From a virus: DNA of 38,354 bases. The position numbers were made by a program, and so were the translations under genes. Shown here piece after piece: positions 1 through 38,354 of the stretch (position 1 is the first letter of the stretch; each line of letters begins with the position of its first letter). Location of the stretch: positions 1 to 38,354 of the IMG/VR virus record IMGVR_UViG_3300010354_000223. One strand, written 5' to 3'. A model generated the notes under the pieces. That model worked only from the letters and a program-made list of their open reading frames with translations. It ran no database searches and was not told where the DNA came from.

Positions 1-202
1 AACGATTGGGTTTAACCAAGGTTTGATTGGAATCGTAACCAAGGTTAGAGAAGGTTACGATCCACAAGATCATGGAACCATTGAGATCAGGATCACCGAG
101 AACCTAAAACCTAAAGTTTTTTCATGGTTGAACACTGGTGATCTGGAACATTTCTCCTTCTACCGGTGGAACGAGAATCTAGAGATTTTGGAGGAACCGT
201 GA
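1..202 (+). CDS. Small SH3/KOW-like family protein, 5' end outside window
   Basis: The reading frame is open from the window edge (first full codon at base 2) to TGA at 200-202, giving 66 visible residues. A G-L-I-G-I-V-T-K-V strand followed by a second beta-rich stretch and a final N-L-E-I-L-E matches the ending of the many small G-D-L-V proteins further along, so I read it as the C-terminal part of a family member. Its stop overlaps the GTG of the next gene by 4 nt. The function of the family is unknown; a small beta-barrel that binds nucleic acid or protein is only an inference. Confidence 0.6.
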   Translation, partial: TIGFNQGLIGIVTKVREGYDPQDHGTIEIRITENLKPKVFSWLNTGDLEHFSFYRWNENLEILEEP

Positions 203-411
203 AAACATTTCGAATTGAATCCAAGGATTTTCTAACCTGTTACAAGGCTCTCCGCCATTCCGAGAGGATTTTCAAGGATGCCATCCTTCGCAAGGATTTT
301 CCAATGGAATCCAGTGAGGATGAGTTCCTTGGCTACCTTGCCGATATTTATGAAACCAAGGAGAAGATCGAGATGATCATGAGAACAGAATCGGGAAACG
401 AAGTTCACTGA
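199..411 (+). CDS. Hypothetical small protein (70 aa)
   Basis: I chose the GTG at 199 because GGAGG at 189-193 sits 5 nt upstream and the codon overlaps the previous stop (GTGA). An earlier GTG at 166 lacks such a site. The product is charged and probably helical, with F-R-I-E-S-K-D-F near the start and a Glu/Lys-rich C-terminus. I recognise no domain. Its stop overlaps the ATG of the next gene by one base (TGATG), typical of a translationally coupled phage operon. Confidence 0.7.
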   Translation: MKTFRIESKDFLTCYKALRHSERIFKDAILRKDFPMESSEDEFLGYLADIYETKEKIEMIMRTESGNEVH

Positions 412-638
412 TGTGCAAGGAGTTCTGTGGTGATAGAGGATTTCTGTGGAGATCCATTGGGCTAGGTGATGTGGTGGGTGGAGAAACCAATCATCTTCCC
501 CATTCAAAGGATTTTCCTTGTTCTACTCATCAATGTGAGGTTCGTTTCAAAATGGCACTGGGGATTTTCTTTGGGAACCATGTGTTCTGTTCAAAGGGCT
601 GTTTTGATGAATGGTGGAAGATAAATGAAGCCGGGTGA
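411..638 (+). CDS. Small zinc-finger-like protein (75 aa)
   Basis: The 75-aa product has six cysteines. The C-terminal half has a C-x3-H-x-C pattern, then F-C-S-K-G-C-F-D-E-W-W. The F-C-S-x2-C pattern followed by an aromatic/acidic tail resembles treble-clef or FCS/TRASH-type zinc ribbons, which mediate protein or nucleic-acid contacts. The start ATG overlaps the preceding TGA. The next gene begins inside its last codons, at 625. The zinc-binding assignment rests on Cys spacing alone. Confidence 0.65.
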   Translation: MCKEFCGDRGFLWRSIGLGDVVGGETNHLPHSKDFPCSTHQCEVRFKMALGIFFGNHVFCSKGCFDEWWKINEAG

Positions 639-804
639 TCTTGTTGGATGGAAACACCGAATGGAAGCCGAAATTCCAAATGAATTCGGGATAATCCTAG
701 AGAGGTGGAACCGTGAACATGATCCATTCCCTTTCTGGAAGGTTGTGTTTGTAAATAGAGGGGTTCTTCAGTGCCGAGAATCGGATCTAATGGTGGTGAG
801 ATGA
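625..804 (+). CDS. SH3/KOW-like G-D-L-V family protein (59 aa)
   Basis: ATG at 625 to TGA at 802-804 encodes 59 aa starting M-K-P-G-D-L-V-G-W. It continues with a G-I-I-L-E strand, a K-V-V-F-V strand and a short C-terminus. This layout (N-terminal G-D-L-V, central G-I-[IV]-L, then a Val-rich strand) is the repeated pattern of the cluster. It overlaps the zinc-finger-like gene by 14 nt and the next gene by 4 nt (ATGA). It is shorter than its paralogues and easily missed. Confidence 0.7.
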   Translation: MKPGDLVGWKHRMEAEIPNEFGIILERWNREHDPFPFWKVVFVNRGVLQCRESDLMVVR

Positions 805-1028
805 AACGTGGTGATCTTGTTAGAATCTATCACGATGGAAAAGGATCATCAGGTGAAATCTTGGATGGATTGGTTCTTGATGTTCTCTTTGTTGATCACC
901 GTGCAAAGAACACCAAGGATAACAACTCTCGATGGATTTCCAGCAAAATACTGGTGAATGGTTGCGGGCCACGTTTGGTGAATCTATATTGGGATGATAA
1001 TGTGGAGGTGATCAATGCAGATAGGTGA
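801..1028 (+). CDS. SH3/KOW-like G-D-L-V family protein
   Basis: The start ATG at 801 overlaps the previous stop (ATGA) and gives M-K-R-G-D-L-V-R-I-Y, the family signature. An in-frame upstream start at 771 would add 10 residues with no family match. Features seen are G-L-V-L-D-V-L-F in the middle and L-Y-W-D-D-N-V-E-V-I at the end, the usual V-x-W-x-D-x-L-E-V-I ending. The 75-aa product is part of a coupled chain with both neighbours. Confidence 0.75.
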   Translation: MKRGDLVRIYHDGKGSSGEILDGLVLDVLFVDHRAKNTKDNNSRWISSKILVNGCGPRLVNLYWDDNVEVINADR

Positions 1029-1212
1029 ACTATGCAAAATTTGGAACGGAAAATCATCCATCTCAGAAACAAAAAACTGGTTGATCGGAATCGTGGTAAA
1101 AGAGGAAAAGAATGTGAACTGTGCCGAAGCAAGGTTCCAGGTTCTATGGAACGATGGTATGGGTATTGATCAAACCTGGTATTCATCAAGTGATATTAGG
1201 TTTGATCAATGA
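1015..1212 (+). CDS. SH3/KOW-like family protein (65 aa)
   Basis: Starts M-Q-I-G-E-L-C-K-I-W, a variant of the G-D-L-V start, followed by W-L-I-G-I-V-V-K-E and F-Q-V-L-W-N-D-G-M-G. It ends in a short strand. The gene overlaps the previous one by 14 nt and the next by 4 nt. Same predicted small beta-barrel as its neighbours; function unknown. Confidence 0.72.
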   Translation: MQIGELCKIWNGKSSISETKNWLIGIVVKEEKNVNCAEARFQVLWNDGMGIDQTWYSSSDIRFDQ

Positions 1213-1400
1213 AATGTGGTGATCTCGTTCTCTATAGAAAAATGAATCAGTTTGGAGAATCAACACCTCTTGTTGGAATCATTTTGAATGAGGAACACCA
1301 CGCGGTTGCACACCGATTCTTCAATGTGGTGCTACATGAGGGGGCGGTTAAACTGATCTCGGATCATTACATGGAAATAATACTTGAGAAAGGAACGTAA
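1209..1400 (+). CDS. SH3/KOW-like G-D-L-V family protein (63 aa)
   Basis: Starts M-K-C-G-D-L-V-L-Y, then P-L-V-G-I-I-L-N-E, F-F-N-V-V-L-H-E-G and M-E-I-I-L-E at the end. These three strand-like segments line up with the paralogues. The ATG overlaps the previous stop by 4 nt. The following gene starts 2 nt after its stop. Confidence 0.74.
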   Translation: MKCGDLVLYRKMNQFGESTPLVGIILNEEHHAVAHRFFNVVLHEGAVKLISDHYMEIILEKGT

Positions 1401-1402
1401 AA

Positions 1403-1681
1403 ATGTTAAATAATTGGGCACCTTTCACCGTGATTCTTGCCGGTGAGTTTAAAAATCCGAAAGGTGAAATGGAGGAATTCTATCGTGTTGTTCTTCAGGT
1501 TCCGGGGTTTCAAACGTGGGAACAATTCGAAGGAAACCTACAGGAATGCCGGGAGGAATGCCATGAGTTGAATGTGAGAATTGGAACATCACTATCACAA
1601 CACATCATGGATGAGAATAAGAAACCAGGTAGGGTTATAATGGATCCTTGGAGTTACTTGATGGGTAGGAAGGAAACATGA
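1403..1681 (+). CDS. Hypothetical protein (92 aa)
   Basis: An acidic 92-aa protein with N-terminal strand-like segments (F-T-V-I-L-A-G-E-F) followed by a helical region carrying E-C-R-E-E-C-H. I recognise no family, and it lacks the G-D-L-V signature. It sits 2 nt after the previous gene and overlaps the next by 4 nt, so it belongs to the same transcription unit. Confidence 0.65.
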   Translation: MLNNWAPFTVILAGEFKNPKGEMEEFYRVVLQVPGFQTWEQFEGNLQECREECHELNVRIGTSLSQHIMDENKKPGRVIMDPWSYLMGRKET

Positions 1682-1941
1682 GTGATTCAGAGTATCGATA
1701 TGGATACAAGGCGGGGCCTTTCTACCGAAAGTTTCTTGCCGGTGATAATGTTTGGTGCGAAGTTAACCGAGATGGGCAAGGAGGGTTATGGTTACACATA
1801 GGAAATTCCTTTGAGGGCCATCCAGCACCGGAATCAAAACCGATTCATTTTAGTTCCGAGGATCATTTCATGGAGTTCTGCACCAAGTTGCTAGGTGTGG
1901 ATCACGGTGAATTTGAAACATTTTGGTTGAAATACGGTTGA
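1678..1941 (+). CDS. Hypothetical protein (87 aa)
   Basis: An aromatic-rich 87-aa product (R-Y-G-Y-K-A-G-P-F-Y-R near the start, then G-G-L-W-L-H-I-G-N). The C-terminal part looks helical. The start overlaps the preceding stop by 4 nt. No domain recognised. It is the last gene before a promoter-like sequence at 1945-1972. Confidence 0.65.
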   Translation: MSDSEYRYGYKAGPFYRKFLAGDNVWCEVNRDGQGGLWLHIGNSFEGHPAPESKPIHFSSEDHFMEFCTKLLGVDHGEFETFWLKYG

Positions 1942-1944
1942 GCG

Positions 1945-1972
1945 TGCAAAGTTAACGAGTAAATGATAGAGT
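1945..1972 (+). promoter_or_regulatory. Promoter, leaderless type, for gene at 1979
   Basis: TGCAAA at 1945-1950, preceded by GTG-type context and followed by GTT, then 16 nt, then TAGAGT at 1967-1972. The ATG at 1979 follows after exactly 6 nt. The spacer is one base shorter than the 17 nt of most copies. There is no Shine-Dalgarno between the -10 box and the start. Confidence 0.55.
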
Positions 1973-1978
1973 GGAACC

Positions 1979-2197
1979 ATGAGAGCAGAACTATACACCA
2001 GTGAGATTGATTCAGAAAAACACGGTGATCTATTCTTGGAGATGTTTGTAGATGGAACACTGAGAATTGTTTCCGTTGATTATCACGAAAGTACTTCTTT
2101 CTCTCTTCCTCCCACCCCGGAAGGTTGGAAAGAGGCAGAGAACCTAATCGGGGCACTTCAGGAATGGGTGAAACATACCAAGGGATTGGATAGGTGA
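1979..2197 (+). CDS. Hypothetical protein (72 aa)
   Basis: Begins with beta-strand-like segments (L-F-L-E-M-F-V-D-G-T-L-R-I) and ends in an amphipathic helix (W-K-E-A-E-N-L-I-G-A-L-Q-E-W). The promoter-like box ends 6 nt before its ATG, so the message may be leaderless. No family recognised. The next gene starts 6 nt downstream. Confidence 0.65.
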   Translation: MRAELYTSEIDSEKHGDLFLEMFVDGTLRIVSVDYHESTSFSLPPTPEGWKEAENLIGALQEWVKHTKGLDR

Positions 2198-2203
2198 AAA
2201 ACT

Positions 2204-2500
2204 ATGAATAATCCTTGCAATGAATTTGGTGGTGATTCCAATCTTTATGTGGATACGAAGGGAAGGAATTTTAATACCGAGGTGTGGTTGGCTAATCTGT
2301 TCTCCGAGTTGATTCGTAGAGGCATTGATTCTGATGAACACCATCACTTTAAAGATTCCCCTCTAGGTGGTTCATATTCACCAAACCTGGAGGAACTCAA
2401 GAGTGTTAACCTTGGTTTGGTTGGTGAAAAACTGAGAGATCTTCTCGTGGATCATTGGGATGAAATCATTTCTGATTATCAGAAACTGGAGGGGAAGTGA
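2204..2500 (+). CDS. Hypothetical protein (98 aa)
   Basis: A mostly helical acidic 98-aa product with a H-H-H cluster in the middle and a C-terminal helix ending L-R-D-L-L-V-D-H-W-D-E. No domain recognised. It overlaps the next gene by 4 nt (GTGA), in the same operon-like chain. Confidence 0.62.
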   Translation: MNNPCNEFGGDSNLYVDTKGRNFNTEVWLANLFSELIRRGIDSDEHHHFKDSPLGGSYSPNLEELKSVNLGLVGEKLRDLLVDHWDEIISDYQKLEGK

Positions 2501-2787
2501 ACGAGAACATCACCGAGGTTCAGTTATTCAAGGATGATTTTCGGGTTATCCTACTATCCCTTATGGAGTGCCAAACCGCATGGAGAAACATGATTGATGA
2601 AGGTGAACTTCCTGATGTTCCCCACCTTGATATGGGGAAAGCGCAACACATTCTGATTCGATTCTCCCAGGTGAAGGATAAGATCCAAACGATTCTCGAT
2701 GGGGAACCGTTGCGTATGGATGATGAATCATATCAAAAAACGATGAACATCATTCGAAGTAAATATATAAATAATAATAATGAGTAA
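2497..2787 (+). CDS. Hypothetical helical protein (96 aa)
   Basis: A GTG start overlaps the previous TGA by 4 nt, with GGGGAAG just upstream as a likely ribosome site. The product is predicted all-helical with a hydrophobic first helix (F-R-V-I-L-L-S-L-M) and an Asn-rich end. Its last codons overlap the start of the next gene. Function unknown. Confidence 0.62.
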   Translation: MNENITEVQLFKDDFRVILLSLMECQTAWRNMIDEGELPDVPHLDMGKAQHILIRFSQVKDKIQTILDGEPLRMDDESYQKTMNIIRSKYINNNNE

Positions 2788-3106
2788 CATGAAGATCACA
2801 GTATCACAGTTGCGTAGTATCATCCGTGAAGAGGTTGAGAAGAACCTTACCGAATCCAAGGGTTTCGATGATTACATCCGTGATGTTGATAGGGATATGC
2901 CAACCTCACAGGATTCACCGGATCCTCAGGATGTTCACGATGAATTCCTGATGTGGAGGGATAAGAACGGTGAAGTTCCTCTGGAAAAACTCGCATCGGA
3001 ACTAGGTGTGAAACCCCAGCAAATTAATTGGAACGGAACCGGCCTGAGGGTTTTGAACGGTGTTGTTTCCGAACTTCTAGGTGATACACCTTACAGAGTA
3101 GTATAG
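2780..3106 (+). CDS. Small protein with capsid-targeting-like N-terminus
   Basis: 108 aa. After a short lead, M-K-I-T-V-S-Q-L-R-S-I-I-R-E-E forms a basic amphipathic helix ending I-R-E. The same element begins several unrelated small proteins here (14748, 15395, 15733, 25734, 27537, 29304, 31262). It resembles the T4 internal-protein capsid-targeting peptide, cut after (L/I)-x-E. The rest is acidic and ends in a region with L-A-S-E-L-G-V-K-P-Q-Q-I that could be a small helix-turn-helix. Translation could also start at ATG 2789, which would put M-K-I-T first. Packaging in the virion is an inference. Confidence 0.7.
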   Translation: MSNMKITVSQLRSIIREEVEKNLTESKGFDDYIRDVDRDMPTSQDSPDPQDVHDEFLMWRDKNGEVPLEKLASELGVKPQQINWNGTGLRVLNGVVSELLGDTPYRVV

Positions 3107-3113
3107 TGTTTAT

Positions 3114-3272
3114 ATGAAACGCGGGAAACAAATCAACTGGATCCTCTCCCGGAAAGTTTACCTCAACTGGTTCTCAATCCCAACAAAAGGTAAATTCGAT
3201 TCATGGGGAAGAAGATTATCAATCAAACTAGGTTACTTCCACGTGTTGTTCACCTGGAATCCAGAGGAGTGA
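3114..3272 (+). CDS. Hypothetical basic protein (52 aa)
   Basis: ATG at 3114 to TGA at 3270-3272. The product is basic and aromatic-rich (W-I-L-S-R-K-V-Y-L-N-W-F, then G-Y-F-H-V-L-F-T-W). TATAGT at 3102-3107 lies 6 nt before the ATG, the spacing seen at the leaderless promoters, but no good -35 match is visible. The next gene starts at the base after its stop. Function unknown. Confidence 0.6.
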   Translation: MKRGKQINWILSRKVYLNWFSIPTKGKFDSWGRRLSIKLGYFHVLFTWNPEE

Positions 3273-3536
3273 ATGTACCCTATCACTACACTCGGACGTG
3301 ATCCCCACGGAAACCCCTCCTCCCAACCTCCCTTCAAATCCGGGGTGAACCGAGGTTACCGTAGGGTGGAGAAGGAAGGTAGGTGGATCCACGTGGGTGG
3401 TTACGCGTACGAATCACGGAGTGAGGTGAGATCCACATGTTGGGAGTGGGTGAGATCCCTCCAGGATCTGGGATTACGAATCGGTTCACACGATCACGAG
3501 GGGGTAAAGGAGTTCTACGTGTTCAAACCCGTGTAA
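3273..3536 (+). CDS. Hypothetical basic protein (87 aa)
   Basis: Starts immediately after the previous stop; AGGAG at about 3264 precedes the ATG. The product is Gly/Arg-rich at the N-terminus with W-I-H-V-G-G-Y-A-Y and a C-terminal F-Y-V-F-K-P-V strand. No domain recognised. Its stop codon lies inside the -35 box of the next promoter (TGTAAA at 3532). Confidence 0.65.
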   Translation: MYPITTLGRDPHGNPSSQPPFKSGVNRGYRRVEKEGRWIHVGGYAYESRSEVRSTCWEWVRSLQDLGLRIGSHDHEGVKEFYVFKPV

Positions 3537-3560
3537 ATTGGAATCACGAGATGATAGGAT
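3532..3560 (+). promoter_or_regulatory. Promoter, leaderless type, for gene at 3567
   Basis: TGTAAA at 3532-3537, a 17-nt spacer, TAGGAT at 3555-3560, then 6 nt to ATG 3567. The -35 box overlaps the TAA stop of the upstream gene. This matches the GC-rich-zone promoters more than 25 kb away in sequence, spacer and distance to the start codon. Confidence 0.75.
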
Positions 3561-3566
3561 GATCAC

Positions 3567-3794
3567 ATGAGTGAAGAGATCTACAACACGCGCAAACGCC
3601 CGTACACCTTCAAGGTTCTACACCTCGATCGTGGGAGGAAGTACGGTGGAAACATCACGATCCACGCGTACGATCGTTCAGAAGCGATTGAACAGTTCAA
3701 GGATACCCGCCTCACCCTCAAAGAGATCCATGAGGATTATGATATCTACCCACTGGGTAAGGATTGTTATGAATTCTCCTGTGAGCCCGCATGA
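3567..3794 (+). CDS. Small protein, paralogue of the gene at 5728
   Basis: 75 aa. It shares N-T-x-K-R-P-Y-x-F near the start, A-Y-D-R-x-E-A-I-E-Q-F-K in the middle and a C-E-P-A end with the protein at 5728-5949, so the two are duplicates. The central A-I-E-Q-F helix between strands is reminiscent of small alpha/beta phage proteins. A strong leaderless-type promoter precedes it. The stop overlaps the ATG of the following G-D-L-V gene by 4 nt. Confidence 0.75.
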   Translation: MSEEIYNTRKRPYTFKVLHLDRGRKYGGNITIHAYDRSEAIEQFKDTRLTLKEIHEDYDIYPLGKDCYEFSCEPA

Positions 3795-3979
3795 AACCCG
3801 GTGATCTATACAAGGTTTATGTTCCACCCAGTACCCATCCACGGGATGATCATCTCCATGGAATGTTGGTGGTTATCCTCGGGGATAAAAAAGTTTGGGT
3901 TAACAATCGTGAATACATCAAATGTTTGGGTGATAGGATAAGAATGTTTCCGGTTAGATGGTTAGAAGCTCTACAATGA
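3791..3979 (+). CDS. SH3/KOW-like G-D-L family protein (62 aa)
   Basis: M-K-P-G-D-L-Y-K-V-Y-V start, M-L-V-V-I-L-G-D-K-K-V-W-V centre and V-R-W-L-E-A-L end: the family pattern. It overlaps both its upstream neighbour and the truncated copy downstream by 4 nt. Confidence 0.75.
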   Translation: MKPGDLYKVYVPPSTHPRDDHLHGMLVVILGDKKVWVNNREYIKCLGDRIRMFPVRWLEALQ

Positions 3980-4041
3980 AACCCGGTGATCTCGTTAAAA
4001 TTCTGTTAAAGTTTTTTCAATCTCCTAGTTTCCCAACCTAA
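3976..4041 (+). pseudogene. Truncated G-D-L-V family gene, interrupted by the endonuclease gene
   Basis: ATG at 3976 overlaps the previous stop (ATGA) and reads M-K-P-G-D-L-V-K-I-L, a normal family start. It then runs into unrelated sequence, which is the antisense of the GIY-YIG gene's 3' end, and stops at 4039-4041 after 21 residues. No matching C-terminal half follows at 4711-4793. I read this as a family member whose body was lost or displaced when the mobile endonuclease gene arrived. Confidence 0.6.
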
Positions 4042-4710
4042 CTTAATTCTTTCACTCCTTTGTTCCGGTGTTAGTTTTGCCAATGATAATTTTACATTCT
4101 CGCTAATTTTTCCCCTGATCTCGGGATCAGAGAGTTTCTCCTTTGTAATCTCGGAGATCTTTTTCCTGATCTCAGGATCACTGAGAACTTCTCTCATCTT
4201 CTCACCCTGTTTCCTGCGAAACTCTGGATCGCTATGATGATCTCTAATTTGATTCGAAACTTTTGATCTATGTTCAAGATCTTGCCATGTTTTTTCCATA
4301 GATTTACTAATATTTTCTCTGTGTTCAGGATTATCCCAAGTTTTCTTTAGAGATTCTCTCATTTTTTCTCTGTGCTCGGGATTATCCCACAGTTTTTTTC
4401 TTTGTTCTTTGGTGAATTTGTATCCCGAAATACCTTCTCCTCCCATAGTAAGATTTGCTCCACCTTCTCTAAAATCAATATGGGTTCTAAGTTCTTGGAT
4501 AAGTTGTATTTCTTTCTCGAAAGATTCACTTTCACTCAAATTATCAAAGAGGATCTTTCTAACCATTCCATGTTTCTTTTTGATGTTGGTATGAAGGGGA
4601 TTTCTTTTCTCTAGTTTTACTCTCCTCTCCATTCCTTTCCCAACGTAGAAAGGTTTCCCATCATCTTCCCTGTAATCCACATAAACGTAGAATTTTCTTT
4701 CAGTTTCCAT
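4006..4710 (-). CDS. GIY-YIG family mobile endonuclease with NUMOD3-like repeats
   Basis: 234 aa. The N-terminus reads F-Y-V-Y-V-D-Y then G-K-P-F-Y-V-G-K-G, the GIY-YIG nuclease fold as in Seg-like phage endonucleases; M-E-R-R-V follows with the conserved Arg. A Glu-rich stretch with N-L-T-x-G-G-E-G completes the domain around residue 90. From about 95 to 215 there are tandem S/D-x-P-E-x-R-x-K-x-[SG]-E units, the NUMOD3-type DNA-binding repeats of homing endonucleases. Such enzymes cut DNA and spread their own gene. It is the only minus-strand gene in the first 14 kb and sits on a broken G-D-L-V gene, which supports recent insertion. Confidence 0.88.
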   Translation of the reverse strand: METERKFYVYVDYREDDGKPFYVGKGMERRVKLEKRNPLHTNIKKKHGMVRKILFDNLSESESFEKEIQLIQELRTHIDFREGGANLTMGGEGISGYKFTKEQRKKLWDNPEHREKMRESLKKTWDNPEHRENISKSMEKTWQDLEHRSKVSNQIRDHHSDPEFRRKQGEKMREVLSDPEIRKKISEITKEKLSDPEIRGKISENVKLSLAKLTPEQRSERIKLGWETRRLKKL

Positions 4711-4758
4711 CCAATAAATATGGAAAAGATAATAAAAGATATGGATTTTATAGGTTTT

Positions 4759-4787
4759 TGTAGATTGAAATGTTTTTAATCTAGGAT
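4759..4787 (+). promoter_or_regulatory. Promoter, leaderless type, for gene at 4794
   Basis: TGTAGA at 4759-4764, 17 nt, TAGGAT at 4782-4787, then 6 nt to ATG 4794. It restarts transcription of the plus-strand cluster after the inserted endonuclease gene. Confidence 0.65.
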
Positions 4788-4793
4788 AGAATT

Positions 4794-5051
4794 ATGAATT
4801 TTCGTGTAGGTGATCTCGTGATGTTGAGGAGTGAGGAGGAGATCGTGTACGATGATCTCGATTTCGAGTGGGATCACTGTTCCCTCTTCCCCACCCGGGA
4901 TGATGCGCGGGATATGAGTGATGCGGGTGCGTTCTACATTGAACCGGGTGTGATGGGCACTGTATTGTACTGTGATTCCAACTTCTTCCGTGTTCTCCTT
5001 CCGGAGGGGATCGGGTGGAGTAGGGTACACTACTGGCGGGTGATCACGTGA
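4794..5051 (+). CDS. SH3/KOW-like G-D-L-V family protein (85 aa)
   Basis: Starts M-N-F-R-V-G-D-L-V-M-L, with a longer acidic insertion than its paralogues. It then has G-V-M-G-T-V-L-Y-C, F-F-R-V-L-L-P-E-G-I-G-W and Y-W-R-V-I at the end. All four conserved segments of the family are visible. It is preceded by a leaderless-type promoter and overlaps the next gene by 4 nt. Confidence 0.78.
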   Translation: MNFRVGDLVMLRSEEEIVYDDLDFEWDHCSLFPTRDDARDMSDAGAFYIEPGVMGTVLYCDSNFFRVLLPEGIGWSRVHYWRVIT

Positions 5052-5275
5052 AGAGGGAACCCATCACACCAGGAACCCTACTCGCCATTCGCGATCCCAA
5101 CGATCAGTGGAACACCTCACACCAACGAGAACGCCCCTTCGGTTTCGTGGTGAAAACCTACACACATGAGCGCGATCCCATCCATCCACACTCCTACCAC
5201 ATCCTCTTCTCCAACGGTACGTACGAGTACGAGATGGATGGATACGTTCGGCGTGTGTACAGGGTGGCGGGATGA
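5048..5275 (+). CDS. SH3/KOW-like family protein (75 aa)
   Basis: A GTG start in GTGA overlaps the previous stop. The family core is recognisable as I-T-P-G-T-L-L-A-I, then P-F-G-F-V-V-K-T-Y, Y-H-I-L-F-S-N-G-T and a final V-Y-R-V-A-G. G-T-L-L replaces G-D-L-V. The next gene overlaps by 4 nt. Confidence 0.72.
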   Translation: MKREPITPGTLLAIRDPNDQWNTSHQRERPFGFVVKTYTHERDPIHPHSYHILFSNGTYEYEMDGYVRRVYRVAG

Positions 5276-5523
5276 ACATCCTCGATGAGATCCGAGCAGG
5301 AAGAACCGAGGTACCCACACACCTCACAGGAAAACTCGTGAGAATTGAAGGGGATGAGGATTACGAGGATATATTCGGAATTCACCTGGGGTGTTACCAG
5401 AACCCAAAGTGGGACATGAATGGTGTGTACGTGTTCCATAGAATTCTCTCCTGCGAGGGTGTGATGCGTGGATACTGTTTGAAAACGGATGAGGATGAGA
5501 GAGTGATCGAGGTGATCGCATGA
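5272..5523 (+). CDS. Probable SH3/KOW-like family protein (83 aa)
   Basis: The N-terminus is extended by about 18 residues before L-T-G-K-L-V-R-I-E. Later segments are I-F-G-I-H-L-G and G-V-Y-V-F-H-R-I-L, ending R-V-I-E-V-I-A, which matches the family E-V-I ending. It is more divergent than its neighbours. Overlaps of 4 nt on both sides keep it in the coupled chain. Confidence 0.66.
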   Translation: MNILDEIRAGRTEVPTHLTGKLVRIEGDEDYEDIFGIHLGCYQNPKWDMNGVYVFHRILSCEGVMRGYCLKTDEDERVIEVIA

Positions 5524-5720
5524 AAGAAACCATACCGATCGGATCCCTCCTCATCCCCAACGAGTACATGGTGAGGAACACGAACTACACCTCGGGGATT
5601 GTGATGGAGGTGAAGGATGATCTGTGGGGGCCAAATTACAGGGTTCTCCTCTCACAAGGGTTCGATAAGTGGATCTCACATGAAACGATACTTAACCTCT
5701 TTGAGGTTCACAAGTTATAA
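5520..5720 (+). CDS. SH3/KOW-like family protein (66 aa)
   Basis: Starts M-K-E-T-I-P-I-G-S-L-L-I-P, followed by S-G-I-V-M-E-V, Y-R-V-L-L-S-Q-G-F-D-K-W-I and a final L-F-E-V. G-S-L-L stands in for G-D-L-V. It overlaps its upstream neighbour by 4 nt; its end carries the -10-like TATAAT of the next gene. Confidence 0.74.
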   Translation: MKETIPIGSLLIPNEYMVRNTNYTSGIVMEVKDDLWGPNYRVLLSQGFDKWISHETILNLFEVHKL

Positions 5721-5721
5721 T
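5692..5721 (+). promoter_or_regulatory. Possible promoter for gene at 5728
   Basis: TATAAT at 5716-5721 lies exactly 6 nt before ATG 5728, as at the other leaderless starts. A weak -35 (TTAACC at 5692-5697, 18-nt spacer) is inside the upstream gene. The -10 box is convincing; the -35 is not. Confidence 0.45.
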
Positions 5722-5727
5722 CCCACC

Positions 5728-5949
5728 ATGGAGTACAACACGCAGAAACGCCCCTACAAGTTCACCGCGCGGAAGTGGGATCACCGAGGGAATCAATTCG
5801 CGGGAGAGATCGTGATCCTCGCATACGATCGTGCGGAAGCGATCGAACAGTTCAAGGAAACACGATTGGAACTTCAATATGTTCCGATCGAGAACAACGT
5901 GTTTCGCCCCCTCGGAGGGGAGTGTGAGTTCTGGTGTGAACCTGCCTGA
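5728..5949 (+). CDS. Small protein, paralogue of the gene at 3567
   Basis: 73 aa from ATG 5728: M-E-Y-N-T-Q-K-R-P-Y-K-F-T, then A-Y-D-R-A-E-A-I-E-Q-F-K-E-T and a C-E-P-A ending, matching the protein at 3567-3794 along its length. An upstream in-frame start at 5617 lies inside the preceding gene and is unlikely. Both copies are followed directly by a G-D-L family gene, so a two-gene unit seems to have been duplicated. Confidence 0.74.
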   Translation: MEYNTQKRPYKFTARKWDHRGNQFAGEIVILAYDRAEAIEQFKETRLELQYVPIENNVFRPLGGECEFWCEPA

Positions 5950-6214
5950 TACTTCTCCACCCAAACCAGGAGATCTCATCCGGTTCATTGGGAAACCTGA
6001 TAATCGTGGTGGGCCAGATTATGGGATCGTTCTCGCTGTGACCTCCTCGGTGTATCAGATCGATGAGATCGAAGAGGAGGTTCGGTACCTCCACCAGAAC
6101 GGGCAGGTGTTGGAACGTGCGCACCACTTCTTCAGTGGGAGGAGGTACATCGGGATGTGGGAGTTCGAGATCGTGAGGAGTTTGGATGAAGAAGAGAAAG
6201 ATAAAGGTGGGTGA
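5936..6214 (+). CDS. SH3/KOW-like G-D-L family protein (92 aa)
   Basis: I place the start at GTG 5936, which overlaps the end of the previous gene; GGAGGGGAG lies 14 nt upstream, so the exact start is uncertain. The core is P-P-K-P-G-D-L-I-R-F, Y-G-I-V-L-A-V, then V-R-Y-L-H-Q-N-G and a final W-E-F-E-I-V. It is longer than average, with an acidic tail. It overlaps the next gene by 29 nt. Confidence 0.7.
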   Translation: MNLPDTSPPKPGDLIRFIGKPDNRGGPDYGIVLAVTSSVYQIDEIEEEVRYLHQNGQVLERAHHFFSGRRYIGMWEFEIVRSLDEEEKDKGG

Positions 6215-6440
6215 TCTCGTGATCTCGAACGATCTCTCGGATCGAGGTGATGAGTTCGAGCGCATCTTCGTGGATCCCGCCCACATGGATTACGAGGTGG
6301 ACAAGTACGAGTTCTGGTACCCAGGACCCGCGCTCGTTCTCGAGGTGAAGGTGAAACCTGACCCATGGAGCAAGGCGAAGGTGCTCGCAGGTGATAAGAT
6401 GGGTTGGATCTGGTGTGATTATCTGGAGGTGATCGAATGA
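6186..6440 (+). CDS. SH3/KOW-like G-D-L-V family protein (84 aa)
   Basis: M-K-K-R-K-I-K-V-G-D-L-V-I start, then G-P-A-L-V-L-E-V-K-V, K-A-K-V-L-A-G-D-K-M-G-W-I-W and D-Y-L-E-V-I-E: a textbook member with all conserved segments. GTGAGGAG upstream can serve as ribosome site. The stop overlaps the next ATG by 4 nt. Confidence 0.8.
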   Translation: MKKRKIKVGDLVISNDLSDRGDEFERIFVDPAHMDYEVDKYEFWYPGPALVLEVKVKPDPWSKAKVLAGDKMGWIWCDYLEVIE

Positions 6441-6703
6441 AAAAACCGGGAGATCTAGTGAGGCTGTATGTGGGCCCGAATCCGGAAGAGATCCAACCGT
6501 TCTCCTATGCGATATTCGATGATTCGAGAAGGGCATTCGGAGAACAGTACCTTCCAGGCAAACCCATCGGAAAGATGTATTCCGGAGACATGGGATTGGT
6601 ACTCGAGGTGGAGATGGATCACAAGAAACCCATGGTGAAGGTGTTGGTGAATGGGCAGGTTGGATGGTTGGCCCACTACGTTGATCTGGAGGTTGTTGGA
6701 TGA
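6437..6703 (+). CDS. SH3/KOW-like G-D-L-V family protein (88 aa)
   Basis: M-K-K-P-G-D-L-V-R-L-Y start, M-G-L-V-L-E-V-E-M, M-V-K-V-L-V-N-G-Q-V-G-W-L and V-D-L-E-V-V-G end. Closely parallel to the protein at 6186, consistent with tandem duplication. It overlaps both neighbours by 4 nt. Confidence 0.8.
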   Translation: MKKPGDLVRLYVGPNPEEIQPFSYAIFDDSRRAFGEQYLPGKPIGKMYSGDMGLVLEVEMDHKKPMVKVLVNGQVGWLAHYVDLEVVG

Positions 6704-6969
6704 GCGAGATATATACAGATGTGTTACACCCGTCACGAACGACATTTCTGGCCATCTTCGATTCCGAAGGGGACATACAAGATGTGTACTCCACCAACAC
6801 CGTGAGGGACGTTGTGTTTCGCAGGTGTGAGGTGCTGGATGCACAGTTTCCCGATTGTGCACCCCACACTCTTTGGGAGCACGATCGGGGAGAGTGGCAC
6901 AAACTAAAGGAGAGGATCCACTCGGATCACGGTGCGCTGAGACTGGCAACTCCAATTCGAGTGAAGTGA
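6700..6969 (+). CDS. Hypothetical protein (89 aa)
   Basis: The start overlaps the previous stop by 4 nt. The N-terminal half has strand-like segments (T-F-L-A-I-F-D-S-E-G-D-I) and the middle a helix; two Cys residues are present. It lacks the G-D-L-V pattern. Function unknown. A 32-nt gap follows. Confidence 0.62.
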   Translation: MSEIYTDVLHPSRTTFLAIFDSEGDIQDVYSTNTVRDVVFRRCEVLDAQFPDCAPHTLWEHDRGEWHKLKERIHSDHGALRLATPIRVK

Positions 6970-7001
6970 AAATGTTGTCCTTCAGGTGGTATGATTGAAG
7001 C

Positions 7002-7229
7002 GTGCAGATTACGTACTCGAAACAACCTCTTCCACAGCCGAAATGGGTGTACGAACCAGTGTGGATCACCACGTGCTTCCTCGCTAGGCTTGACGGAGAA
7101 AAGATCGTTACGGTCATCGCTCGCAAGAATCACTTTTCAATTACTCGCGCTCCCGAGTGGAAGGTGATAGATGCAGAAGGAGTTCATGTGATTGAAGGTA
7201 TGTTTCGTCTTGAAAGGATCGGACCATGA
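7002..7229 (+). CDS. Hypothetical small beta-rich protein (75 aa)
   Basis: A GTG start at 7002. Segments W-I-T-T-C-F-L-A-R-L-D-G-E-K-I-V-T-V-I and V-I-E-G-M-F-R-L-E-R-I suggest alternating strands. It may be a distant relative of the G-D-L-V family, but the N-terminal signature is missing. It overlaps the next gene by 4 nt. Confidence 0.58.
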   Translation: MQITYSKQPLPQPKWVYEPVWITTCFLARLDGEKIVTVIARKNHFSITRAPEWKVIDAEGVHVIEGMFRLERIGP

Positions 7230-7405
7230 AGCCGGGTACTTTACTTTGCGTGAAAAAAGTATTTGAGAGAAACATAGATCCAGATCGAATCTTTGCACTT
7301 GTCATTCGAAAGCATTCGCGTCAGCGCGTGGACGTTTTGTGGTGCACTCGAGAGATACAAAAGATGTACTTAAGCGAACTCTATAGGTACAAATGCTTGG
7401 CATGA
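7226..7405 (+). CDS. SH3/KOW-like family protein (59 aa)
   Basis: ATG 7226 to TGA 7403-7405. Starts M-K-P-G-T-L-L-C-V-K-K, followed by I-F-A-L-V-I-R and V-D-V-L-W-C, the family strands with G-T-L-L for G-D-L-V. AAGGA lies 8 nt upstream of the ATG. It is short because the C-terminal Gly-Trp and Leu-Glu segments are degenerate. Confidence 0.66.
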   Translation: MKPGTLLCVKKVFERNIDPDRIFALVIRKHSRQRVDVLWCTREIQKMYLSELYRYKCLA

Positions 7406-7704
7406 ATCAAGGGCTGAAGAGGGGAGACCTCGCAGTGTTGAAGTGGCCGCCATGGCAAGCGGACAGGTTCGAACGCATTCGCATAGGTGAATCTCGGAGA
7501 TCTATCACCCTGTGGGATAACCCTGAGATGAAGTACTCCAATGGAAGGTTTCCAAACCGTGCGATCTGGGGTGATCAGGTTGTGCTCGTGTTACAGGTGA
7601 TGAATGTGATCGTAGAACTGGGCGTTTCCAACAGGATGGCCCATGTGTTCGCACCTGAGGGATTCGGCTGGGTTCTCGCTGATAATCTGGGGGTTGTATG
7701 TTAA
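7393..7704 (+). CDS. SH3/KOW-like G-D-L family protein (103 aa)
   Basis: Start could be ATG 7393 (TAGG 5 nt upstream) or ATG 7402 (ATGA overlap with the previous stop). Core: L-K-R-G-D-L-A-V-L-K, then V-V-L-V-L-Q-V-M, M-A-H-V-F-A-P-E-G-F-G-W-V and D-N-L-G-V-V. It has a longer insertion between the first two strands than most members. Confidence 0.74.
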   Translation: MLGMNQGLKRGDLAVLKWPPWQADRFERIRIGESRRSITLWDNPEMKYSNGRFPNRAIWGDQVVLVLQVMNVIVELGVSNRMAHVFAPEGFGWVLADNLGVVC

Positions 7705-7955
7705 ACATTGCTGTGGGGGATCTCGTAGTTCCTCGCAATTGGCCGGACGCTCACATCTCTCTTGACGTGGAGCCCGAGCCCCACACGGAGACTCTCGGCG
7801 AGTTGGTGCCTTGGAGACCTGGTACCGGGCTGGGTATCATCACAGTCGTGTTACCTGTGAAGGAGAACTACCCGGCAAAGTGGGTGAAGGTGTTTTCCCC
7901 CACCGCATCGGGATGGTGCTTCTCTAATGAACTAGTGATCATAGAACATGGCTGA
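7698..7955 (+). CDS. SH3/KOW-like G-D-L-V family protein (85 aa)
   Basis: M-L-N-I-A-V-G-D-L-V-V-P start, G-L-G-I-I-T-V-V, W-V-K-V-F-S-P-T-A-S-G-W-C and N-E-L-V-I-I-E end. It overlaps the previous gene by 7 nt and the next by 8 nt. Confidence 0.78.
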   Translation: MLNIAVGDLVVPRNWPDAHISLDVEPEPHTETLGELVPWRPGTGLGIITVVLPVKENYPAKWVKVFSPTASGWCFSNELVIIEHG

Positions 7956-8154
7956 ACTCAAGAAAGTGGGTGACCTCGTGCGGATGAAGAGAGATCTGAA
8001 AACTGAATCCTACAAGAACGATCTCTTCCTCATCATCGAAATAAAGGAGCGTGATTGGAGCTTCCACTCACACGCCCGCGTGTGGAACATAATGAGGAAC
8101 GAGGAGATGATGTTCTACAGCATGGATTTAGAATTATTGGAGAGGAGAAAGTAA
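7948..8154 (+). CDS. SH3/KOW-like G-D-L-V family protein (68 aa)
   Basis: M-A-E-L-K-K-V-G-D-L-V-R-M start, F-L-I-I-E-I-K, H-A-R-V-W-N-I and M-D-L-E-L-L-E end. It is the last member before the DNA repair genes; its stop is 1 nt before the glycosylase ATG, and its 3' end supplies that gene's ribosome site. Confidence 0.76.
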   Translation: MAELKKVGDLVRMKRDLKTESYKNDLFLIIEIKERDWSFHSHARVWNIMRNEEMMFYSMDLELLERRK

Positions 8155-8155
8155 C

Positions 8156-9007
8156 ATGCCCGAAGGACCAGAACTAGCATATAGCAGAGATCGTTTGAAG
8201 AAGCTAATTGAGGGACGGAACCTACTCGAGGTAACACCGGGTATCTCCGGTCGGTATGCAAAGAAGCTACCAGAGGGATACTTGGAGTTCAACAAGCTCG
8301 TGGAGGCATCACTTGTCAAGGTGGATGAGATCGGAACCCGCGGCAAGTTCATGTGGTGGAGGTTGCAAGTTCCGGGTGATCCTGAGTATTGGTTCATGCA
8401 CTGCACCTATGGCATGAGCGGCGCGTGGCAAACGAAGCCCACGAAGCACTCAGCTTTCATGGTCGGTTACGGTACCCACAAGATCACTCGTGATGGTGGG
8501 TTCCTGTATTTCAACGATGCGCGTCACTTCGGAACCATCAAGTTCTTGCGCGGTGGAGCACTACATCGGAAGAAGCTGGAGAGCCTCGGTCCGTGTATCC
8601 TGGGTGGGCAGCTAACTCCAGAAATATTCGCGGAAAAGATGCTTAGAAAACCTGCCCTGCCAATATGTGAGGCCATGATGGATCAGGCAGGTGTATCTGG
8701 CATCGGCAACTATCTGAGGGCCGAAATCTTATATGACTGCAGAGTAGATCCCTGGCGGAATGTAACAGATATCACGAGCGAAGAGTACGTGAAGTTGTGT
8801 AAAGCAACGGTGAGGATCGCGGAGGCATCCTACAAGTCTCAGGGAGCAACAATCTCTACATATCGCACGGTTGATGATTCGAAGGGAACTACACAATTCG
8901 ATTTCGAAGCATACGGGCGAAAGGAGTGTCCATTGGGTCACGAGATCACGCGGAAACAGGATGGCAACGGGCGGATGATGCACTGGTGCACGAGGTGCCA
9001 AACGTGA
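8156..9007 (+). CDS. Formamidopyrimidine-DNA glycosylase / endonuclease VIII family
   Basis: 283 aa, normal length for Fpg/Nei. The protein starts M-P-E-G-P-E, so Pro2 is the Schiff-base nucleophile and Glu3 the catalytic acid. T-R-G-K (residues 61-64) gives the conserved lysine. The H2TH region is at about 174-200 (A-G-V-S-G-I-G-N-Y-L-R-A-E-I-L). The C-terminal finger is C258, H262, C278, C281, where usual Fpg enzymes have four Cys. The enzyme removes oxidised bases and nicks the DNA. A strong ribosome site (GGAGAGGAG) precedes ATG 8156. The stop overlaps the SET gene start by 4 nt. Confidence 0.93.
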   Translation: MPEGPELAYSRDRLKKLIEGRNLLEVTPGISGRYAKKLPEGYLEFNKLVEASLVKVDEIGTRGKFMWWRLQVPGDPEYWFMHCTYGMSGAWQTKPTKHSAFMVGYGTHKITRDGGFLYFNDARHFGTIKFLRGGALHRKKLESLGPCILGGQLTPEIFAEKMLRKPALPICEAMMDQAGVSGIGNYLRAEILYDCRVDPWRNVTDITSEEYVKLCKATVRIAEASYKSQGATISTYRTVDDSKGTTQFDFEAYGRKECPLGHEITRKQDGNGRMMHWCTRCQT

Positions 9008-9261
9008 TCGAAGTACGAAAGAGCAGGATCCATGGGTACGGTGTGTTTGCAACTTCAGACATTCCGTATGGAACTGTTCTGCCTGATGCACATCATCCGT
9101 GGGTTCGCGGCTGGTGGCGGTATCGCGGTTTTAACCGTTCTTGCAATCCCAATGCAATCATACAAGACGATGTTAGAGCTGTTCGCCGCATCCGCGGCGG
9201 TGAAGAGATAACGCTTGGCTACGTTGTCGACGTGTGTATGTGTCCAACTTGTCAGAAGTGA
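9004..9261 (+). CDS. Minimal SET-domain protein (85 aa)
   Basis: I chose GTG 9004, which overlaps the glycosylase stop (GTGA), with CGAGG about 8 nt upstream. The product begins with the SET opening motif (I-H-G-Y-G-V-F-A, residues 9-16). It then has the cofactor/active-site motif N-R-S-C-N-P-N-A (N-H-S-C-x-P-N in most SETs) and G-E-E-I-T-L-G-Y, and ends in a post-SET-like C-M-C-P-T-C. SET proteins transfer methyl groups from S-adenosylmethionine to lysines. At 85 aa it lacks most of the variable SET-I insert. The substrate is unknown; a virion or host DNA-binding protein is possible. Confidence 0.85.
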   Translation: MIEVRKSRIHGYGVFATSDIPYGTVLPDAHHPWVRGWWRYRGFNRSCNPNAIIQDDVRAVRRIRGGEEITLGYVVDVCMCPTCQK

Positions 9262-9290
9262 GAAACATTTCACTGCGTTTGTTGTAAAGT
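9262..9290 (+). promoter_or_regulatory. Possible promoter for the AAA+ gene
   Basis: GAAACA at 9262-9267, 17 nt, TAAAGT at 9285-9290, 7 nt to ATG 9298. The -35 match is weak, but the spacing is that of the leaderless promoters and no Shine-Dalgarno is present before the ATG. Confidence 0.4.
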
Positions 9291-9297
9291 TCACCAA

Positions 9298-10689
9298 ATG
9301 GGTAAGAAACAGGATGAACAGGTGATGATCGAGCGAAATCCTCTGGAGCTTGCACACGACTTCTTCAATTTGGGGAAAGTGAAGAAGCTCGTGAGATTGG
9401 GATCCGATGTGTTCGCGGCAGCATCTCCCTACATCGAGAAGCCCACACCGTTGAATGCAGCTAGGGCGGCTTTCCTCATTGGTAAATTAATAGTGGACGA
9501 TCTTGAAGTGTGGCCTGAAGATTATTTCGATGACTCCTGGGAATCTCCGTGGCCGGAAGATTTCACCCGTATCATCCTCAAGGCGCTGAAGGGAAAGCCT
9601 ATGCAGGTGATCAAAACTTCTGATGAGGCGATGCTCATCCATGTTCACCACTTCAAGGGACTCAAGTTTGGTTATGTAGCAAACAAACGTCACGAGTATG
9701 TACCTGAGGTGTTCGTGCAGGTGAATCGCCTCGAAGAATCGAAGGAAGTAATTAAGGCAGAGCTGTGGAGACTCATGAAGAACGACAACATTGTTCTTCG
9801 ACAGACGAAGGTAAAGAGCTCGACAGCAGAGGCGTTCAACTCTATCTCGCTAGAGATCGATGATGCCTTTCGACCGATGCCCTCGAAGCGAGCGAACGAG
9901 TACTCCAGATACCTTCGTAAGTGCATTGATGCAGGTGTCGCTCGTTCTGTAATGCTCTATGGCCCACCCGGCACAGGTAAGAGCACGATGGCGCGCACCA
10001 TCGTAGAGAACCTCGGGATGAAATCCTTCCGTATCCGCGTTGAAGACATCGCTCACATCGAAACGAGCGCAGTGTTCGAAGCTATCTCTATCTTTGAGCC
10101 TGATGCTGTGATATTGGATGATTTCGATCGTTCGGGCATGCAGGCAAAGCTCCTCGAGACCCTAGAATTCTTTCAGCAACATGTGAAGCTCGTGATTGCA
10201 ACAGTGAACAACAAGAATGATCTAGATGAGGCCATTCTTCGTCCAGGGAGATTTGATGAGCTATTGCAGATCAAACAGATGGATGACGATGTTGTGCGAG
10301 CAGTACTTGGAAATGAACATGCTTTCGCATACGAAACTGTGAAGGATTGGCCCATTGCATTCATTCAAGAATACGTGAAGAGATTGCGGTTTATGAATCC
10401 TGAAGAAGCAGCCGCTTCGGTAAAAGAACTCGCTCAGCGCGTGAAACGATTGAAGAAGTACGATGACGAGGAAGAATCAGCTTTCGACAAGCTCGCGGGT
10501 GATGACAAGGGATCAGTTGAAATTCTTCCTGTTTCCGGGAGCTCGCGAGGAAGAAAGCGTAGCATTCTTCCCAAAGACGGGATCACTTTCGTATCAGGTG
10601 ACAGCTTTGAAGACGCCATCAAGAAGGCGCTTCGCAAGAGACACAGATCTTCTGGTTCTAAGAAGCTTTCTAAACTACTCAAGGGTTGA
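9298..10689 (+). CDS. AAA+ ATPase, BCS1/FtsH-like
   Basis: 463 aa. Residues 1-200 are a unique N-terminal region rich in charged and aromatic residues. The AAA+ core follows: Walker A G-P-P-G-T-G-K-S-T at 222-230, Walker B V-I-L-D-D-F-D at 271-277, sensor 1 around A-T-V-N-N at 301-305, and arginine-finger motif R-P-G-R-F-D-E at 315-321. A C-terminal helical lid and a basic, Ser-rich tail (about 390-463) close the protein. There is no protease domain, so it is probably a remodelling ATPase that unfolds or moves a protein or DNA substrate. It lies between repair genes; whether it acts with them is not shown. Confidence 0.87.
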   Translation: MGKKQDEQVMIERNPLELAHDFFNLGKVKKLVRLGSDVFAAASPYIEKPTPLNAARAAFLIGKLIVDDLEVWPEDYFDDSWESPWPEDFTRIILKALKGKPMQVIKTSDEAMLIHVHHFKGLKFGYVANKRHEYVPEVFVQVNRLEESKEVIKAELWRLMKNDNIVLRQTKVKSSTAEAFNSISLEIDDAFRPMPSKRANEYSRYLRKCIDAGVARSVMLYGPPGTGKSTMARTIVENLGMKSFRIRVEDIAHIETSAVFEAISIFEPDAVILDDFDRSGMQAKLLETLEFFQQHVKLVIATVNNKNDLDEAILRPGRFDELLQIKQMDDDVVRAVLGNEHAFAYETVKDWPIAFIQEYVKRLRFMNPEEAAASVKELAQRVKRLKKYDDEEESAFDKLAGDDKGSVEILPVSGSSRGRKRSILPKDGITFVSGDSFEDAIKKALRKRHRSSGSKKLSKLLKG

Positions 10690-10718
10690 TGCAAAGTAAG
10701 TTACACCTGTAATAAGGT
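10690..10718 (+). promoter_or_regulatory. Promoter, leaderless type, for UvdE
   Basis: TGCAAA at 10690-10695, followed by GT, a 17-nt spacer in all, TAAGGT at 10713-10718, then 7 nt to ATG 10726. This is the consensus of the 33-36 kb promoters, and it argues against the upstream GTG 10717, which lies within the -10 box. Confidence 0.75.
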
Positions 10719-10725
10719 GTGTATC

Positions 10726-11658
10726 ATGCTAGGTATCTGCTGTCACTTCCTTAGAGAAGAAACCAAACCGCGCTCTGGTGAGAAGATCTACGTTAATGCC
10801 ATGGAGGAACGCACGCTCCAGTTGGGTAGGTATCGGAGCGGCAAGTACACTCCCGAGATGATCAAGGGTACTTACGTGAACAACGTGAAGAACCTCGCCA
10901 CAATGCTCCCTAAGATTCGCAAGTCTGGTGCGAGGCTCTTTCGCATCTCCTCCGCTATGTTCCCTCTTGCCGATCAGGTCGATCGCGAGCTGTGGGACAA
11001 TGACGAAGTAAAGAAGTGGCTCAAGGTTGCCGGTGAATACGTGCTCGCCAATGACATGCGTGTTACCACACATCCAGGTCAGTTCTGTGTGCTCTCTTCT
11101 GATTCTGATTCCGTGGTGGAGAAGGCTTTCGTGGAACTGGGCATCCACGGCTGGTTGTTCGATGAGATGGGACTGGATCACTCCGCCAAGTGGGCCATCA
11201 ACATCCACGGCGGCAAGGGTGACCGATCTTCGAGGCTCATCGAACAGATCAAGTCTCTGCCGGATAACGTGCGGAAGCGACTCACACTCGAAAATGACGA
11301 AAACAGCTATTCTGTGATCGATCTACTGGCAGTGTATCAACAAACGGGTGTTCCTGTAGTGTTCGATTCTCATCACCACACTTTCAATGATGGTGAACTT
11401 TCGATGCGTGATGCACACGATCTGACAATTCAAACGTGGTCCAACGGCATCAGACCTCTCCAGCACATCAGCAACACTGAGCCCTCTCTTGCTAGCGGAT
11501 CTAAAACAGATCGTCGCAAGCACAGTGATATGATTCACTATGTACCTGAACCTCAACTACAGGCGCTTCGTGATGATACTATCGATGTTGAAGTCGAAGC
11601 CAAACAAAAGAACCTTGCTGTGACCAAAATGGCTACAGATTTCTCAATTCCAATCTGA
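10726..11658 (+). CDS. uvsE: UV-damage endonuclease UvdE/UvsE
   Basis: 310 aa. It has the TIM-barrel metal-binding motifs of UVDE: T-H-P-G-Q-F (about 115-120), N-I-H-G-G-K, L-E-N-D-E, F-D-S-H-H-H, H-I-S-N, H-S-D-M-I and a final V-E-V-E-A-K-Q-K-N. The enzyme nicks DNA 5' of UV photoproducts to start excision repair. With the Fpg-type glycosylase it gives the phage two damage-entry enzymes within 3.5 kb. The promoter position fixes ATG 10726 as the start. Phage copies of this family are known. Confidence 0.93.
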   Translation: MLGICCHFLREETKPRSGEKIYVNAMEERTLQLGRYRSGKYTPEMIKGTYVNNVKNLATMLPKIRKSGARLFRISSAMFPLADQVDRELWDNDEVKKWLKVAGEYVLANDMRVTTHPGQFCVLSSDSDSVVEKAFVELGIHGWLFDEMGLDHSAKWAINIHGGKGDRSSRLIEQIKSLPDNVRKRLTLENDENSYSVIDLLAVYQQTGVPVVFDSHHHTFNDGELSMRDAHDLTIQTWSNGIRPLQHISNTEPSLASGSKTDRRKHSDMIHYVPEPQLQALRDDTIDVEVEAKQKNLAVTKMATDFSIPI

Positions 11659-11728
11659 AGATAAGGAAATTTCCAACTAAAAATTTTCATAACAACTCGT
11701 GTGATTCATAGTTATAATCATATGAATC

Positions 11729-12022
11729 ATGAAACACGAGTACAGCATGGCAACCCGAAGCCCACAAGGGCCAGTTAAGAAACCAGGGGAAGTTTGTACC
11801 GATTTTCAGCTTCATAAATCTCAAATTCCTACACCCGACAGAAGAAATCTGTTTGACTACACAGAGTTCAGGCTTAGCAGATATATCACTCAGCTAACTG
11901 ATGATCAACAGAAGACTACTCTCACAGACATACTCGCGAAATACAAGAAAGGTCTTGTCGCGATAGCATGGAAAGGTGGGAAACCTGTGTGGATTTCAAT
12001 TACTAAAGAGTCGAAAGGTTAA
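11729..12022 (+). CDS. Hypothetical protein (97 aa)
   Basis: Translation may start at ATG 11729 or at ATG 11747 (M-A-T-R-S-P-Q-G). TATAAT at 11713-11718 is a good -10 box. The product is Pro-rich at first, then helical (F-R-L-S-R-Y-I-T-Q-L), and ends with strand-like G-L-V-A-I-A-W-K-G-G-K-P-V-W-I-S-I. No family recognised. It lies just ahead of groEL but does not look like GroES. Confidence 0.62.
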   Translation: MKHEYSMATRSPQGPVKKPGEVCTDFQLHKSQIPTPDRRNLFDYTEFRLSRYITQLTDDQQKTTLTDILAKYKKGLVAIAWKGGKPVWISITKESKG

Positions 12023-12055
12023 ACTTTATCCTCGTCCTGAAGTAGATTATTCAAC

Positions 12056-13663
12056 ATGCAAGATAATGGAAATGTTGAATATACAAAAGTGATTTTTTCT
12101 AGTGAGGCACGCAAGTCTCTTTTCAAAGGTCTCGAGGTGGTAGCAGAAGCTGTGAGCTGCACGCTTGGTCCGAAGGGAAAAACTGTTTTAATTCAACAGA
12201 ATGATCAACCGCCTATTGTTACAAAAGACGGTGTCACAGTAAGCAAATCGATTAATTTGGTTCCACCTGTCGAAAGAATGGGCGCACAGCTCATAAGGGA
12301 GGCAGCCTCTCAGACAAATGATATTGCAGGGGATGGGACTACTACTTCCACAGTCCTGACTTATGCAATGGTGAAGGAAGGACTTAAGCTTCTTGAAGCG
12401 GGTTTTTCCGCAAAAGAGCTATGTGAAGGAATTGAATCAGGCTCCAAGACTGTTATAGAACTTTTGAAGGAATCTTCTCGGCAGCTCACGACGTCAGAAG
12501 AGATTGCTCAGATTGCCACAATATCGGCAAATGGTGATAGAAAAATTGGTGAGTTAATAGCTGAGGCGATGGACAAAGTAGGACACGACGGTATCATTAC
12601 TGTCGAAGATGCAAAGGGAATGAATACTTCTCTTGAGCTAGTAGAAGGCATGCAGATCGATCGAGGCTACCTTTCTCCTTACTTTGTAACATCTTCTGAG
12701 AAGATGCATGCGTCCTACTCTGATGCAAAGGTGCTTCTCATAGAGAACAAGCTCTCAACTATGAGAGATCTCATTCCCCTCCTAGAGAAGGTGATGCAGG
12801 CTCGGACGCCGCTTCTTGTCATCGCGGAAGAAGTAGAAGGTGAAGCGCTTCAAGGTCTTGTTGTCAACAAGCTCAACGCAAACTTGCCTGTTGTTGCAAT
12901 CAAATCACCCGGATACGGACAGCACAAAGAAGAGCTTCTTCGAGATATTGCTGTGCTTACGGGCGGTAAAGTTGTTTCAGCTTCAACAGGCGTCAAGCTG
13001 TCTGACATGAAGCTATCAGACCTTGGCTCTCTCAAGAAAGTCGTGGTAGATTCTAAAAGCACAACGCTTGTTGCTCAACCAGCGACAAAAGAAGCAACAG
13101 AAAATCATGTCGCTGAGCTGAAGTCTCAAATGCAAGACATAACCCTTACCCCAGATGAAATGACAAAACTTCGGGTTAGAATTGCTAAGCTTGCGAGCGG
13201 AGTTGCGCTTATTAAGGTCGGCGGCGCTACAGAACAAGAGATGATTGAGAGAAAGTACAGAATCGAAGATGCTCTTCATGCTACAAGAGCTGCAGTTGAA
13301 GAAGGGATCGTTCCAGGTGGCGGGATGGCTCTCTTTAACGTATGGAATTCTCTTACACAGAATGGCAAGATCACAGAAGTTCCACCGGGTGAACGGATTG
13401 TATTAGAAGCCTGTCTGGCTCCCATTAAGAGAATCTCTGAAAATGCAGGCCAAAGCAAGGATGTTATATTAAACGAATTAAAAAAGCTGAAGGCAGAGAA
13501 CAAGGATCTTGGATATAATGCTGCATCAGGAGAATACGTCGACATGGTTTCGCAGGGCGTTATAGATCCTGTCAAGGTAACAAGAACTGCAATGAAAAAT
13601 GCAGCATCAGTAGCTACGACATTTCTTTCTCTAGACGCAGTTATAGTTGAAGACAAAAACTAA
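12056..13663 (+). CDS. groEL: Chaperonin GroEL, phage-encoded
   Basis: 535 aa, full length. The ATPase motifs are intact: L-G-P-K-G-K near residue 30, D-G-V-T-V-S-K, and A-G-D-G-T-T-T with the catalytic Asp. The hallmark A-L-H-A-T-R-A-A-V-E-E-G is followed by G-G-G. The C-terminus ends E-D-K-N and lacks the Gly-Gly-Met tail of host GroEL. It should form a ring that folds proteins, presumably phage structural proteins, using a host or distant phage co-chaperonin since no groES is in the window. TAGATT at 12043-12048 lies 7 nt before the ATG, and there is no clear ribosome site. Confidence 0.97.
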   Translation: MQDNGNVEYTKVIFSSEARKSLFKGLEVVAEAVSCTLGPKGKTVLIQQNDQPPIVTKDGVTVSKSINLVPPVERMGAQLIREAASQTNDIAGDGTTTSTVLTYAMVKEGLKLLEAGFSAKELCEGIESGSKTVIELLKESSRQLTTSEEIAQIATISANGDRKIGELIAEAMDKVGHDGIITVEDAKGMNTSLELVEGMQIDRGYLSPYFVTSSEKMHASYSDAKVLLIENKLSTMRDLIPLLEKVMQARTPLLVIAEEVEGEALQGLVVNKLNANLPVVAIKSPGYGQHKEELLRDIAVLTGGKVVSASTGVKLSDMKLSDLGSLKKVVVDSKSTTLVAQPATKEATENHVAELKSQMQDITLTPDEMTKLRVRIAKLASGVALIKVGGATEQEMIERKYRIEDALHATRAAVEEGIVPGGGMALFNVWNSLTQNGKITEVPPGERIVLEACLAPIKRISENAGQSKDVILNELKKLKAENKDLGYNAASGEYVDMVSQGVIDPVKVTRTAMKNAASVATTFLSLDAVIVEDKN

Positions 13664-13673
13664 TACATATTGT

Positions 13674-13901
13674 ATGAAGAGAGGTTCGCTAGTTGTCACA
13701 AGGAACAGATGGAGCTTAAAATCTCTCTCGATAGGAATTATTGTTGACAAAATTGACAACCCAGATGCAGACAACATCTGGGTTGTCATGTGGTCGGGAA
13801 AAGAATTTCCAACTTTTCAGGAGCACTTGGAAGATTCTCTTATTGAAATTTCTGAGGAGAACCTAGAAAAAATAGGGCAAAGAGGATGCATATCAACGTA
13901 G
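13674..13901 (+). CDS. SH3/KOW-like family protein (75 aa)
   Basis: ATG 13674 gives M-K-R-G-S-L-V-V-T-R, the family start with Ser for Asp. S-I-G-I-I-V-D-K-I, W-V-V-M-W-S-G-K-E and S-L-I-E-I-S follow. An in-frame start at 13647 lies inside groEL and is unlikely. It overlaps the next gene by 16 nt. Confidence 0.74.
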   Translation: MKRGSLVVTRNRWSLKSLSIGIIVDKIDNPDADNIWVVMWSGKEFPTFQEHLEDSLIEISEENLEKIGQRGCIST

Positions 13902-14131
13902 GCGATTTAGTTCAGTGTAGCAGGCTAAAAGGCCCAAAAGTAGGACTAGTAGTGGATAAAAAACTACCGAACGATGGCCTTGTTGCTTCAATGCACGTAA
14001 GACACATGTTGAACAGTTACGCAAACATATATTATGTTTACTTCTCAGGAGAGGGGAAATTAGGACCTTTCTACGAAACAGATCTTAAACTTCAGCAGTC
14101 TTTTCAGATGGGTGAAAGCATCGAAGAGTGA
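13886..14131 (+). CDS. SH3/KOW-like G-D-L-V family protein (81 aa)
   Basis: M-H-I-N-V-G-D-L-V-Q-C start, P-K-V-G-L-V-V-D-K and I-Y-Y-V-Y-F-S-G-E-G-K, with T-D-L-K-L near the end. AGAGG lies 4 nt upstream of the ATG. It converges with the minus-strand family gene at 14104, overlapping it by 28 nt. Confidence 0.75.
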   Translation: MHINVGDLVQCSRLKGPKVGLVVDKKLPNDGLVASMHVRHMLNSYANIYYVYFSGEGKLGPFYETDLKLQQSFQMGESIEE

Positions 14132-14319
14132 ATCTTTAGGAGAGCATCTATGTTGGAAAACAGAACGACGTAGCTTTCCCCGAAAGAACAAAGTATTATT
14201 CCGGTATCTCCTGGTTTGACAGTGTGCCAAGAAACATGACCGCTCTCGTCTTCTTTTGCACTGGGTGCACGGTATTCCGACCACCAGACAAATTTAACCA
14301 GAGAGCCAACAGATAACAT
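14104..14319 (-). CDS. SH3/KOW-like family protein, minus strand (71 aa)
   Basis: M-L-S-V-G-S-L-V-K-F-V start, then V-K-P-G-D-T-G-I-I-L-C and S-Y-V-V-L-F-S-N-I, ending in a short helix. These line up with the plus-strand paralogues, so I prefer this frame over the overlapping frame at 14060-14284. TAATTA sits 6 nt before its ATG. Confidence 0.68.
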   Translation of the reverse strand: MLSVGSLVKFVWWSEYRAPSAKEDESGHVSWHTVKPGDTGIILCSFGESYVVLFSNIDALLKIHSSMLSPI

Positions 14320-14364
14320 GAATTTTAATTATTCGATTTTCTTCAAGACTCCCATGAGGCATGT

Positions 14365-14745
14365 TTGAAATCTCTAAAAATAGCAGGAAAAGATTTCATT
14401 TTCTCTCAATACATGTCTTGTGTTGAGCAAGAAGACATTGACCAATTCAATGAACAATTTTCAGCAAAAGATCTCATTGCAGCGTGCGGAGTTGACCCAC
14501 AAGACAACACTTTGATAATCGTTTCTTTTTTAGGAGATGTAGGTTTTGTAAAACCTAACGGCAAATTGATACCGTCATATGCAACAGTCATGTTATTTGG
14601 GCGTGCCGTTAAGATTATTTTCGACTCTAAGCTAGAGGTTGTCGTAGAATCAAAAGTCATAACATCTATTGCAACTCATCAAGAGCTAGGATCTCAAGTC
14701 TATATTAACGATAATTACTTGTGCGATATAGCGTCTCACGGGTAA
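14365..14745 (+). CDS. Hypothetical protein (126 aa)
   Basis: A TTG start at 14365, with GAGG at 14355-14358 about 6 nt upstream. The protein has an N-terminal helix region and then strands (T-L-I-I-V-S-F-L-G-D-V-G-F-V, A-T-V-M-L-F-G-R-A-V-K-I-I-F). No family recognised. The next gene starts 2 nt after its stop. Confidence 0.68.
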   Translation: MKSLKIAGKDFIFSQYMSCVEQEDIDQFNEQFSAKDLIAACGVDPQDNTLIIVSFLGDVGFVKPNGKLIPSYATVMLFGRAVKIIFDSKLEVVVESKVITSIATHQELGSQVYINDNYLCDIASHG

Positions 14746-14747
14746 AA

Positions 14748-14981
14748 ATGAAACTAAAGGTTAAAGATCTAAGAAAGATCATAAGAGAAGAAGTTGAAAG
14801 AATGGTCAGAAGATCCGCAGGATTTGTGGGATCTCTTGGCATAAGCAGTAGAAATAGAGGAAGTGTTGAATTTCCTCCTCAAGGTCTCGGCGACGAAGAA
14901 AAAGAAGAAGAAATAAATGGGAAAGAACAACAAGAGAATCAATTCGAACACAGAAACAGACAACAATTCAAGACAGGATAA
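14748..14981 (+). CDS. Small protein with capsid-targeting-like N-terminus
   Basis: 77 aa from ATG 14748: M-K-L-K-V-K-D-L-R-K-I-I-R-E-E-V-E-R, the same N-terminal helix ending I-R-E as at 2780 and 15733. Beyond residue 30 the sequence is low-complexity (Gly/Arg, then Glu/Lys/Gln-rich) and probably disordered. Its last 65 nt overlap the IF-1 gene in another frame. Likely role: a short internal virion protein; inference only. Confidence 0.66.
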   Translation: MKLKVKDLRKIIREEVERMVRRSAGFVGSLGISSRNRGSVEFPPQGLGDEEKEEEINGKEQQENQFEHRNRQQFKTG

Positions 14982-15180
14982 AATAGAGCTTAACGGAGTT
15001 GTAACTGACGCTCTTCCTGGGACTTGGTTTAAGGTTAAGGTTGAAGGTGGTCAAGAAGTTCTTTGTACCTTATCAGGAAAACTCAGACAAAACCATATTC
15101 ACATTCTACCAGCTGATAACGTCGTAATAGAAATTAGCCCTTATGACGTAACAAGAGGTAGAATAATGTGGAGGAAGTGA
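14917..15180 (+). CDS. infA: Translation initiation factor IF-1 homologue
   Basis: 87 aa. After about 22 extra residues the sequence follows IF-1 closely: I-E-L-N-G-V-V-T-D-A-L-P-G-T-W-F-K-V, then S-G-K-L-R-Q-N-H-I-H-I-L, D-N-V-V-I-E-I-S-P-Y-D and R-G-R-I-M-W-R. These are the OB-fold strands and the S-G-K-x-R-x-N, S/T-P-Y-D and G-R-I motifs of bacterial IF-1, which binds the ribosomal A site during initiation. The host protein is about 72 aa; the N-terminal extension here is polar. Unusual cargo for a phage. Confidence 0.92.
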   Translation: MGKNNKRINSNTETDNNSRQDKIELNGVVTDALPGTWFKVKVEGGQEVLCTLSGKLRQNHIHILPADNVVIEISPYDVTRGRIMWRK

Positions 15181-15181
15181 A

Positions 15182-15379
15182 ATGACCGAATGGTGTTTGC
15201 AGCATCCTTATTTAACTTTTTTTATTGCAGTAAGTCTCATCTCTAATCTAAGCACGATTTTTCTGAAGATGATAGAGATCTTTGTCAAACCAAATCCTAC
15301 AACGATCAACATGTCTGTTGATCCCAACAAGCTTTTGAGGATTGACAGCGCTAGAGATGATGACAATATAGTTCATTGA
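15182..15379 (+). CDS. Small membrane protein (65 aa)
   Basis: One hydrophobic segment at about residues 8-30 (L-T-F-F-I-A-V-S-L-I-S-N-L-S-T-I-F-L) is followed by a polar tail. A single-pass inner-membrane protein is likely. It starts 1 nt after the IF-1 stop. Function unknown. Confidence 0.65.
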   Translation: MTEWCLQHPYLTFFIAVSLISNLSTIFLKMIEIFVKPNPTTINMSVDPNKLLRIDSARDDDNIVH

Positions 15380-15394
15380 CTTATACTTAATTCC

Positions 15395-15712
15395 ATGAAT
15401 TTAACCATAGGGCAATTACGCGGAATAATCAGAGAAGTTCTATTGGAGGTTGGTGGCGCATCTCCTACCCCTCCAAGACCGAACGTGCGAAATGCCATGG
15501 AGCCAAGCATGGCAGACAGGGAGCAACTGGGAAAGATCTCAATAAGAGACAAAGATGATCCCGATGCATTAGCGCCGCACTTGCTTGAACCTACAGAAGA
15601 TCCAGAAGATTGCTGGGGACCTGTGCCCCCTGTGGCGCCTAATCCTTACGCCATGCCAGATTTTTATACCAAAGACTACCACGTGATTCCGACTCCTCCT
15701 ATCAAACGCTGA
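15395..15712 (+). CDS. Small Pro-rich protein with capsid-targeting-like N-terminus
   Basis: 105 aa. M-N-L-T-I-G-Q-L-R-G-I-I-R-E-V-L-L-E-V: the shared helix, here ending L-L-E. The rest is Pro/Asp-rich and probably disordered. TATACT at 15382-15387 lies 7 nt before the ATG and ATGACA at 15360 could be the -35. Virion packaging is inferred only from the N-terminus. Confidence 0.66.
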   Translation: MNLTIGQLRGIIREVLLEVGGASPTPPRPNVRNAMEPSMADREQLGKISIRDKDDPDALAPHLLEPTEDPEDCWGPVPPVAPNPYAMPDFYTKDYHVIPTPPIKR

Positions 15713-15732
15713 GGAAGAGAATAATTAAAGAC

Positions 15733-15930
15733 ATGAAGATCACAGTCAAGGAACTCCGTCAGTTAATCAGAGAAGCAGTGGAAGAAGCTATGTCATGTGT
15801 CGACGAAGAAGATAAAGTCGATCAAGACGGCGACGGAGACAACGATTTCGACGATGTCAAGATTGCTCGTATGAAAGCTTCAGGAATGTCACACAAAATT
15901 GCCATGAACAAAGTTCATGGCAATAAATAA
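15733..15930 (+). CDS. Small protein: capsid-targeting-like N-terminus and Asp-rich calcium-loop-like motif
   Basis: 65 aa. M-K-I-T-V-K-E-L-R-Q-L-I-R-E-A begins the protein. D-Q-D-G-D-G-D-N-D-F-D-D follows at about residues 31-42, which resembles the Ca-binding loop of EF-hand or dockerin repeats. The end, A-R-M-K-A-S-G-M-S-H-K-I-A, is a short helix. Its first 14 coding bases are identical to those from ATG 2789. Confidence 0.68.
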   Translation: MKITVKELRQLIREAVEEAMSCVDEEDKVDQDGDGDNDFDDVKIARMKASGMSHKIAMNKVHGNK

Positions 15931-15933
15931 TTC

Positions 15934-16401
15934 TTAGGTTGACAATCGTTTTGCTTCTAAAATTACGAATTCATTGAGGCGAGAAAACATTCGACCCAGC
16001 TCGAGGATGTCAACCTTCTTGAGTCGGGACACTTCGTTGTAGGGAACGTTCTTCTTTCTCAGCTTGACATCTTCCATGCTGAAGACAGGAGAGAGAACAA
16101 CGTGACCATAGATGAGCCTCCTGTCAGGAACTTTTCCTGTGACGGGATCCATCCATCCTCGTGACATGTAAGTAGAACGTCTGTACGGTTTATACTCCGA
16201 CCACACCAGATCTCCGTCACAAGGATTATCCTTGATGATTCTGTAGATCACCATCGCGTTATAGGACATAGTCCTGTGGATGACCAGGTCGCCCACGTTG
16301 AATCCACGTGCCTGCATGGACTCATCCATCCACTTTGGTCGTGGATTGAGATCCTTCATCTTTAGGCCGAGTGGAATAGGCTGTCCGTTGTGGTATGACA
16401 T
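15934..16401 (-). CDS. Hypothetical protein with G-D-L-V-like segment (155 aa)
   Basis: Contains F-N-V-G-D-L-V-I-H at about residues 34-42 and A-M-V-I-Y-R-I-I-K soon after, as in the small-barrel family, but with a longer N-terminus and a C-terminal helical region. It lies 12 nt downstream of tRNA-Thr on the same strand and may be cotranscribed with the tRNAs and thioredoxin. Confidence 0.7.
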   Translation of the reverse strand: MSYHNGQPIPLGLKMKDLNPRPKWMDESMQARGFNVGDLVIHRTMSYNAMVIYRIIKDNPCDGDLVWSEYKPYRRSTYMSRGWMDPVTGKVPDRRLIYGHVVLSPVFSMEDVKLRKKNVPYNEVSRLKKVDILELGRMFSRLNEFVILEAKRLST

Positions 16402-16412
16402 GATTACCTGAG

Positions 16413-16485
16413 AGCCGCTGTCCGGATTCGAACCGGAGACCTACGGTTTACAAAACCGTTGCTCTACCAACTGAGCTAAAGCGGC
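16413..16485 (-). tRNA. tRNA-Thr(UGU)
   Basis: Read on the minus strand it folds into a full cloverleaf. The acceptor GCCGCTT pairs with AGCGGC, with a mismatch at the seventh pair. The D stem is GCTC/GAGC. The anticodon arm is ACGGT, loop TTTGTAA, ACCGT, so the anticodon is TGT. The T arm is TCCGG, TTCGAAT, CCGGA. CCA is not encoded. It reads ACA codons. Confidence 0.92.
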
Positions 16486-16497
16486 AGATTTGAAATC

Positions 16498-16572
16498 TGG
16501 AGCGGGAAACGGGATTCGAACCCGCAACATTCAGTTTGGAAAACTGAGGCTCTACCGTTGAGCTATCCCCGC
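16498..16572 (-). tRNA. tRNA-Gly(UCC)
   Basis: Minus-strand cloverleaf. The acceptor is GCGGGGA/TTCCCGC. The D arm GCTC/GAGC encloses a short loop. The anticodon arm TCAGT, loop TTTCCAA, ACTGA gives anticodon TCC. The T arm has loop TTCGAAT. The 3' CCA is encoded (16498-16500). It lies 12 nt from tRNA-Thr and 10 nt after the thioredoxin stop, so all are probably one transcript. Confidence 0.93.
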
Positions 16573-16582
16573 AGTTTATGTC

Positions 16583-16897
16583 CTACTCGACCAATGCGCG
16601 TAGCTTGTCCTTCGAGGTGAGACCGACCACAGTGCCTGTCTTCTCTCCGGACTTGAAGGCGATCACTGTTGGAACACCCCTCACGCCCATCTTCTGGGCA
16701 GAGATGGGCGCTTCATCAATATCCACCTTGCAAACCTTTACCTTGCCGGAAAGTTCCGTTGCGAGGCTCTCCACGATGGGAGTGAGCATCTTGCAGGGAC
16801 CGCACCACGAGGCGGAAAAATCTACTAGAACAGGAACATCAGAGCCCTTGACGAACTCTTCAAAGTTCTGATCGTTAAGATGGATTAGATTAGACAT
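16583..16897 (-). CDS. trxA: Thioredoxin
   Basis: 104 aa, standard length. The active site is W-C-G-P-C-K at about residues 31-36, preceded by L-V-D-F-S-A-S and followed by the cis-Pro motif G-V-P-T-V-I. It reduces disulphides in the cytoplasm. In phages it can support ribonucleotide reductase or act as a polymerase factor; neither partner is in this window. It is the first gene of a short minus-strand unit with two tRNAs. Confidence 0.95.
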   Translation of the reverse strand: MSNLIHLNDQNFEEFVKGSDVPVLVDFSASWCGPCKMLTPIVESLATELSGKVKVCKVDIDEAPISAQKMGVRGVPTVIAFKSGEKTGTVVGLTSKDKLRALVE

Positions 16898-17048
16898 GAC
16901 TTGATCTTTAAAGCAGAAGATTTAATTCTTCTAGTTAATACTACTCATTAATTCATGCATGGTTAAAAATTATTTACCTTCGCTTCATTAAATTTCGCTT
17001 ATGATGTCGTAAGTTTCGGCCAATTGCATGTCTATATCTTGAAATATT

Positions 17049-17849
17049 TCAGCTATAAGTTTGTGTTACATTAGATTCAACCCAGGCGTATGTTCCTGAA
17101 TAAACACCGTAAGCCGTAGATCCAACAGTCCAATTTGGGCCTATCGTTACAGGCTTTTGGTTTCCTGTAAAAACACCAGAAGCAGTCCAGCTAGAATTGT
17201 TTGATGCAGAATTTCTAGTAGTTGCGTTGCTACCTCCGCTGTAGTTACCCTGCCAAGCACCTCCAATAAACAAGCATCCATCTGCCAGCCAGCTAGAAGT
17301 GTTTTCGTTATCGTAGTGCATGCTGAATCTACCATTCGCACTGACTTCTCTAAATACGCAATTATAAGCTTCTCCGTTCGTCAACCACCTCATAAAAGCA
17401 TTCATGTAGTTATCTGTTCTGCCGTTGTTATTTCTTTCCATGATCAAACCATATAGCTTAGACGAATTGTGGTTAAGACCAAAGCAGTGGAAATCTCTAT
17501 CGACAGTATTGGTACCTGTAATTTTTACTCTGCCGGGAGAACAAACAATCTGTAAATTTTTATCTCCGTCTGTTACCATAGTGTGCACATTTGTGCTGGT
17601 GTATACACCTGGATAGACAATAATCATACTCCCAGAGGACGCAGCAGACACAGCACCCTGTATGGTCAGCTTTGGTGCAGCTTCTGACGTTCCTGCGTTG
17701 GAATCACTTCCCGTTTTTTTTACGTATATTTTGGTTCCGCTAAAACTATTAATTAACGTAGTATAAGCTGTAGGAAAGTCTGGGCTTGATGTTGGCCCAA
17801 TCGAAGTTTTCGAATTTATGATTATAGGGGATTTAATGGTTACAGACAT
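17049..17849 (-). CDS. Beta-helix tail-spike-like protein
   Basis: 266 aa. After an N-terminal 40 residues comes I-Y-V-K-K-T-G-S-D-S-N-A-G-T-S-E-A-A-P-K-L-T-I-Q-G-A, then I-I-V-Y-P-G-V-Y. This is the usual start of right-handed parallel beta-helix (DUF1565/pectate-lyase-like) domains. The C-terminal half is rich in Ser, Asn, Gly and Thr. Such proteins are common phage tail spikes or fibres that bind or cut surface polysaccharide. No signal peptide is present. No catalytic residues could be assigned. Confidence 0.75.
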   Translation of the reverse strand: MSVTIKSPIIINSKTSIGPTSSPDFPTAYTTLINSFSGTKIYVKKTGSDSNAGTSEAAPKLTIQGAVSAASSGSMIIVYPGVYTSTNVHTMVTDGDKNLQIVCSPGRVKITGTNTVDRDFHCFGLNHNSSKLYGLIMERNNNGRTDNYMNAFMRWLTNGEAYNCVFREVSANGRFSMHYDNENTSSWLADGCLFIGGAWQGNYSGGSNATTRNSASNNSSWTASGVFTGNQKPVTIGPNWTVGSTAYGVYSGTYAWVESNVTQTYS

Positions 17850-17947
17850 TTGTCAACTCTAGTTAAATATACTGCAGTGTTGATGCCTCAATTAATTACA
17901 TTTAGCAGTCAAATATTGATTCTATAAATAAAAAGAATAGTTAAAAC

Positions 17948-18205
17948 ATGCAAAACGAAGAAGGTCTTGTGAGAGAATTCGTTGTTGAGGCGCTCAAGAG
18001 TCGTAAGGTGAGTGCATCGGAGACCTATATGAAGAAAGAAGTAGTACGCGAGAAGCTCCAAGCCCTCGTTCAAGAGGCTGTTGCTTCAGGTGAAATTCAG
18101 AATCAAAAAGAGCTAGATGACTGGTGGAAGACCGTTGAGATGTCCACAAAGGCTCTTAGGATGGTGCCATTAATGGCGTGGCAATCTACTAAAAAGAATA
18201 CTTGA
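17948..18205 (+). CDS. Small helical protein with possible capsid-targeting-like N-terminus
   Basis: 85 aa, helical and charged. The start M-Q-N-E-E-G-L-V-R-E-F-V-V-E-A-L is a weaker version of the shared N-terminal helix (V-V-E in place of L-x-E). The middle has K-L-Q-A-L-V-Q-E-A-V. No domain recognised. Confidence 0.65.
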   Translation: MQNEEGLVREFVVEALKSRKVSASETYMKKEVVREKLQALVQEAVASGEIQNQKELDDWWKTVEMSTKALRMVPLMAWQSTKKNT

Positions 18206-18264
18206 AACATACTACGTAAATTGTTGTAAGTTTTTCGTAAGCCCCCAACGGGAGAAGGAAGAAC

Positions 18265-18462
18265 ATGTCAGAATCTCAAGAGCAGCAACAGGTAGATGTC
18301 AACAGAATCGGATGCAGAATTGTTGACGTGCATTCTTGTCTCCAAAGAGCATTTGAAGAATTCGCTGAAAGAGGAGATAATACGCTCGAGGGACTTGCAA
18401 AAAAGATTCAAGATTCTTTAAGTGAAATGCCAGTTTTCTTAATGGGAGAACAACAGCAATGA
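18265..18462 (+). CDS. Hypothetical helical protein (65 aa)
   Basis: GGGAGAAGGAAG just upstream of ATG 18265 is a clear ribosome site. The protein is helical with two Cys and Gln-rich ends. A strong intrinsic terminator begins 5 nt after its stop, so it ends a transcription unit. Function unknown. Confidence 0.68.
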   Translation: MSESQEQQQVDVNRIGCRIVDVHSCLQRAFEEFAERGDNTLEGLAKKIQDSLSEMPVFLMGEQQQ

Positions 18463-18466
18463 AAGA

Positions 18467-18492
18467 AAAAGGTCGCTTTTAGCGACCTTTTC
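18467..18492 (+). terminator. Rho-independent terminator
   Basis: AAAAGGTCGC at 18467-18476, loop TTTTA, then GCGACCTTTT at 18482-18491, ending in a T run. The hairpin is near symmetric and may work in both directions. Confidence 0.88.
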
Positions 18493-18506
18493 TCATACTT
18501 ACCACT

Positions 18507-18878
18507 ATGAGACAGATTACTTTTTTGTTTGCTCTTATGGCTGCATGTAGTTCTGTACCAAAAGACTACGATGACGACTACGATTCTAGTCAACAAGAAT
18601 TTAACTCAAATCCTCCTCCACCTAAATTTGTCTGCGACTATCCTTTAGCAATTTGTGATAGACCCAAATGTGTGAATCTTCAATGGGACAACAACAATTG
18701 CGGCGTTTGCGGAAATGAATGTGAACGAGGCGCGGGTGAGGTCTGTTTTGACTTTCAATGTAGGCCACTTGAAAATTTTGGATTTGACAGCAATGTTGTC
18801 AAGAGAGGTCCCGTAGAGTACGTCCCCAGAAGGGACCTTCCCAGGCCTACACCTACTACCTCGGAAGACGAAAAATGA
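18507..18878 (+). CDS. Cys-rich lipoprotein with myxobacterial-type motif
   Basis: 123 aa. The signal sequence M-R-Q-I-T-F-L-F-A-L-M-A-A-C has a lipobox-like M-A-A-C (Cys14). The body carries eight further Cys in a C-x7-C-x4-C...N-C-G-V-C-G-N-E-C...V-C-x4-C layout. I know this pattern from Cys-rich lipoproteins of myxobacteria and relatives (N-N-C-G-x-C-G-N-x-C). The tail is Pro/Arg/Asp-rich. It should be anchored in the host envelope. This is probably a gene taken from the host lineage. Confidence 0.75.
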   Translation: MRQITFLFALMAACSSVPKDYDDDYDSSQQEFNSNPPPPKFVCDYPLAICDRPKCVNLQWDNNNCGVCGNECERGAGEVCFDFQCRPLENFGFDSNVVKRGPVEYVPRRDLPRPTPTTSEDEK

Positions 18879-19138
18879 TGAAAAGCGCTGCGATGCTATG
18901 GGAGATTATCATGAAGGCATGGAGGTATTTAATTCAAACCTTTGGATGTTTGTTTTTTAAAACTCGTCTAGCAGAACTCAATGCTGAGATCGCTTTTATG
19001 AAGAAGTACATTGAGAACTCCGAAAAAGGTGGTCCAACTTTCGCTGCAAATTATTTTAGACAAAGATTGCCTGTAGTCACTGCTGAGAGAGAGTCTCTTG
19101 AGGCACAGATGGAACTGGCTGGTTGTAAGGAGAATTGA
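18875..19138 (+). CDS. Small membrane-associated coiled-coil protein (87 aa)
   Basis: ATG 18875 overlaps the lipoprotein stop (ATGATG). A hydrophobic N-terminal stretch (about 17-29) precedes a helical, Glu/Ala-rich region with coiled-coil character. It lies between a lipoprotein and a PAP2 enzyme, suggesting an envelope role. Function unknown. Confidence 0.62.
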   Translation: MMKSAAMLWEIIMKAWRYLIQTFGCLFFKTRLAELNAEIAFMKKYIENSEKGGPTFAANYFRQRLPVVTAERESLEAQMELAGCKEN

Positions 19139-19139
19139 T

Positions 19140-19739
19140 ATGAATTGGGAAATTCTTACTAAGTGGTATACGCTTTTGCCTGCAGCTCTTTCTGTAGGAC
19201 CTGTTTTCTCCGTCTTGGGAATTGACAGCTTTGTTCATAACGTGATTCTCAAGAGCGGTGGAGGAAAAAGCTTAATAGAAAAGAATGATGTGACACGGAC
19301 GCTTGATGCAGTCGTGGTCGGGTCTCCCTTTTGGATAGCAATTTCTTCGATATTTCTGCAACCTTTCTGGGGCGGAGTTTTTCCTGTGAAGTATGTTACA
19401 CTTTTGCTCGCAGGCGGGTTGCTCAAACTAGCATATGGTCGTTCTTACATCCACGAAAGCGCAATAGAAGACTCTTCTGCGTGGTGGGATCCTATCTGGC
19501 GCAGAAAACCTGACAGCTTTTGGGACGAACTTGGAAGAATGTTCACGAAATTTTCTTATCCTTCTGCACACACGTTAGCCGTTGCAGGAGCTGTTCTTTT
19601 TGGTATTCACAGCCCAGCTGCATGGATCTTGCTTGGAGTCGTTGCAGTCTGGCTTGTTCTGTCGCATCATCATTGGTTGAGCGATGTTTTGTCTGCGGGA
19701 GCACTTATCGCTGCATTCTTGGACATATTCGGGCGCTAA
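19140..19739 (+). CDS. PAP2-family membrane phosphatase
   Basis: 199 aa from ATG 19140, with AAGGAGAA upstream. Several membrane segments are visible. The PAP2 motifs are K-L-A-Y-G-R-S (motif 1-like), Y-P-S-A-H-T (P-S-G-H motif with Ala for Gly) and S-H-H-H-W-L-S-D-V (the S-R-x5-H-x3-D motif). The family removes phosphate from lipid phosphates such as phosphatidate or undecaprenyl diphosphate. A phage copy could alter the host membrane or cell-wall precursor pool. Confidence 0.8.
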   Translation: MNWEILTKWYTLLPAALSVGPVFSVLGIDSFVHNVILKSGGGKSLIEKNDVTRTLDAVVVGSPFWIAISSIFLQPFWGGVFPVKYVTLLLAGGLLKLAYGRSYIHESAIEDSSAWWDPIWRRKPDSFWDELGRMFTKFSYPSAHTLAVAGAVLFGIHSPAAWILLGVVAVWLVLSHHHWLSDVLSAGALIAAFLDIFGR

Positions 19740-19740
19740 A

Positions 19741-19770
19741 TTGAAATTTTGGTCACGAATGAGTTATAAC
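19741..19770 (+). promoter_or_regulatory. Promoter, leaderless type, for gene at 19778
   Basis: TTGAAA at 19741-19746, 18 nt, TATAAC at 19765-19770, 7 nt to ATG 19778. There is no ribosome site between the -10 box and the start. Confidence 0.6.
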
Positions 19771-19777
19771 ATGTCTC

Positions 19778-20017
19778 ATGGGACGACTTGAAGTACAAGA
19801 GCTTCTCGATAATCTAAAAAAGATTAGAAAAGACATCGATGATATCGATCAAAAAGATCGTGTCATCTTTGTAAATTTTTCCAGAGCTGATCTATTAGAA
19901 CGACTAGAGGCTGTTCTACTAGACCCTACATTTCCTTCGAGAGAAGAAGAATCTCATACTATCAAGAAAATTCTTAGTATGTCTTCGACGGGGAAAATTG
20001 TATTGAGGGAAAAATGA
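19778..20017 (+). CDS. Hypothetical helical protein (79 aa)
   Basis: A charged helical protein with I-D-D-I-D and a C-terminal G-K-I-V-L-R-E. No domain recognised. The promoter just upstream suggests a leaderless message. It overlaps the next gene by 4 nt. Confidence 0.65.
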   Translation: MGRLEVQELLDNLKKIRKDIDDIDQKDRVIFVNFSRADLLERLEAVLLDPTFPSREEESHTIKKILSMSSTGKIVLREK

Positions 20018-20496
20018 ACAGTGCATTTGCAAGAAGCATGGCAGAAATTTCTCTGTGCATAGTTCAAAAAATCAAAGAAAACGAAGAAAAACAAACCAGC
20101 AAGGGACTTCTTTCTCTGCTTTTAACTCTCTGCAGGAACATGGAGGACGTTGCTGTTCGAAATGCTTCATGTGCTGCACAGTTACGGGCAAATCAGCTAG
20201 GTCTAGGAGATTTGAGAAAATACCACTGGGACGATGGCGGCAGATTTCCTGGTGGTAGAAAAGAATCTGGGCTTCATTGGGAGCATTGGAAGCCTGCAGT
20301 AGACATGAGAACAGAAATTCTACTTCTTGAAAATCCTAATGTAGAGAGAATAGAAGCTATCCTTAAGAGTGCCAGGGTGTGTTGGGTATTGCTCGAAGAG
20401 AACGACGCTCTCAATAAGAATGGTCACAAGATGAGGAGAAAAGATCCTGAAATCTGCTACAAAGAGGCAAACATCGACCTTTACTACGACTGGTAG
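20014..20496 (+). CDS. Hypothetical protein (160 aa)
   Basis: 160 aa, helical at first (S-L-C-I-V-Q-K-I-K), with a Gly-rich central part (D-D-G-G-R-F-P-G-G-R) and a helical C-terminus. It has six Cys and many Trp/Tyr. No family recognised. It ends just before a strong terminator and forms a two-gene unit with 19778. Confidence 0.66.
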   Translation: MNSAFARSMAEISLCIVQKIKENEEKQTSKGLLSLLLTLCRNMEDVAVRNASCAAQLRANQLGLGDLRKYHWDDGGRFPGGRKESGLHWEHWKPAVDMRTEILLLENPNVERIEAILKSARVCWVLLEENDALNKNGHKMRRKDPEICYKEANIDLYYDW

Positions 20497-20524
20497 ACTG
20501 CTTTAGATGGTAGGTAAACTTAAC

Positions 20525-20555
20525 AAGAACAAGACCTTACGGGTCTTGTTCTTTT
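20525..20555 (+). terminator. Rho-independent terminator
   Basis: AAGAACAAGACC at 20525-20536, loop TTACG, GGTCTTGTTCTT at 20542-20553, then further T. The 12-bp stem is perfect. Confidence 0.9.
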
Positions 20556-20574
20556 ACATTTTCATTACTATAAT
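20546..20574 (+). promoter_or_regulatory. Promoter for the tail-collar gene
   Basis: TTGTTC at 20546-20551, 17 nt, TATAAT at 20569-20574, 12 nt to ATG 20587. The -35 box lies within the 3' arm of the preceding terminator. Confidence 0.55.
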
Positions 20575-20586
20575 CAGACTGTAAGC

Positions 20587-21258
20587 ATGTCTGTTTTTCT
20601 AGAATGGATTTTGGAAATTGTCAGAATCCTGACAGGATCAATATCCCTGCCTTCTTCACAGAAAAACAGCTTATCTGCAAAAGAAAACATCAATATAAAC
20701 CTCAATCTAAATTATCCACCAGGCTTCCATCGCGAAAAAAAAGAAAAAGACATAGTTGGTACAATAAAGATTTTTGCAGGATCTCATCCTCCCGTTGGCT
20801 GGTTGCCTTGTGACGGAAGAACCGTAAAGATAAGAGAATACCCCGATCTTTACACAGTCGTCGGGAATACGTTTGGGGGAAATGGCAAAACAACTTTCGC
20901 AATACCGGATCTCAGAGGTCGAGTCGTAGTGGGAGCAGGCAAGGGTGAGAATTTAACCCCTAGGGATCTCGGTCAGTCATTTGGAGCTGAAACTGTAACA
21001 ATAGATCTTGATCATATGCCGCTGAAGACTTCAGACAACTTTGGAACGCATGAAAAAAGACCAAAAGAAGATCTTTCTTCAGTCGACAGTAGATTTCAAG
21101 ATAACAGATTTGTCATGTCATCTATGAAGGGAAGGACTGCAACAAATGTTGAAGAAAAGCCACTAGAAAATATTCAGCCTTCGCTAGGTTTAAATTACAT
21201 CATATGCTGCGTTGGAATTCACCCAGAAGACTTGAAAGTTTGTGAAGAATTTACTTGA
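20587..21258 (+). CDS. Phage tail collar domain protein
   Basis: 223 aa. Residues 1-55 are unique (hydrophobic helix, then Asn-rich). From about 57 the tail-collar domain reads G-T-I-K-I-F-A-G, P-V-G-W-L-P-C-D-G-R, F-A-I-P-D-L-R-G-R-V-V-V-G-A-G and the ending I-Q-P-S-L-G-L-N-Y-I-I-C. This domain occurs in tail-fibre and collar proteins and in microcystin-dependent-like proteins. A receptor-binding role is likely. A smaller second copy lies at 23363. Confidence 0.88.
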   Translation: MSVFLEWILEIVRILTGSISLPSSQKNSLSAKENININLNLNYPPGFHREKKEKDIVGTIKIFAGSHPPVGWLPCDGRTVKIREYPDLYTVVGNTFGGNGKTTFAIPDLRGRVVVGAGKGENLTPRDLGQSFGAETVTIDLDHMPLKTSDNFGTHEKRPKEDLSSVDSRFQDNRFVMSSMKGRTATNVEEKPLENIQPSLGLNYIICCVGIHPEDLKVCEEFT

Positions 21259-21276
21259 ACTTTCTATTTATAATTC

Positions 21277-21447
21277 ATGTACGATCTTGGCAAATGTCTT
21301 GAAAAAGGGATTCTTGTTGAAATACACAATCAGAATTTAACGGGATTAATTCTTGACAGAGACCCAGTTCATTTGCACTTGTGGAATGTGTTAATAGACG
21401 GTGTGGTTCATTGCTTCCATTCCTCAAAACTCAGGCGGATTCAATGA
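21277..21447 (+). CDS. SH3/KOW-like family protein (56 aa)
   Basis: ATG 21277 to TGA 21445-21447: K-G-I-L-V-E-I-H, L-T-G-L-I-L-D-R and L-W-N-V-L-I-D-G-V-V-H, ending L-R-R-I-Q. This is the family strand order without the Gly-Asp. TATTTA at 21265-21270 is 6 nt before the ATG. The stop overlaps the next ATG by 4 nt. Confidence 0.6.
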   Translation: MYDLGKCLEKGILVEIHNQNLTGLILDRDPVHLHLWNVLIDGVVHCFHSSKLRRIQ

Positions 21448-22301
21448 TTCTTTTAAATCAAGCCTTAAAAATATTTTCAATCTTGTCACTCTCTTTGTCT
21501 TTGTATTCTCACGCTGTCTTCAATCCAAAAACATCTAATGGATCACCTGAGAGTCAGTTACAATTTTTAGATAAGTCAGAAATAAGAATTGGAACTTGGA
21601 ATTTAAAGCGTCTTGGAAACGGAAGCAAAAGATATGATCTGGTTGCAAGGGTTATAAATAGCAACATGGACGTGGTATCACTTCAAGAAGTGATGAACCC
21701 AGACGGACTGCAGCTACTCTTAAGATATCTACCGGGCTGGGAAGCCGTTCTTTCTTCCAGGGTAGGGAGAAATGGTTATTTTGAATATTATGCAGTACTT
21801 GCCCGCAGAGATTTAGTTTCTTTTACTAGCAACGAAGTGGTAAAAGACGATCTTGATGTGTGGGCGAGAGAACCTTTGTTAACATGCATGAAAACGCTGC
21901 ACACAAGTTTTTGCACGGTTACTGTTCATGTAATTTACGGAGATTCAGCTAAAGCAAGAGATGAAGAAATAAAAAATCTGTCTTTACTTTTAGAGAAGCT
22001 ATCTCCAGCACATAGAAGTGGTCTTATTCTAGTCGGAGACTTTAACAGAGAATTATCGTCGAAGGTCTTTGATCTATTCACGGAAAAAGGTTTTTACGTC
22101 ACTGGCAATGAAAAAACAACACTGGGTGAAAATTCTTATTCAAACTCTTACGACCACATGATTCTAAATCTTGATAAATCTAGATGGACCTCTGTGAAAA
22201 AGATTGATATATCAGAAGTTGTGTGTTTGAAGAATTTTAACTGGTGCTCGACAAACGTTTCTGATCACGCGCCTCTAGTAATTTCACTTAAAAACGGCTG
22301 A
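21444..22301 (+). CDS. Secreted endonuclease/exonuclease/phosphatase-family enzyme
   Basis: 285 aa from ATG 21444 (ATGA overlap). The N-terminus to about residue 24 is a signal peptide ending S-H-A. The EEP fold follows: R-I-G-T-W-N-L-K-R-L, L-Q-E-V, L-V-G-D-F-N, Y-D-H-M and V-S-D-H-A-P-L, the metal and catalytic residues of DNase I-like enzymes. Export suggests it degrades extracellular or periplasmic nucleic acid or another phosphoester. Without the signal it would resemble phage EEP nucleases. It overlaps the convergent barrel gene by 18 nt. Confidence 0.85.
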   Translation: MILLNQALKIFSILSLSLSLYSHAVFNPKTSNGSPESQLQFLDKSEIRIGTWNLKRLGNGSKRYDLVARVINSNMDVVSLQEVMNPDGLQLLLRYLPGWEAVLSSRVGRNGYFEYYAVLARRDLVSFTSNEVVKDDLDVWAREPLLTCMKTLHTSFCTVTVHVIYGDSAKARDEEIKNLSLLLEKLSPAHRSGLILVGDFNRELSSKVFDLFTEKGFYVTGNEKTTLGENSYSNSYDHMILNLDKSRWTSVKKIDISEVVCLKNFNWCSTNVSDHAPLVISLKNG

Positions 22302-23300
22302 ATCCTCACTAAGAAACTTCCACCCCGCACCAACAGAAAGATGATGGGGACTGTTTTCTATTTTTGGTTGCCAGTTGCCCAGAACACTCATATCTGAGAA
22401 GACATTCCATTCAAATCCTAGTCTAAGAATAGGCCAAATTTGCATCGAATCGACTGATCTTGCTGAAGAAACCCCGATGTTATAGAAGCCAGACTGACCG
22501 AAGAACGGTCCGACAGGCCCAAACTTTCCTATGCTAATTTGTCCTATTTGGTATGAATATCTAGCTCCCGCTTCAGCATTTAAAGTCAATCGCCAGAATT
22601 TTAAATTTCCACCAATTGTTAAGGGTGTTGAAATGAAGGCTGCTTCTTCACTGTAACTTTCAATACCTGACCAACCTACTTCTCCCATGGGAGTCCTTAG
22701 CAAGAATTTTGATCCTTCGTACGCTGTGTCAAAATGTCGTATTCCGGCTAAAACTCCGGCCGTAAAATACAATTTTGTTATCCCGAAATTCATAAAAGTA
22801 TGTCTAGTTCCAACTCCCAGACGTGCTGTCTTTTCGTTGTTTGTACCTATAATGAAGCCCGTTCCGTAGTCTGGGTCTCCATACCAGAAACCTGCGTTCA
22901 ATATTAAATCTGTCGAATTAGAAATCTGAATCTCTGATGCAGCACCTATTCTTATTATTCCTGTTGTGTATTCTGAACTAATTTCTTTCCCAAAGAAATT
23001 TGCTCGAGACGATACCCAGTTAAAAGACGTTCCACCCCATAGCGTCACTTTTATTCCATTCTGTGATCCTGCAGGAGAGTAGTCTAGCATTCCGCCCTCC
23101 CATGCAACCATTCGACTTTGTGAATCTACTATTGGATCTATAATATTTCCCTGAATGTTGTCTAGAATCGATTGCATCGATAAACCTTTAGAACTTGCAA
23201 TCGATTCTAGAAGCTCGCAATTTTTACCAACGCACACAGCCGCTGAGGCTGTCGATGACAAAAAAATCAGCGCGAAGATCAGCCTAGTGAAAAGTCTCAT
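22284..23300 (-). CDS. Outer-membrane beta-barrel-like protein
   Basis: 338 aa from ATG 23300, chosen because it puts the signal peptide (M-R-L-F-T-R-L-I-F-A-L-I-F...T-A-S-A) at the very start. An in-frame ATG at 23348 would add 16 polar residues. The mature part has a C-x4-C pair near its start and then alternating hydrophobic strands with Gly and aromatic residues. It ends with H-L-S-V-G-A-G-W-K-F-L, typical of barrels. Probably host-envelope located. Confidence 0.72.
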   Translation of the reverse strand: MRLFTRLIFALIFLSSTASAAVCVGKNCELLESIASSKGLSMQSILDNIQGNIIDPIVDSQSRMVAWEGGMLDYSPAGSQNGIKVTLWGGTSFNWVSSRANFFGKEISSEYTTGIIRIGAASEIQISNSTDLILNAGFWYGDPDYGTGFIIGTNNEKTARLGVGTRHTFMNFGITKLYFTAGVLAGIRHFDTAYEGSKFLLRTPMGEVGWSGIESYSEEAAFISTPLTIGGNLKFWRLTLNAEAGARYSYQIGQISIGKFGPVGPFFGQSGFYNIGVSSARSVDSMQIWPILRLGFEWNVFSDMSVLGNWQPKIENSPHHLSVGAGWKFLSEDSAVFK

Positions 23301-23362
23301 AAAATAAGTAGCAAGAACATCGACAAATCTATATTTGTTGTCGAACATAAGGATAAAATAGT

Positions 23363-23794
23363 ATGGACGAATTTATTGGTGTGGTCAAGCTATTTTCGGG
23401 TAATTATTCACCCGCAGGATGGCATTTTTGTGACGGATCTCTTCTTCCAATTCAACAATACGCTGCTTTATTTTCAATAATCGGAACAACGTACGGCGGT
23501 GACGGAAGAACGAATTTTGCAATACCAGATCTAAGAGGGCGTGTACCTGTCGGAGCAGGAGGTGGTGTCGGACTTACGCCTCGGGTCCAAGGAGAAATTT
23601 TTGGAACAGAAGTTAATACTTTGCAGCAGAGCAACATTCCCTACGCGTTCTTTCCTCAAAATGTTTCAACGGGAGTAGGTGTCGTTCTGAGTGCGACTGG
23701 ACAGAATCGTTTATCCCCTGTCAATAATGTTCAGCCATCTTTGTCTTTAAATTATATCATTTGCTTAGAAGGAATATACCCGTCAAAAACTTGA
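23363..23794 (+). CDS. Phage tail collar domain protein (short form)
   Basis: 143 aa. Almost entirely tail-collar domain: G-V-V-K-L-F-S-G-N-Y, P-A-G-W-H-F-C-D-G, F-A-I-P-D-L-R-G-R-V-P-V-G-A-G and V-Q-P-S-L-S-L-N-Y-I-I-C. It corresponds to the C-terminal two thirds of the protein at 20587 without its N-terminal extension, a candidate adhesin component. Confidence 0.86.
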   Translation: MDEFIGVVKLFSGNYSPAGWHFCDGSLLPIQQYAALFSIIGTTYGGDGRTNFAIPDLRGRVPVGAGGGVGLTPRVQGEIFGTEVNTLQQSNIPYAFFPQNVSTGVGVVLSATGQNRLSPVNNVQPSLSLNYIICLEGIYPSKT

Positions 23795-23851
23795 ATTGAA
23801 AGTCACTTAATCTCAAAGAGATTCCTACGTATTTAATAGGAGATTTGATCT

Positions 23852-24598
23852 ATGCCAAAAAAAACGATCGGAATATTCTGCCATGGAGGAGCTTTCAGGG
23901 CTTCTTACACGAATGGATTTCTCAAGTGCTTAGATGACAATGGAATTGAAGTCGACAACTATGTCGGAGTTTCAGCAAGCTTCTACGCAATATTTGCGCA
24001 TCTTGCTTGCGTTAACGAAAGAGATATGTGGACGCGAAACCTTAACTCTCCCATGTATGAGAACTGGCACAAATTTAATCTTTTTCGAAAATTCGTAGAC
24101 TTTCATACTCAAAAGATAATGGAAAAGACTCCCCTAACTGAAGAGATGATTCTCGCTAAGATGAAAAAGTGTACTGCTATCGCAACGCAGTTTTGGAACT
24201 GGGAGCAGCATGACGTGATTGGAGACTTTAAGTCCATAGATGAAATTAAAGAAGCAGCTCTTGCCACGGGATCCATTCCCTGGTTTCTTCTGTCTTTTCC
24301 GCATAAGTTCAGAGACACACGCTATATTGACGGCGGTTTTAAACTTAATAATTTTTTCAACTACTTGAACACTGACATCAAAGTAATGATTGTTCCTTCA
24401 AGCACCCTCGAAGACAAAACAGACCCTGGGTATTTGGGTGGCGGATGCTTTAAGTATATTAATGACTACCCAGACAACCTCAGAACATTCGCCTGGGGAG
24501 ATCCTCAAGATTACAGGCTTCTTTGGGACAAAGGTTATGAGGATGGCAAAAAATTTGTAGATGATCTTAGAATAATAAAGGCCATCTTCGAATATTAA
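23852..24598 (+). CDS. Patatin-like phospholipase
   Basis: 248 aa. G-G-A-F-R-A at 12-17 is the oxyanion-type motif. The nucleophile elbow is G-V-S-A-S at 39-43 (Ser41), where the usual motif is G-x-S-x-G. Y-I-D-G-G-F supplies the D-G-[GA] catalytic Asp. Patatins hydrolyse acyl chains of membrane lipids. No signal peptide is seen, so it would act in the cytoplasm or at the inner membrane, for example at lysis. AGGAG lies 9 nt upstream of the ATG. Confidence 0.85.
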   Translation: MPKKTIGIFCHGGAFRASYTNGFLKCLDDNGIEVDNYVGVSASFYAIFAHLACVNERDMWTRNLNSPMYENWHKFNLFRKFVDFHTQKIMEKTPLTEEMILAKMKKCTAIATQFWNWEQHDVIGDFKSIDEIKEAALATGSIPWFLLSFPHKFRDTRYIDGGFKLNNFFNYLNTDIKVMIVPSSTLEDKTDPGYLGGGCFKYINDYPDNLRTFAWGDPQDYRLLWDKGYEDGKKFVDDLRIIKAIFEY

Positions 24599-24602
24599 GA
24601 TC

Positions 24603-25163
24603 TTAGAAACTATACATTAGTGCGACATTCGGCCATGGCCTGAATGAGTCGAATGCAATTTTTCCACTTTTTACCTCGAACACAAACGCTGCGGGAAGAT
24701 CGAAAGAAAATGCATAGTTTTCGAAGAAGTTGAACTTAAACCCAAGCCCAGGTCCAGTAGCAAATCCGTTTGTCCATGTTTTTGTGATTATTGGATCAAC
24801 TGGTGGGTTGGGAATTGGGTTGCCGCTTGGGTCTAGCTTGCTTTCGACAATTGGCCACACGTAATTCGTAACCATTCTGTGCCATCCTACGAATCCCATT
24901 GAGAGATAAACACTTCCGTGTTTGTTTCGATCAAGTGTGTACAGGCCTGTAAGACCTTCTACCATGAAAGAATTGTCATTCGTGTAAAAGGGAAGCGCAG
25001 AAGCCTGCACTCCCCAATTGTTGTCCCAGTCGTATCTTGCTGCAAATCCAGCTCCAATTGTGGGACCTGCTCCAAAACCGAGCGACCAATTCTTTATCGG
25101 TTCGGCGTGAACATTAGCGGATATTAGAGATGCAGCGAAAGCATAGATGAACGACTTATACAT
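24603..25163 (-). CDS. Outer-membrane beta-barrel-like protein (186 aa)
   Basis: ATG 25163 gives a clean signal peptide (M-Y-K-S-F-I-Y-A-F-A-A-S-L-I-S-A-N-V-H-A). The mature part has alternating strands (L-G-F-G-A-G-P-T-I-G-A-G-F-A-A-R-Y) and a final aromatic strand ending Y-S-F, the usual barrel C-terminus with terminal Phe. Its stop is 4 nt from the end of the convergent patatin gene. A resident of the host outer membrane. Confidence 0.74.
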   Translation of the reverse strand: MYKSFIYAFAASLISANVHAEPIKNWSLGFGAGPTIGAGFAARYDWDNNWGVQASALPFYTNDNSFMVEGLTGLYTLDRNKHGSVYLSMGFVGWHRMVTNYVWPIVESKLDPSGNPIPNPPVDPIITKTWTNGFATGPGLGFKFNFFENYAFSFDLPAAFVFEVKSGKIAFDSFRPWPNVALMYSF

Positions 25164-25214
25164 GCACAATATATTACTCAAGACACGTTATTCGTCTAGT
25201 GAATAAGTATTTGT

Positions 25215-25472
25215 ATGCGCATGCTTATGGGAGGAACTAGGCGTCACGTGGATGACACTCAAACTTTAATCGTAGTCGGTGTCAATAGGTTGAAAGAAGA
25301 ATACGAACTTGGGAAATCTGACCAGATAAAGAATGAGCATGAGAGAAAATTTACAAGAGTTATTATCAGTCTTGGAGTGACCGCGCTCTCAGTCATTGCC
25401 TCTTTTTTTGGAGTTGATTCTGCTCTTTCATACGGTCTCTTTGTAAACAGCGTTGTTAATCTACTTTTATGA
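25215..25472 (+). CDS. Small membrane protein, possible holin
   Basis: 85 aa: a charged N-terminal half followed by two hydrophobic stretches (V-I-I-S-L-G-V-T-A-L-S-V-I-A-S-F-F and S-Y-G-L-F-V-N-S-V-V-N-L-L-L). Size and topology would suit a holin, but no endolysin is adjacent, so this is only a suggestion. It overlaps the next gene by 4 nt. Confidence 0.62.
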   Translation: MRMLMGGTRRHVDDTQTLIVVGVNRLKEEYELGKSDQIKNEHERKFTRVIISLGVTALSVIASFFGVDSALSYGLFVNSVVNLLL

Positions 25473-25693
25473 AATATCTTCTCTCATTCTTGATTTTTGT
25501 TCTATCTGTTTCTGTCACAAAGGCAGTTACAGATAGAATTTGCTACGATGAGACACGAGAGGAAATTTGCGAATCATTTGGTCTACAATGCGGAGTAACT
25601 ATCATGTTGTCAGAGTGCGGCAAAGAAAAGTCAATAGAATGTGTTTGCCAACCACCGGAAAGTTGCTCACTTAAAGACTTCAAATGCCAATAA
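25469..25693 (+). CDS. Secreted Cys-rich peptide (74 aa)
   Basis: A signal peptide (M-K-Y-L-L-S-F-L-I-F-V-L-S-V-S-V-T-K-A) is followed by a mature part of about 55 aa with eight Cys, probably disulphide-bonded in the periplasm or outside the cell. I recognise no family. Its start overlaps the membrane-protein stop by 4 nt. Confidence 0.68.
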   Translation: MKYLLSFLIFVLSVSVTKAVTDRICYDETREEICESFGLQCGVTIMLSECGKEKSIECVCQPPESCSLKDFKCQ

Positions 25694-25733
25694 TTCCACA
25701 ACGGCGGAATTGAAAGATTATAATTAAGAGAGT

Positions 25734-26444
25734 ATGAAAAACATAGGAATTCTTAGAGAGTACGTAAGATCAGTACTGTTTGAGTCTAAATCACCGGACG
25801 TTTCGTCACTTGGAATAATTGAACGTAATTTCGGAGATCAAAAAGAAGTTGTTATCTTCAAGTACGATGTAATTTATTCAGCTCTTTCTAGAAGAAAAGC
25901 CGAAGACAATGTGTTTGATTTTCTTATTGAAGTTATCAACAAATCTGTAGTTGGATACGGTGTATTCGGTCCACCAGACAAAGGCGAGGCATACGGAGCA
26001 TGGGAGGTTACCCATGCTGCCGCTCCAGGTCTCGGGAAGATCCTCTATGGCATCGGGTATGCTTTGTCCCCGACAGGTCTTTTGATGCCAGACAGACACA
26101 CAGTTTCTCCTGATGCTGCACAGGCATGGAAGAAAGCATCTAAAGAGAGAAAATCTTTAAAGCTTGATGATCTTCCGCCTAATAACAAAACTAAGAGTCC
26201 AAATGACGACGCAGAACTTTTAAATCAACCTGGAAATGATCACCTCGATTATGCTTATGAGGAGCAAGGCTGGGAAAAAGGAATGACTTCACGTCTCATA
26301 GCTCAAGGAAAGACTGCATTAAAAGAACTTTCATCAGACGTCGACAGAGACGAAGCAGCCATAAGAAACGTATTCATTTCTGCTGGTACTCACTTCTTTC
26401 GAAATCAGTACAGCGAAATGCTAAAGAGAAAAAGCCTTATCTAG
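25734..26444 (+). CDS. Protein with capsid-targeting-like N-terminus, paralogue of gene at 27537
   Basis: 236 aa. M-K-N-I-G-I-L-R-E-Y-V-R-S-V-L-F-E-S: the shared N-terminal helix ending L-F-E. The core S-V-V-G-Y-G-V-F-G-P-P, G-x-A-Y-G-A-W-E-V and L-Y-G-I-G-Y-A-L-S-P-x-G-L-L-M-P-D-R is shared almost residue by residue with the protein at 27537. The G-x-G-K-I-L-Y stretch after a W-E-V strand recalls acetyltransferase-type folds, but I cannot confirm that. Inferred virion cargo. Its 3' end overlaps the convergent lipoprotein gene by 8 nt. Confidence 0.74.
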   Translation: MKNIGILREYVRSVLFESKSPDVSSLGIIERNFGDQKEVVIFKYDVIYSALSRRKAEDNVFDFLIEVINKSVVGYGVFGPPDKGEAYGAWEVTHAAAPGLGKILYGIGYALSPTGLLMPDRHTVSPDAAQAWKKASKERKSLKLDDLPPNNKTKSPNDDAELLNQPGNDHLDYAYEEQGWEKGMTSRLIAQGKTALKELSSDVDRDEAAIRNVFISAGTHFFRNQYSEMLKRKSLI

Positions 26445-27477
26445 TAATTCTTATGAATCTAGGATAGTACAGTGAGGAGTCTTTGACAAGTCTCGTAAAG
26501 TCGAGCGTGTTTGTCGAATATGTGACTGTAAGAAAGTCTTTTGACGAGATTTCTGGGTGTGACTTTGCAGAATATACTAGAACTCCGTCTATATTTCCCT
26601 CGCTAGGATTGAATATAATCTCAGGATTAGACCACGGTCCTTCCACGGAGTCTGCATACCAAGCTCCTATTCTTGAGTCTCCAAATCCCATTGATCTCAC
26701 TATCATCCACTTTCTCTTAGCAGCTTCATAGTGAAGAGACGCTTCGGGTCCCGCTGCAGCTTCTATCGGGCTTGGAATCTCTCTAAGATCTCTTTGAGAC
26801 ACCCAGCCTATAATTGAGTCCCACCATTCTGCATTTTCAATATTTCCGCCAAAGAAGTCTTGAATCTTCCAGCGAAGTACATAGCCGCATGGATGCTTAT
26901 AAGCCAAGGAGAAAACGTGGTCTTTGTCCATGGCCAAGGCTGTTCCTAACATCATGCCTTTAAATGGGATGCTAGAAGGAACAATCTTTCTCTTCCACGT
27001 TGCTGGATGTCCTGAGGTATTTTCAAACAAAACAAGGGACCAGTCGATTACATCAAATCCAAGACCTTCACCTTCCGTGGAAATAACGTGGGTCCTAAAT
27101 ACAGCCAAAGAATTCTCGTAGAAAATTCCTGCTCCAGGCCAGAAATACGTACCGCTGTCTTTGTCACCTGGGAAAAAATTCTGATAAAATTCTATTGATG
27201 AACTTGAAGGATCCTTTCCCTGTTGTATGCCAACACTGTTATGAACCATCGTAGATCTGTCTTGCGATGTAAAAGTGTCACCGAAGAGCCACAAAATTCT
27301 ATCGTCTTTTAAGGGCACGCTGTAGGCTGAGTCTGCTCCTGCCCACTTACTACTTCCTCTAAATAATTTGTCTGCATCGATCCATTGATAACTCTCTTTT
27401 CTCGGATCATCTGCGCACGACAACACAGCCACGAAAGAAAAGATAGAGAAAGAAAATAATCTACAACTGAAGGTCAC
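26437..27477 (-). CDS. Lipoprotein with DUF4185-like beta-propeller domain
   Basis: 346 aa with a GTG start. The signal sequence ends V-L-S-C (Cys21), a good lipobox. The domain shows I-L-W-L-F-G-D-T-F, V-H-N-S-V-G-I-Q and Y-F-W-P-G-A-G-I-F. These are typical of five-bladed propeller proteins of the DUF4185/glycosidase-like group, which I associate with surface proteins of soil bacteria including myxobacteria. It is probably anchored in the host envelope and binds or trims sugars. It lies between the two paralogous cargo genes on the opposite strand. Confidence 0.75.
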   Translation of the reverse strand: MTFSCRLFSFSIFSFVAVLSCADDPRKESYQWIDADKLFRGSSKWAGADSAYSVPLKDDRILWLFGDTFTSQDRSTMVHNSVGIQQGKDPSSSSIEFYQNFFPGDKDSGTYFWPGAGIFYENSLAVFRTHVISTEGEGLGFDVIDWSLVLFENTSGHPATWKRKIVPSSIPFKGMMLGTALAMDKDHVFSLAYKHPCGYVLRWKIQDFFGGNIENAEWWDSIIGWVSQRDLREIPSPIEAAAGPEASLHYEAAKRKWMIVRSMGFGDSRIGAWYADSVEGPWSNPEIIFNPSEGNIDGVLVYSAKSHPEISSKDFLTVTYSTNTLDFTRLVKDSSLYYPRFIRITR

Positions 27478-27536
27478 GTTGAAATGTACTATATGCGTTC
27501 GATTACATAAAAAATATTCATATATACAAAGTAAAC

Positions 27537-28244
27537 ATGATCAATCTCTTGAAAGAATATGTTAGAAGCGTCTTGCTTGAGTCAGTTTCAACTGAAGGAC
27601 TCGCTGTATTTGTAGGCGAAGGATTCTTCAACCCAGATTCAAAAGAGGCCGTCCTTGTTGACCTCTCTGCCTTCAAAGAGGCAATGAAGGAAATAGAAGA
27701 AATAAAAGGAAAGAAAACGCTTATAACTCCTCTCGATGTTGCTAAATTCGCCGCAAGAGAATCTATAGTAGGCTACATCTCAGTCGGGCCTCCGACACAT
27801 GGTAAGGCATACGGAGCCTGGGAAGTGACTCGATCTGCGGGTCCTGGTTACGGAAAACTTCTCTATGCGATTGGTTATGCATTGTCTCCGAATGGTCTCC
27901 TAATGCCCGATAGATCATCAGTTTCCTCTTCAGCACGCAAGGGATGGGAAAAAGCATCGAAGACTCACGAGACATTACCTCTCGACCCGCTACCGCCGGA
28001 GAACAAGACTGCTACAAAAGAGGACGACTCAGAGGTTCACGACGAAGAAGGCTACGAATTCCTCGATAGAGTCTATAAAGCGCAAGGTTGGGAGAAAGGA
28101 ACAGTCGACCAACTCATAGCAGCAGGAAATTCCCTTGAAGCCAGTCTTGCAAAGAAGTTCAAGGGAAAGACAGACTCGATAATCGGAAGATTCTTGTCTG
28201 CAGGAACAAGCCTCTTTTCAAAGCACTACAGAGAAACAATTTAG
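27537..28244 (+). CDS. Protein with capsid-targeting-like N-terminus, paralogue of gene at 25734
   Basis: 235 aa. M-I-N-L-L-K-E-Y-V-R-S-V-L-L-E-S begins it (L-L-E end). Y-I-S-V-G-P-P-T-H-G-K-A-Y-G-A-W-E-V, Y-G-K-L-L-Y-A-I-G-Y-A-L-S-P and G-L-L-M-P-D-R match the paralogue, as does the C-terminal G-W-E-K-G-x-x-x-x-L-I-A. Conservation continues past the N-terminal helix, so it is a true duplication. TATACA at 27523-27528 is a likely -10 box. Confidence 0.74.
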   Translation: MINLLKEYVRSVLLESVSTEGLAVFVGEGFFNPDSKEAVLVDLSAFKEAMKEIEEIKGKKTLITPLDVAKFAARESIVGYISVGPPTHGKAYGAWEVTRSAGPGYGKLLYAIGYALSPNGLLMPDRSSVSSSARKGWEKASKTHETLPLDPLPPENKTATKEDDSEVHDEEGYEFLDRVYKAQGWEKGTVDQLIAAGNSLEASLAKKFKGKTDSIIGRFLSAGTSLFSKHYRETI

Positions 28245-28254
28245 TCTATGTGTC

Positions 28255-28524
28255 TCAGGCCACATTCAGACCACGAGACCACGGACAGACAGACATCTCT
28301 GCTTCTCCGTCAGCATCTCTCACGATTGACTTGATGGACATCGCAAATGTAAATGTGATGCCTCGAATGAAGAAGTCTTCTCTGAGGTCACCGTTGACGT
28401 ATTGACGGCATATTGCTGTGGGTATTCCCGTCGCACGAGACATCGCGTAAGATACGGGTCCGGGATTTGTCGGGTGATGGGACACAATTCTCATGTCGTA
28501 GAGTAGATCAGATGGATTAGTCAT
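28255..28524 (-). CDS. Hypothetical protein (89 aa)
   Basis: I chose ATG 28524 because TACAAT (complement of 28532-28537) lies 7 nt upstream. The alternative ATG 28533 overlaps that box. The product has mixed strands (I-T-F-T-F-A-M-S-I-K-S-I-V) and a Cys-containing end. No family recognised. It converges with 27537 and is the last gene of the AT-rich zone. Confidence 0.6.
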   Translation of the reverse strand: MTNPSDLLYDMRIVSHHPTNPGPVSYAMSRATGIPTAICRQYVNGDLREDFFIRGITFTFAMSIKSIVRDADGEAEMSVCPWSRGLNVA

Positions 28525-28599
28525 GAATAACATTGTACCAATCTCTGATGAAGAGTATTAGCAAAAGATTTTGTCTAAAAAGATCTGTGCACATCCTCT

Positions 28600-29304
28600 C
28601 TAAACTGCACGGTAAATAACTTCAGCGAGATCCGAATACGTCTTCACCCTGTCGAGAGTGGCTTGTCCCTCCTTGTCGCTGTAGAAGAGAGTGTGCTTCA
28701 GGATCTCGGGGGAGAGAAGAGCGTAACGATCACAATCGACGAGGACCTCGGTACCGCGAGGTAGATCCGTAGGCCATCCCTCGACGTAGCCCTCGATCAT
28801 CTCATCAGCCGTGGCTCCTGCGCCTTCGGCGTGCTTCTTCCAATCGACGTACACGTCGTACACCGCGGGGTTGTAGGCGACCTTCGCGGGAGAGAGGGGA
28901 ACGAAGAGGGAGGGAGATCCGAAGACAGATCGACCCACCCCGAAGGAGGTGTAGACGACGTTCGCCATCCCGAGGGTGCGCGTGAGTTCTTCCATGAATT
29001 CGGCGTAGGCGGGGGAGAGGGACATCGTGAGACCCATGCGACCACGCCTCCACCCCTCAGGATCGCTCGCCACGACGACGATGCCGCTCGACTTGCCCTT
29101 AAAAGCGTGGGCGCGGTAGAGGAGGGGACGATCGCCGAGAGACCTGCATGCCTCGGCGGCCTCGCTCAGCGCCTCCTCCCAGGTCGAGTCGTGTCCCTTC
29201 GCCATGTGGGGGAACTGGGCAGCTGTGGCCGCCTTGACGGGAGAGTAGTGGGACATCTCGGAGAGGAGGGAACGGATGGCGGCGCGGAGGAGGGGATGAT
29301 CCAT
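28600..29304 (-). CDS. Capsid-targeting-like N-terminus plus possible ADP-ribosyltransferase-like domain
   Basis: 234 aa. M-D-H-P-L-L-R-A-A-I-R-S-L-L-S-E-M is the shared cargo-type helix (L-S-E end). Downstream, P-L-L-Y-R-A-H (Arg64), T-S-F-G-V-G-R-S-V-F-G-S-P-S and G-T-E-V-L-V-D-C occur in the order of the R, S-T-S and E-x-E motifs of arginine-type ADP-ribosyltransferases. The first Glu of E-x-E is missing, so the call is tentative. T4 packages such an enzyme (Alt) with its DNA. TACTTA lies 6 nt upstream of its ATG. Confidence 0.6.
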   Translation of the reverse strand: MDHPLLRAAIRSLLSEMSHYSPVKAATAAQFPHMAKGHDSTWEEALSEAAEACRSLGDRPLLYRAHAFKGKSSGIVVVASDPEGWRRGRMGLTMSLSPAYAEFMEELTRTLGMANVVYTSFGVGRSVFGSPSLFVPLSPAKVAYNPAVYDVYVDWKKHAEGAGATADEMIEGYVEGWPTDLPRGTEVLVDCDRYALLSPEILKHTLFYSDKEGQATLDRVKTYSDLAEVIYRAV

Positions 29305-29368
29305 GTCCCATAAGTATATTCAACAGAATTCGTCCACATATAACAGCGCGGGAATTAAATGATCGTCG

Positions 29369-29575
29369 TCATCGGACAGGCAGAAACGAGACGGGACGGT
29401 AGAAGGTGCCGAGGTAGATGACGCCCTCGAGGGAGACGCGACCATCGAGCCACAGGATCCGCCTGAACTCCCACGCCGAGGTGACGGTGGCGAGGACGAT
29501 CCCGAGGTGACGATCCACGTCAGGAGAGTCGCTCACGATCATGCAACCAACGGGATACTCGGGGACGTCGTCCAT
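29369..29575 (-). CDS. SH3/KOW-like family protein, minus strand (68 aa)
   Basis: Y-P-V-G-C-M-I-V start, then L-G-I-V-L-A-T-V and F-R-R-I-L-W-L-D-G-R-V with a strand-rich end. This matches the 5520 and 5936 proteins in layout despite much higher GC, so the family spans the composition boundary. Confidence 0.65.
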   Translation of the reverse strand: MDDVPEYPVGCMIVSDSPDVDRHLGIVLATVTSAWEFRRILWLDGRVSLEGVIYLGTFYRPVSFLPVR

Positions 29576-30008
29576 CGTCCCCCATAACTATCCCGACGGC
29601 GGAGACAAAAACGAGAAATGCTCGAGGGGAGGGAAGAGAGTCACGTAGGGAGAGGGAGACATCCGCAGGGAGGGAGACTCAGGGCGCTATGTAGGGGGAG
29701 AGGGAGGGCACACAGGGAGCCACAGACGAGACACACGGTACCTCCCCAGCCGTCCCGCGGACTCGAGGACTCCCGGAGACCCACGCCCCCTGAAAAGCAG
29801 CTCTAGCGATCGCTGTCCATGTCTACGTGTACATATCTGGTGGTGCGTGGGGCAGCAGGCGGAGTCGAGGGAAAAGCAGCACAGGCGATCAGGAGGGGTA
29901 GCTTGACCCTGTGGCGCGTGGTGGTACCTTGGCACAATAGGGCACTTCATGACACAAAATGGCACTCTGTGACACTCGTCTCGTGTGGAGAAACGCTGCC
30001 CTCCGGTG
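29576..30008 (+). other. Noncoding stretch, purine-rich and repeat-containing
   Basis: I see no convincing gene here; short open frames lack promoters or ribosome sites. 29618-29730 is strongly purine-rich (AGGGAGGG-type units). 29931-29975 holds a short tandem repeat listed separately. The stretch separates leftward genes (28.6-29.6 kb) from rightward genes (30.07 kb on). Confidence 0.5.
29941..29975 (+). repeat. Two 20-bp-spaced direct repeats
   Basis: GGCACTTCATGACAC at 29941-29955 and GGCACTCTGTGACAC at 29961-29975, with a partial GGCAC unit at 29931. The period is close to two helical turns, which suggests protein-binding sites. Confidence 0.5.
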
Positions 30009-30022
30009 TGCAACGAGTTGCA
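30009..30022. repeat. Palindrome TGCAACGAGTTGCA, copy 1
   Basis: A 6-bp inverted repeat around GA. It lies 8 nt upstream of the -35 box of the promoter at 30031. Identical copies at 31580, 32690 and 33089. Confidence 0.8.
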
Positions 30023-30030
30023 ATGACGCG

Positions 30031-30059
30031 TGCAAACTGCTGCGTGTCTGTGGTATATC
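30031..30059 (+). promoter_or_regulatory. Promoter, leaderless type, for gene at 30066
   Basis: TGCAAA at 30031-30036, 17 nt, TATATC at 30054-30059, 6 nt to ATG 30066. It fixes that ATG as the start. Confidence 0.8.
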
Positions 30060-30065
30060 TGTCTC

Positions 30066-30344
30066 ATGGCAAACGACACTGACTGGATCGTCTTCTACGG
30101 CATCTCCACCGGCTACGCCCTGGGTCCCTACAAGGCAGCCTCCCTCTACGGCCCCTCCCTGGGACAATTCACCGACCACCCGCAACAGGCCATCGGCTGG
30201 GCCACGCGGGAGGAGGCTGAGCGCGTCGTCGCCGCGGCGGGTCACACGGAGGCTCGCGTCGTGCAGCGGAGCGCGGCCATCGCCTCTTGGAAGAAGGGAG
30301 TGGGTCGCGACATGGACTCGGTCGACTGGGGCACCCTCCGCTGA
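30066..30344 (+). CDS. Hypothetical protein (92 aa)
   Basis: The start is ATG 30066 because the promoter's -10 box ends 6 nt before it; an in-frame GTG at 30030 lies in the -35 box. The protein has a strand-helix start (W-I-V-F-Y-G-I-S-T-G-Y-A-L-G-P-Y), a helix A-T-R-E-E-A-E-R-V-V-A-A-A-G and a final strand. No family recognised. A terminator follows about 30 nt downstream. Confidence 0.72.
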   Translation: MANDTDWIVFYGISTGYALGPYKAASLYGPSLGQFTDHPQQAIGWATREEAERVVAAAGHTEARVVQRSAAIASWKKGVGRDMDSVDWGTLR

Positions 30345-30374
30345 CTCCCCCTCCCCTACGCTAGCTAGCCTCAT

Positions 30375-30407
30375 GGGTCTCCCCCTACCGGGTGGAGGCC
30401 TTTTTTA
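30375..30407 (+). terminator. Rho-independent terminator
   Basis: GGGTCTCCCCC and GGGTGGAGGCC form a GC-rich stem with one mismatch around a short loop, followed by TTTTTT at 30401-30406. Confidence 0.85.
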
Positions 30408-30441
30408 TTTTGTCTCTCCGCCGTCGAGCGTTGTGTTTCAG

Positions 30442-30470
30442 TGTAAAGTCACGCCGCTGTGTGTTATAAA
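30442..30470 (+). promoter_or_regulatory. Promoter, leaderless type, for gene at 30477
   Basis: TGTAAA at 30442-30447 followed by GTCAC, 17-nt spacer, TATAAA at 30465-30470, 6 nt to ATG 30477. Confidence 0.82.
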
Positions 30471-30476
30471 GAGCTC

Positions 30477-30686
30477 ATGGTCCACACAACGCCTCGCCGA
30501 GTCACCTTCACCCATCCCTCCCTCCCCGCGATGCCTCCCATGACGGGCACTGTCGCCTGGGACGAGTGGGAGGGCTGTGGCATGTTCTATCCCGACCCAC
30601 CCCACCACGCTCCCCTCCTCTCCCTCTACGGCTACGAGCCTGAGGCTGGGCTGTACCTCGACGGAGCCACGGTCACTCCCCTCTAA
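30477..30686 (+). CDS. Hypothetical protein (69 aa)
   Basis: ATG 30477 is set by the promoter spacing; the upstream in-frame GTG at 30459 is inside the -10 region. The protein is Pro-rich with several Tyr and begins M-V-H-T-T-P-R-R-V. Strand-like G-T-V-A-W-D-E-W-E-G and a final G-L-Y-L-D-G-A-T-V-T-P suggest a small beta fold. Function unknown. Confidence 0.7.
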   Translation: MVHTTPRRVTFTHPSLPAMPPMTGTVAWDEWEGCGMFYPDPPHHAPLLSLYGYEPEAGLYLDGATVTPL

Positions 30687-30743
30687 CACCCACCCCGGGC
30701 GGAGGCTCTTTCAGATTTCTCTCCCACCCGCATAGGTACTATC

Positions 30744-30917
30744 ATGCTCCCCCACGTCGTTCCCCCTCCCCCGCGCAAGACGGTCGAGCCGACCCCCTTG
30801 GAGCTCGAGCTCCCTCTCCCCCTCCCTCCCGTCTCCTCTTCCCTCCCCTGCGACGCTGAGTCCCCCGGGATGGTGGTGGTCGACCTGGGAGACTCGGGCG
30901 ACTGGATCGTGCTCTGA
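30744..30917 (+). CDS. Hypothetical Pro-rich small protein (57 aa)
   Basis: ATG 30744 to TGA 30915-30917. The first 35 residues are Pro/Leu-rich (P-P-P-P-R-K-T-V-E-P). The end, M-V-V-V-D-L-G-D-S-G-D-W-I-V-L, is strand-like. ATAGGT is 6 nt before the ATG with a weak TTCAGA -35, so it may be another leaderless gene. Confidence 0.58.
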   Translation: MLPHVVPPPPRKTVEPTPLELELPLPLPPVSSSLPCDAESPGMVVVDLGDSGDWIVL

Positions 30918-30936
30918 GTTTTTCCGCGGCATTTGA

Positions 30937-30994
30937 GGGGGTGGCATGCCGTCACTCGAAAATCTCGGGTCGCTTTCAGGGGGTGGCATGCCGT
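30937..30994 (+). repeat. Tandem operator-like repeats upstream of gene at 31036
   Basis: GGGGGTGGCATGCCGT occurs at 30937-30952 and again at 30979-30994, 42 bp apart (four helical turns). Each contains the palindrome GGCATGCC. The second copy ends 6 nt before the -35 box of the next promoter, a position suited to an activator or repressor. Confidence 0.72.
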
Positions 30995-31000
30995 GGAGCT

Positions 31001-31029
31001 TGTCCATTCTCCCCCGTGTGGCGTAAGAT
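31001..31029 (+). promoter_or_regulatory. Promoter, leaderless spacing, for gene at 31036
   Basis: TGTCCA at 31001-31006, 17 nt, TAAGAT at 31024-31029, 6 nt to ATG 31036. The -35 departs from TGCAAA, as might be expected of a promoter helped by an activator at the upstream repeats. Confidence 0.68.
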
Positions 31030-31035
31030 GAGAGC

Positions 31036-31230
31036 ATGAACAAGGGTGGCTTCTCCCTCTCCCGTCTCCTCGGCCTCACCGCCGCCAAGTCTCGACTCTC
31101 TCGCAAGCTGGGCGTACCCCTCACGAAGGGTGGCCGTGACGCGAAGATCGGACGACTCCTACGGGAGGCTAGCGGTGACGCCGCGCTCCTCGCCCTCCTC
31201 CTCTCCCTCTTGTCGAGCGACGACGACTGA
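31036..31230 (+). CDS. Small basic protein (64 aa)
   Basis: Lys/Arg/Gly/Leu-rich with a C-terminal Leu-rich helix (A-A-L-L-A-L-L-L-S-L-L-S-S) ending D-D-D. It could bind nucleic acid or membranes. No family recognised. Its promoter carries two upstream operator-like repeats. Confidence 0.66.
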   Translation: MNKGGFSLSRLLGLTAAKSRLSRKLGVPLTKGGRDAKIGRLLREASGDAALLALLLSLLSSDDD

Positions 31231-31261
31231 TCAAATACCCGGGTGGGAGATACTTAATGAC

Positions 31262-31570
31262 ATGAAGAACTTGATCGTGGAATTCGTTCGTGAGGTGCTG
31301 TCTGAGAAGAGGCGAAACAAGAAGCCTGGTGGACCCCGCACCGACCTCGGAGCAGTGAAGCAGCTCAACCCGGGAGAGTTCTCTGTGCGTGTGAAGGGAG
31401 CCGTCGACTCTGCAGAAGGTGACGTCGCGAAGGCCGCCGACAACCTCGACGTGGCTCCCCGCACCCTCTACCACTACCTCGAGACAGAACCTAACCTCGC
31501 CTCCGTGAAGACGTCTGAGGAGAGGGAGGGAGAGGACGCGAAGTACGGCCGCCGCAAGACGGGAGACTGA
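31262..31570 (+). CDS. Capsid-targeting-like N-terminus plus Fis-type helix-turn-helix
   Basis: 102 aa from ATG 31262; upstream in-frame codons lie inside the preceding gene. M-K-N-L-I-V-E-F-V-R-E-V-L-S-E-K is the shared N-terminal helix (L-S-E end). Residues about 54-85 read A-E-G-D-V-A-K-A-A-D-N-L-D-V-A-P-R-T-L-Y-H-Y-L, the Fis/NtrC-type HTH (G-N-x-x-K-A-A-x-x-L-x-I-x-x-x-T-L-Y-x-x-L). Together these suggest a DNA-binding regulator that could enter the cell with the phage DNA. TACTTA lies 5 nt before the ATG. Confidence 0.74.
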   Translation: MKNLIVEFVREVLSEKRRNKKPGGPRTDLGAVKQLNPGEFSVRVKGAVDSAEGDVAKAADNLDVAPRTLYHYLETEPNLASVKTSEEREGEDAKYGRRKTGD

Positions 31571-31579
31571 TCCCCACGG

Positions 31580-31593
31580 TGCAACGAGTTGCA
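31580..31593. repeat. Palindrome TGCAACGAGTTGCA, copy 2
   Basis: Lies 9 nt after the stop of 31262 and 9 nt after the stop of the convergent minus-strand gene at 31603, between two 3' ends. Confidence 0.8.
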
Positions 31594-31602
31594 ATGGGAG
31601 CC

Positions 31603-31875
31603 TCAGGGAGACGCGAGGTTGTCGTCTGACGTCCAGCCTACACCCGAGGGAGACAGGACCCTCACGGCTGTGACTCGAGACCAGTCTCTCCTGTCGCCGA
31701 AGCCCATCGGTTTCTCCAGCGTCTCTAGAACCACGAGGCGTCTACCTCTTTCCACTGTAGCGCGTGCTCCGTCGTATCCAAATGCTCCGCCGTCGTCGTA
31801 GAGTCCGTCGAGGAGATTTGACGTCTCCCACAGTGAGAACGTCCGCACAGCGACGACGACGTCTCCCGGTCTCAC
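31603..31875 (-). CDS. SH3/KOW-like G-D-V-V family protein, minus strand (90 aa)
   Basis: GTG 31875 overlaps the previous stop (GTGA) and gives M-R-P-G-D-V-V-V-A-V. R-L-V-V-L-E-T-L, V-T-A-V-R-V-L-S-P-S-G-V-G-W and D-N-L follow, the family signature. A start at 31950 would lie within the upstream gene. It is the third gene of a leftward operon. Confidence 0.73.
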   Translation of the reverse strand: MRPGDVVVAVRTFSLWETSNLLDGLYDDGGAFGYDGARATVERGRRLVVLETLEKPMGFGDRRDWSRVTAVRVLSPSGVGWTSDDNLASP

Positions 31876-32084
31876 TTCAATTCCTCGAGGGCGTCGAGCG
31901 AGACCCACCCCCACTTGTCTGAGAGGATCACCTTCACGTACGTGTGCCACAGGTGGTACCTCTCCCGCGGGAGGACGAAGCCCACCTCACCCGGTCGAAA
32001 TTCTCCGAGGATGGTGTCGAGGTCTTCGTCGTAGAGGTGAGCCCAAGCGTTCTCCCTCTTGACCGTCACAGCTGGGAGACTCAC
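31872..32084 (-). CDS. SH3/KOW-like family protein, minus strand (70 aa)
   Basis: A GTG start overlaps the AT-hook gene stop by 4 nt. F-R-P-G-E-V-G-F-V-L, Y-V-K-V-I-L-S-D-K-W-G-W-V and A-L-E-E-L match the second half of the family; the N-terminal G-D-L-V is replaced by an acidic lead. Middle gene of the 32614-31603 operon. Confidence 0.7.
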   Translation of the reverse strand: MSLPAVTVKRENAWAHLYDEDLDTILGEFRPGEVGFVLPRERYHLWHTYVKVILSDKWGWVSLDALEELK

Positions 32085-32614
32085 TTGGCCTTCCTCGCTG
32101 CCTTCTTCGCTTCCTTCTCGGCCTTGATCTCCTCCTTCGATCGGTTCTTCGCGCCCTTGGGACGGCCGCGGCCACGCTTCGGGGCGTTCGGGTCCACGGG
32201 AGCGACGTCCTCCACCGGGTTCTTGCGCGGGCGGCCGCGCTTCTTCTTCGTCGAGACGTTCACCTTGCCCGTGGCAAGCTTGAAGACGGTGCCGAAGCGA
32301 ATGCCTTCCTTCCAGTTCATGATGGCGTTCTGCTCGAGCTGCTCATCGAAGAGGTGGAGACGACCGGTAAACTCGTCGTGTCGCACCACGCGGTAGGTCT
32401 TCGTGTCGAGGTAGGGCTTGCCGCGGAGGAAGGAGGAGTATCGCTCGATCACGATCTTGTCGCCCTCGCTGAATTGAGCCACCCCGCCCACGATCGCGTC
32501 CGGGAGGCGGGAGATGTCGGGCTTGTTGACCGCTGCTTTGTTCCCGAGGATCGCGAGAGCGTCGGACGAGACGAAGTCGGAGACGGAATCGATGTCGATG
32601 GCCTTTTGTTCCAT
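32081..32614 (-). CDS. AT-hook DNA-binding protein (177 aa)
   Basis: The C-terminal third has two AT-hook cores: K-K-R-G-R-P-R-K at about 125-132 and K-R-G-R-G-R-P-K-G at about 147-155. A Lys/Ala/Glu-rich tail follows. AT-hooks bind the minor groove of AT-rich DNA. The N-terminal 110 residues include strand-like D-K-I-V-I-E-R-Y and T-Y-R-V-V-R-H. A protein like this could organise DNA or regulate AT-rich phage promoters. The promoter at 32621 predicts a leaderless message with ATG 32614. It leads an operon with two small-barrel proteins. Confidence 0.78.
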   Translation of the reverse strand: MEQKAIDIDSVSDFVSSDALAILGNKAAVNKPDISRLPDAIVGGVAQFSEGDKIVIERYSSFLRGKPYLDTKTYRVVRHDEFTGRLHLFDEQLEQNAIMNWKEGIRFGTVFKLATGKVNVSTKKKRGRPRKNPVEDVAPVDPNAPKRGRGRPKGAKNRSKEEIKAEKEAKKAARKAK

Positions 32615-32620
32615 GAGATC

Positions 32621-32649
32621 ATCCTACCAAATCTGTGAGTGACTTTACA
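32621..32649 (-). promoter_or_regulatory. Promoter, leaderless type, for AT-hook operon
   Basis: On the minus strand: TGTAAA (complement of 32644-32649), 17 nt, TAGGAT (complement of 32621-32626), 6 nt to the ATG at 32614. Confidence 0.82.
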
Positions 32650-32689
32650 CTCCCCGAGGGGCCAAGGCCGAAGCCCTGTCCCCGAGGTG

Positions 32690-32703
32690 TGCAACGAGTT
32701 GCA
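32690..32703. repeat. Palindrome TGCAACGAGTTGCA, copy 3
   Basis: Lies 6 nt beyond the stop of the minus-strand gene at 32710 and upstream of the AT-hook operon promoter. Confidence 0.8.
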
Positions 32704-32709
32704 AAGATC

Positions 32710-32985
32710 CTACTTCTTGATCTTGGGTGCGGGAATCCCGAGGATCTTGTGGACCTGACGGGAGGACACGTTCATCACGTAACCGTCAGGCATCTCGACC
32801 ACGTAGTCGACGTACTGGTATGATCCTTCTCGCTTCAGCTTGTGCTTCAGGATGCGGACCTCGGTCCCGACCGGATAGGACTTCTTGATCCATTCTCCCG
32901 TCTCGGGGTCCTCATCTTGAATCGCTCGGGGTGCTTCGAGCTGGTAGGTGGTGCCGGTGGGGAGGATGCCTTCGATGTTTGCCAT
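32710..32985 (-). CDS. Hypothetical small beta-rich protein (91 aa)
   Basis: P-V-G-T-E-V-R-I-L-K, Y-V-D-Y-V-V-E-M-P-D-G-Y-V-M-N-V and a final K-I-L-G-I-P-A-P-K. Strand order resembles the small-barrel family (G-T-E-V for G-D-L-V) with an extended N-terminus. The leaderless-type promoter fixes ATG 32985. Confidence 0.7.
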   Translation of the reverse strand: MANIEGILPTGTTYQLEAPRAIQDEDPETGEWIKKSYPVGTEVRILKHKLKREGSYQYVDYVVEMPDGYVMNVSSRQVHKILGIPAPKIKK

Positions 32986-32991
32986 GAGATT

Positions 32992-33020
32992 ACCTTACCC
33001 TTTTCTCAATGAACTTTGCA
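32992..33020 (-). promoter_or_regulatory. Promoter, leaderless type, for gene at 32985
   Basis: Minus strand: TGCAAA (complement of 33015-33020) followed by GTTC, 17-nt spacer, TAAGGT (complement of 32992-32997), 6 nt to the ATG. Confidence 0.85.
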
Positions 33021-33088
33021 CGAAGTCCGAAGGTGAAAGCCTCTTTCAACTCCGCAAGCCCGAAACCACGAAGGCTCCGGGCAGGGGG

Positions 33089-33102
33089 TGCAACGAGTTG
33101 CA
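33089..33102. repeat. Palindrome TGCAACGAGTTGCA, copy 4
   Basis: Lies 4 nt beyond the stop of the minus-strand gene at 33107. Confidence 0.8.
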
Positions 33103-33106
33103 AAGG

Positions 33107-33421
33107 TCAGACCGTGACTTTTTCCCACGAACGACCGAAGCGGTCTTGCTCGTAGAGGATTCCCGTCTTGGTCTTGGCGTAGAGGCGGCCACCGAGGTTG
33201 CCCGACGGCCGTTGCTCACGGAAGAAACCGCCAACGAAGCGCTTCACGTCGGAGGGGGCAACCGCCCATTGTGAGACCTCCACTTTGACGAGGCGGGACA
33301 TCATCCTCGAGGTCTTTGCCTTTTCCTCCATCTTATAGCGGCGTGCCGAGATCTTGCCCTCCAGCTTGCGAAGGTCGGCGAGGTCGAGGGAATCAATGGC
33401 GGAGAGGAGTTCCTTGATCAT
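33107..33421 (-). CDS. Hypothetical basic protein (104 aa)
   Basis: An N-terminal helix (L-L-S-A-I-D-S-L-D-L-A-D-L-R-K-L) is followed by a basic, strand-rich C-terminal half with G-G-R-L-Y-A-K and Y-E-Q-D-R-F-G-R-S-W. No family recognised. Promoter spacing fixes ATG 33421 and predicts a leaderless message. Confidence 0.72.
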   Translation of the reverse strand: MIKELLSAIDSLDLADLRKLEGKISARRYKMEEKAKTSRMMSRLVKVEVSQWAVAPSDVKRFVGGFFREQRPSGNLGGRLYAKTKTGILYEQDRFGRSWEKVTV

Positions 33422-33427
33422 GAGATT

Positions 33428-33456
33428 ATCTTACCTCTTTGCTAATGAACTTTGCA
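33428..33456 (-). promoter_or_regulatory. Promoter, leaderless type, for gene at 33421
   Basis: Minus strand: TGCAAA (complement of 33451-33456), 17 nt, TAAGAT (complement of 33428-33433), 6 nt to the ATG. Confidence 0.85.
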
Positions 33457-33481
33457 CGAGATTTTCGAAGATTTTTCTTTT

Positions 33482-33697
33482 TTACTCCGGGAGGAGACCC
33501 ATCTCGACGGCGGCCGCATCCGACTTGGCGTTCTCGTACGCATCGATGAACCGCTTGGCGGTGTAGACAAGTGATTCCGCGGCCTCGCGCTCGTAGCGGG
33601 ACTTGAGGGTGTCAAGGCCGTCGTCCTCGATGGCGTTGAGGCAGTCGACCAGGGCATTGAGGGTGTTCTCGAAGCGGCAGTAGCTCATGTTGGCCAT
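33482..33697 (-). CDS. Hypothetical helical protein (71 aa)
   Basis: Starts M-A-N-M-S-Y-C-R-F-E-N-T, followed by long helices rich in Ala, Asp and Glu. The M-S-Y-C-R-F-E-N-T start is one I associate with small phage hypothetical proteins. Unlike its neighbours this gene has a leader with a ribosome site, CAACGAGGAA about 15 nt before the ATG. Confidence 0.72.
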   Translation of the reverse strand: MANMSYCRFENTLNALVDCLNAIEDDGLDTLKSRYEREAAESLVYTAKRFIDAYENAKSDAAAVEMGLLPE

Positions 33698-33726
33698 TTG
33701 CTTGTCCTTTCCTCGTTGATGAAACC

Positions 33727-33755
33727 ACTATACCACTTCCCCCTCAAACTTTGCA
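33727..33755 (-). promoter_or_regulatory. Promoter for gene at 33697, with leader
   Basis: Minus strand: TGCAAA (complement of 33750-33755), 17 nt, TATAGT (complement of 33727-33732). The ATG is 29 nt downstream, so the message has a leader of about 22 nt with a CAACGAGGAA ribosome site. Confidence 0.8.
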
Positions 33756-33776
33756 CTGCCCTCGAAAAATAGTCTC

Positions 33777-33829
33777 TTGAAAGCCACTTTCATCTGTCCC
33801 GAGAAAGTGCTCTTGAATGTCGCTTTCAG
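33777..33829. repeat. Two imperfect operator-like repeats between divergent promoters
   Basis: TTGAAAGCCACTTTCAT at 33777-33793 and TTGAATGTCGCTTTCAG at 33813-33829 resemble TTGAAAGTGACGTTCAA at 35288 and 36000. They lie between the back-to-back promoters at 33755 and 33830, 36 bp apart, and could serve both. Confidence 0.55.
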
Positions 33830-33858
33830 TGCAAAGTTCGTGATCGAAGTGGTATAGT
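33830..33858 (+). promoter_or_regulatory. Promoter, leaderless type, for gene at 33865
   Basis: TGCAAA at 33830-33835, 17 nt, TATAGT at 33853-33858, 6 nt to ATG 33865. It is divergent from the promoter at 33727 and shares the same -35/-10 pair. Confidence 0.85.
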
Positions 33859-33864
33859 GGTTTC

Positions 33865-34002
33865 ATGATCAAAACGGAGCGAAACTTCCACATTGCCGTC
33901 CTCGTCGTCCTCGCCGCGCTCATGATTGGCGACGCAGCCGCCACGGTGGCCACGACGGGCGACGTCCGGTGCCTCTTCGTCAAGTGCGTCATCGTCAAGT
34001 GA
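33865..34002 (+). CDS. Small membrane or secreted peptide (45 aa)
   Basis: ATG 33865 to TGA 34000-34002. After M-I-K-T-E-R-N-F-H comes one hydrophobic segment (I-A-V-L-V-V-L-A-A-L-M-I-G), then A-T-V-A-T-T-G-D-V-R-C-L-F-V-K-C. It may be a single-pass membrane peptide or a signal peptide with a tiny two-Cys product. It is too short for standard gene calling, but the promoter placement supports it. Confidence 0.7.
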   Translation: MIKTERNFHIAVLVVLAALMIGDAAATVATTGDVRCLFVKCVIVK

Positions 34003-34006
34003 GCAG

Positions 34007-34035
34007 TGCAAAGTTCATCAACGAAGTGATAGGAT
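34007..34035 (+). promoter_or_regulatory. Promoter, leaderless type, for gene at 34042
   Basis: TGCAAA at 34007-34012, 17 nt, TAGGAT at 34030-34035, 6 nt to ATG 34042. Confidence 0.88.
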
Positions 34036-34041
34036 AGGACC

Positions 34042-34242
34042 ATGAACAACACCTCGATCACCTACAAGACGCCCTACACCACCCTCCCCATCTTTCAGGT
34101 CACGGCGCCGGATGTGGTTGAGTACGGCTTCAATTGGTCTGACCTGGGCACCTGGTGCTTCTGGATGGGCGGCACCATCTGTGGGTTCTACCCCACCCGC
34201 GAGGAGTGTGAGGAGCGAGTGGCAAATCTTCTCGCCGACTGA
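34042..34242 (+). CDS. Hypothetical protein (66 aa)
   Basis: Starts M-N-N-T-S-I-T-Y-K-T-P-Y. Contains W-C-F-W-M-G-G-T-I-C-G-F-Y and a C-terminal helix T-R-E-E-C-E-E-R-V-A-N-L-L. Three Cys. No family recognised. Promoter and next promoter flank it closely, a one-gene cassette. Confidence 0.75.
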   Translation: MNNTSITYKTPYTTLPIFQVTAPDVVEYGFNWSDLGTWCFWMGGTICGFYPTREECEERVANLLAD

Positions 34243-34243
34243 G

Positions 34244-34272
34244 TGCAAAGTTCACCCGTGATGTGATAAGGT
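34244..34272 (+). promoter_or_regulatory. Promoter, leaderless type, for gene at 34279
   Basis: TGCAAA at 34244-34249, 17 nt, TAAGGT at 34267-34272, 6 nt to ATG 34279. It begins 1 nt after the upstream stop. Confidence 0.9.
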
Positions 34273-34278
34273 AAACTC

Positions 34279-34509
34279 ATGATCGACCTACAGGATCTCA
34301 CACCCGCAATGATCAAGCGCGCCTACTTCGGAAAGCCCGGCTGCATGTGCGGATGCCGTGGAAAATACCACACGGTGGACTCGAACAAGGCGATGGTCAC
34401 CAAGATCCTCCGGACCATCCAGGCGAACGAACACCTCCTCGAGACGGGAGGCAGCTATTTTGCTGCTCAGGTGGGTGGGAAGGAATACGTCGTTTATCTC
34501 AGCGAGTAG
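34279..34509 (+). CDS. Hypothetical Cys-motif protein (76 aa)
   Basis: G-K-P-G-C-M-C-G-C-R-G-K-Y at residues 14-26 forms a tight C-x-C-x-C cluster that might bind metal. A helix (V-T-K-I-L-R-T-I-Q-A-N) and a strand E-Y-V-V-Y-L-S-E follow. I recall similar G-C-x-C-G-C-x-G-x-Y proteins in other phages, function unknown. Confidence 0.75.
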   Translation: MIDLQDLTPAMIKRAYFGKPGCMCGCRGKYHTVDSNKAMVTKILRTIQANEHLLETGGSYFAAQVGGKEYVVYLSE

Positions 34510-34538
34510 TGCAAAGTTCCCTCTGAAAGTAGTAAGGT
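34510..34538 (+). promoter_or_regulatory. Promoter, leaderless type, for gene at 34545
   Basis: TGCAAA at 34510-34515, 17 nt, TAAGGT at 34533-34538, 6 nt to ATG 34545. It starts at the base after the upstream stop. Confidence 0.9.
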
Positions 34539-34544
34539 GAGACC

Positions 34545-34919
34545 ATGGCAACACGATCGTTCATCGGCAAGCGGCTCCCCAGCGGCAAAATCATCGGCGT
34601 GTACTGTCACTGGGACGGCTACCCGACGGGCGTAGGCAGGACCCTGAAGGAGCACTACACCGATCCCGTCAAGGTTGACTCCCTCATCGCTCTCGGCCCG
34701 CTCTCCTACCTGGCTCCAGAGGTCGGAGAGAGGCACGACTTCAACAACCCACGGGAAGGATGGACCGTTGCATACGCCCGCGACCGCGGGGACCGTGAAG
34801 TCCGCCAGCTCACCTTCAGCGACGTCCGTTCGATGAAGAGCGGCGTCGCCAACAAGCTCTCCGCCGAGTACGCCTACGTGATGGGCAGGTCGGGAAAGTG
34901 GACGACTTACAAGATCTAG
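34545..34919 (+). CDS. Conserved phage hypothetical protein (124 aa)
   Basis: M-A-T-R-S-F-I-G-K-x-L-P-x-G-K-I, then Y-C-H-W-D-G-Y-P-x-G-V-G and L-K-E-H-Y-T-D-P-x-K-V are a pattern I recognise from many unrelated phages, annotated only as hypothetical. The W-D-G-Y-P core is its best-kept part. A leaderless-type promoter drives it alone. Confidence 0.82.
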   Translation: MATRSFIGKRLPSGKIIGVYCHWDGYPTGVGRTLKEHYTDPVKVDSLIALGPLSYLAPEVGERHDFNNPREGWTVAYARDRGDREVRQLTFSDVRSMKSGVANKLSAEYAYVMGRSGKWTTYKI

Positions 34920-34948
34920 TGCAAAGTTCAGTCACGAAGTGATAAGGT
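34920..34948 (+). promoter_or_regulatory. Promoter, leaderless type, for gene at 34955
   Basis: TGCAAA at 34920-34925, 17 nt, TAAGGT at 34943-34948, 6 nt to ATG 34955. It starts at the base after the upstream stop. Confidence 0.9.
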
Positions 34949-34954
34949 GTGAAT

Positions 34955-35242
34955 ATGAAGAACATCAAGAGCTACTTCATCGCCCAGACGCAGCATCTCA
35001 TCGATATCGATCGCGGCGGCAATCGCCAATTCACGGAGCCGCAGATCTTGGGCGTGTATCGCACGCTCGATGAGGCAAAGGCCGCTCTCGACGCCATCGA
35101 TGCCGGCTACGGCAAAGTGCTGGAGATTCGAAATCCGATTCAAGTGGGCGAGAGCATCATGGGCCTGCCGCCTCGCGAGCACGAATGGGAGCGCACGCCC
35201 CCGAAGAAGGCGGCCCGTAGCCGCAAGGCGAAGGCGGCCTGA
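34955..35242 (+). CDS. Hypothetical protein with basic tail (95 aa)
   Basis: ATG 34955 is set by promoter spacing; the in-frame GTG at 34949 starts at the first base after the -10 box. Helical centre (L-D-E-A-K-A-A-L-D-A-I-D-A-G) and a Lys/Arg/Ala-rich tail (P-P-K-K-A-A-R-S-R-K-A-K-A-A) suited to nucleic-acid contact. A UUCG hairpin follows 11 nt after the stop. Confidence 0.74.
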   Translation: MKNIKSYFIAQTQHLIDIDRGGNRQFTEPQILGVYRTLDEAKAALDAIDAGYGKVLEIRNPIQVGESIMGLPPREHEWERTPPKKAARSRKAKAA

Positions 35243-35253
35243 GGCAAATGCCC

Positions 35254-35279
35254 GGGCGGGCGGCTTCGGCTGCTCGCCC
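35254..35279 (+). terminator. GC-rich hairpin with TTCG loop
   Basis: GGGCGGGCGGC at 35254-35264, TTCG, GCTGCTCGCCC at 35269-35279: 11 pairs including two G-T. There is no T tract, so it may protect the 3' end or be a weak terminator. Confidence 0.65.
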
Positions 35280-35287
35280 TTGCGGTG

Positions 35288-35304
35288 TTGAAAGTGACGT
35301 TCAA
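35288..35304. repeat. Operator-like repeat TTGAAAGTGACGTTCAA, copy A
   Basis: Imperfect dyad (TTGAA...TTCAA) between the hairpin at 35254 and the promoter at 35316. An identical copy lies at 36000. Confidence 0.7.
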
Positions 35305-35315
35305 CATCGACTCAG

Positions 35316-35344
35316 TGCAAAGTTCCTCCCCGAAGTGATAGGGT
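35316..35344 (+). promoter_or_regulatory. Promoter, leaderless type, for gene at 35352
   Basis: TGCAAA at 35316-35321, 17 nt, TAGGGT at 35339-35344, 7 nt to ATG 35352. Confidence 0.87.
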
Positions 35345-35351
35345 AAGAGAC

Positions 35352-35648
35352 ATGGATACGAACACCTCCCCCACCAAGAGCTCCTCCTTCCTCGTCTACG
35401 TCAAGAACACGGACGAGAGCGACAATGAACTCAACTTCCTCGGGATCTTCCCGACCTGGAAGGAGGCGATGGAGTTCCGGAAGCAGTTCCTCATCGACAA
35501 CTTCGACCTCGACGTGGAGGACCTCGACAACGAGACCGAGGTGCTGGAGGCCTTCGAGGAGTACTTCAACGGTAAGCCCGAGGACGTCTACCTCGAGGAC
35601 GGTCACTGTCAGTATCTCATCGACGAGGTCCCCGTCTACGGTAAGTGA
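35352..35648 (+). CDS. Hypothetical acidic protein (98 aa)
   Basis: Acidic, with S-F-L-V-Y-V-K-N-T, a helix W-K-E-A-M-E-F-R-K-Q-F, an Asp/Glu-rich middle (D-L-D-V-E-D-L-D-N-E) and a final strand. High negative charge may hint at DNA mimicry, but there is no direct support. A hairpin follows 10 nt after the stop. Confidence 0.74.
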   Translation: MDTNTSPTKSSSFLVYVKNTDESDNELNFLGIFPTWKEAMEFRKQFLIDNFDLDVEDLDNETEVLEAFEEYFNGKPEDVYLEDGHCQYLIDEVPVYGK

Positions 35649-35658
35649 CGGTCCCGGT

Positions 35659-35691
35659 GCCTCCGAAGGACGTAAAAAATCTTTCGGAGGC
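35659..35691 (+). terminator. Hairpin after gene at 35352
   Basis: GCCTCCGAAGGA at 35659-35670 pairs with TCTTTCGGAGGC at 35680-35691 with one G-T pair, loop CGTAAAAAA. No T tract follows; the promoter of the next gene starts 2 nt later. Confidence 0.6.
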
Positions 35692-35693
35692 AA

Positions 35694-35722
35694 TGCAATG
35701 TTCGATCGCGAAATGATAGATT
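35694..35722 (+). promoter_or_regulatory. Promoter, leaderless type (variant), for gene at 35729
   Basis: TGCAAT at 35694-35699, 17 nt, TAGATT at 35717-35722, 6 nt to ATG 35729. AGGAG also lies within those 6 nt, too close to the ATG for normal use. Confidence 0.8.
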
Positions 35723-35728
35723 AGGAGC

Positions 35729-35956
35729 ATGGAACAACCTAATGCCTCCGAAATCGCCATCGAAGCAATCGAATACCTGGCCGAATACGACGCGAATGGC
35801 TCGCCGTATCACGATCGATCGGCCGATGCCATCGCCGATTTCCTCCTCGAGGAAAAATTCGCCCGCGACGAGGAATGCGATTGGCCTGAGGAATTCTGCC
35901 ACGAATATTTCGAGGCGGCCAAGGCAGCTCTGATCGCCGCCGGCGTGGCGGCCTGA
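35729..35956 (+). CDS. Hypothetical acidic helical protein (75 aa)
   Basis: Ala/Glu/Asp-rich helices (A-S-E-I-A-I-E-A-I-E-Y-L-A-E-Y, A-D-A-I-A-D-F-L-L-E-E-K-F-A) and a C-terminal A-K-A-A-L-I-A-A-G-V-A-A. No family recognised. A perfect TTCG hairpin and an operator-like repeat follow. Confidence 0.73.
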   Translation: MEQPNASEIAIEAIEYLAEYDANGSPYHDRSADAIADFLLEEKFARDEECDWPEEFCHEYFEAAKAALIAAGVAA

Positions 35957-35967
35957 GGCTGCGGACG

Positions 35968-35991
35968 GGCGGGAGGCTTCGGCCTCCCGCC
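35968..35991 (+). terminator. Perfect GC-rich hairpin with TTCG loop
   Basis: GGCGGGAGGC at 35968-35977, TTCG, GCCTCCCGCC at 35982-35991, followed by TTGCTCTGTT. Same design and position as the hairpin at 35254. Confidence 0.7.
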
Positions 35992-35999
35992 TTGCTCTG

Positions 36000-36016
36000 T
36001 TGAAAGTGACGTTCAA
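36000..36016. repeat. Operator-like repeat TTGAAAGTGACGTTCAA, copy B
   Basis: Identical to copy A over 17 bases, again between a TTCG hairpin and a promoter. Confidence 0.7.
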
Positions 36017-36037
36017 GAAAGAATTTCTCCGACCCAG

Positions 36038-36066
36038 TGCAAAGTTCGTTCACAAAGTGGTAAGGT
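36038..36066 (+). promoter_or_regulatory. Promoter, leaderless type, for gene at 36073
   Basis: TGCAAA at 36038-36043, 17 nt, TAAGGT at 36061-36066, 6 nt to ATG 36073. Confidence 0.9.
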
Positions 36067-36072
36067 AGATCT

Positions 36073-36324
36073 ATGGACGCCAACGAGTTCTACACCCGCA
36101 AGGAAGACCTTCTCGAACGCCTCAGCAACGCGCTGTGCGACGTGGAGGAGGCCATGATCCACCTGAAGGCCCTCGAGCGGAAGGCGGAGGATCCGGACAT
36201 GATCGCCCTCGAAGAGCTCGAGCTGCTCCAGGACCACATCCGCGATGCGGGCGACTGGACCACCGGCGAGTGGAATGCTGTCCACCCGATGGCCGAGGCT
36301 GCCCGCCAGGCTGCAAAGAAATAA
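36073..36324 (+). CDS. Hypothetical coiled-coil protein (83 aa)
   Basis: Nearly all helix: L-L-E-R-L-S-N-A-L-C-D-V-E-E-A-M, L-K-A-L-E-R-K-A-E, L-E-E-L-E-L-L-Q-D-H-I, with heptad-like Leu spacing. No family recognised. It sits directly before the RadA-like gene but has its own promoter. Confidence 0.74.
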   Translation: MDANEFYTRKEDLLERLSNALCDVEEAMIHLKALERKAEDPDMIALEELELLQDHIRDAGDWTTGEWNAVHPMAEAARQAAKK

Positions 36325-36336
36325 TCACGAAGCCAG

Positions 36337-36365
36337 TGCAAAGTTCACGGCGGAAGTGATAAACT
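36337..36365 (+). promoter_or_regulatory. Promoter for RadA-like gene, with leader
   Basis: TGCAAA at 36337-36342, 17 nt, TAAACT at 36360-36365. The ATG is 24 nt downstream, leaving room for the ribosome site GAGGAA at 36378-36383. Confidence 0.85.
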
Positions 36366-36389
36366 AAGATTCTCAACGAGGAATACAAC

Positions 36390-37148
36390 ATGTCGAAGAT
36401 GAACCTCAACGTCGGAATTCGCGGTCTCAAGCACGGTACCTCCATCAACGATATCGAGGTCCCCAGGGCTCTCCGCACTCGCCGCAAGGTCGGCATCTCC
36501 TGGTTTGACGACGCGCTCGGTGGCGAAGGCCTCGTCCCCTCGTCGGTGATGATGCTCACTGGTACTCCCGGCGCTGGCAAGACCACGATGCTCCTCCAGC
36601 TGGCGAACAGCATCACCAAGGCTGGTCACGTCTGCCTCTACAACACCGGTGAGGAGTCGCTCTTCCAGGTGAAGATGGTGGTGGAACGCCTCGGACTTCG
36701 TGAGGGCTTCGTGGTCGGTCAGGACACCACGGTCGCTGGCCTCCTGGAGCACGCGGAGATGCTTCGCAAGGCCAACCCCAACAAGCAGGTCTTCATCCTC
36801 CAGGACTCGCTCCAGACCCTCGACGACGACATCGCTGTGGAACGCGGCGGTGCCAACTCGATGACGCCCCTCCGCTGCGCCGAGGCTCTCACCGACTGGG
36901 CCAAGCAGAACTACGGCATCGTCATCTTCATCGGTCAGGTCACCAAGGACGGTGAGTTCCAGGGCAAGAACGGCATCAAGCACGCCATCGACGCCCACGG
37001 CCACCTCTTCATCGACAAGCAGAAGAAGTCGGAGACCTACGGCGAGCGCATCTTCGAGATCACCAAGAATCGCTTCGGTTGCAGCGGCCGCGCCTACGTC
37101 CTCGGCATCCGCCGCGACGGTCTCTACGAGAAGGGCGAGATCAACTGA
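36390..37148 (+). CDS. RadA/Sms-like recombination ATPase
   Basis: 252 aa. Walker A is G-T-P-G-A-G-K-T at 58-65. Y-N-T-G-E-E-S follows at 84-90, then a Walker B-like strand V-F-I-L-Q-D-S at 134-140 and G-Q-V-T-K-D-G-E at 182-189. The RadA-specific K-N-R-F-G is at 226-230. RadA is a RecA-family helicase that drives branch migration. Host RadA also has an N-terminal zinc finger and a C-terminal Lon-like domain; both are missing here, so this is a core-only version. It may serve phage recombination. It is one of three genes here with the CAACGAGGAA leader. Confidence 0.88.
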   Translation: MSKMNLNVGIRGLKHGTSINDIEVPRALRTRRKVGISWFDDALGGEGLVPSSVMMLTGTPGAGKTTMLLQLANSITKAGHVCLYNTGEESLFQVKMVVERLGLREGFVVGQDTTVAGLLEHAEMLRKANPNKQVFILQDSLQTLDDDIAVERGGANSMTPLRCAEALTDWAKQNYGIVIFIGQVTKDGEFQGKNGIKHAIDAHGHLFIDKQKKSETYGERIFEITKNRFGCSGRAYVLGIRRDGLYEKGEIN

Positions 37149-37169
37149 GAACTAACTTTAAGTTTTGAA

Positions 37170-37198
37170 TGTAAAGTCACAGAGCCTTAAGTTATTAT
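37170..37198 (+). promoter_or_regulatory. Promoter for gene at 37255, with leader
   Basis: TGTAAA at 37170-37175 followed by GTCAC, 17 nt, TATTAT at 37193-37198. The leader is about 50 nt and holds a hairpin and a CAACGAGGAA ribosome site. Confidence 0.8.
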
Positions 37199-37214
37199 AA
37201 ACACATCAAACAAC

Positions 37215-37234
37215 GAGCTACCTCCGAGGAGCTC
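37215..37234 (+). promoter_or_regulatory. Leader hairpin upstream of gene at 37255
   Basis: GAGCT, bulged A, CCT at 37215-37223, loop CCG, AGGAGCTC at 37227-37234. The loop side contains an anti-ribosome-site-like CCTCC; the true ribosome site (GAGGAA) lies 6 nt downstream. It could modulate translation. Confidence 0.45.
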
Positions 37235-37254
37235 ACAACGAGGAAAGAAACAAC

Positions 37255-37938
37255 ATGTCCGAAGTCAAGATGTCCGCTATCGATCGTGCTCTCGCCGCTG
37301 CCAAGGCCCGCAAGGCCGCGAAGGAAGCAGCTGGTATTACCGAAAACGATGCTCCGCCCGCTGCACCTCGCAAGGCGGCCGCTGAGCCCAAGGTCAAGGC
37401 TGAACGTCCTACCGACGAGGCCAAGACCGCCCGCAACGCAGAACGCGAGGCACGTCGTGCGGCAAAGGCTGCCAAGGAGGCAGAGGACCGCGCGGCCAAG
37501 GAGGCGCGCAAGGCGGAGCGCGCTGCGAAGCGCGAGGCGAAGGCTGCGGTCAAGGCGGAGAAGAAGCCGGCCCACATGAAGAAGGTGGAGCGCGCTCGCT
37601 CGAAGCTCCGTCCCCTGACGCAGTCGGCCGAGGCGCTCTTCAGCGAGGTGGTCTCCAACTTCGGTGTTCAGGTCATCGAGGACATCGCGGAGCACCTCAT
37701 GGTCCACGCTCGAGCCTACAAGACGCAGCGCGCCACTGCCCTCGAGGCTCTCCCGCTCGGTGCCACGGTCAAGATCACTGGTGGAGATCGCCGCTACATC
37801 GGCATGACCGGCAAGGTGGTCCACTCCCAGCGCCTCCGCGCGAAGATCGAAGTCCCAGGCGTCACCAAGGAGGTCTACATCTACAACGGTGAGGCCGAGG
37901 TGATCGCAGCTGAGGAGGTGCTTGCAGTAGCCGTTTAA
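37255..37938 (+). CDS. Lys/Ala-rich protein with C-terminal KOW/SH3-like domain
   Basis: 227 aa. Residues 1-115 are very rich in Ala, Lys, Arg and Glu with A-K-A-A-K-x-A repeats, a helical, histone-tail-like or coiled-coil stretch. A helical segment at 118-165 follows. Residues 167-225 read L-G-A-T-V-K-I-T-G-G-D-R-R-Y-I-G-M-T-G-K-V-V, then a strand and V-Y-I-Y-N-G-E-A-E-V-I, a KOW-type barrel as in NusG and ribosomal proteins. Binding to RNA, DNA or the ribosome is the natural guess. Confidence 0.77.
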   Translation: MSEVKMSAIDRALAAAKARKAAKEAAGITENDAPPAAPRKAAAEPKVKAERPTDEAKTARNAEREARRAAKAAKEAEDRAAKEARKAERAAKREAKAAVKAEKKPAHMKKVERARSKLRPLTQSAEALFSEVVSNFGVQVIEDIAEHLMVHARAYKTQRATALEALPLGATVKITGGDRRYIGMTGKVVHSQRLRAKIEVPGVTKEVYIYNGEAEVIAAEEVLAVAV

Positions 37939-37947
37939 TAAAACTCC

Positions 37948-37966
37948 GAGGTGTGAGTGACACCTC
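37948..37966 (+). terminator. Hairpin after KOW gene
   Basis: GAGGTGT at 37948-37954, loop GAGTG, ACACCTC at 37960-37966, then AACTTT. The 7-bp stem has only a weak T run; a possible weak terminator or processing site before the tRNA. Confidence 0.55.
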
Positions 37967-37972
37967 AACTTT

Positions 37973-38289
37973 GTCCCCGTAGCTCAGCTCGGATAGAGCA
38001 ATGGCCTTCAATAGGAGCCTTCACATAGAACGGATGTCTGTCAGAATCATCGTCATCCTACAGAATATGTGAAGTGGATATCGCTATATCGGTGAAACTC
38101 GTAAGGATCTAAATGTCCACGACAACACCGAGGAAACCGCTGACACGGGTTCCGTAGAGACTACACGCGATACACCTGGAATGGTGAAGATATAGTCCAG
38201 CGCACAACAATCTGCTAGATAGATTGGCCGTGGAAACACGGAGTGTGAAGCTAAGCCACAGGTCGGAGGTTCGAATCCTCCCGGGGACG
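37973..38289 (+). tRNA. tRNA-Arg(UCU) interrupted by a group I intron
   Basis: Exons 37973-38008 and 38251-38289 join to a 75-nt cloverleaf. The acceptor GTCCCCG/CGGGGAC has seven pairs. The D stem is GCTC/GAGC. The anticodon arm is ATGGC, loop CTTCTAA, GCCAC, with an A-C mismatch at the outer pair. The T arm is GGAGG, TTCGAAT, CCTCC. The anticodon TCT is split after its first base. CCA is not encoded. It reads AGA codons. Confidence 0.88.
38009..38250 (+). ncRNA. Group I self-splicing intron (242 nt) in tRNA-Arg
   Basis: The 5' exon ends in T (38008) and the intron ends in G (38250), as required for group I splicing. P1: exon GGCCTT can pair with AGGAGCC at 38013-38019 with one internal mismatch and a T-G pair at the splice site. 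P2: CTTCACATA pairs perfectly with TATGTGAAG. The catalytic core shows the R-type AGAGACTACAC at 38155-38165 and S-type AAGATATAGTCC, whose GACTA/TAGTC (38159-38163 with 38193-38197) form P7. It carries no endonuclease gene. Confidence 0.9.
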
Positions 38290-38291
38290 CC

Positions 38292-38309
38292 CCTGGACAG
38301 TCCAGGTTT
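38292..38309 (+). terminator. Small hairpin after tRNA-Arg
   Basis: CCTGGA, loop CAG, TCCAGG at 38292-38306, then TTT. Probably a processing signal or weak terminator. Confidence 0.5.
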
Positions 38310-38325
38310 AATCGAGAGAAAAAGC

Positions 38326-38354
38326 ATGAAGTACAACTACGATACCGCATACGT
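38326..38354 (+). CDS. Start of a gene cut off by the window end
   Basis: ATG 38326 opens a frame M-K-Y-N-Y-D-T-A-Y to the window end, with CGAGAGAAAAAG upstream as a possible ribosome site. Too little is visible to assign a function. Confidence 0.45.

Follow-up and report, generated by a model that had tools for sequence, protein, structure and literature searches.

A uniform promoter, probably giving leaderless mRNAs, precedes many small genes in an uncultured phage clade

The DNA analysed here (the window: 38,354 nucleotides, positions 1 to 38,354 of the virus record IMGVR_UViG_3300010354_000223) contains a run of small genes preceded by the same short element, and it raises the question of what this element is and where the messages of these genes begin. 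The element is a promoter unit of about 30 bp, TGCAAA-N17-TANNNT, found upstream of many small genes in the window and in its relatives. On the sequence evidence, its copies are very probably -10-adjacent promoters of sigma70 geometry that would make leaderless, and probably early, mRNAs. All eight genes singled out in an earlier note carry TGCAAA (once TGCAAT), a 17-nt spacer and TANNNT, with the ATG 6 nt after TANNNT in seven of them and 7 nt after it at 35352. The array described in that note is correct for these genes, but it extends beyond the span and the strand given there; copies also occur on the minus strand and in the AT-rich part, where up to three genes (1979, 3567 and 10726) resemble the array. 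Three leadered genes (33697 on the minus strand, 36390 and 37255 on the plus strand) do have CAACGAGGAA in common, as the note had observed; the gene at 37255 has a weaker promoter (TGTAAA at 37170), which may belong to a different class. The features of the window are as follows, leaderless and leadered being predicted states.

33830..33858, plus strand: promoter TGCAAA-N17-TATAGT, ATG at 33865 six nt on
33865..34002, plus strand: leaderless small gene, 45 aa; its G001 relative is also leaderless
34007..34035, plus strand: promoter TGCAAA-N17-TAGGAT, ATG at 34042
34042..34242, plus strand: leaderless small gene, 66 aa
34244..34272, plus strand: promoter TGCAAA-N17-TAAGGT, ATG at 34279
34279..34509, plus strand: leaderless gene, 76 aa, phrog_5930; family with five leaderless members, four in other contigs
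34510..34538, plus strand: promoter TGCAAA-N17-TAAGGT, ATG at 34545; the preceding TAG stop ends on base -36
34545..34919, plus strand: leaderless gene, 124 aa, phrog_1987 (E 1.4e-25); family with six leaderless members
34920..34948, plus strand: promoter TGCAAA-N17-TAAGGT, ATG at 34955; the preceding TAG stop ends on base -36
34955..35242, plus strand: leaderless gene, 95 aa
35316..35344, plus strand: promoter TGCAAA-N17-TAGGGT, ATG at 35352 seven nt on
35352..35648, plus strand: leaderless gene, 98 aa
35694..35722, plus strand: promoter TGCAAT-N17-TAGATT, ATG at 35729
35729..35956, plus strand: leaderless gene, 75 aa
36038..36066, plus strand: promoter TGCAAA-N17-TAAGGT, ATG at 36073
36073..36324, plus strand: leaderless gene, 83 aa
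36337..36365, plus strand: same-type promoter, leadered, with a leader of about 18 nt holding CAACGAGGAA
36390..37148, plus strand: leadered RadA/KaiC-like ATPase gene; orthologues leadered in all 11 relatives examined
37170..37198, plus strand: weaker promoter candidate TGTAAA-N17-TATTAT before leadered gene 37255-37938, which has CAACGAGGAA
33727..33755, minus strand: same-type promoter of leadered gene 33482-33697, with a 23-nt leader beginning ATCAACGAGGAA
33421..33456, minus strand: promoter and start of leaderless gene 33107-33421
32985..33020, minus strand: promoter and start of leaderless gene 32710-32985
32614..32649, minus strand: promoter (TGTAAA) and start of leaderless gene 32081-32614; family with eight leaderless members
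10690..10726, plus strand, AT-rich part: promoter TGCAAA-N17-TAAGGT-N7-ATG of UvdE-like endonuclease gene 10726-11658
3532..3569, plus strand, AT-rich part: promoter TGTAAA-N17-TAGGAT-N6-ATG of gene 3567-3794
1945..1981, plus strand, AT-rich part: promoter TGCAAA-N16-TAGAGT-N6-ATG of gene 1979-2197

Some promoter copies have palindromes TTGAAAGTGACGTTCAA upstream of them (35288, 36000).

The upstream box is longer than a hexamer, reading GTGCAAAGTY at -36 to -27, and a G is conserved at -14, as in an extended -10 element. The 17-bp spacer, the TANNNT and the extended -10 G are canonical features of sigma70 promoters; the box GTGCAAAGTY is not the canonical -35 TTGACA, and a scan with the sigma70 consensus recovered none of these sites. 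As the earlier note had it, the box begins at the base after the previous stop in many copies: 41 follow an upstream ORF without a gap, and in 17 the G that closes a TAG stop doubles as base -36, whereas the remaining copies near an upstream ORF end leave gaps of 3-120 nt before the box.

The window holds 11 matches of TGCAA[AT]-N17-TANNNT-N6/7-ATG, against 5 hits in 300 shuffles under a dinucleotide model. The excess at a fixed distance from the start extends well beyond the genes first listed: in the window and eight relatives together (622 kb), 166 motif sites have a spacer of 17, compared with 12-20 sites each for spacers of 15, 16, 18 and 19, and an ATG ORF begins exactly 6 nt downstream in 112 of the 166; shuffles of this set gave 8-18 motif sites, none with a start at offset 6 or 7. 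In a wider set of 414 unique promoters, part of which was retrieved with a pattern requiring CATG, the ATG lies at offset 6 in 329 and at any other offset in 9 or fewer, and a GTG start is found in only 2. A scan of the sequence collection with the corrected pattern yielded 82 stretches with the motif. Geometry, conservation, spread and start-codon identity are all read directly from the DNA.

The element also recurs in genomes collected by an unrelated criterion. All ten relatives found through homology of the ATPase carry it, and a reversed control pattern gave no matches. The leaderless genes encode about 340 proteins with a median of 76 aa that fall into about 160 unrelated families; it is therefore the promoter, not the gene, that is conserved. 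Contigs of the clade reach about 310 kb, and the two relatives of about 300 kb have a T4-type Gp23 capsid. In the annotated phage collection, the closest match by major capsid protein is LR756508 (484 kb, 50% identity). It has no motif, and within the genomes examined the trait is therefore restricted to this clade. A search for the ATPase in 84,980 species genomes found it in just two MAGs, Proteobacteria WB4_3_0938 and Aquidulcis WB6_2A_267, and there only on short contigs of phage-like character; the motif is present on three contigs only of these MAGs and nowhere outside phage-like contigs. These contigs are likely to be mis-binned, and we therefore claim no host from the MAGs; the Gram-negative-type host assumed earlier is unsupported.

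The position of the -10 element bears on where the RNA begins. We infer the actual 5' ends from this geometry: transcription would start at the A of the ATG of each small gene, leaving no space for a leader. This +1 position is independently supported, since leadered promoters show a pyrimidine-purine step at the same position. Among same-type promoters without an ATG at +1 (n=52), +1 is a purine in 47, and the step peaks exactly at -1/+1, in 33 of 52 against 1-24 at other offsets; a larger set of leadered promoters has it at -1/+1 in 45 of 79. At the leaderless sites base -1 is C or T in 112 of 112. If +1 is the A of the ATG, no Shine-Dalgarno (SD) sequence lies between +1 and the start, and the SD-like cores that do occur sit in the -10 and discriminator, upstream of +1. 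Each small gene would then have its own promoter and a leaderless mRNA; with the RNA starting at the gene's ATG, translation would therefore proceed without a ribosome-binding leader, the 5'-terminal AUG being read directly by the ribosome. Such 5'-AUG, or 70S leaderless, initiation is a known route. A few genes, the RadA/KaiC-like ATPase always among them, would combine the same promoter with a leader of about 20-70 nt, often with an SD-like stretch. The ATPase gene is leadered in 12 of 12 phages examined. Leaderless transcripts from one promoter type, as the earlier note proposed, are thus strongly supported by the geometry at more than 300 sites, the -1 pyrimidine and the step in leadered promoters, and its mixed leaderless and leadered use also holds up, with a conserved leadered state of the ATPase gene.

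What reads a box so unlike TTGACA? It may be a sigma of the host, an activator made by the phage, or a phage sigma whose sigma2-3 and sigma4.2 parts are encoded by separate genes. The copies may be middle-type promoters, on which the sigma70 of the host RNA polymerase reads the -10 while a phage activator or sigma-remodelling factor, following a logic like that of T4 MotA/AsiA, reads GTGCAAAGTY instead of a -35; the transcripts would still be leaderless, and only the box-reading part of our explanation is at stake. The box of about 10 bp exceeds a -35 hexamer, and the absence of the motif outside the phage-like contigs of the two MAGs gives it a phage-specific look; the exact 17-bp spacing is, however, what a sigma4-like contact would impose, and we regard this as a possible but not the favoured reader. 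It is rather doubtful that a split phage sigma70 (a sigma2-sigma3 gene with a separate small sigma4.2 protein), or its small subunit on the host RNA polymerase, reads the box and fires the leaderless regulon. The relatives, though not the window, encode a phage sigma with Pfam Sigma70_r2 and r3 and no r4 in the same protein, that is, with region 2 but without region 4.2, as in T4-type late transcription. In the split-sigma reading this sigma2-3 protein ends before region 4.2, and a separate small protein with a Cys-rich N-terminus would supply a sigma4.2 helix-turn-helix, in which the recognition residues differ from those of RpoD (R584 E585 R588 Q589 in RpoD numbering are R M C Q). If true, the split sigma would be a phage-encoded transcription system dedicated to leaderless mRNA. 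Searches for a phage RNA polymerase beta subunit and a phage IF3 found none, and no ribosomal protein S21 scored above the cut-off.

It could also be that translation of the genes relies mainly on long polycistronic mRNAs produced by read-through, with the G-rich -10 and discriminator (TAGGAT, TAAGGT, AGGACC) serving as SD and the promoter only topping up transcription. The genes are tightly packed, with stop codons fused to the box, and terminator signals show no excess; an SD-like core (AGGA/AAGG/GGAG/GAGG) is found at -12 to -3 in 125 of 332 leaderless sites (38%) versus 8 of 79 leadered ones (10%; p about 9e-7), which would suit translation of read-through mRNA. We nevertheless consider this improbable. 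About 60% of leaderless sites lack an SD-like core, TATACT, TATAGT and TATATT make up 120 of the 332 -10 boxes, divergent and isolated genes (33421 minus, 33865 plus) share the layout, and the exact 6-nt offset and the pyrimidine-purine step at +1 are constraints of a promoter, not of an SD. Part of the translation could still come from read-through mRNA, given the 38% of leaderless sites with an SD-like core. Most genes of the array are not separated by a terminator signal, so transcriptional read-through is likely, and the one-gene cassettes of the earlier note are unproven as transcription units.

Two further readings fare worse. A repeated operator or start-associated element, bound by a regulator and without promoter function of its own, would account for repeats directly before the starts of unrelated genes, like the SAS of cluster K mycobacteriophages (PMC3203893), and for the palindromes upstream of some copies; it is very unlikely, as the element has a complete promoter layout with a transcription-start signature, and the same element drives leadered genes from 24-68 nt before the ATG with the same +1 step. 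A coding N-terminal extension from the GTG at -36, which is in frame with the ATG at +1 and would make the repeat a conserved peptide, is refuted by in-frame stops at -15/-12 in 199 of 332 leaderless copies, by conservation that tracks DNA positions (variable spacer, -10 TANNNT) and by a frame that is broken in leadered copies.

The leaderless promoters proposed here have partial counterparts elsewhere. In published work, leaderless genes are marked by a TANNNT whose first T lies about 12 bp before the start (PMC3160421), and experiments in Deinococcus have tested this mark together with the 17-bp spacing (PMC12340547). The leaderless genes of Actinobacteria and Deinococcus-Thermus (Zheng et al. 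2011, PMC3160421; Zhong et al. 2025, PMC12340547) share the -10-to-ATG geometry, which a 17-bp -35/-10 spacing enhances, and have a coexisting SD-led class, but their common mark is the -10 alone, whereas the phage clade has a strongly conserved non-TTGACA box and starts that are almost all ATG. Leaderless mRNA is uncommon in phages, though not without precedent: the Thermus phage phiYS40 has many leaderless mRNAs (reviewed in PMC3594737), from different promoters and, unlike the apparently early class here with its SD-led late counterpart, for middle and late genes. Cluster K SAS (PMC3203893), too, is one short element repeated just ahead of numerous unrelated phage genes, at their starts; its function is unknown, it lacks this -35/-10 layout, and its sequence, GGGATAGGAGCCC, differs from the consensus of the element that stands before starts here.

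T4 offers a parallel for the transcription programme. T4 gp55 is a phage sigma without region 4.2, like that of the relatives. The two relatives of about 300 kb also share the Gp23 capsid with T4 and have candidate late promoters that, as in T4, would be separate and made of a -10 only; neither the box nor the late -10 matches T4 in sequence, and T4 early and middle mRNAs generally have leaders holding an SD, unlike those predicted here. In the relatives of about 300 kb a second, late-like promoter class, ATANTTA, precedes SD-led genes; it stands upstream of 17 genes in G008 (expected 1.6) and 9 in G009 (expected 0.6), several of them near structural genes. In this clade of T4-related huge phages the leaderless set probably makes up the early (or middle) programme, a timing drawn from gene type and analogy, while late genes would use the ATANTTA promoter and SD-led starts. 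The literature searched, whose coverage is incomplete, contained no description of leaderless arrays in T4-related or huge phages.

Studies of leaderless translation have usually dealt with single phage genes (lambda cI) or with its use throughout a host (Actinobacteria, Deinococcus-Thermus). Some bacteria and a single Thermus phage are known to have such an arrangement, but this degree of uniformity in a phage group is rarely seen: in this uncultured clade one promoter has been copied, exact to the base, in front of some 160 gene families, and selected genes are kept leadered. Leaderless and leadered starts can thus be compared in a natural setting in which both depend on the same promoter, and one can ask whether phages choose between the two initiation routes gene by gene. 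In practice, the element gives a rule for locating the true start codon in hundreds of small phage genes. The arrangement also places a constraint on the host, whose ribosomes should accept 5'-terminal AUGs well.

On this 38-kb virus record, the earlier note had described eight small genes at 33.7-36.4 kb, each with TGCAAA-N17-TANNNT and an ATG 6-7 nt further on, and had concluded that their mRNAs are leaderless; all of its coordinates proved correct. The ATG follows the -10 box by N6 in seven copies and by N7 in one (35352), and the copy at 35694 reads TGCAAT, not TGCAAA. The coordinates of the three leadered genes with a CAACGAGGAA site were likewise confirmed. Three extra copies of the predicted leaderless type (ATG on the predicted +1) are found on the minus strand (gene starts 32614, 32985 and 33421), and promoter copies also occur in the AT-rich part of the window (starts 1979, 3567 and 10726). 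TGCAA[AT]-N17-TANNNT-N6/7-ATG occurs 11 times in the window, compared with 5 matches in 300 shuffles. The remark on a Gram-negative-type host is not supported.

The G+C content jumps from about 0.42 (1-28 kb) to about 0.60 (29-38 kb) at 28-29 kb, and the leaderless array is located in the GC-rich part. The near-palindrome TTGAAAGTGACGTTCAA lies shortly upstream of three promoters (35288-35304 and 36000-36016; weaker at 33777 and 33813), adjoining GC-rich hairpins at 35253-35278 and 35966-35991; this is a candidate operator or terminator. Elsewhere the window encodes:

37981-38290 (+): tRNA-Arg(UCU)-like gene, not reported by ARAGORN, split at the anticodon loop by a ~240-nt group I intron (RF00028, 33 bits, E 7.5e-7, under the gathering score)
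12056-13663: phage-encoded GroEL (phrog_5725, E 3e-152)
8156-9007: MPEGPELxxxR-type DNA glycosylase-like protein
10726-11658: UvdE (E 3e-52)

Relatives were picked by homology to the leadered RadA/KaiC-like ATPase gene (36390-37148), with promoters disregarded. This gave ten viral contigs, 17-309 kb long and 71-82% identical; the motif is present in all ten, and a reversed control pattern in none. Across the complete sequences of nine records (622 kb), 166 copies have a spacer of 17, and other spacers yield 12-20. The geometry is fixed: an ORF-opening ATG lies exactly 6 nt past the -10 box in 112 of the 166, with 8 at offset 5, 4 at offset 7 and 3 at offset 8. Shuffled sequence contained 8-18 motif copies, none with a start at 6/7. 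Scanning IMG/VR for GTGCAAAGT-N15-TANNNT-N5-CATG returned 82 stretches, frequently many per contig, on contigs of up to 298 kb; among annotated huge phages, the one closest in its capsid protein lacks the motif.

Combined in a logo, the 112 sites have GTGCAAAGTY from -36 to -27, a G at -14, TANNNT from -12 to -7 and an A-rich discriminator (AAGACC/AGAACC); -1 is a pyrimidine in every site and C in 103. At offset 6, ATG outnumbers GTG by 329 to 2 in a set chosen in part for CATG. The short genes that follow (median 76 aa) are mostly unrelated to one another: their 340 proteins fall into 160 families, of which 98 are singletons. Alignments between homologous leaderless proteins start within residues 1-3 of both partners in 244 of 373 cases, in support of the ATG being the true start.

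Judged from sequence, the strongest new evidence on the start site is given by same-type promoters that lack an ATG at +1. Bacterial RNA polymerase prefers a pyrimidine-purine step at -1/+1. Of 52 such promoters, 47 have a purine at +1, and the step falls 33 times at -1/+1 and 1-24 times at other positions; a larger set has it at -1/+1 in 45 of 79. The start site thus appears to be fixed by the promoter itself, and the phage would have placed the ATG onto it in most genes and a leader there in a minority.

The choice is non-random: the window and 11 of 11 relatives examined all have a leadered ATPase orthologue (ATG 24-68 nt from +1). In 220 of 340 places, start-anchored homologues of leaderless genes are again leaderless; the others have a leader, are SD-led or lack a recognisable promoter. 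On one related contig, G010 (stretches L018 and L033-L035; e.g., 33274-, 43255-, 46713-), most copies are leadered, and the leaders share a GGTGGGGAYGGTNCCCCACC-type stem ahead of the Shine-Dalgarno (SD) sequence; leaders with similar AGGTGGCAAGGAGCC are present in relatives G003 and G008.

SD-like cores at -12 to -3, which could be read against leaderless initiation, occur in 125 of 332 leaderless and 8 of 79 leadered sites (p about 9e-7, copies in related phages not being independent), mainly owing to TAGGAT/TAAGGT -10 boxes. Lying upstream of the inferred +1, they cannot act in a leaderless mRNA; they would serve on read-through mRNA from the preceding gene, which is expected because box and upstream stop often touch and terminators are not in excess. 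As the majority of sites have no such core, we read them as dual-use -10/SD elements that do not count against leaderless initiation.

The box is unlike TTGACA, and none of the sites is picked up by a consensus scan. No RNA polymerase beta subunit is recognisable in the relatives, so the core enzyme is probably the host's. Most records encode a sigma factor (Sigma70_r2, E about 1e-24; 8 of 11, then 12 of 19 records), RpoD-like over regions 2 and 3 and ending short of region 4.2. A region-4.2 helix-turn-helix (PF04545 positions 21-49, above cut-off) is found in a separate small gene in four records >200 kb, apparently a split sigma70. The small protein has a Cys-rich N-terminus and no match in the annotated phage collection.

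G008 (~300 kb relative), 42097-42306 (-) with 286831-287106 (+): apparently split sigma70; also in relatives G009, G014 and G015 (L055, L166-L169)

In G008 and G009, the two ~300 kb relatives, (A/T)ATANTTA(T/C/G) is enriched ahead of genes (17 vs 1.6 expected; 9 vs 0.6), and its genes often have SD-like leaders. This second promoter class is genome-wide there, structural region included, and occurs in the window at 24603- and 28600-. A sigma without region 4.2 fits -35-less late promoters, and this element would be of that kind. Given that sigma and this element, the simplest picture would have early/middle genes use leaderless box promoters, read by host RNA polymerase alone or with a phage factor, and late genes use the phage sigma and SD-led mRNA; we infer the timing and the factor.

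The leaderless mechanism is established in bacteria (PMC3160421, PMC12340547), and Thermus phage phiYS40 has leaderless mRNA, with a reportedly altered IF2/IF3 balance (PMC3594737). The SAS of mycobacteriophages (PMC3203893) is alike in its repeated-element layout but differs in sequence, and promoter anatomy sets the present element apart. Judged by the literature that was searched, the novelty lies in the scale, the exactness and the split into leaderless and leadered genes under a single promoter, within a clade of huge phages related to T4.
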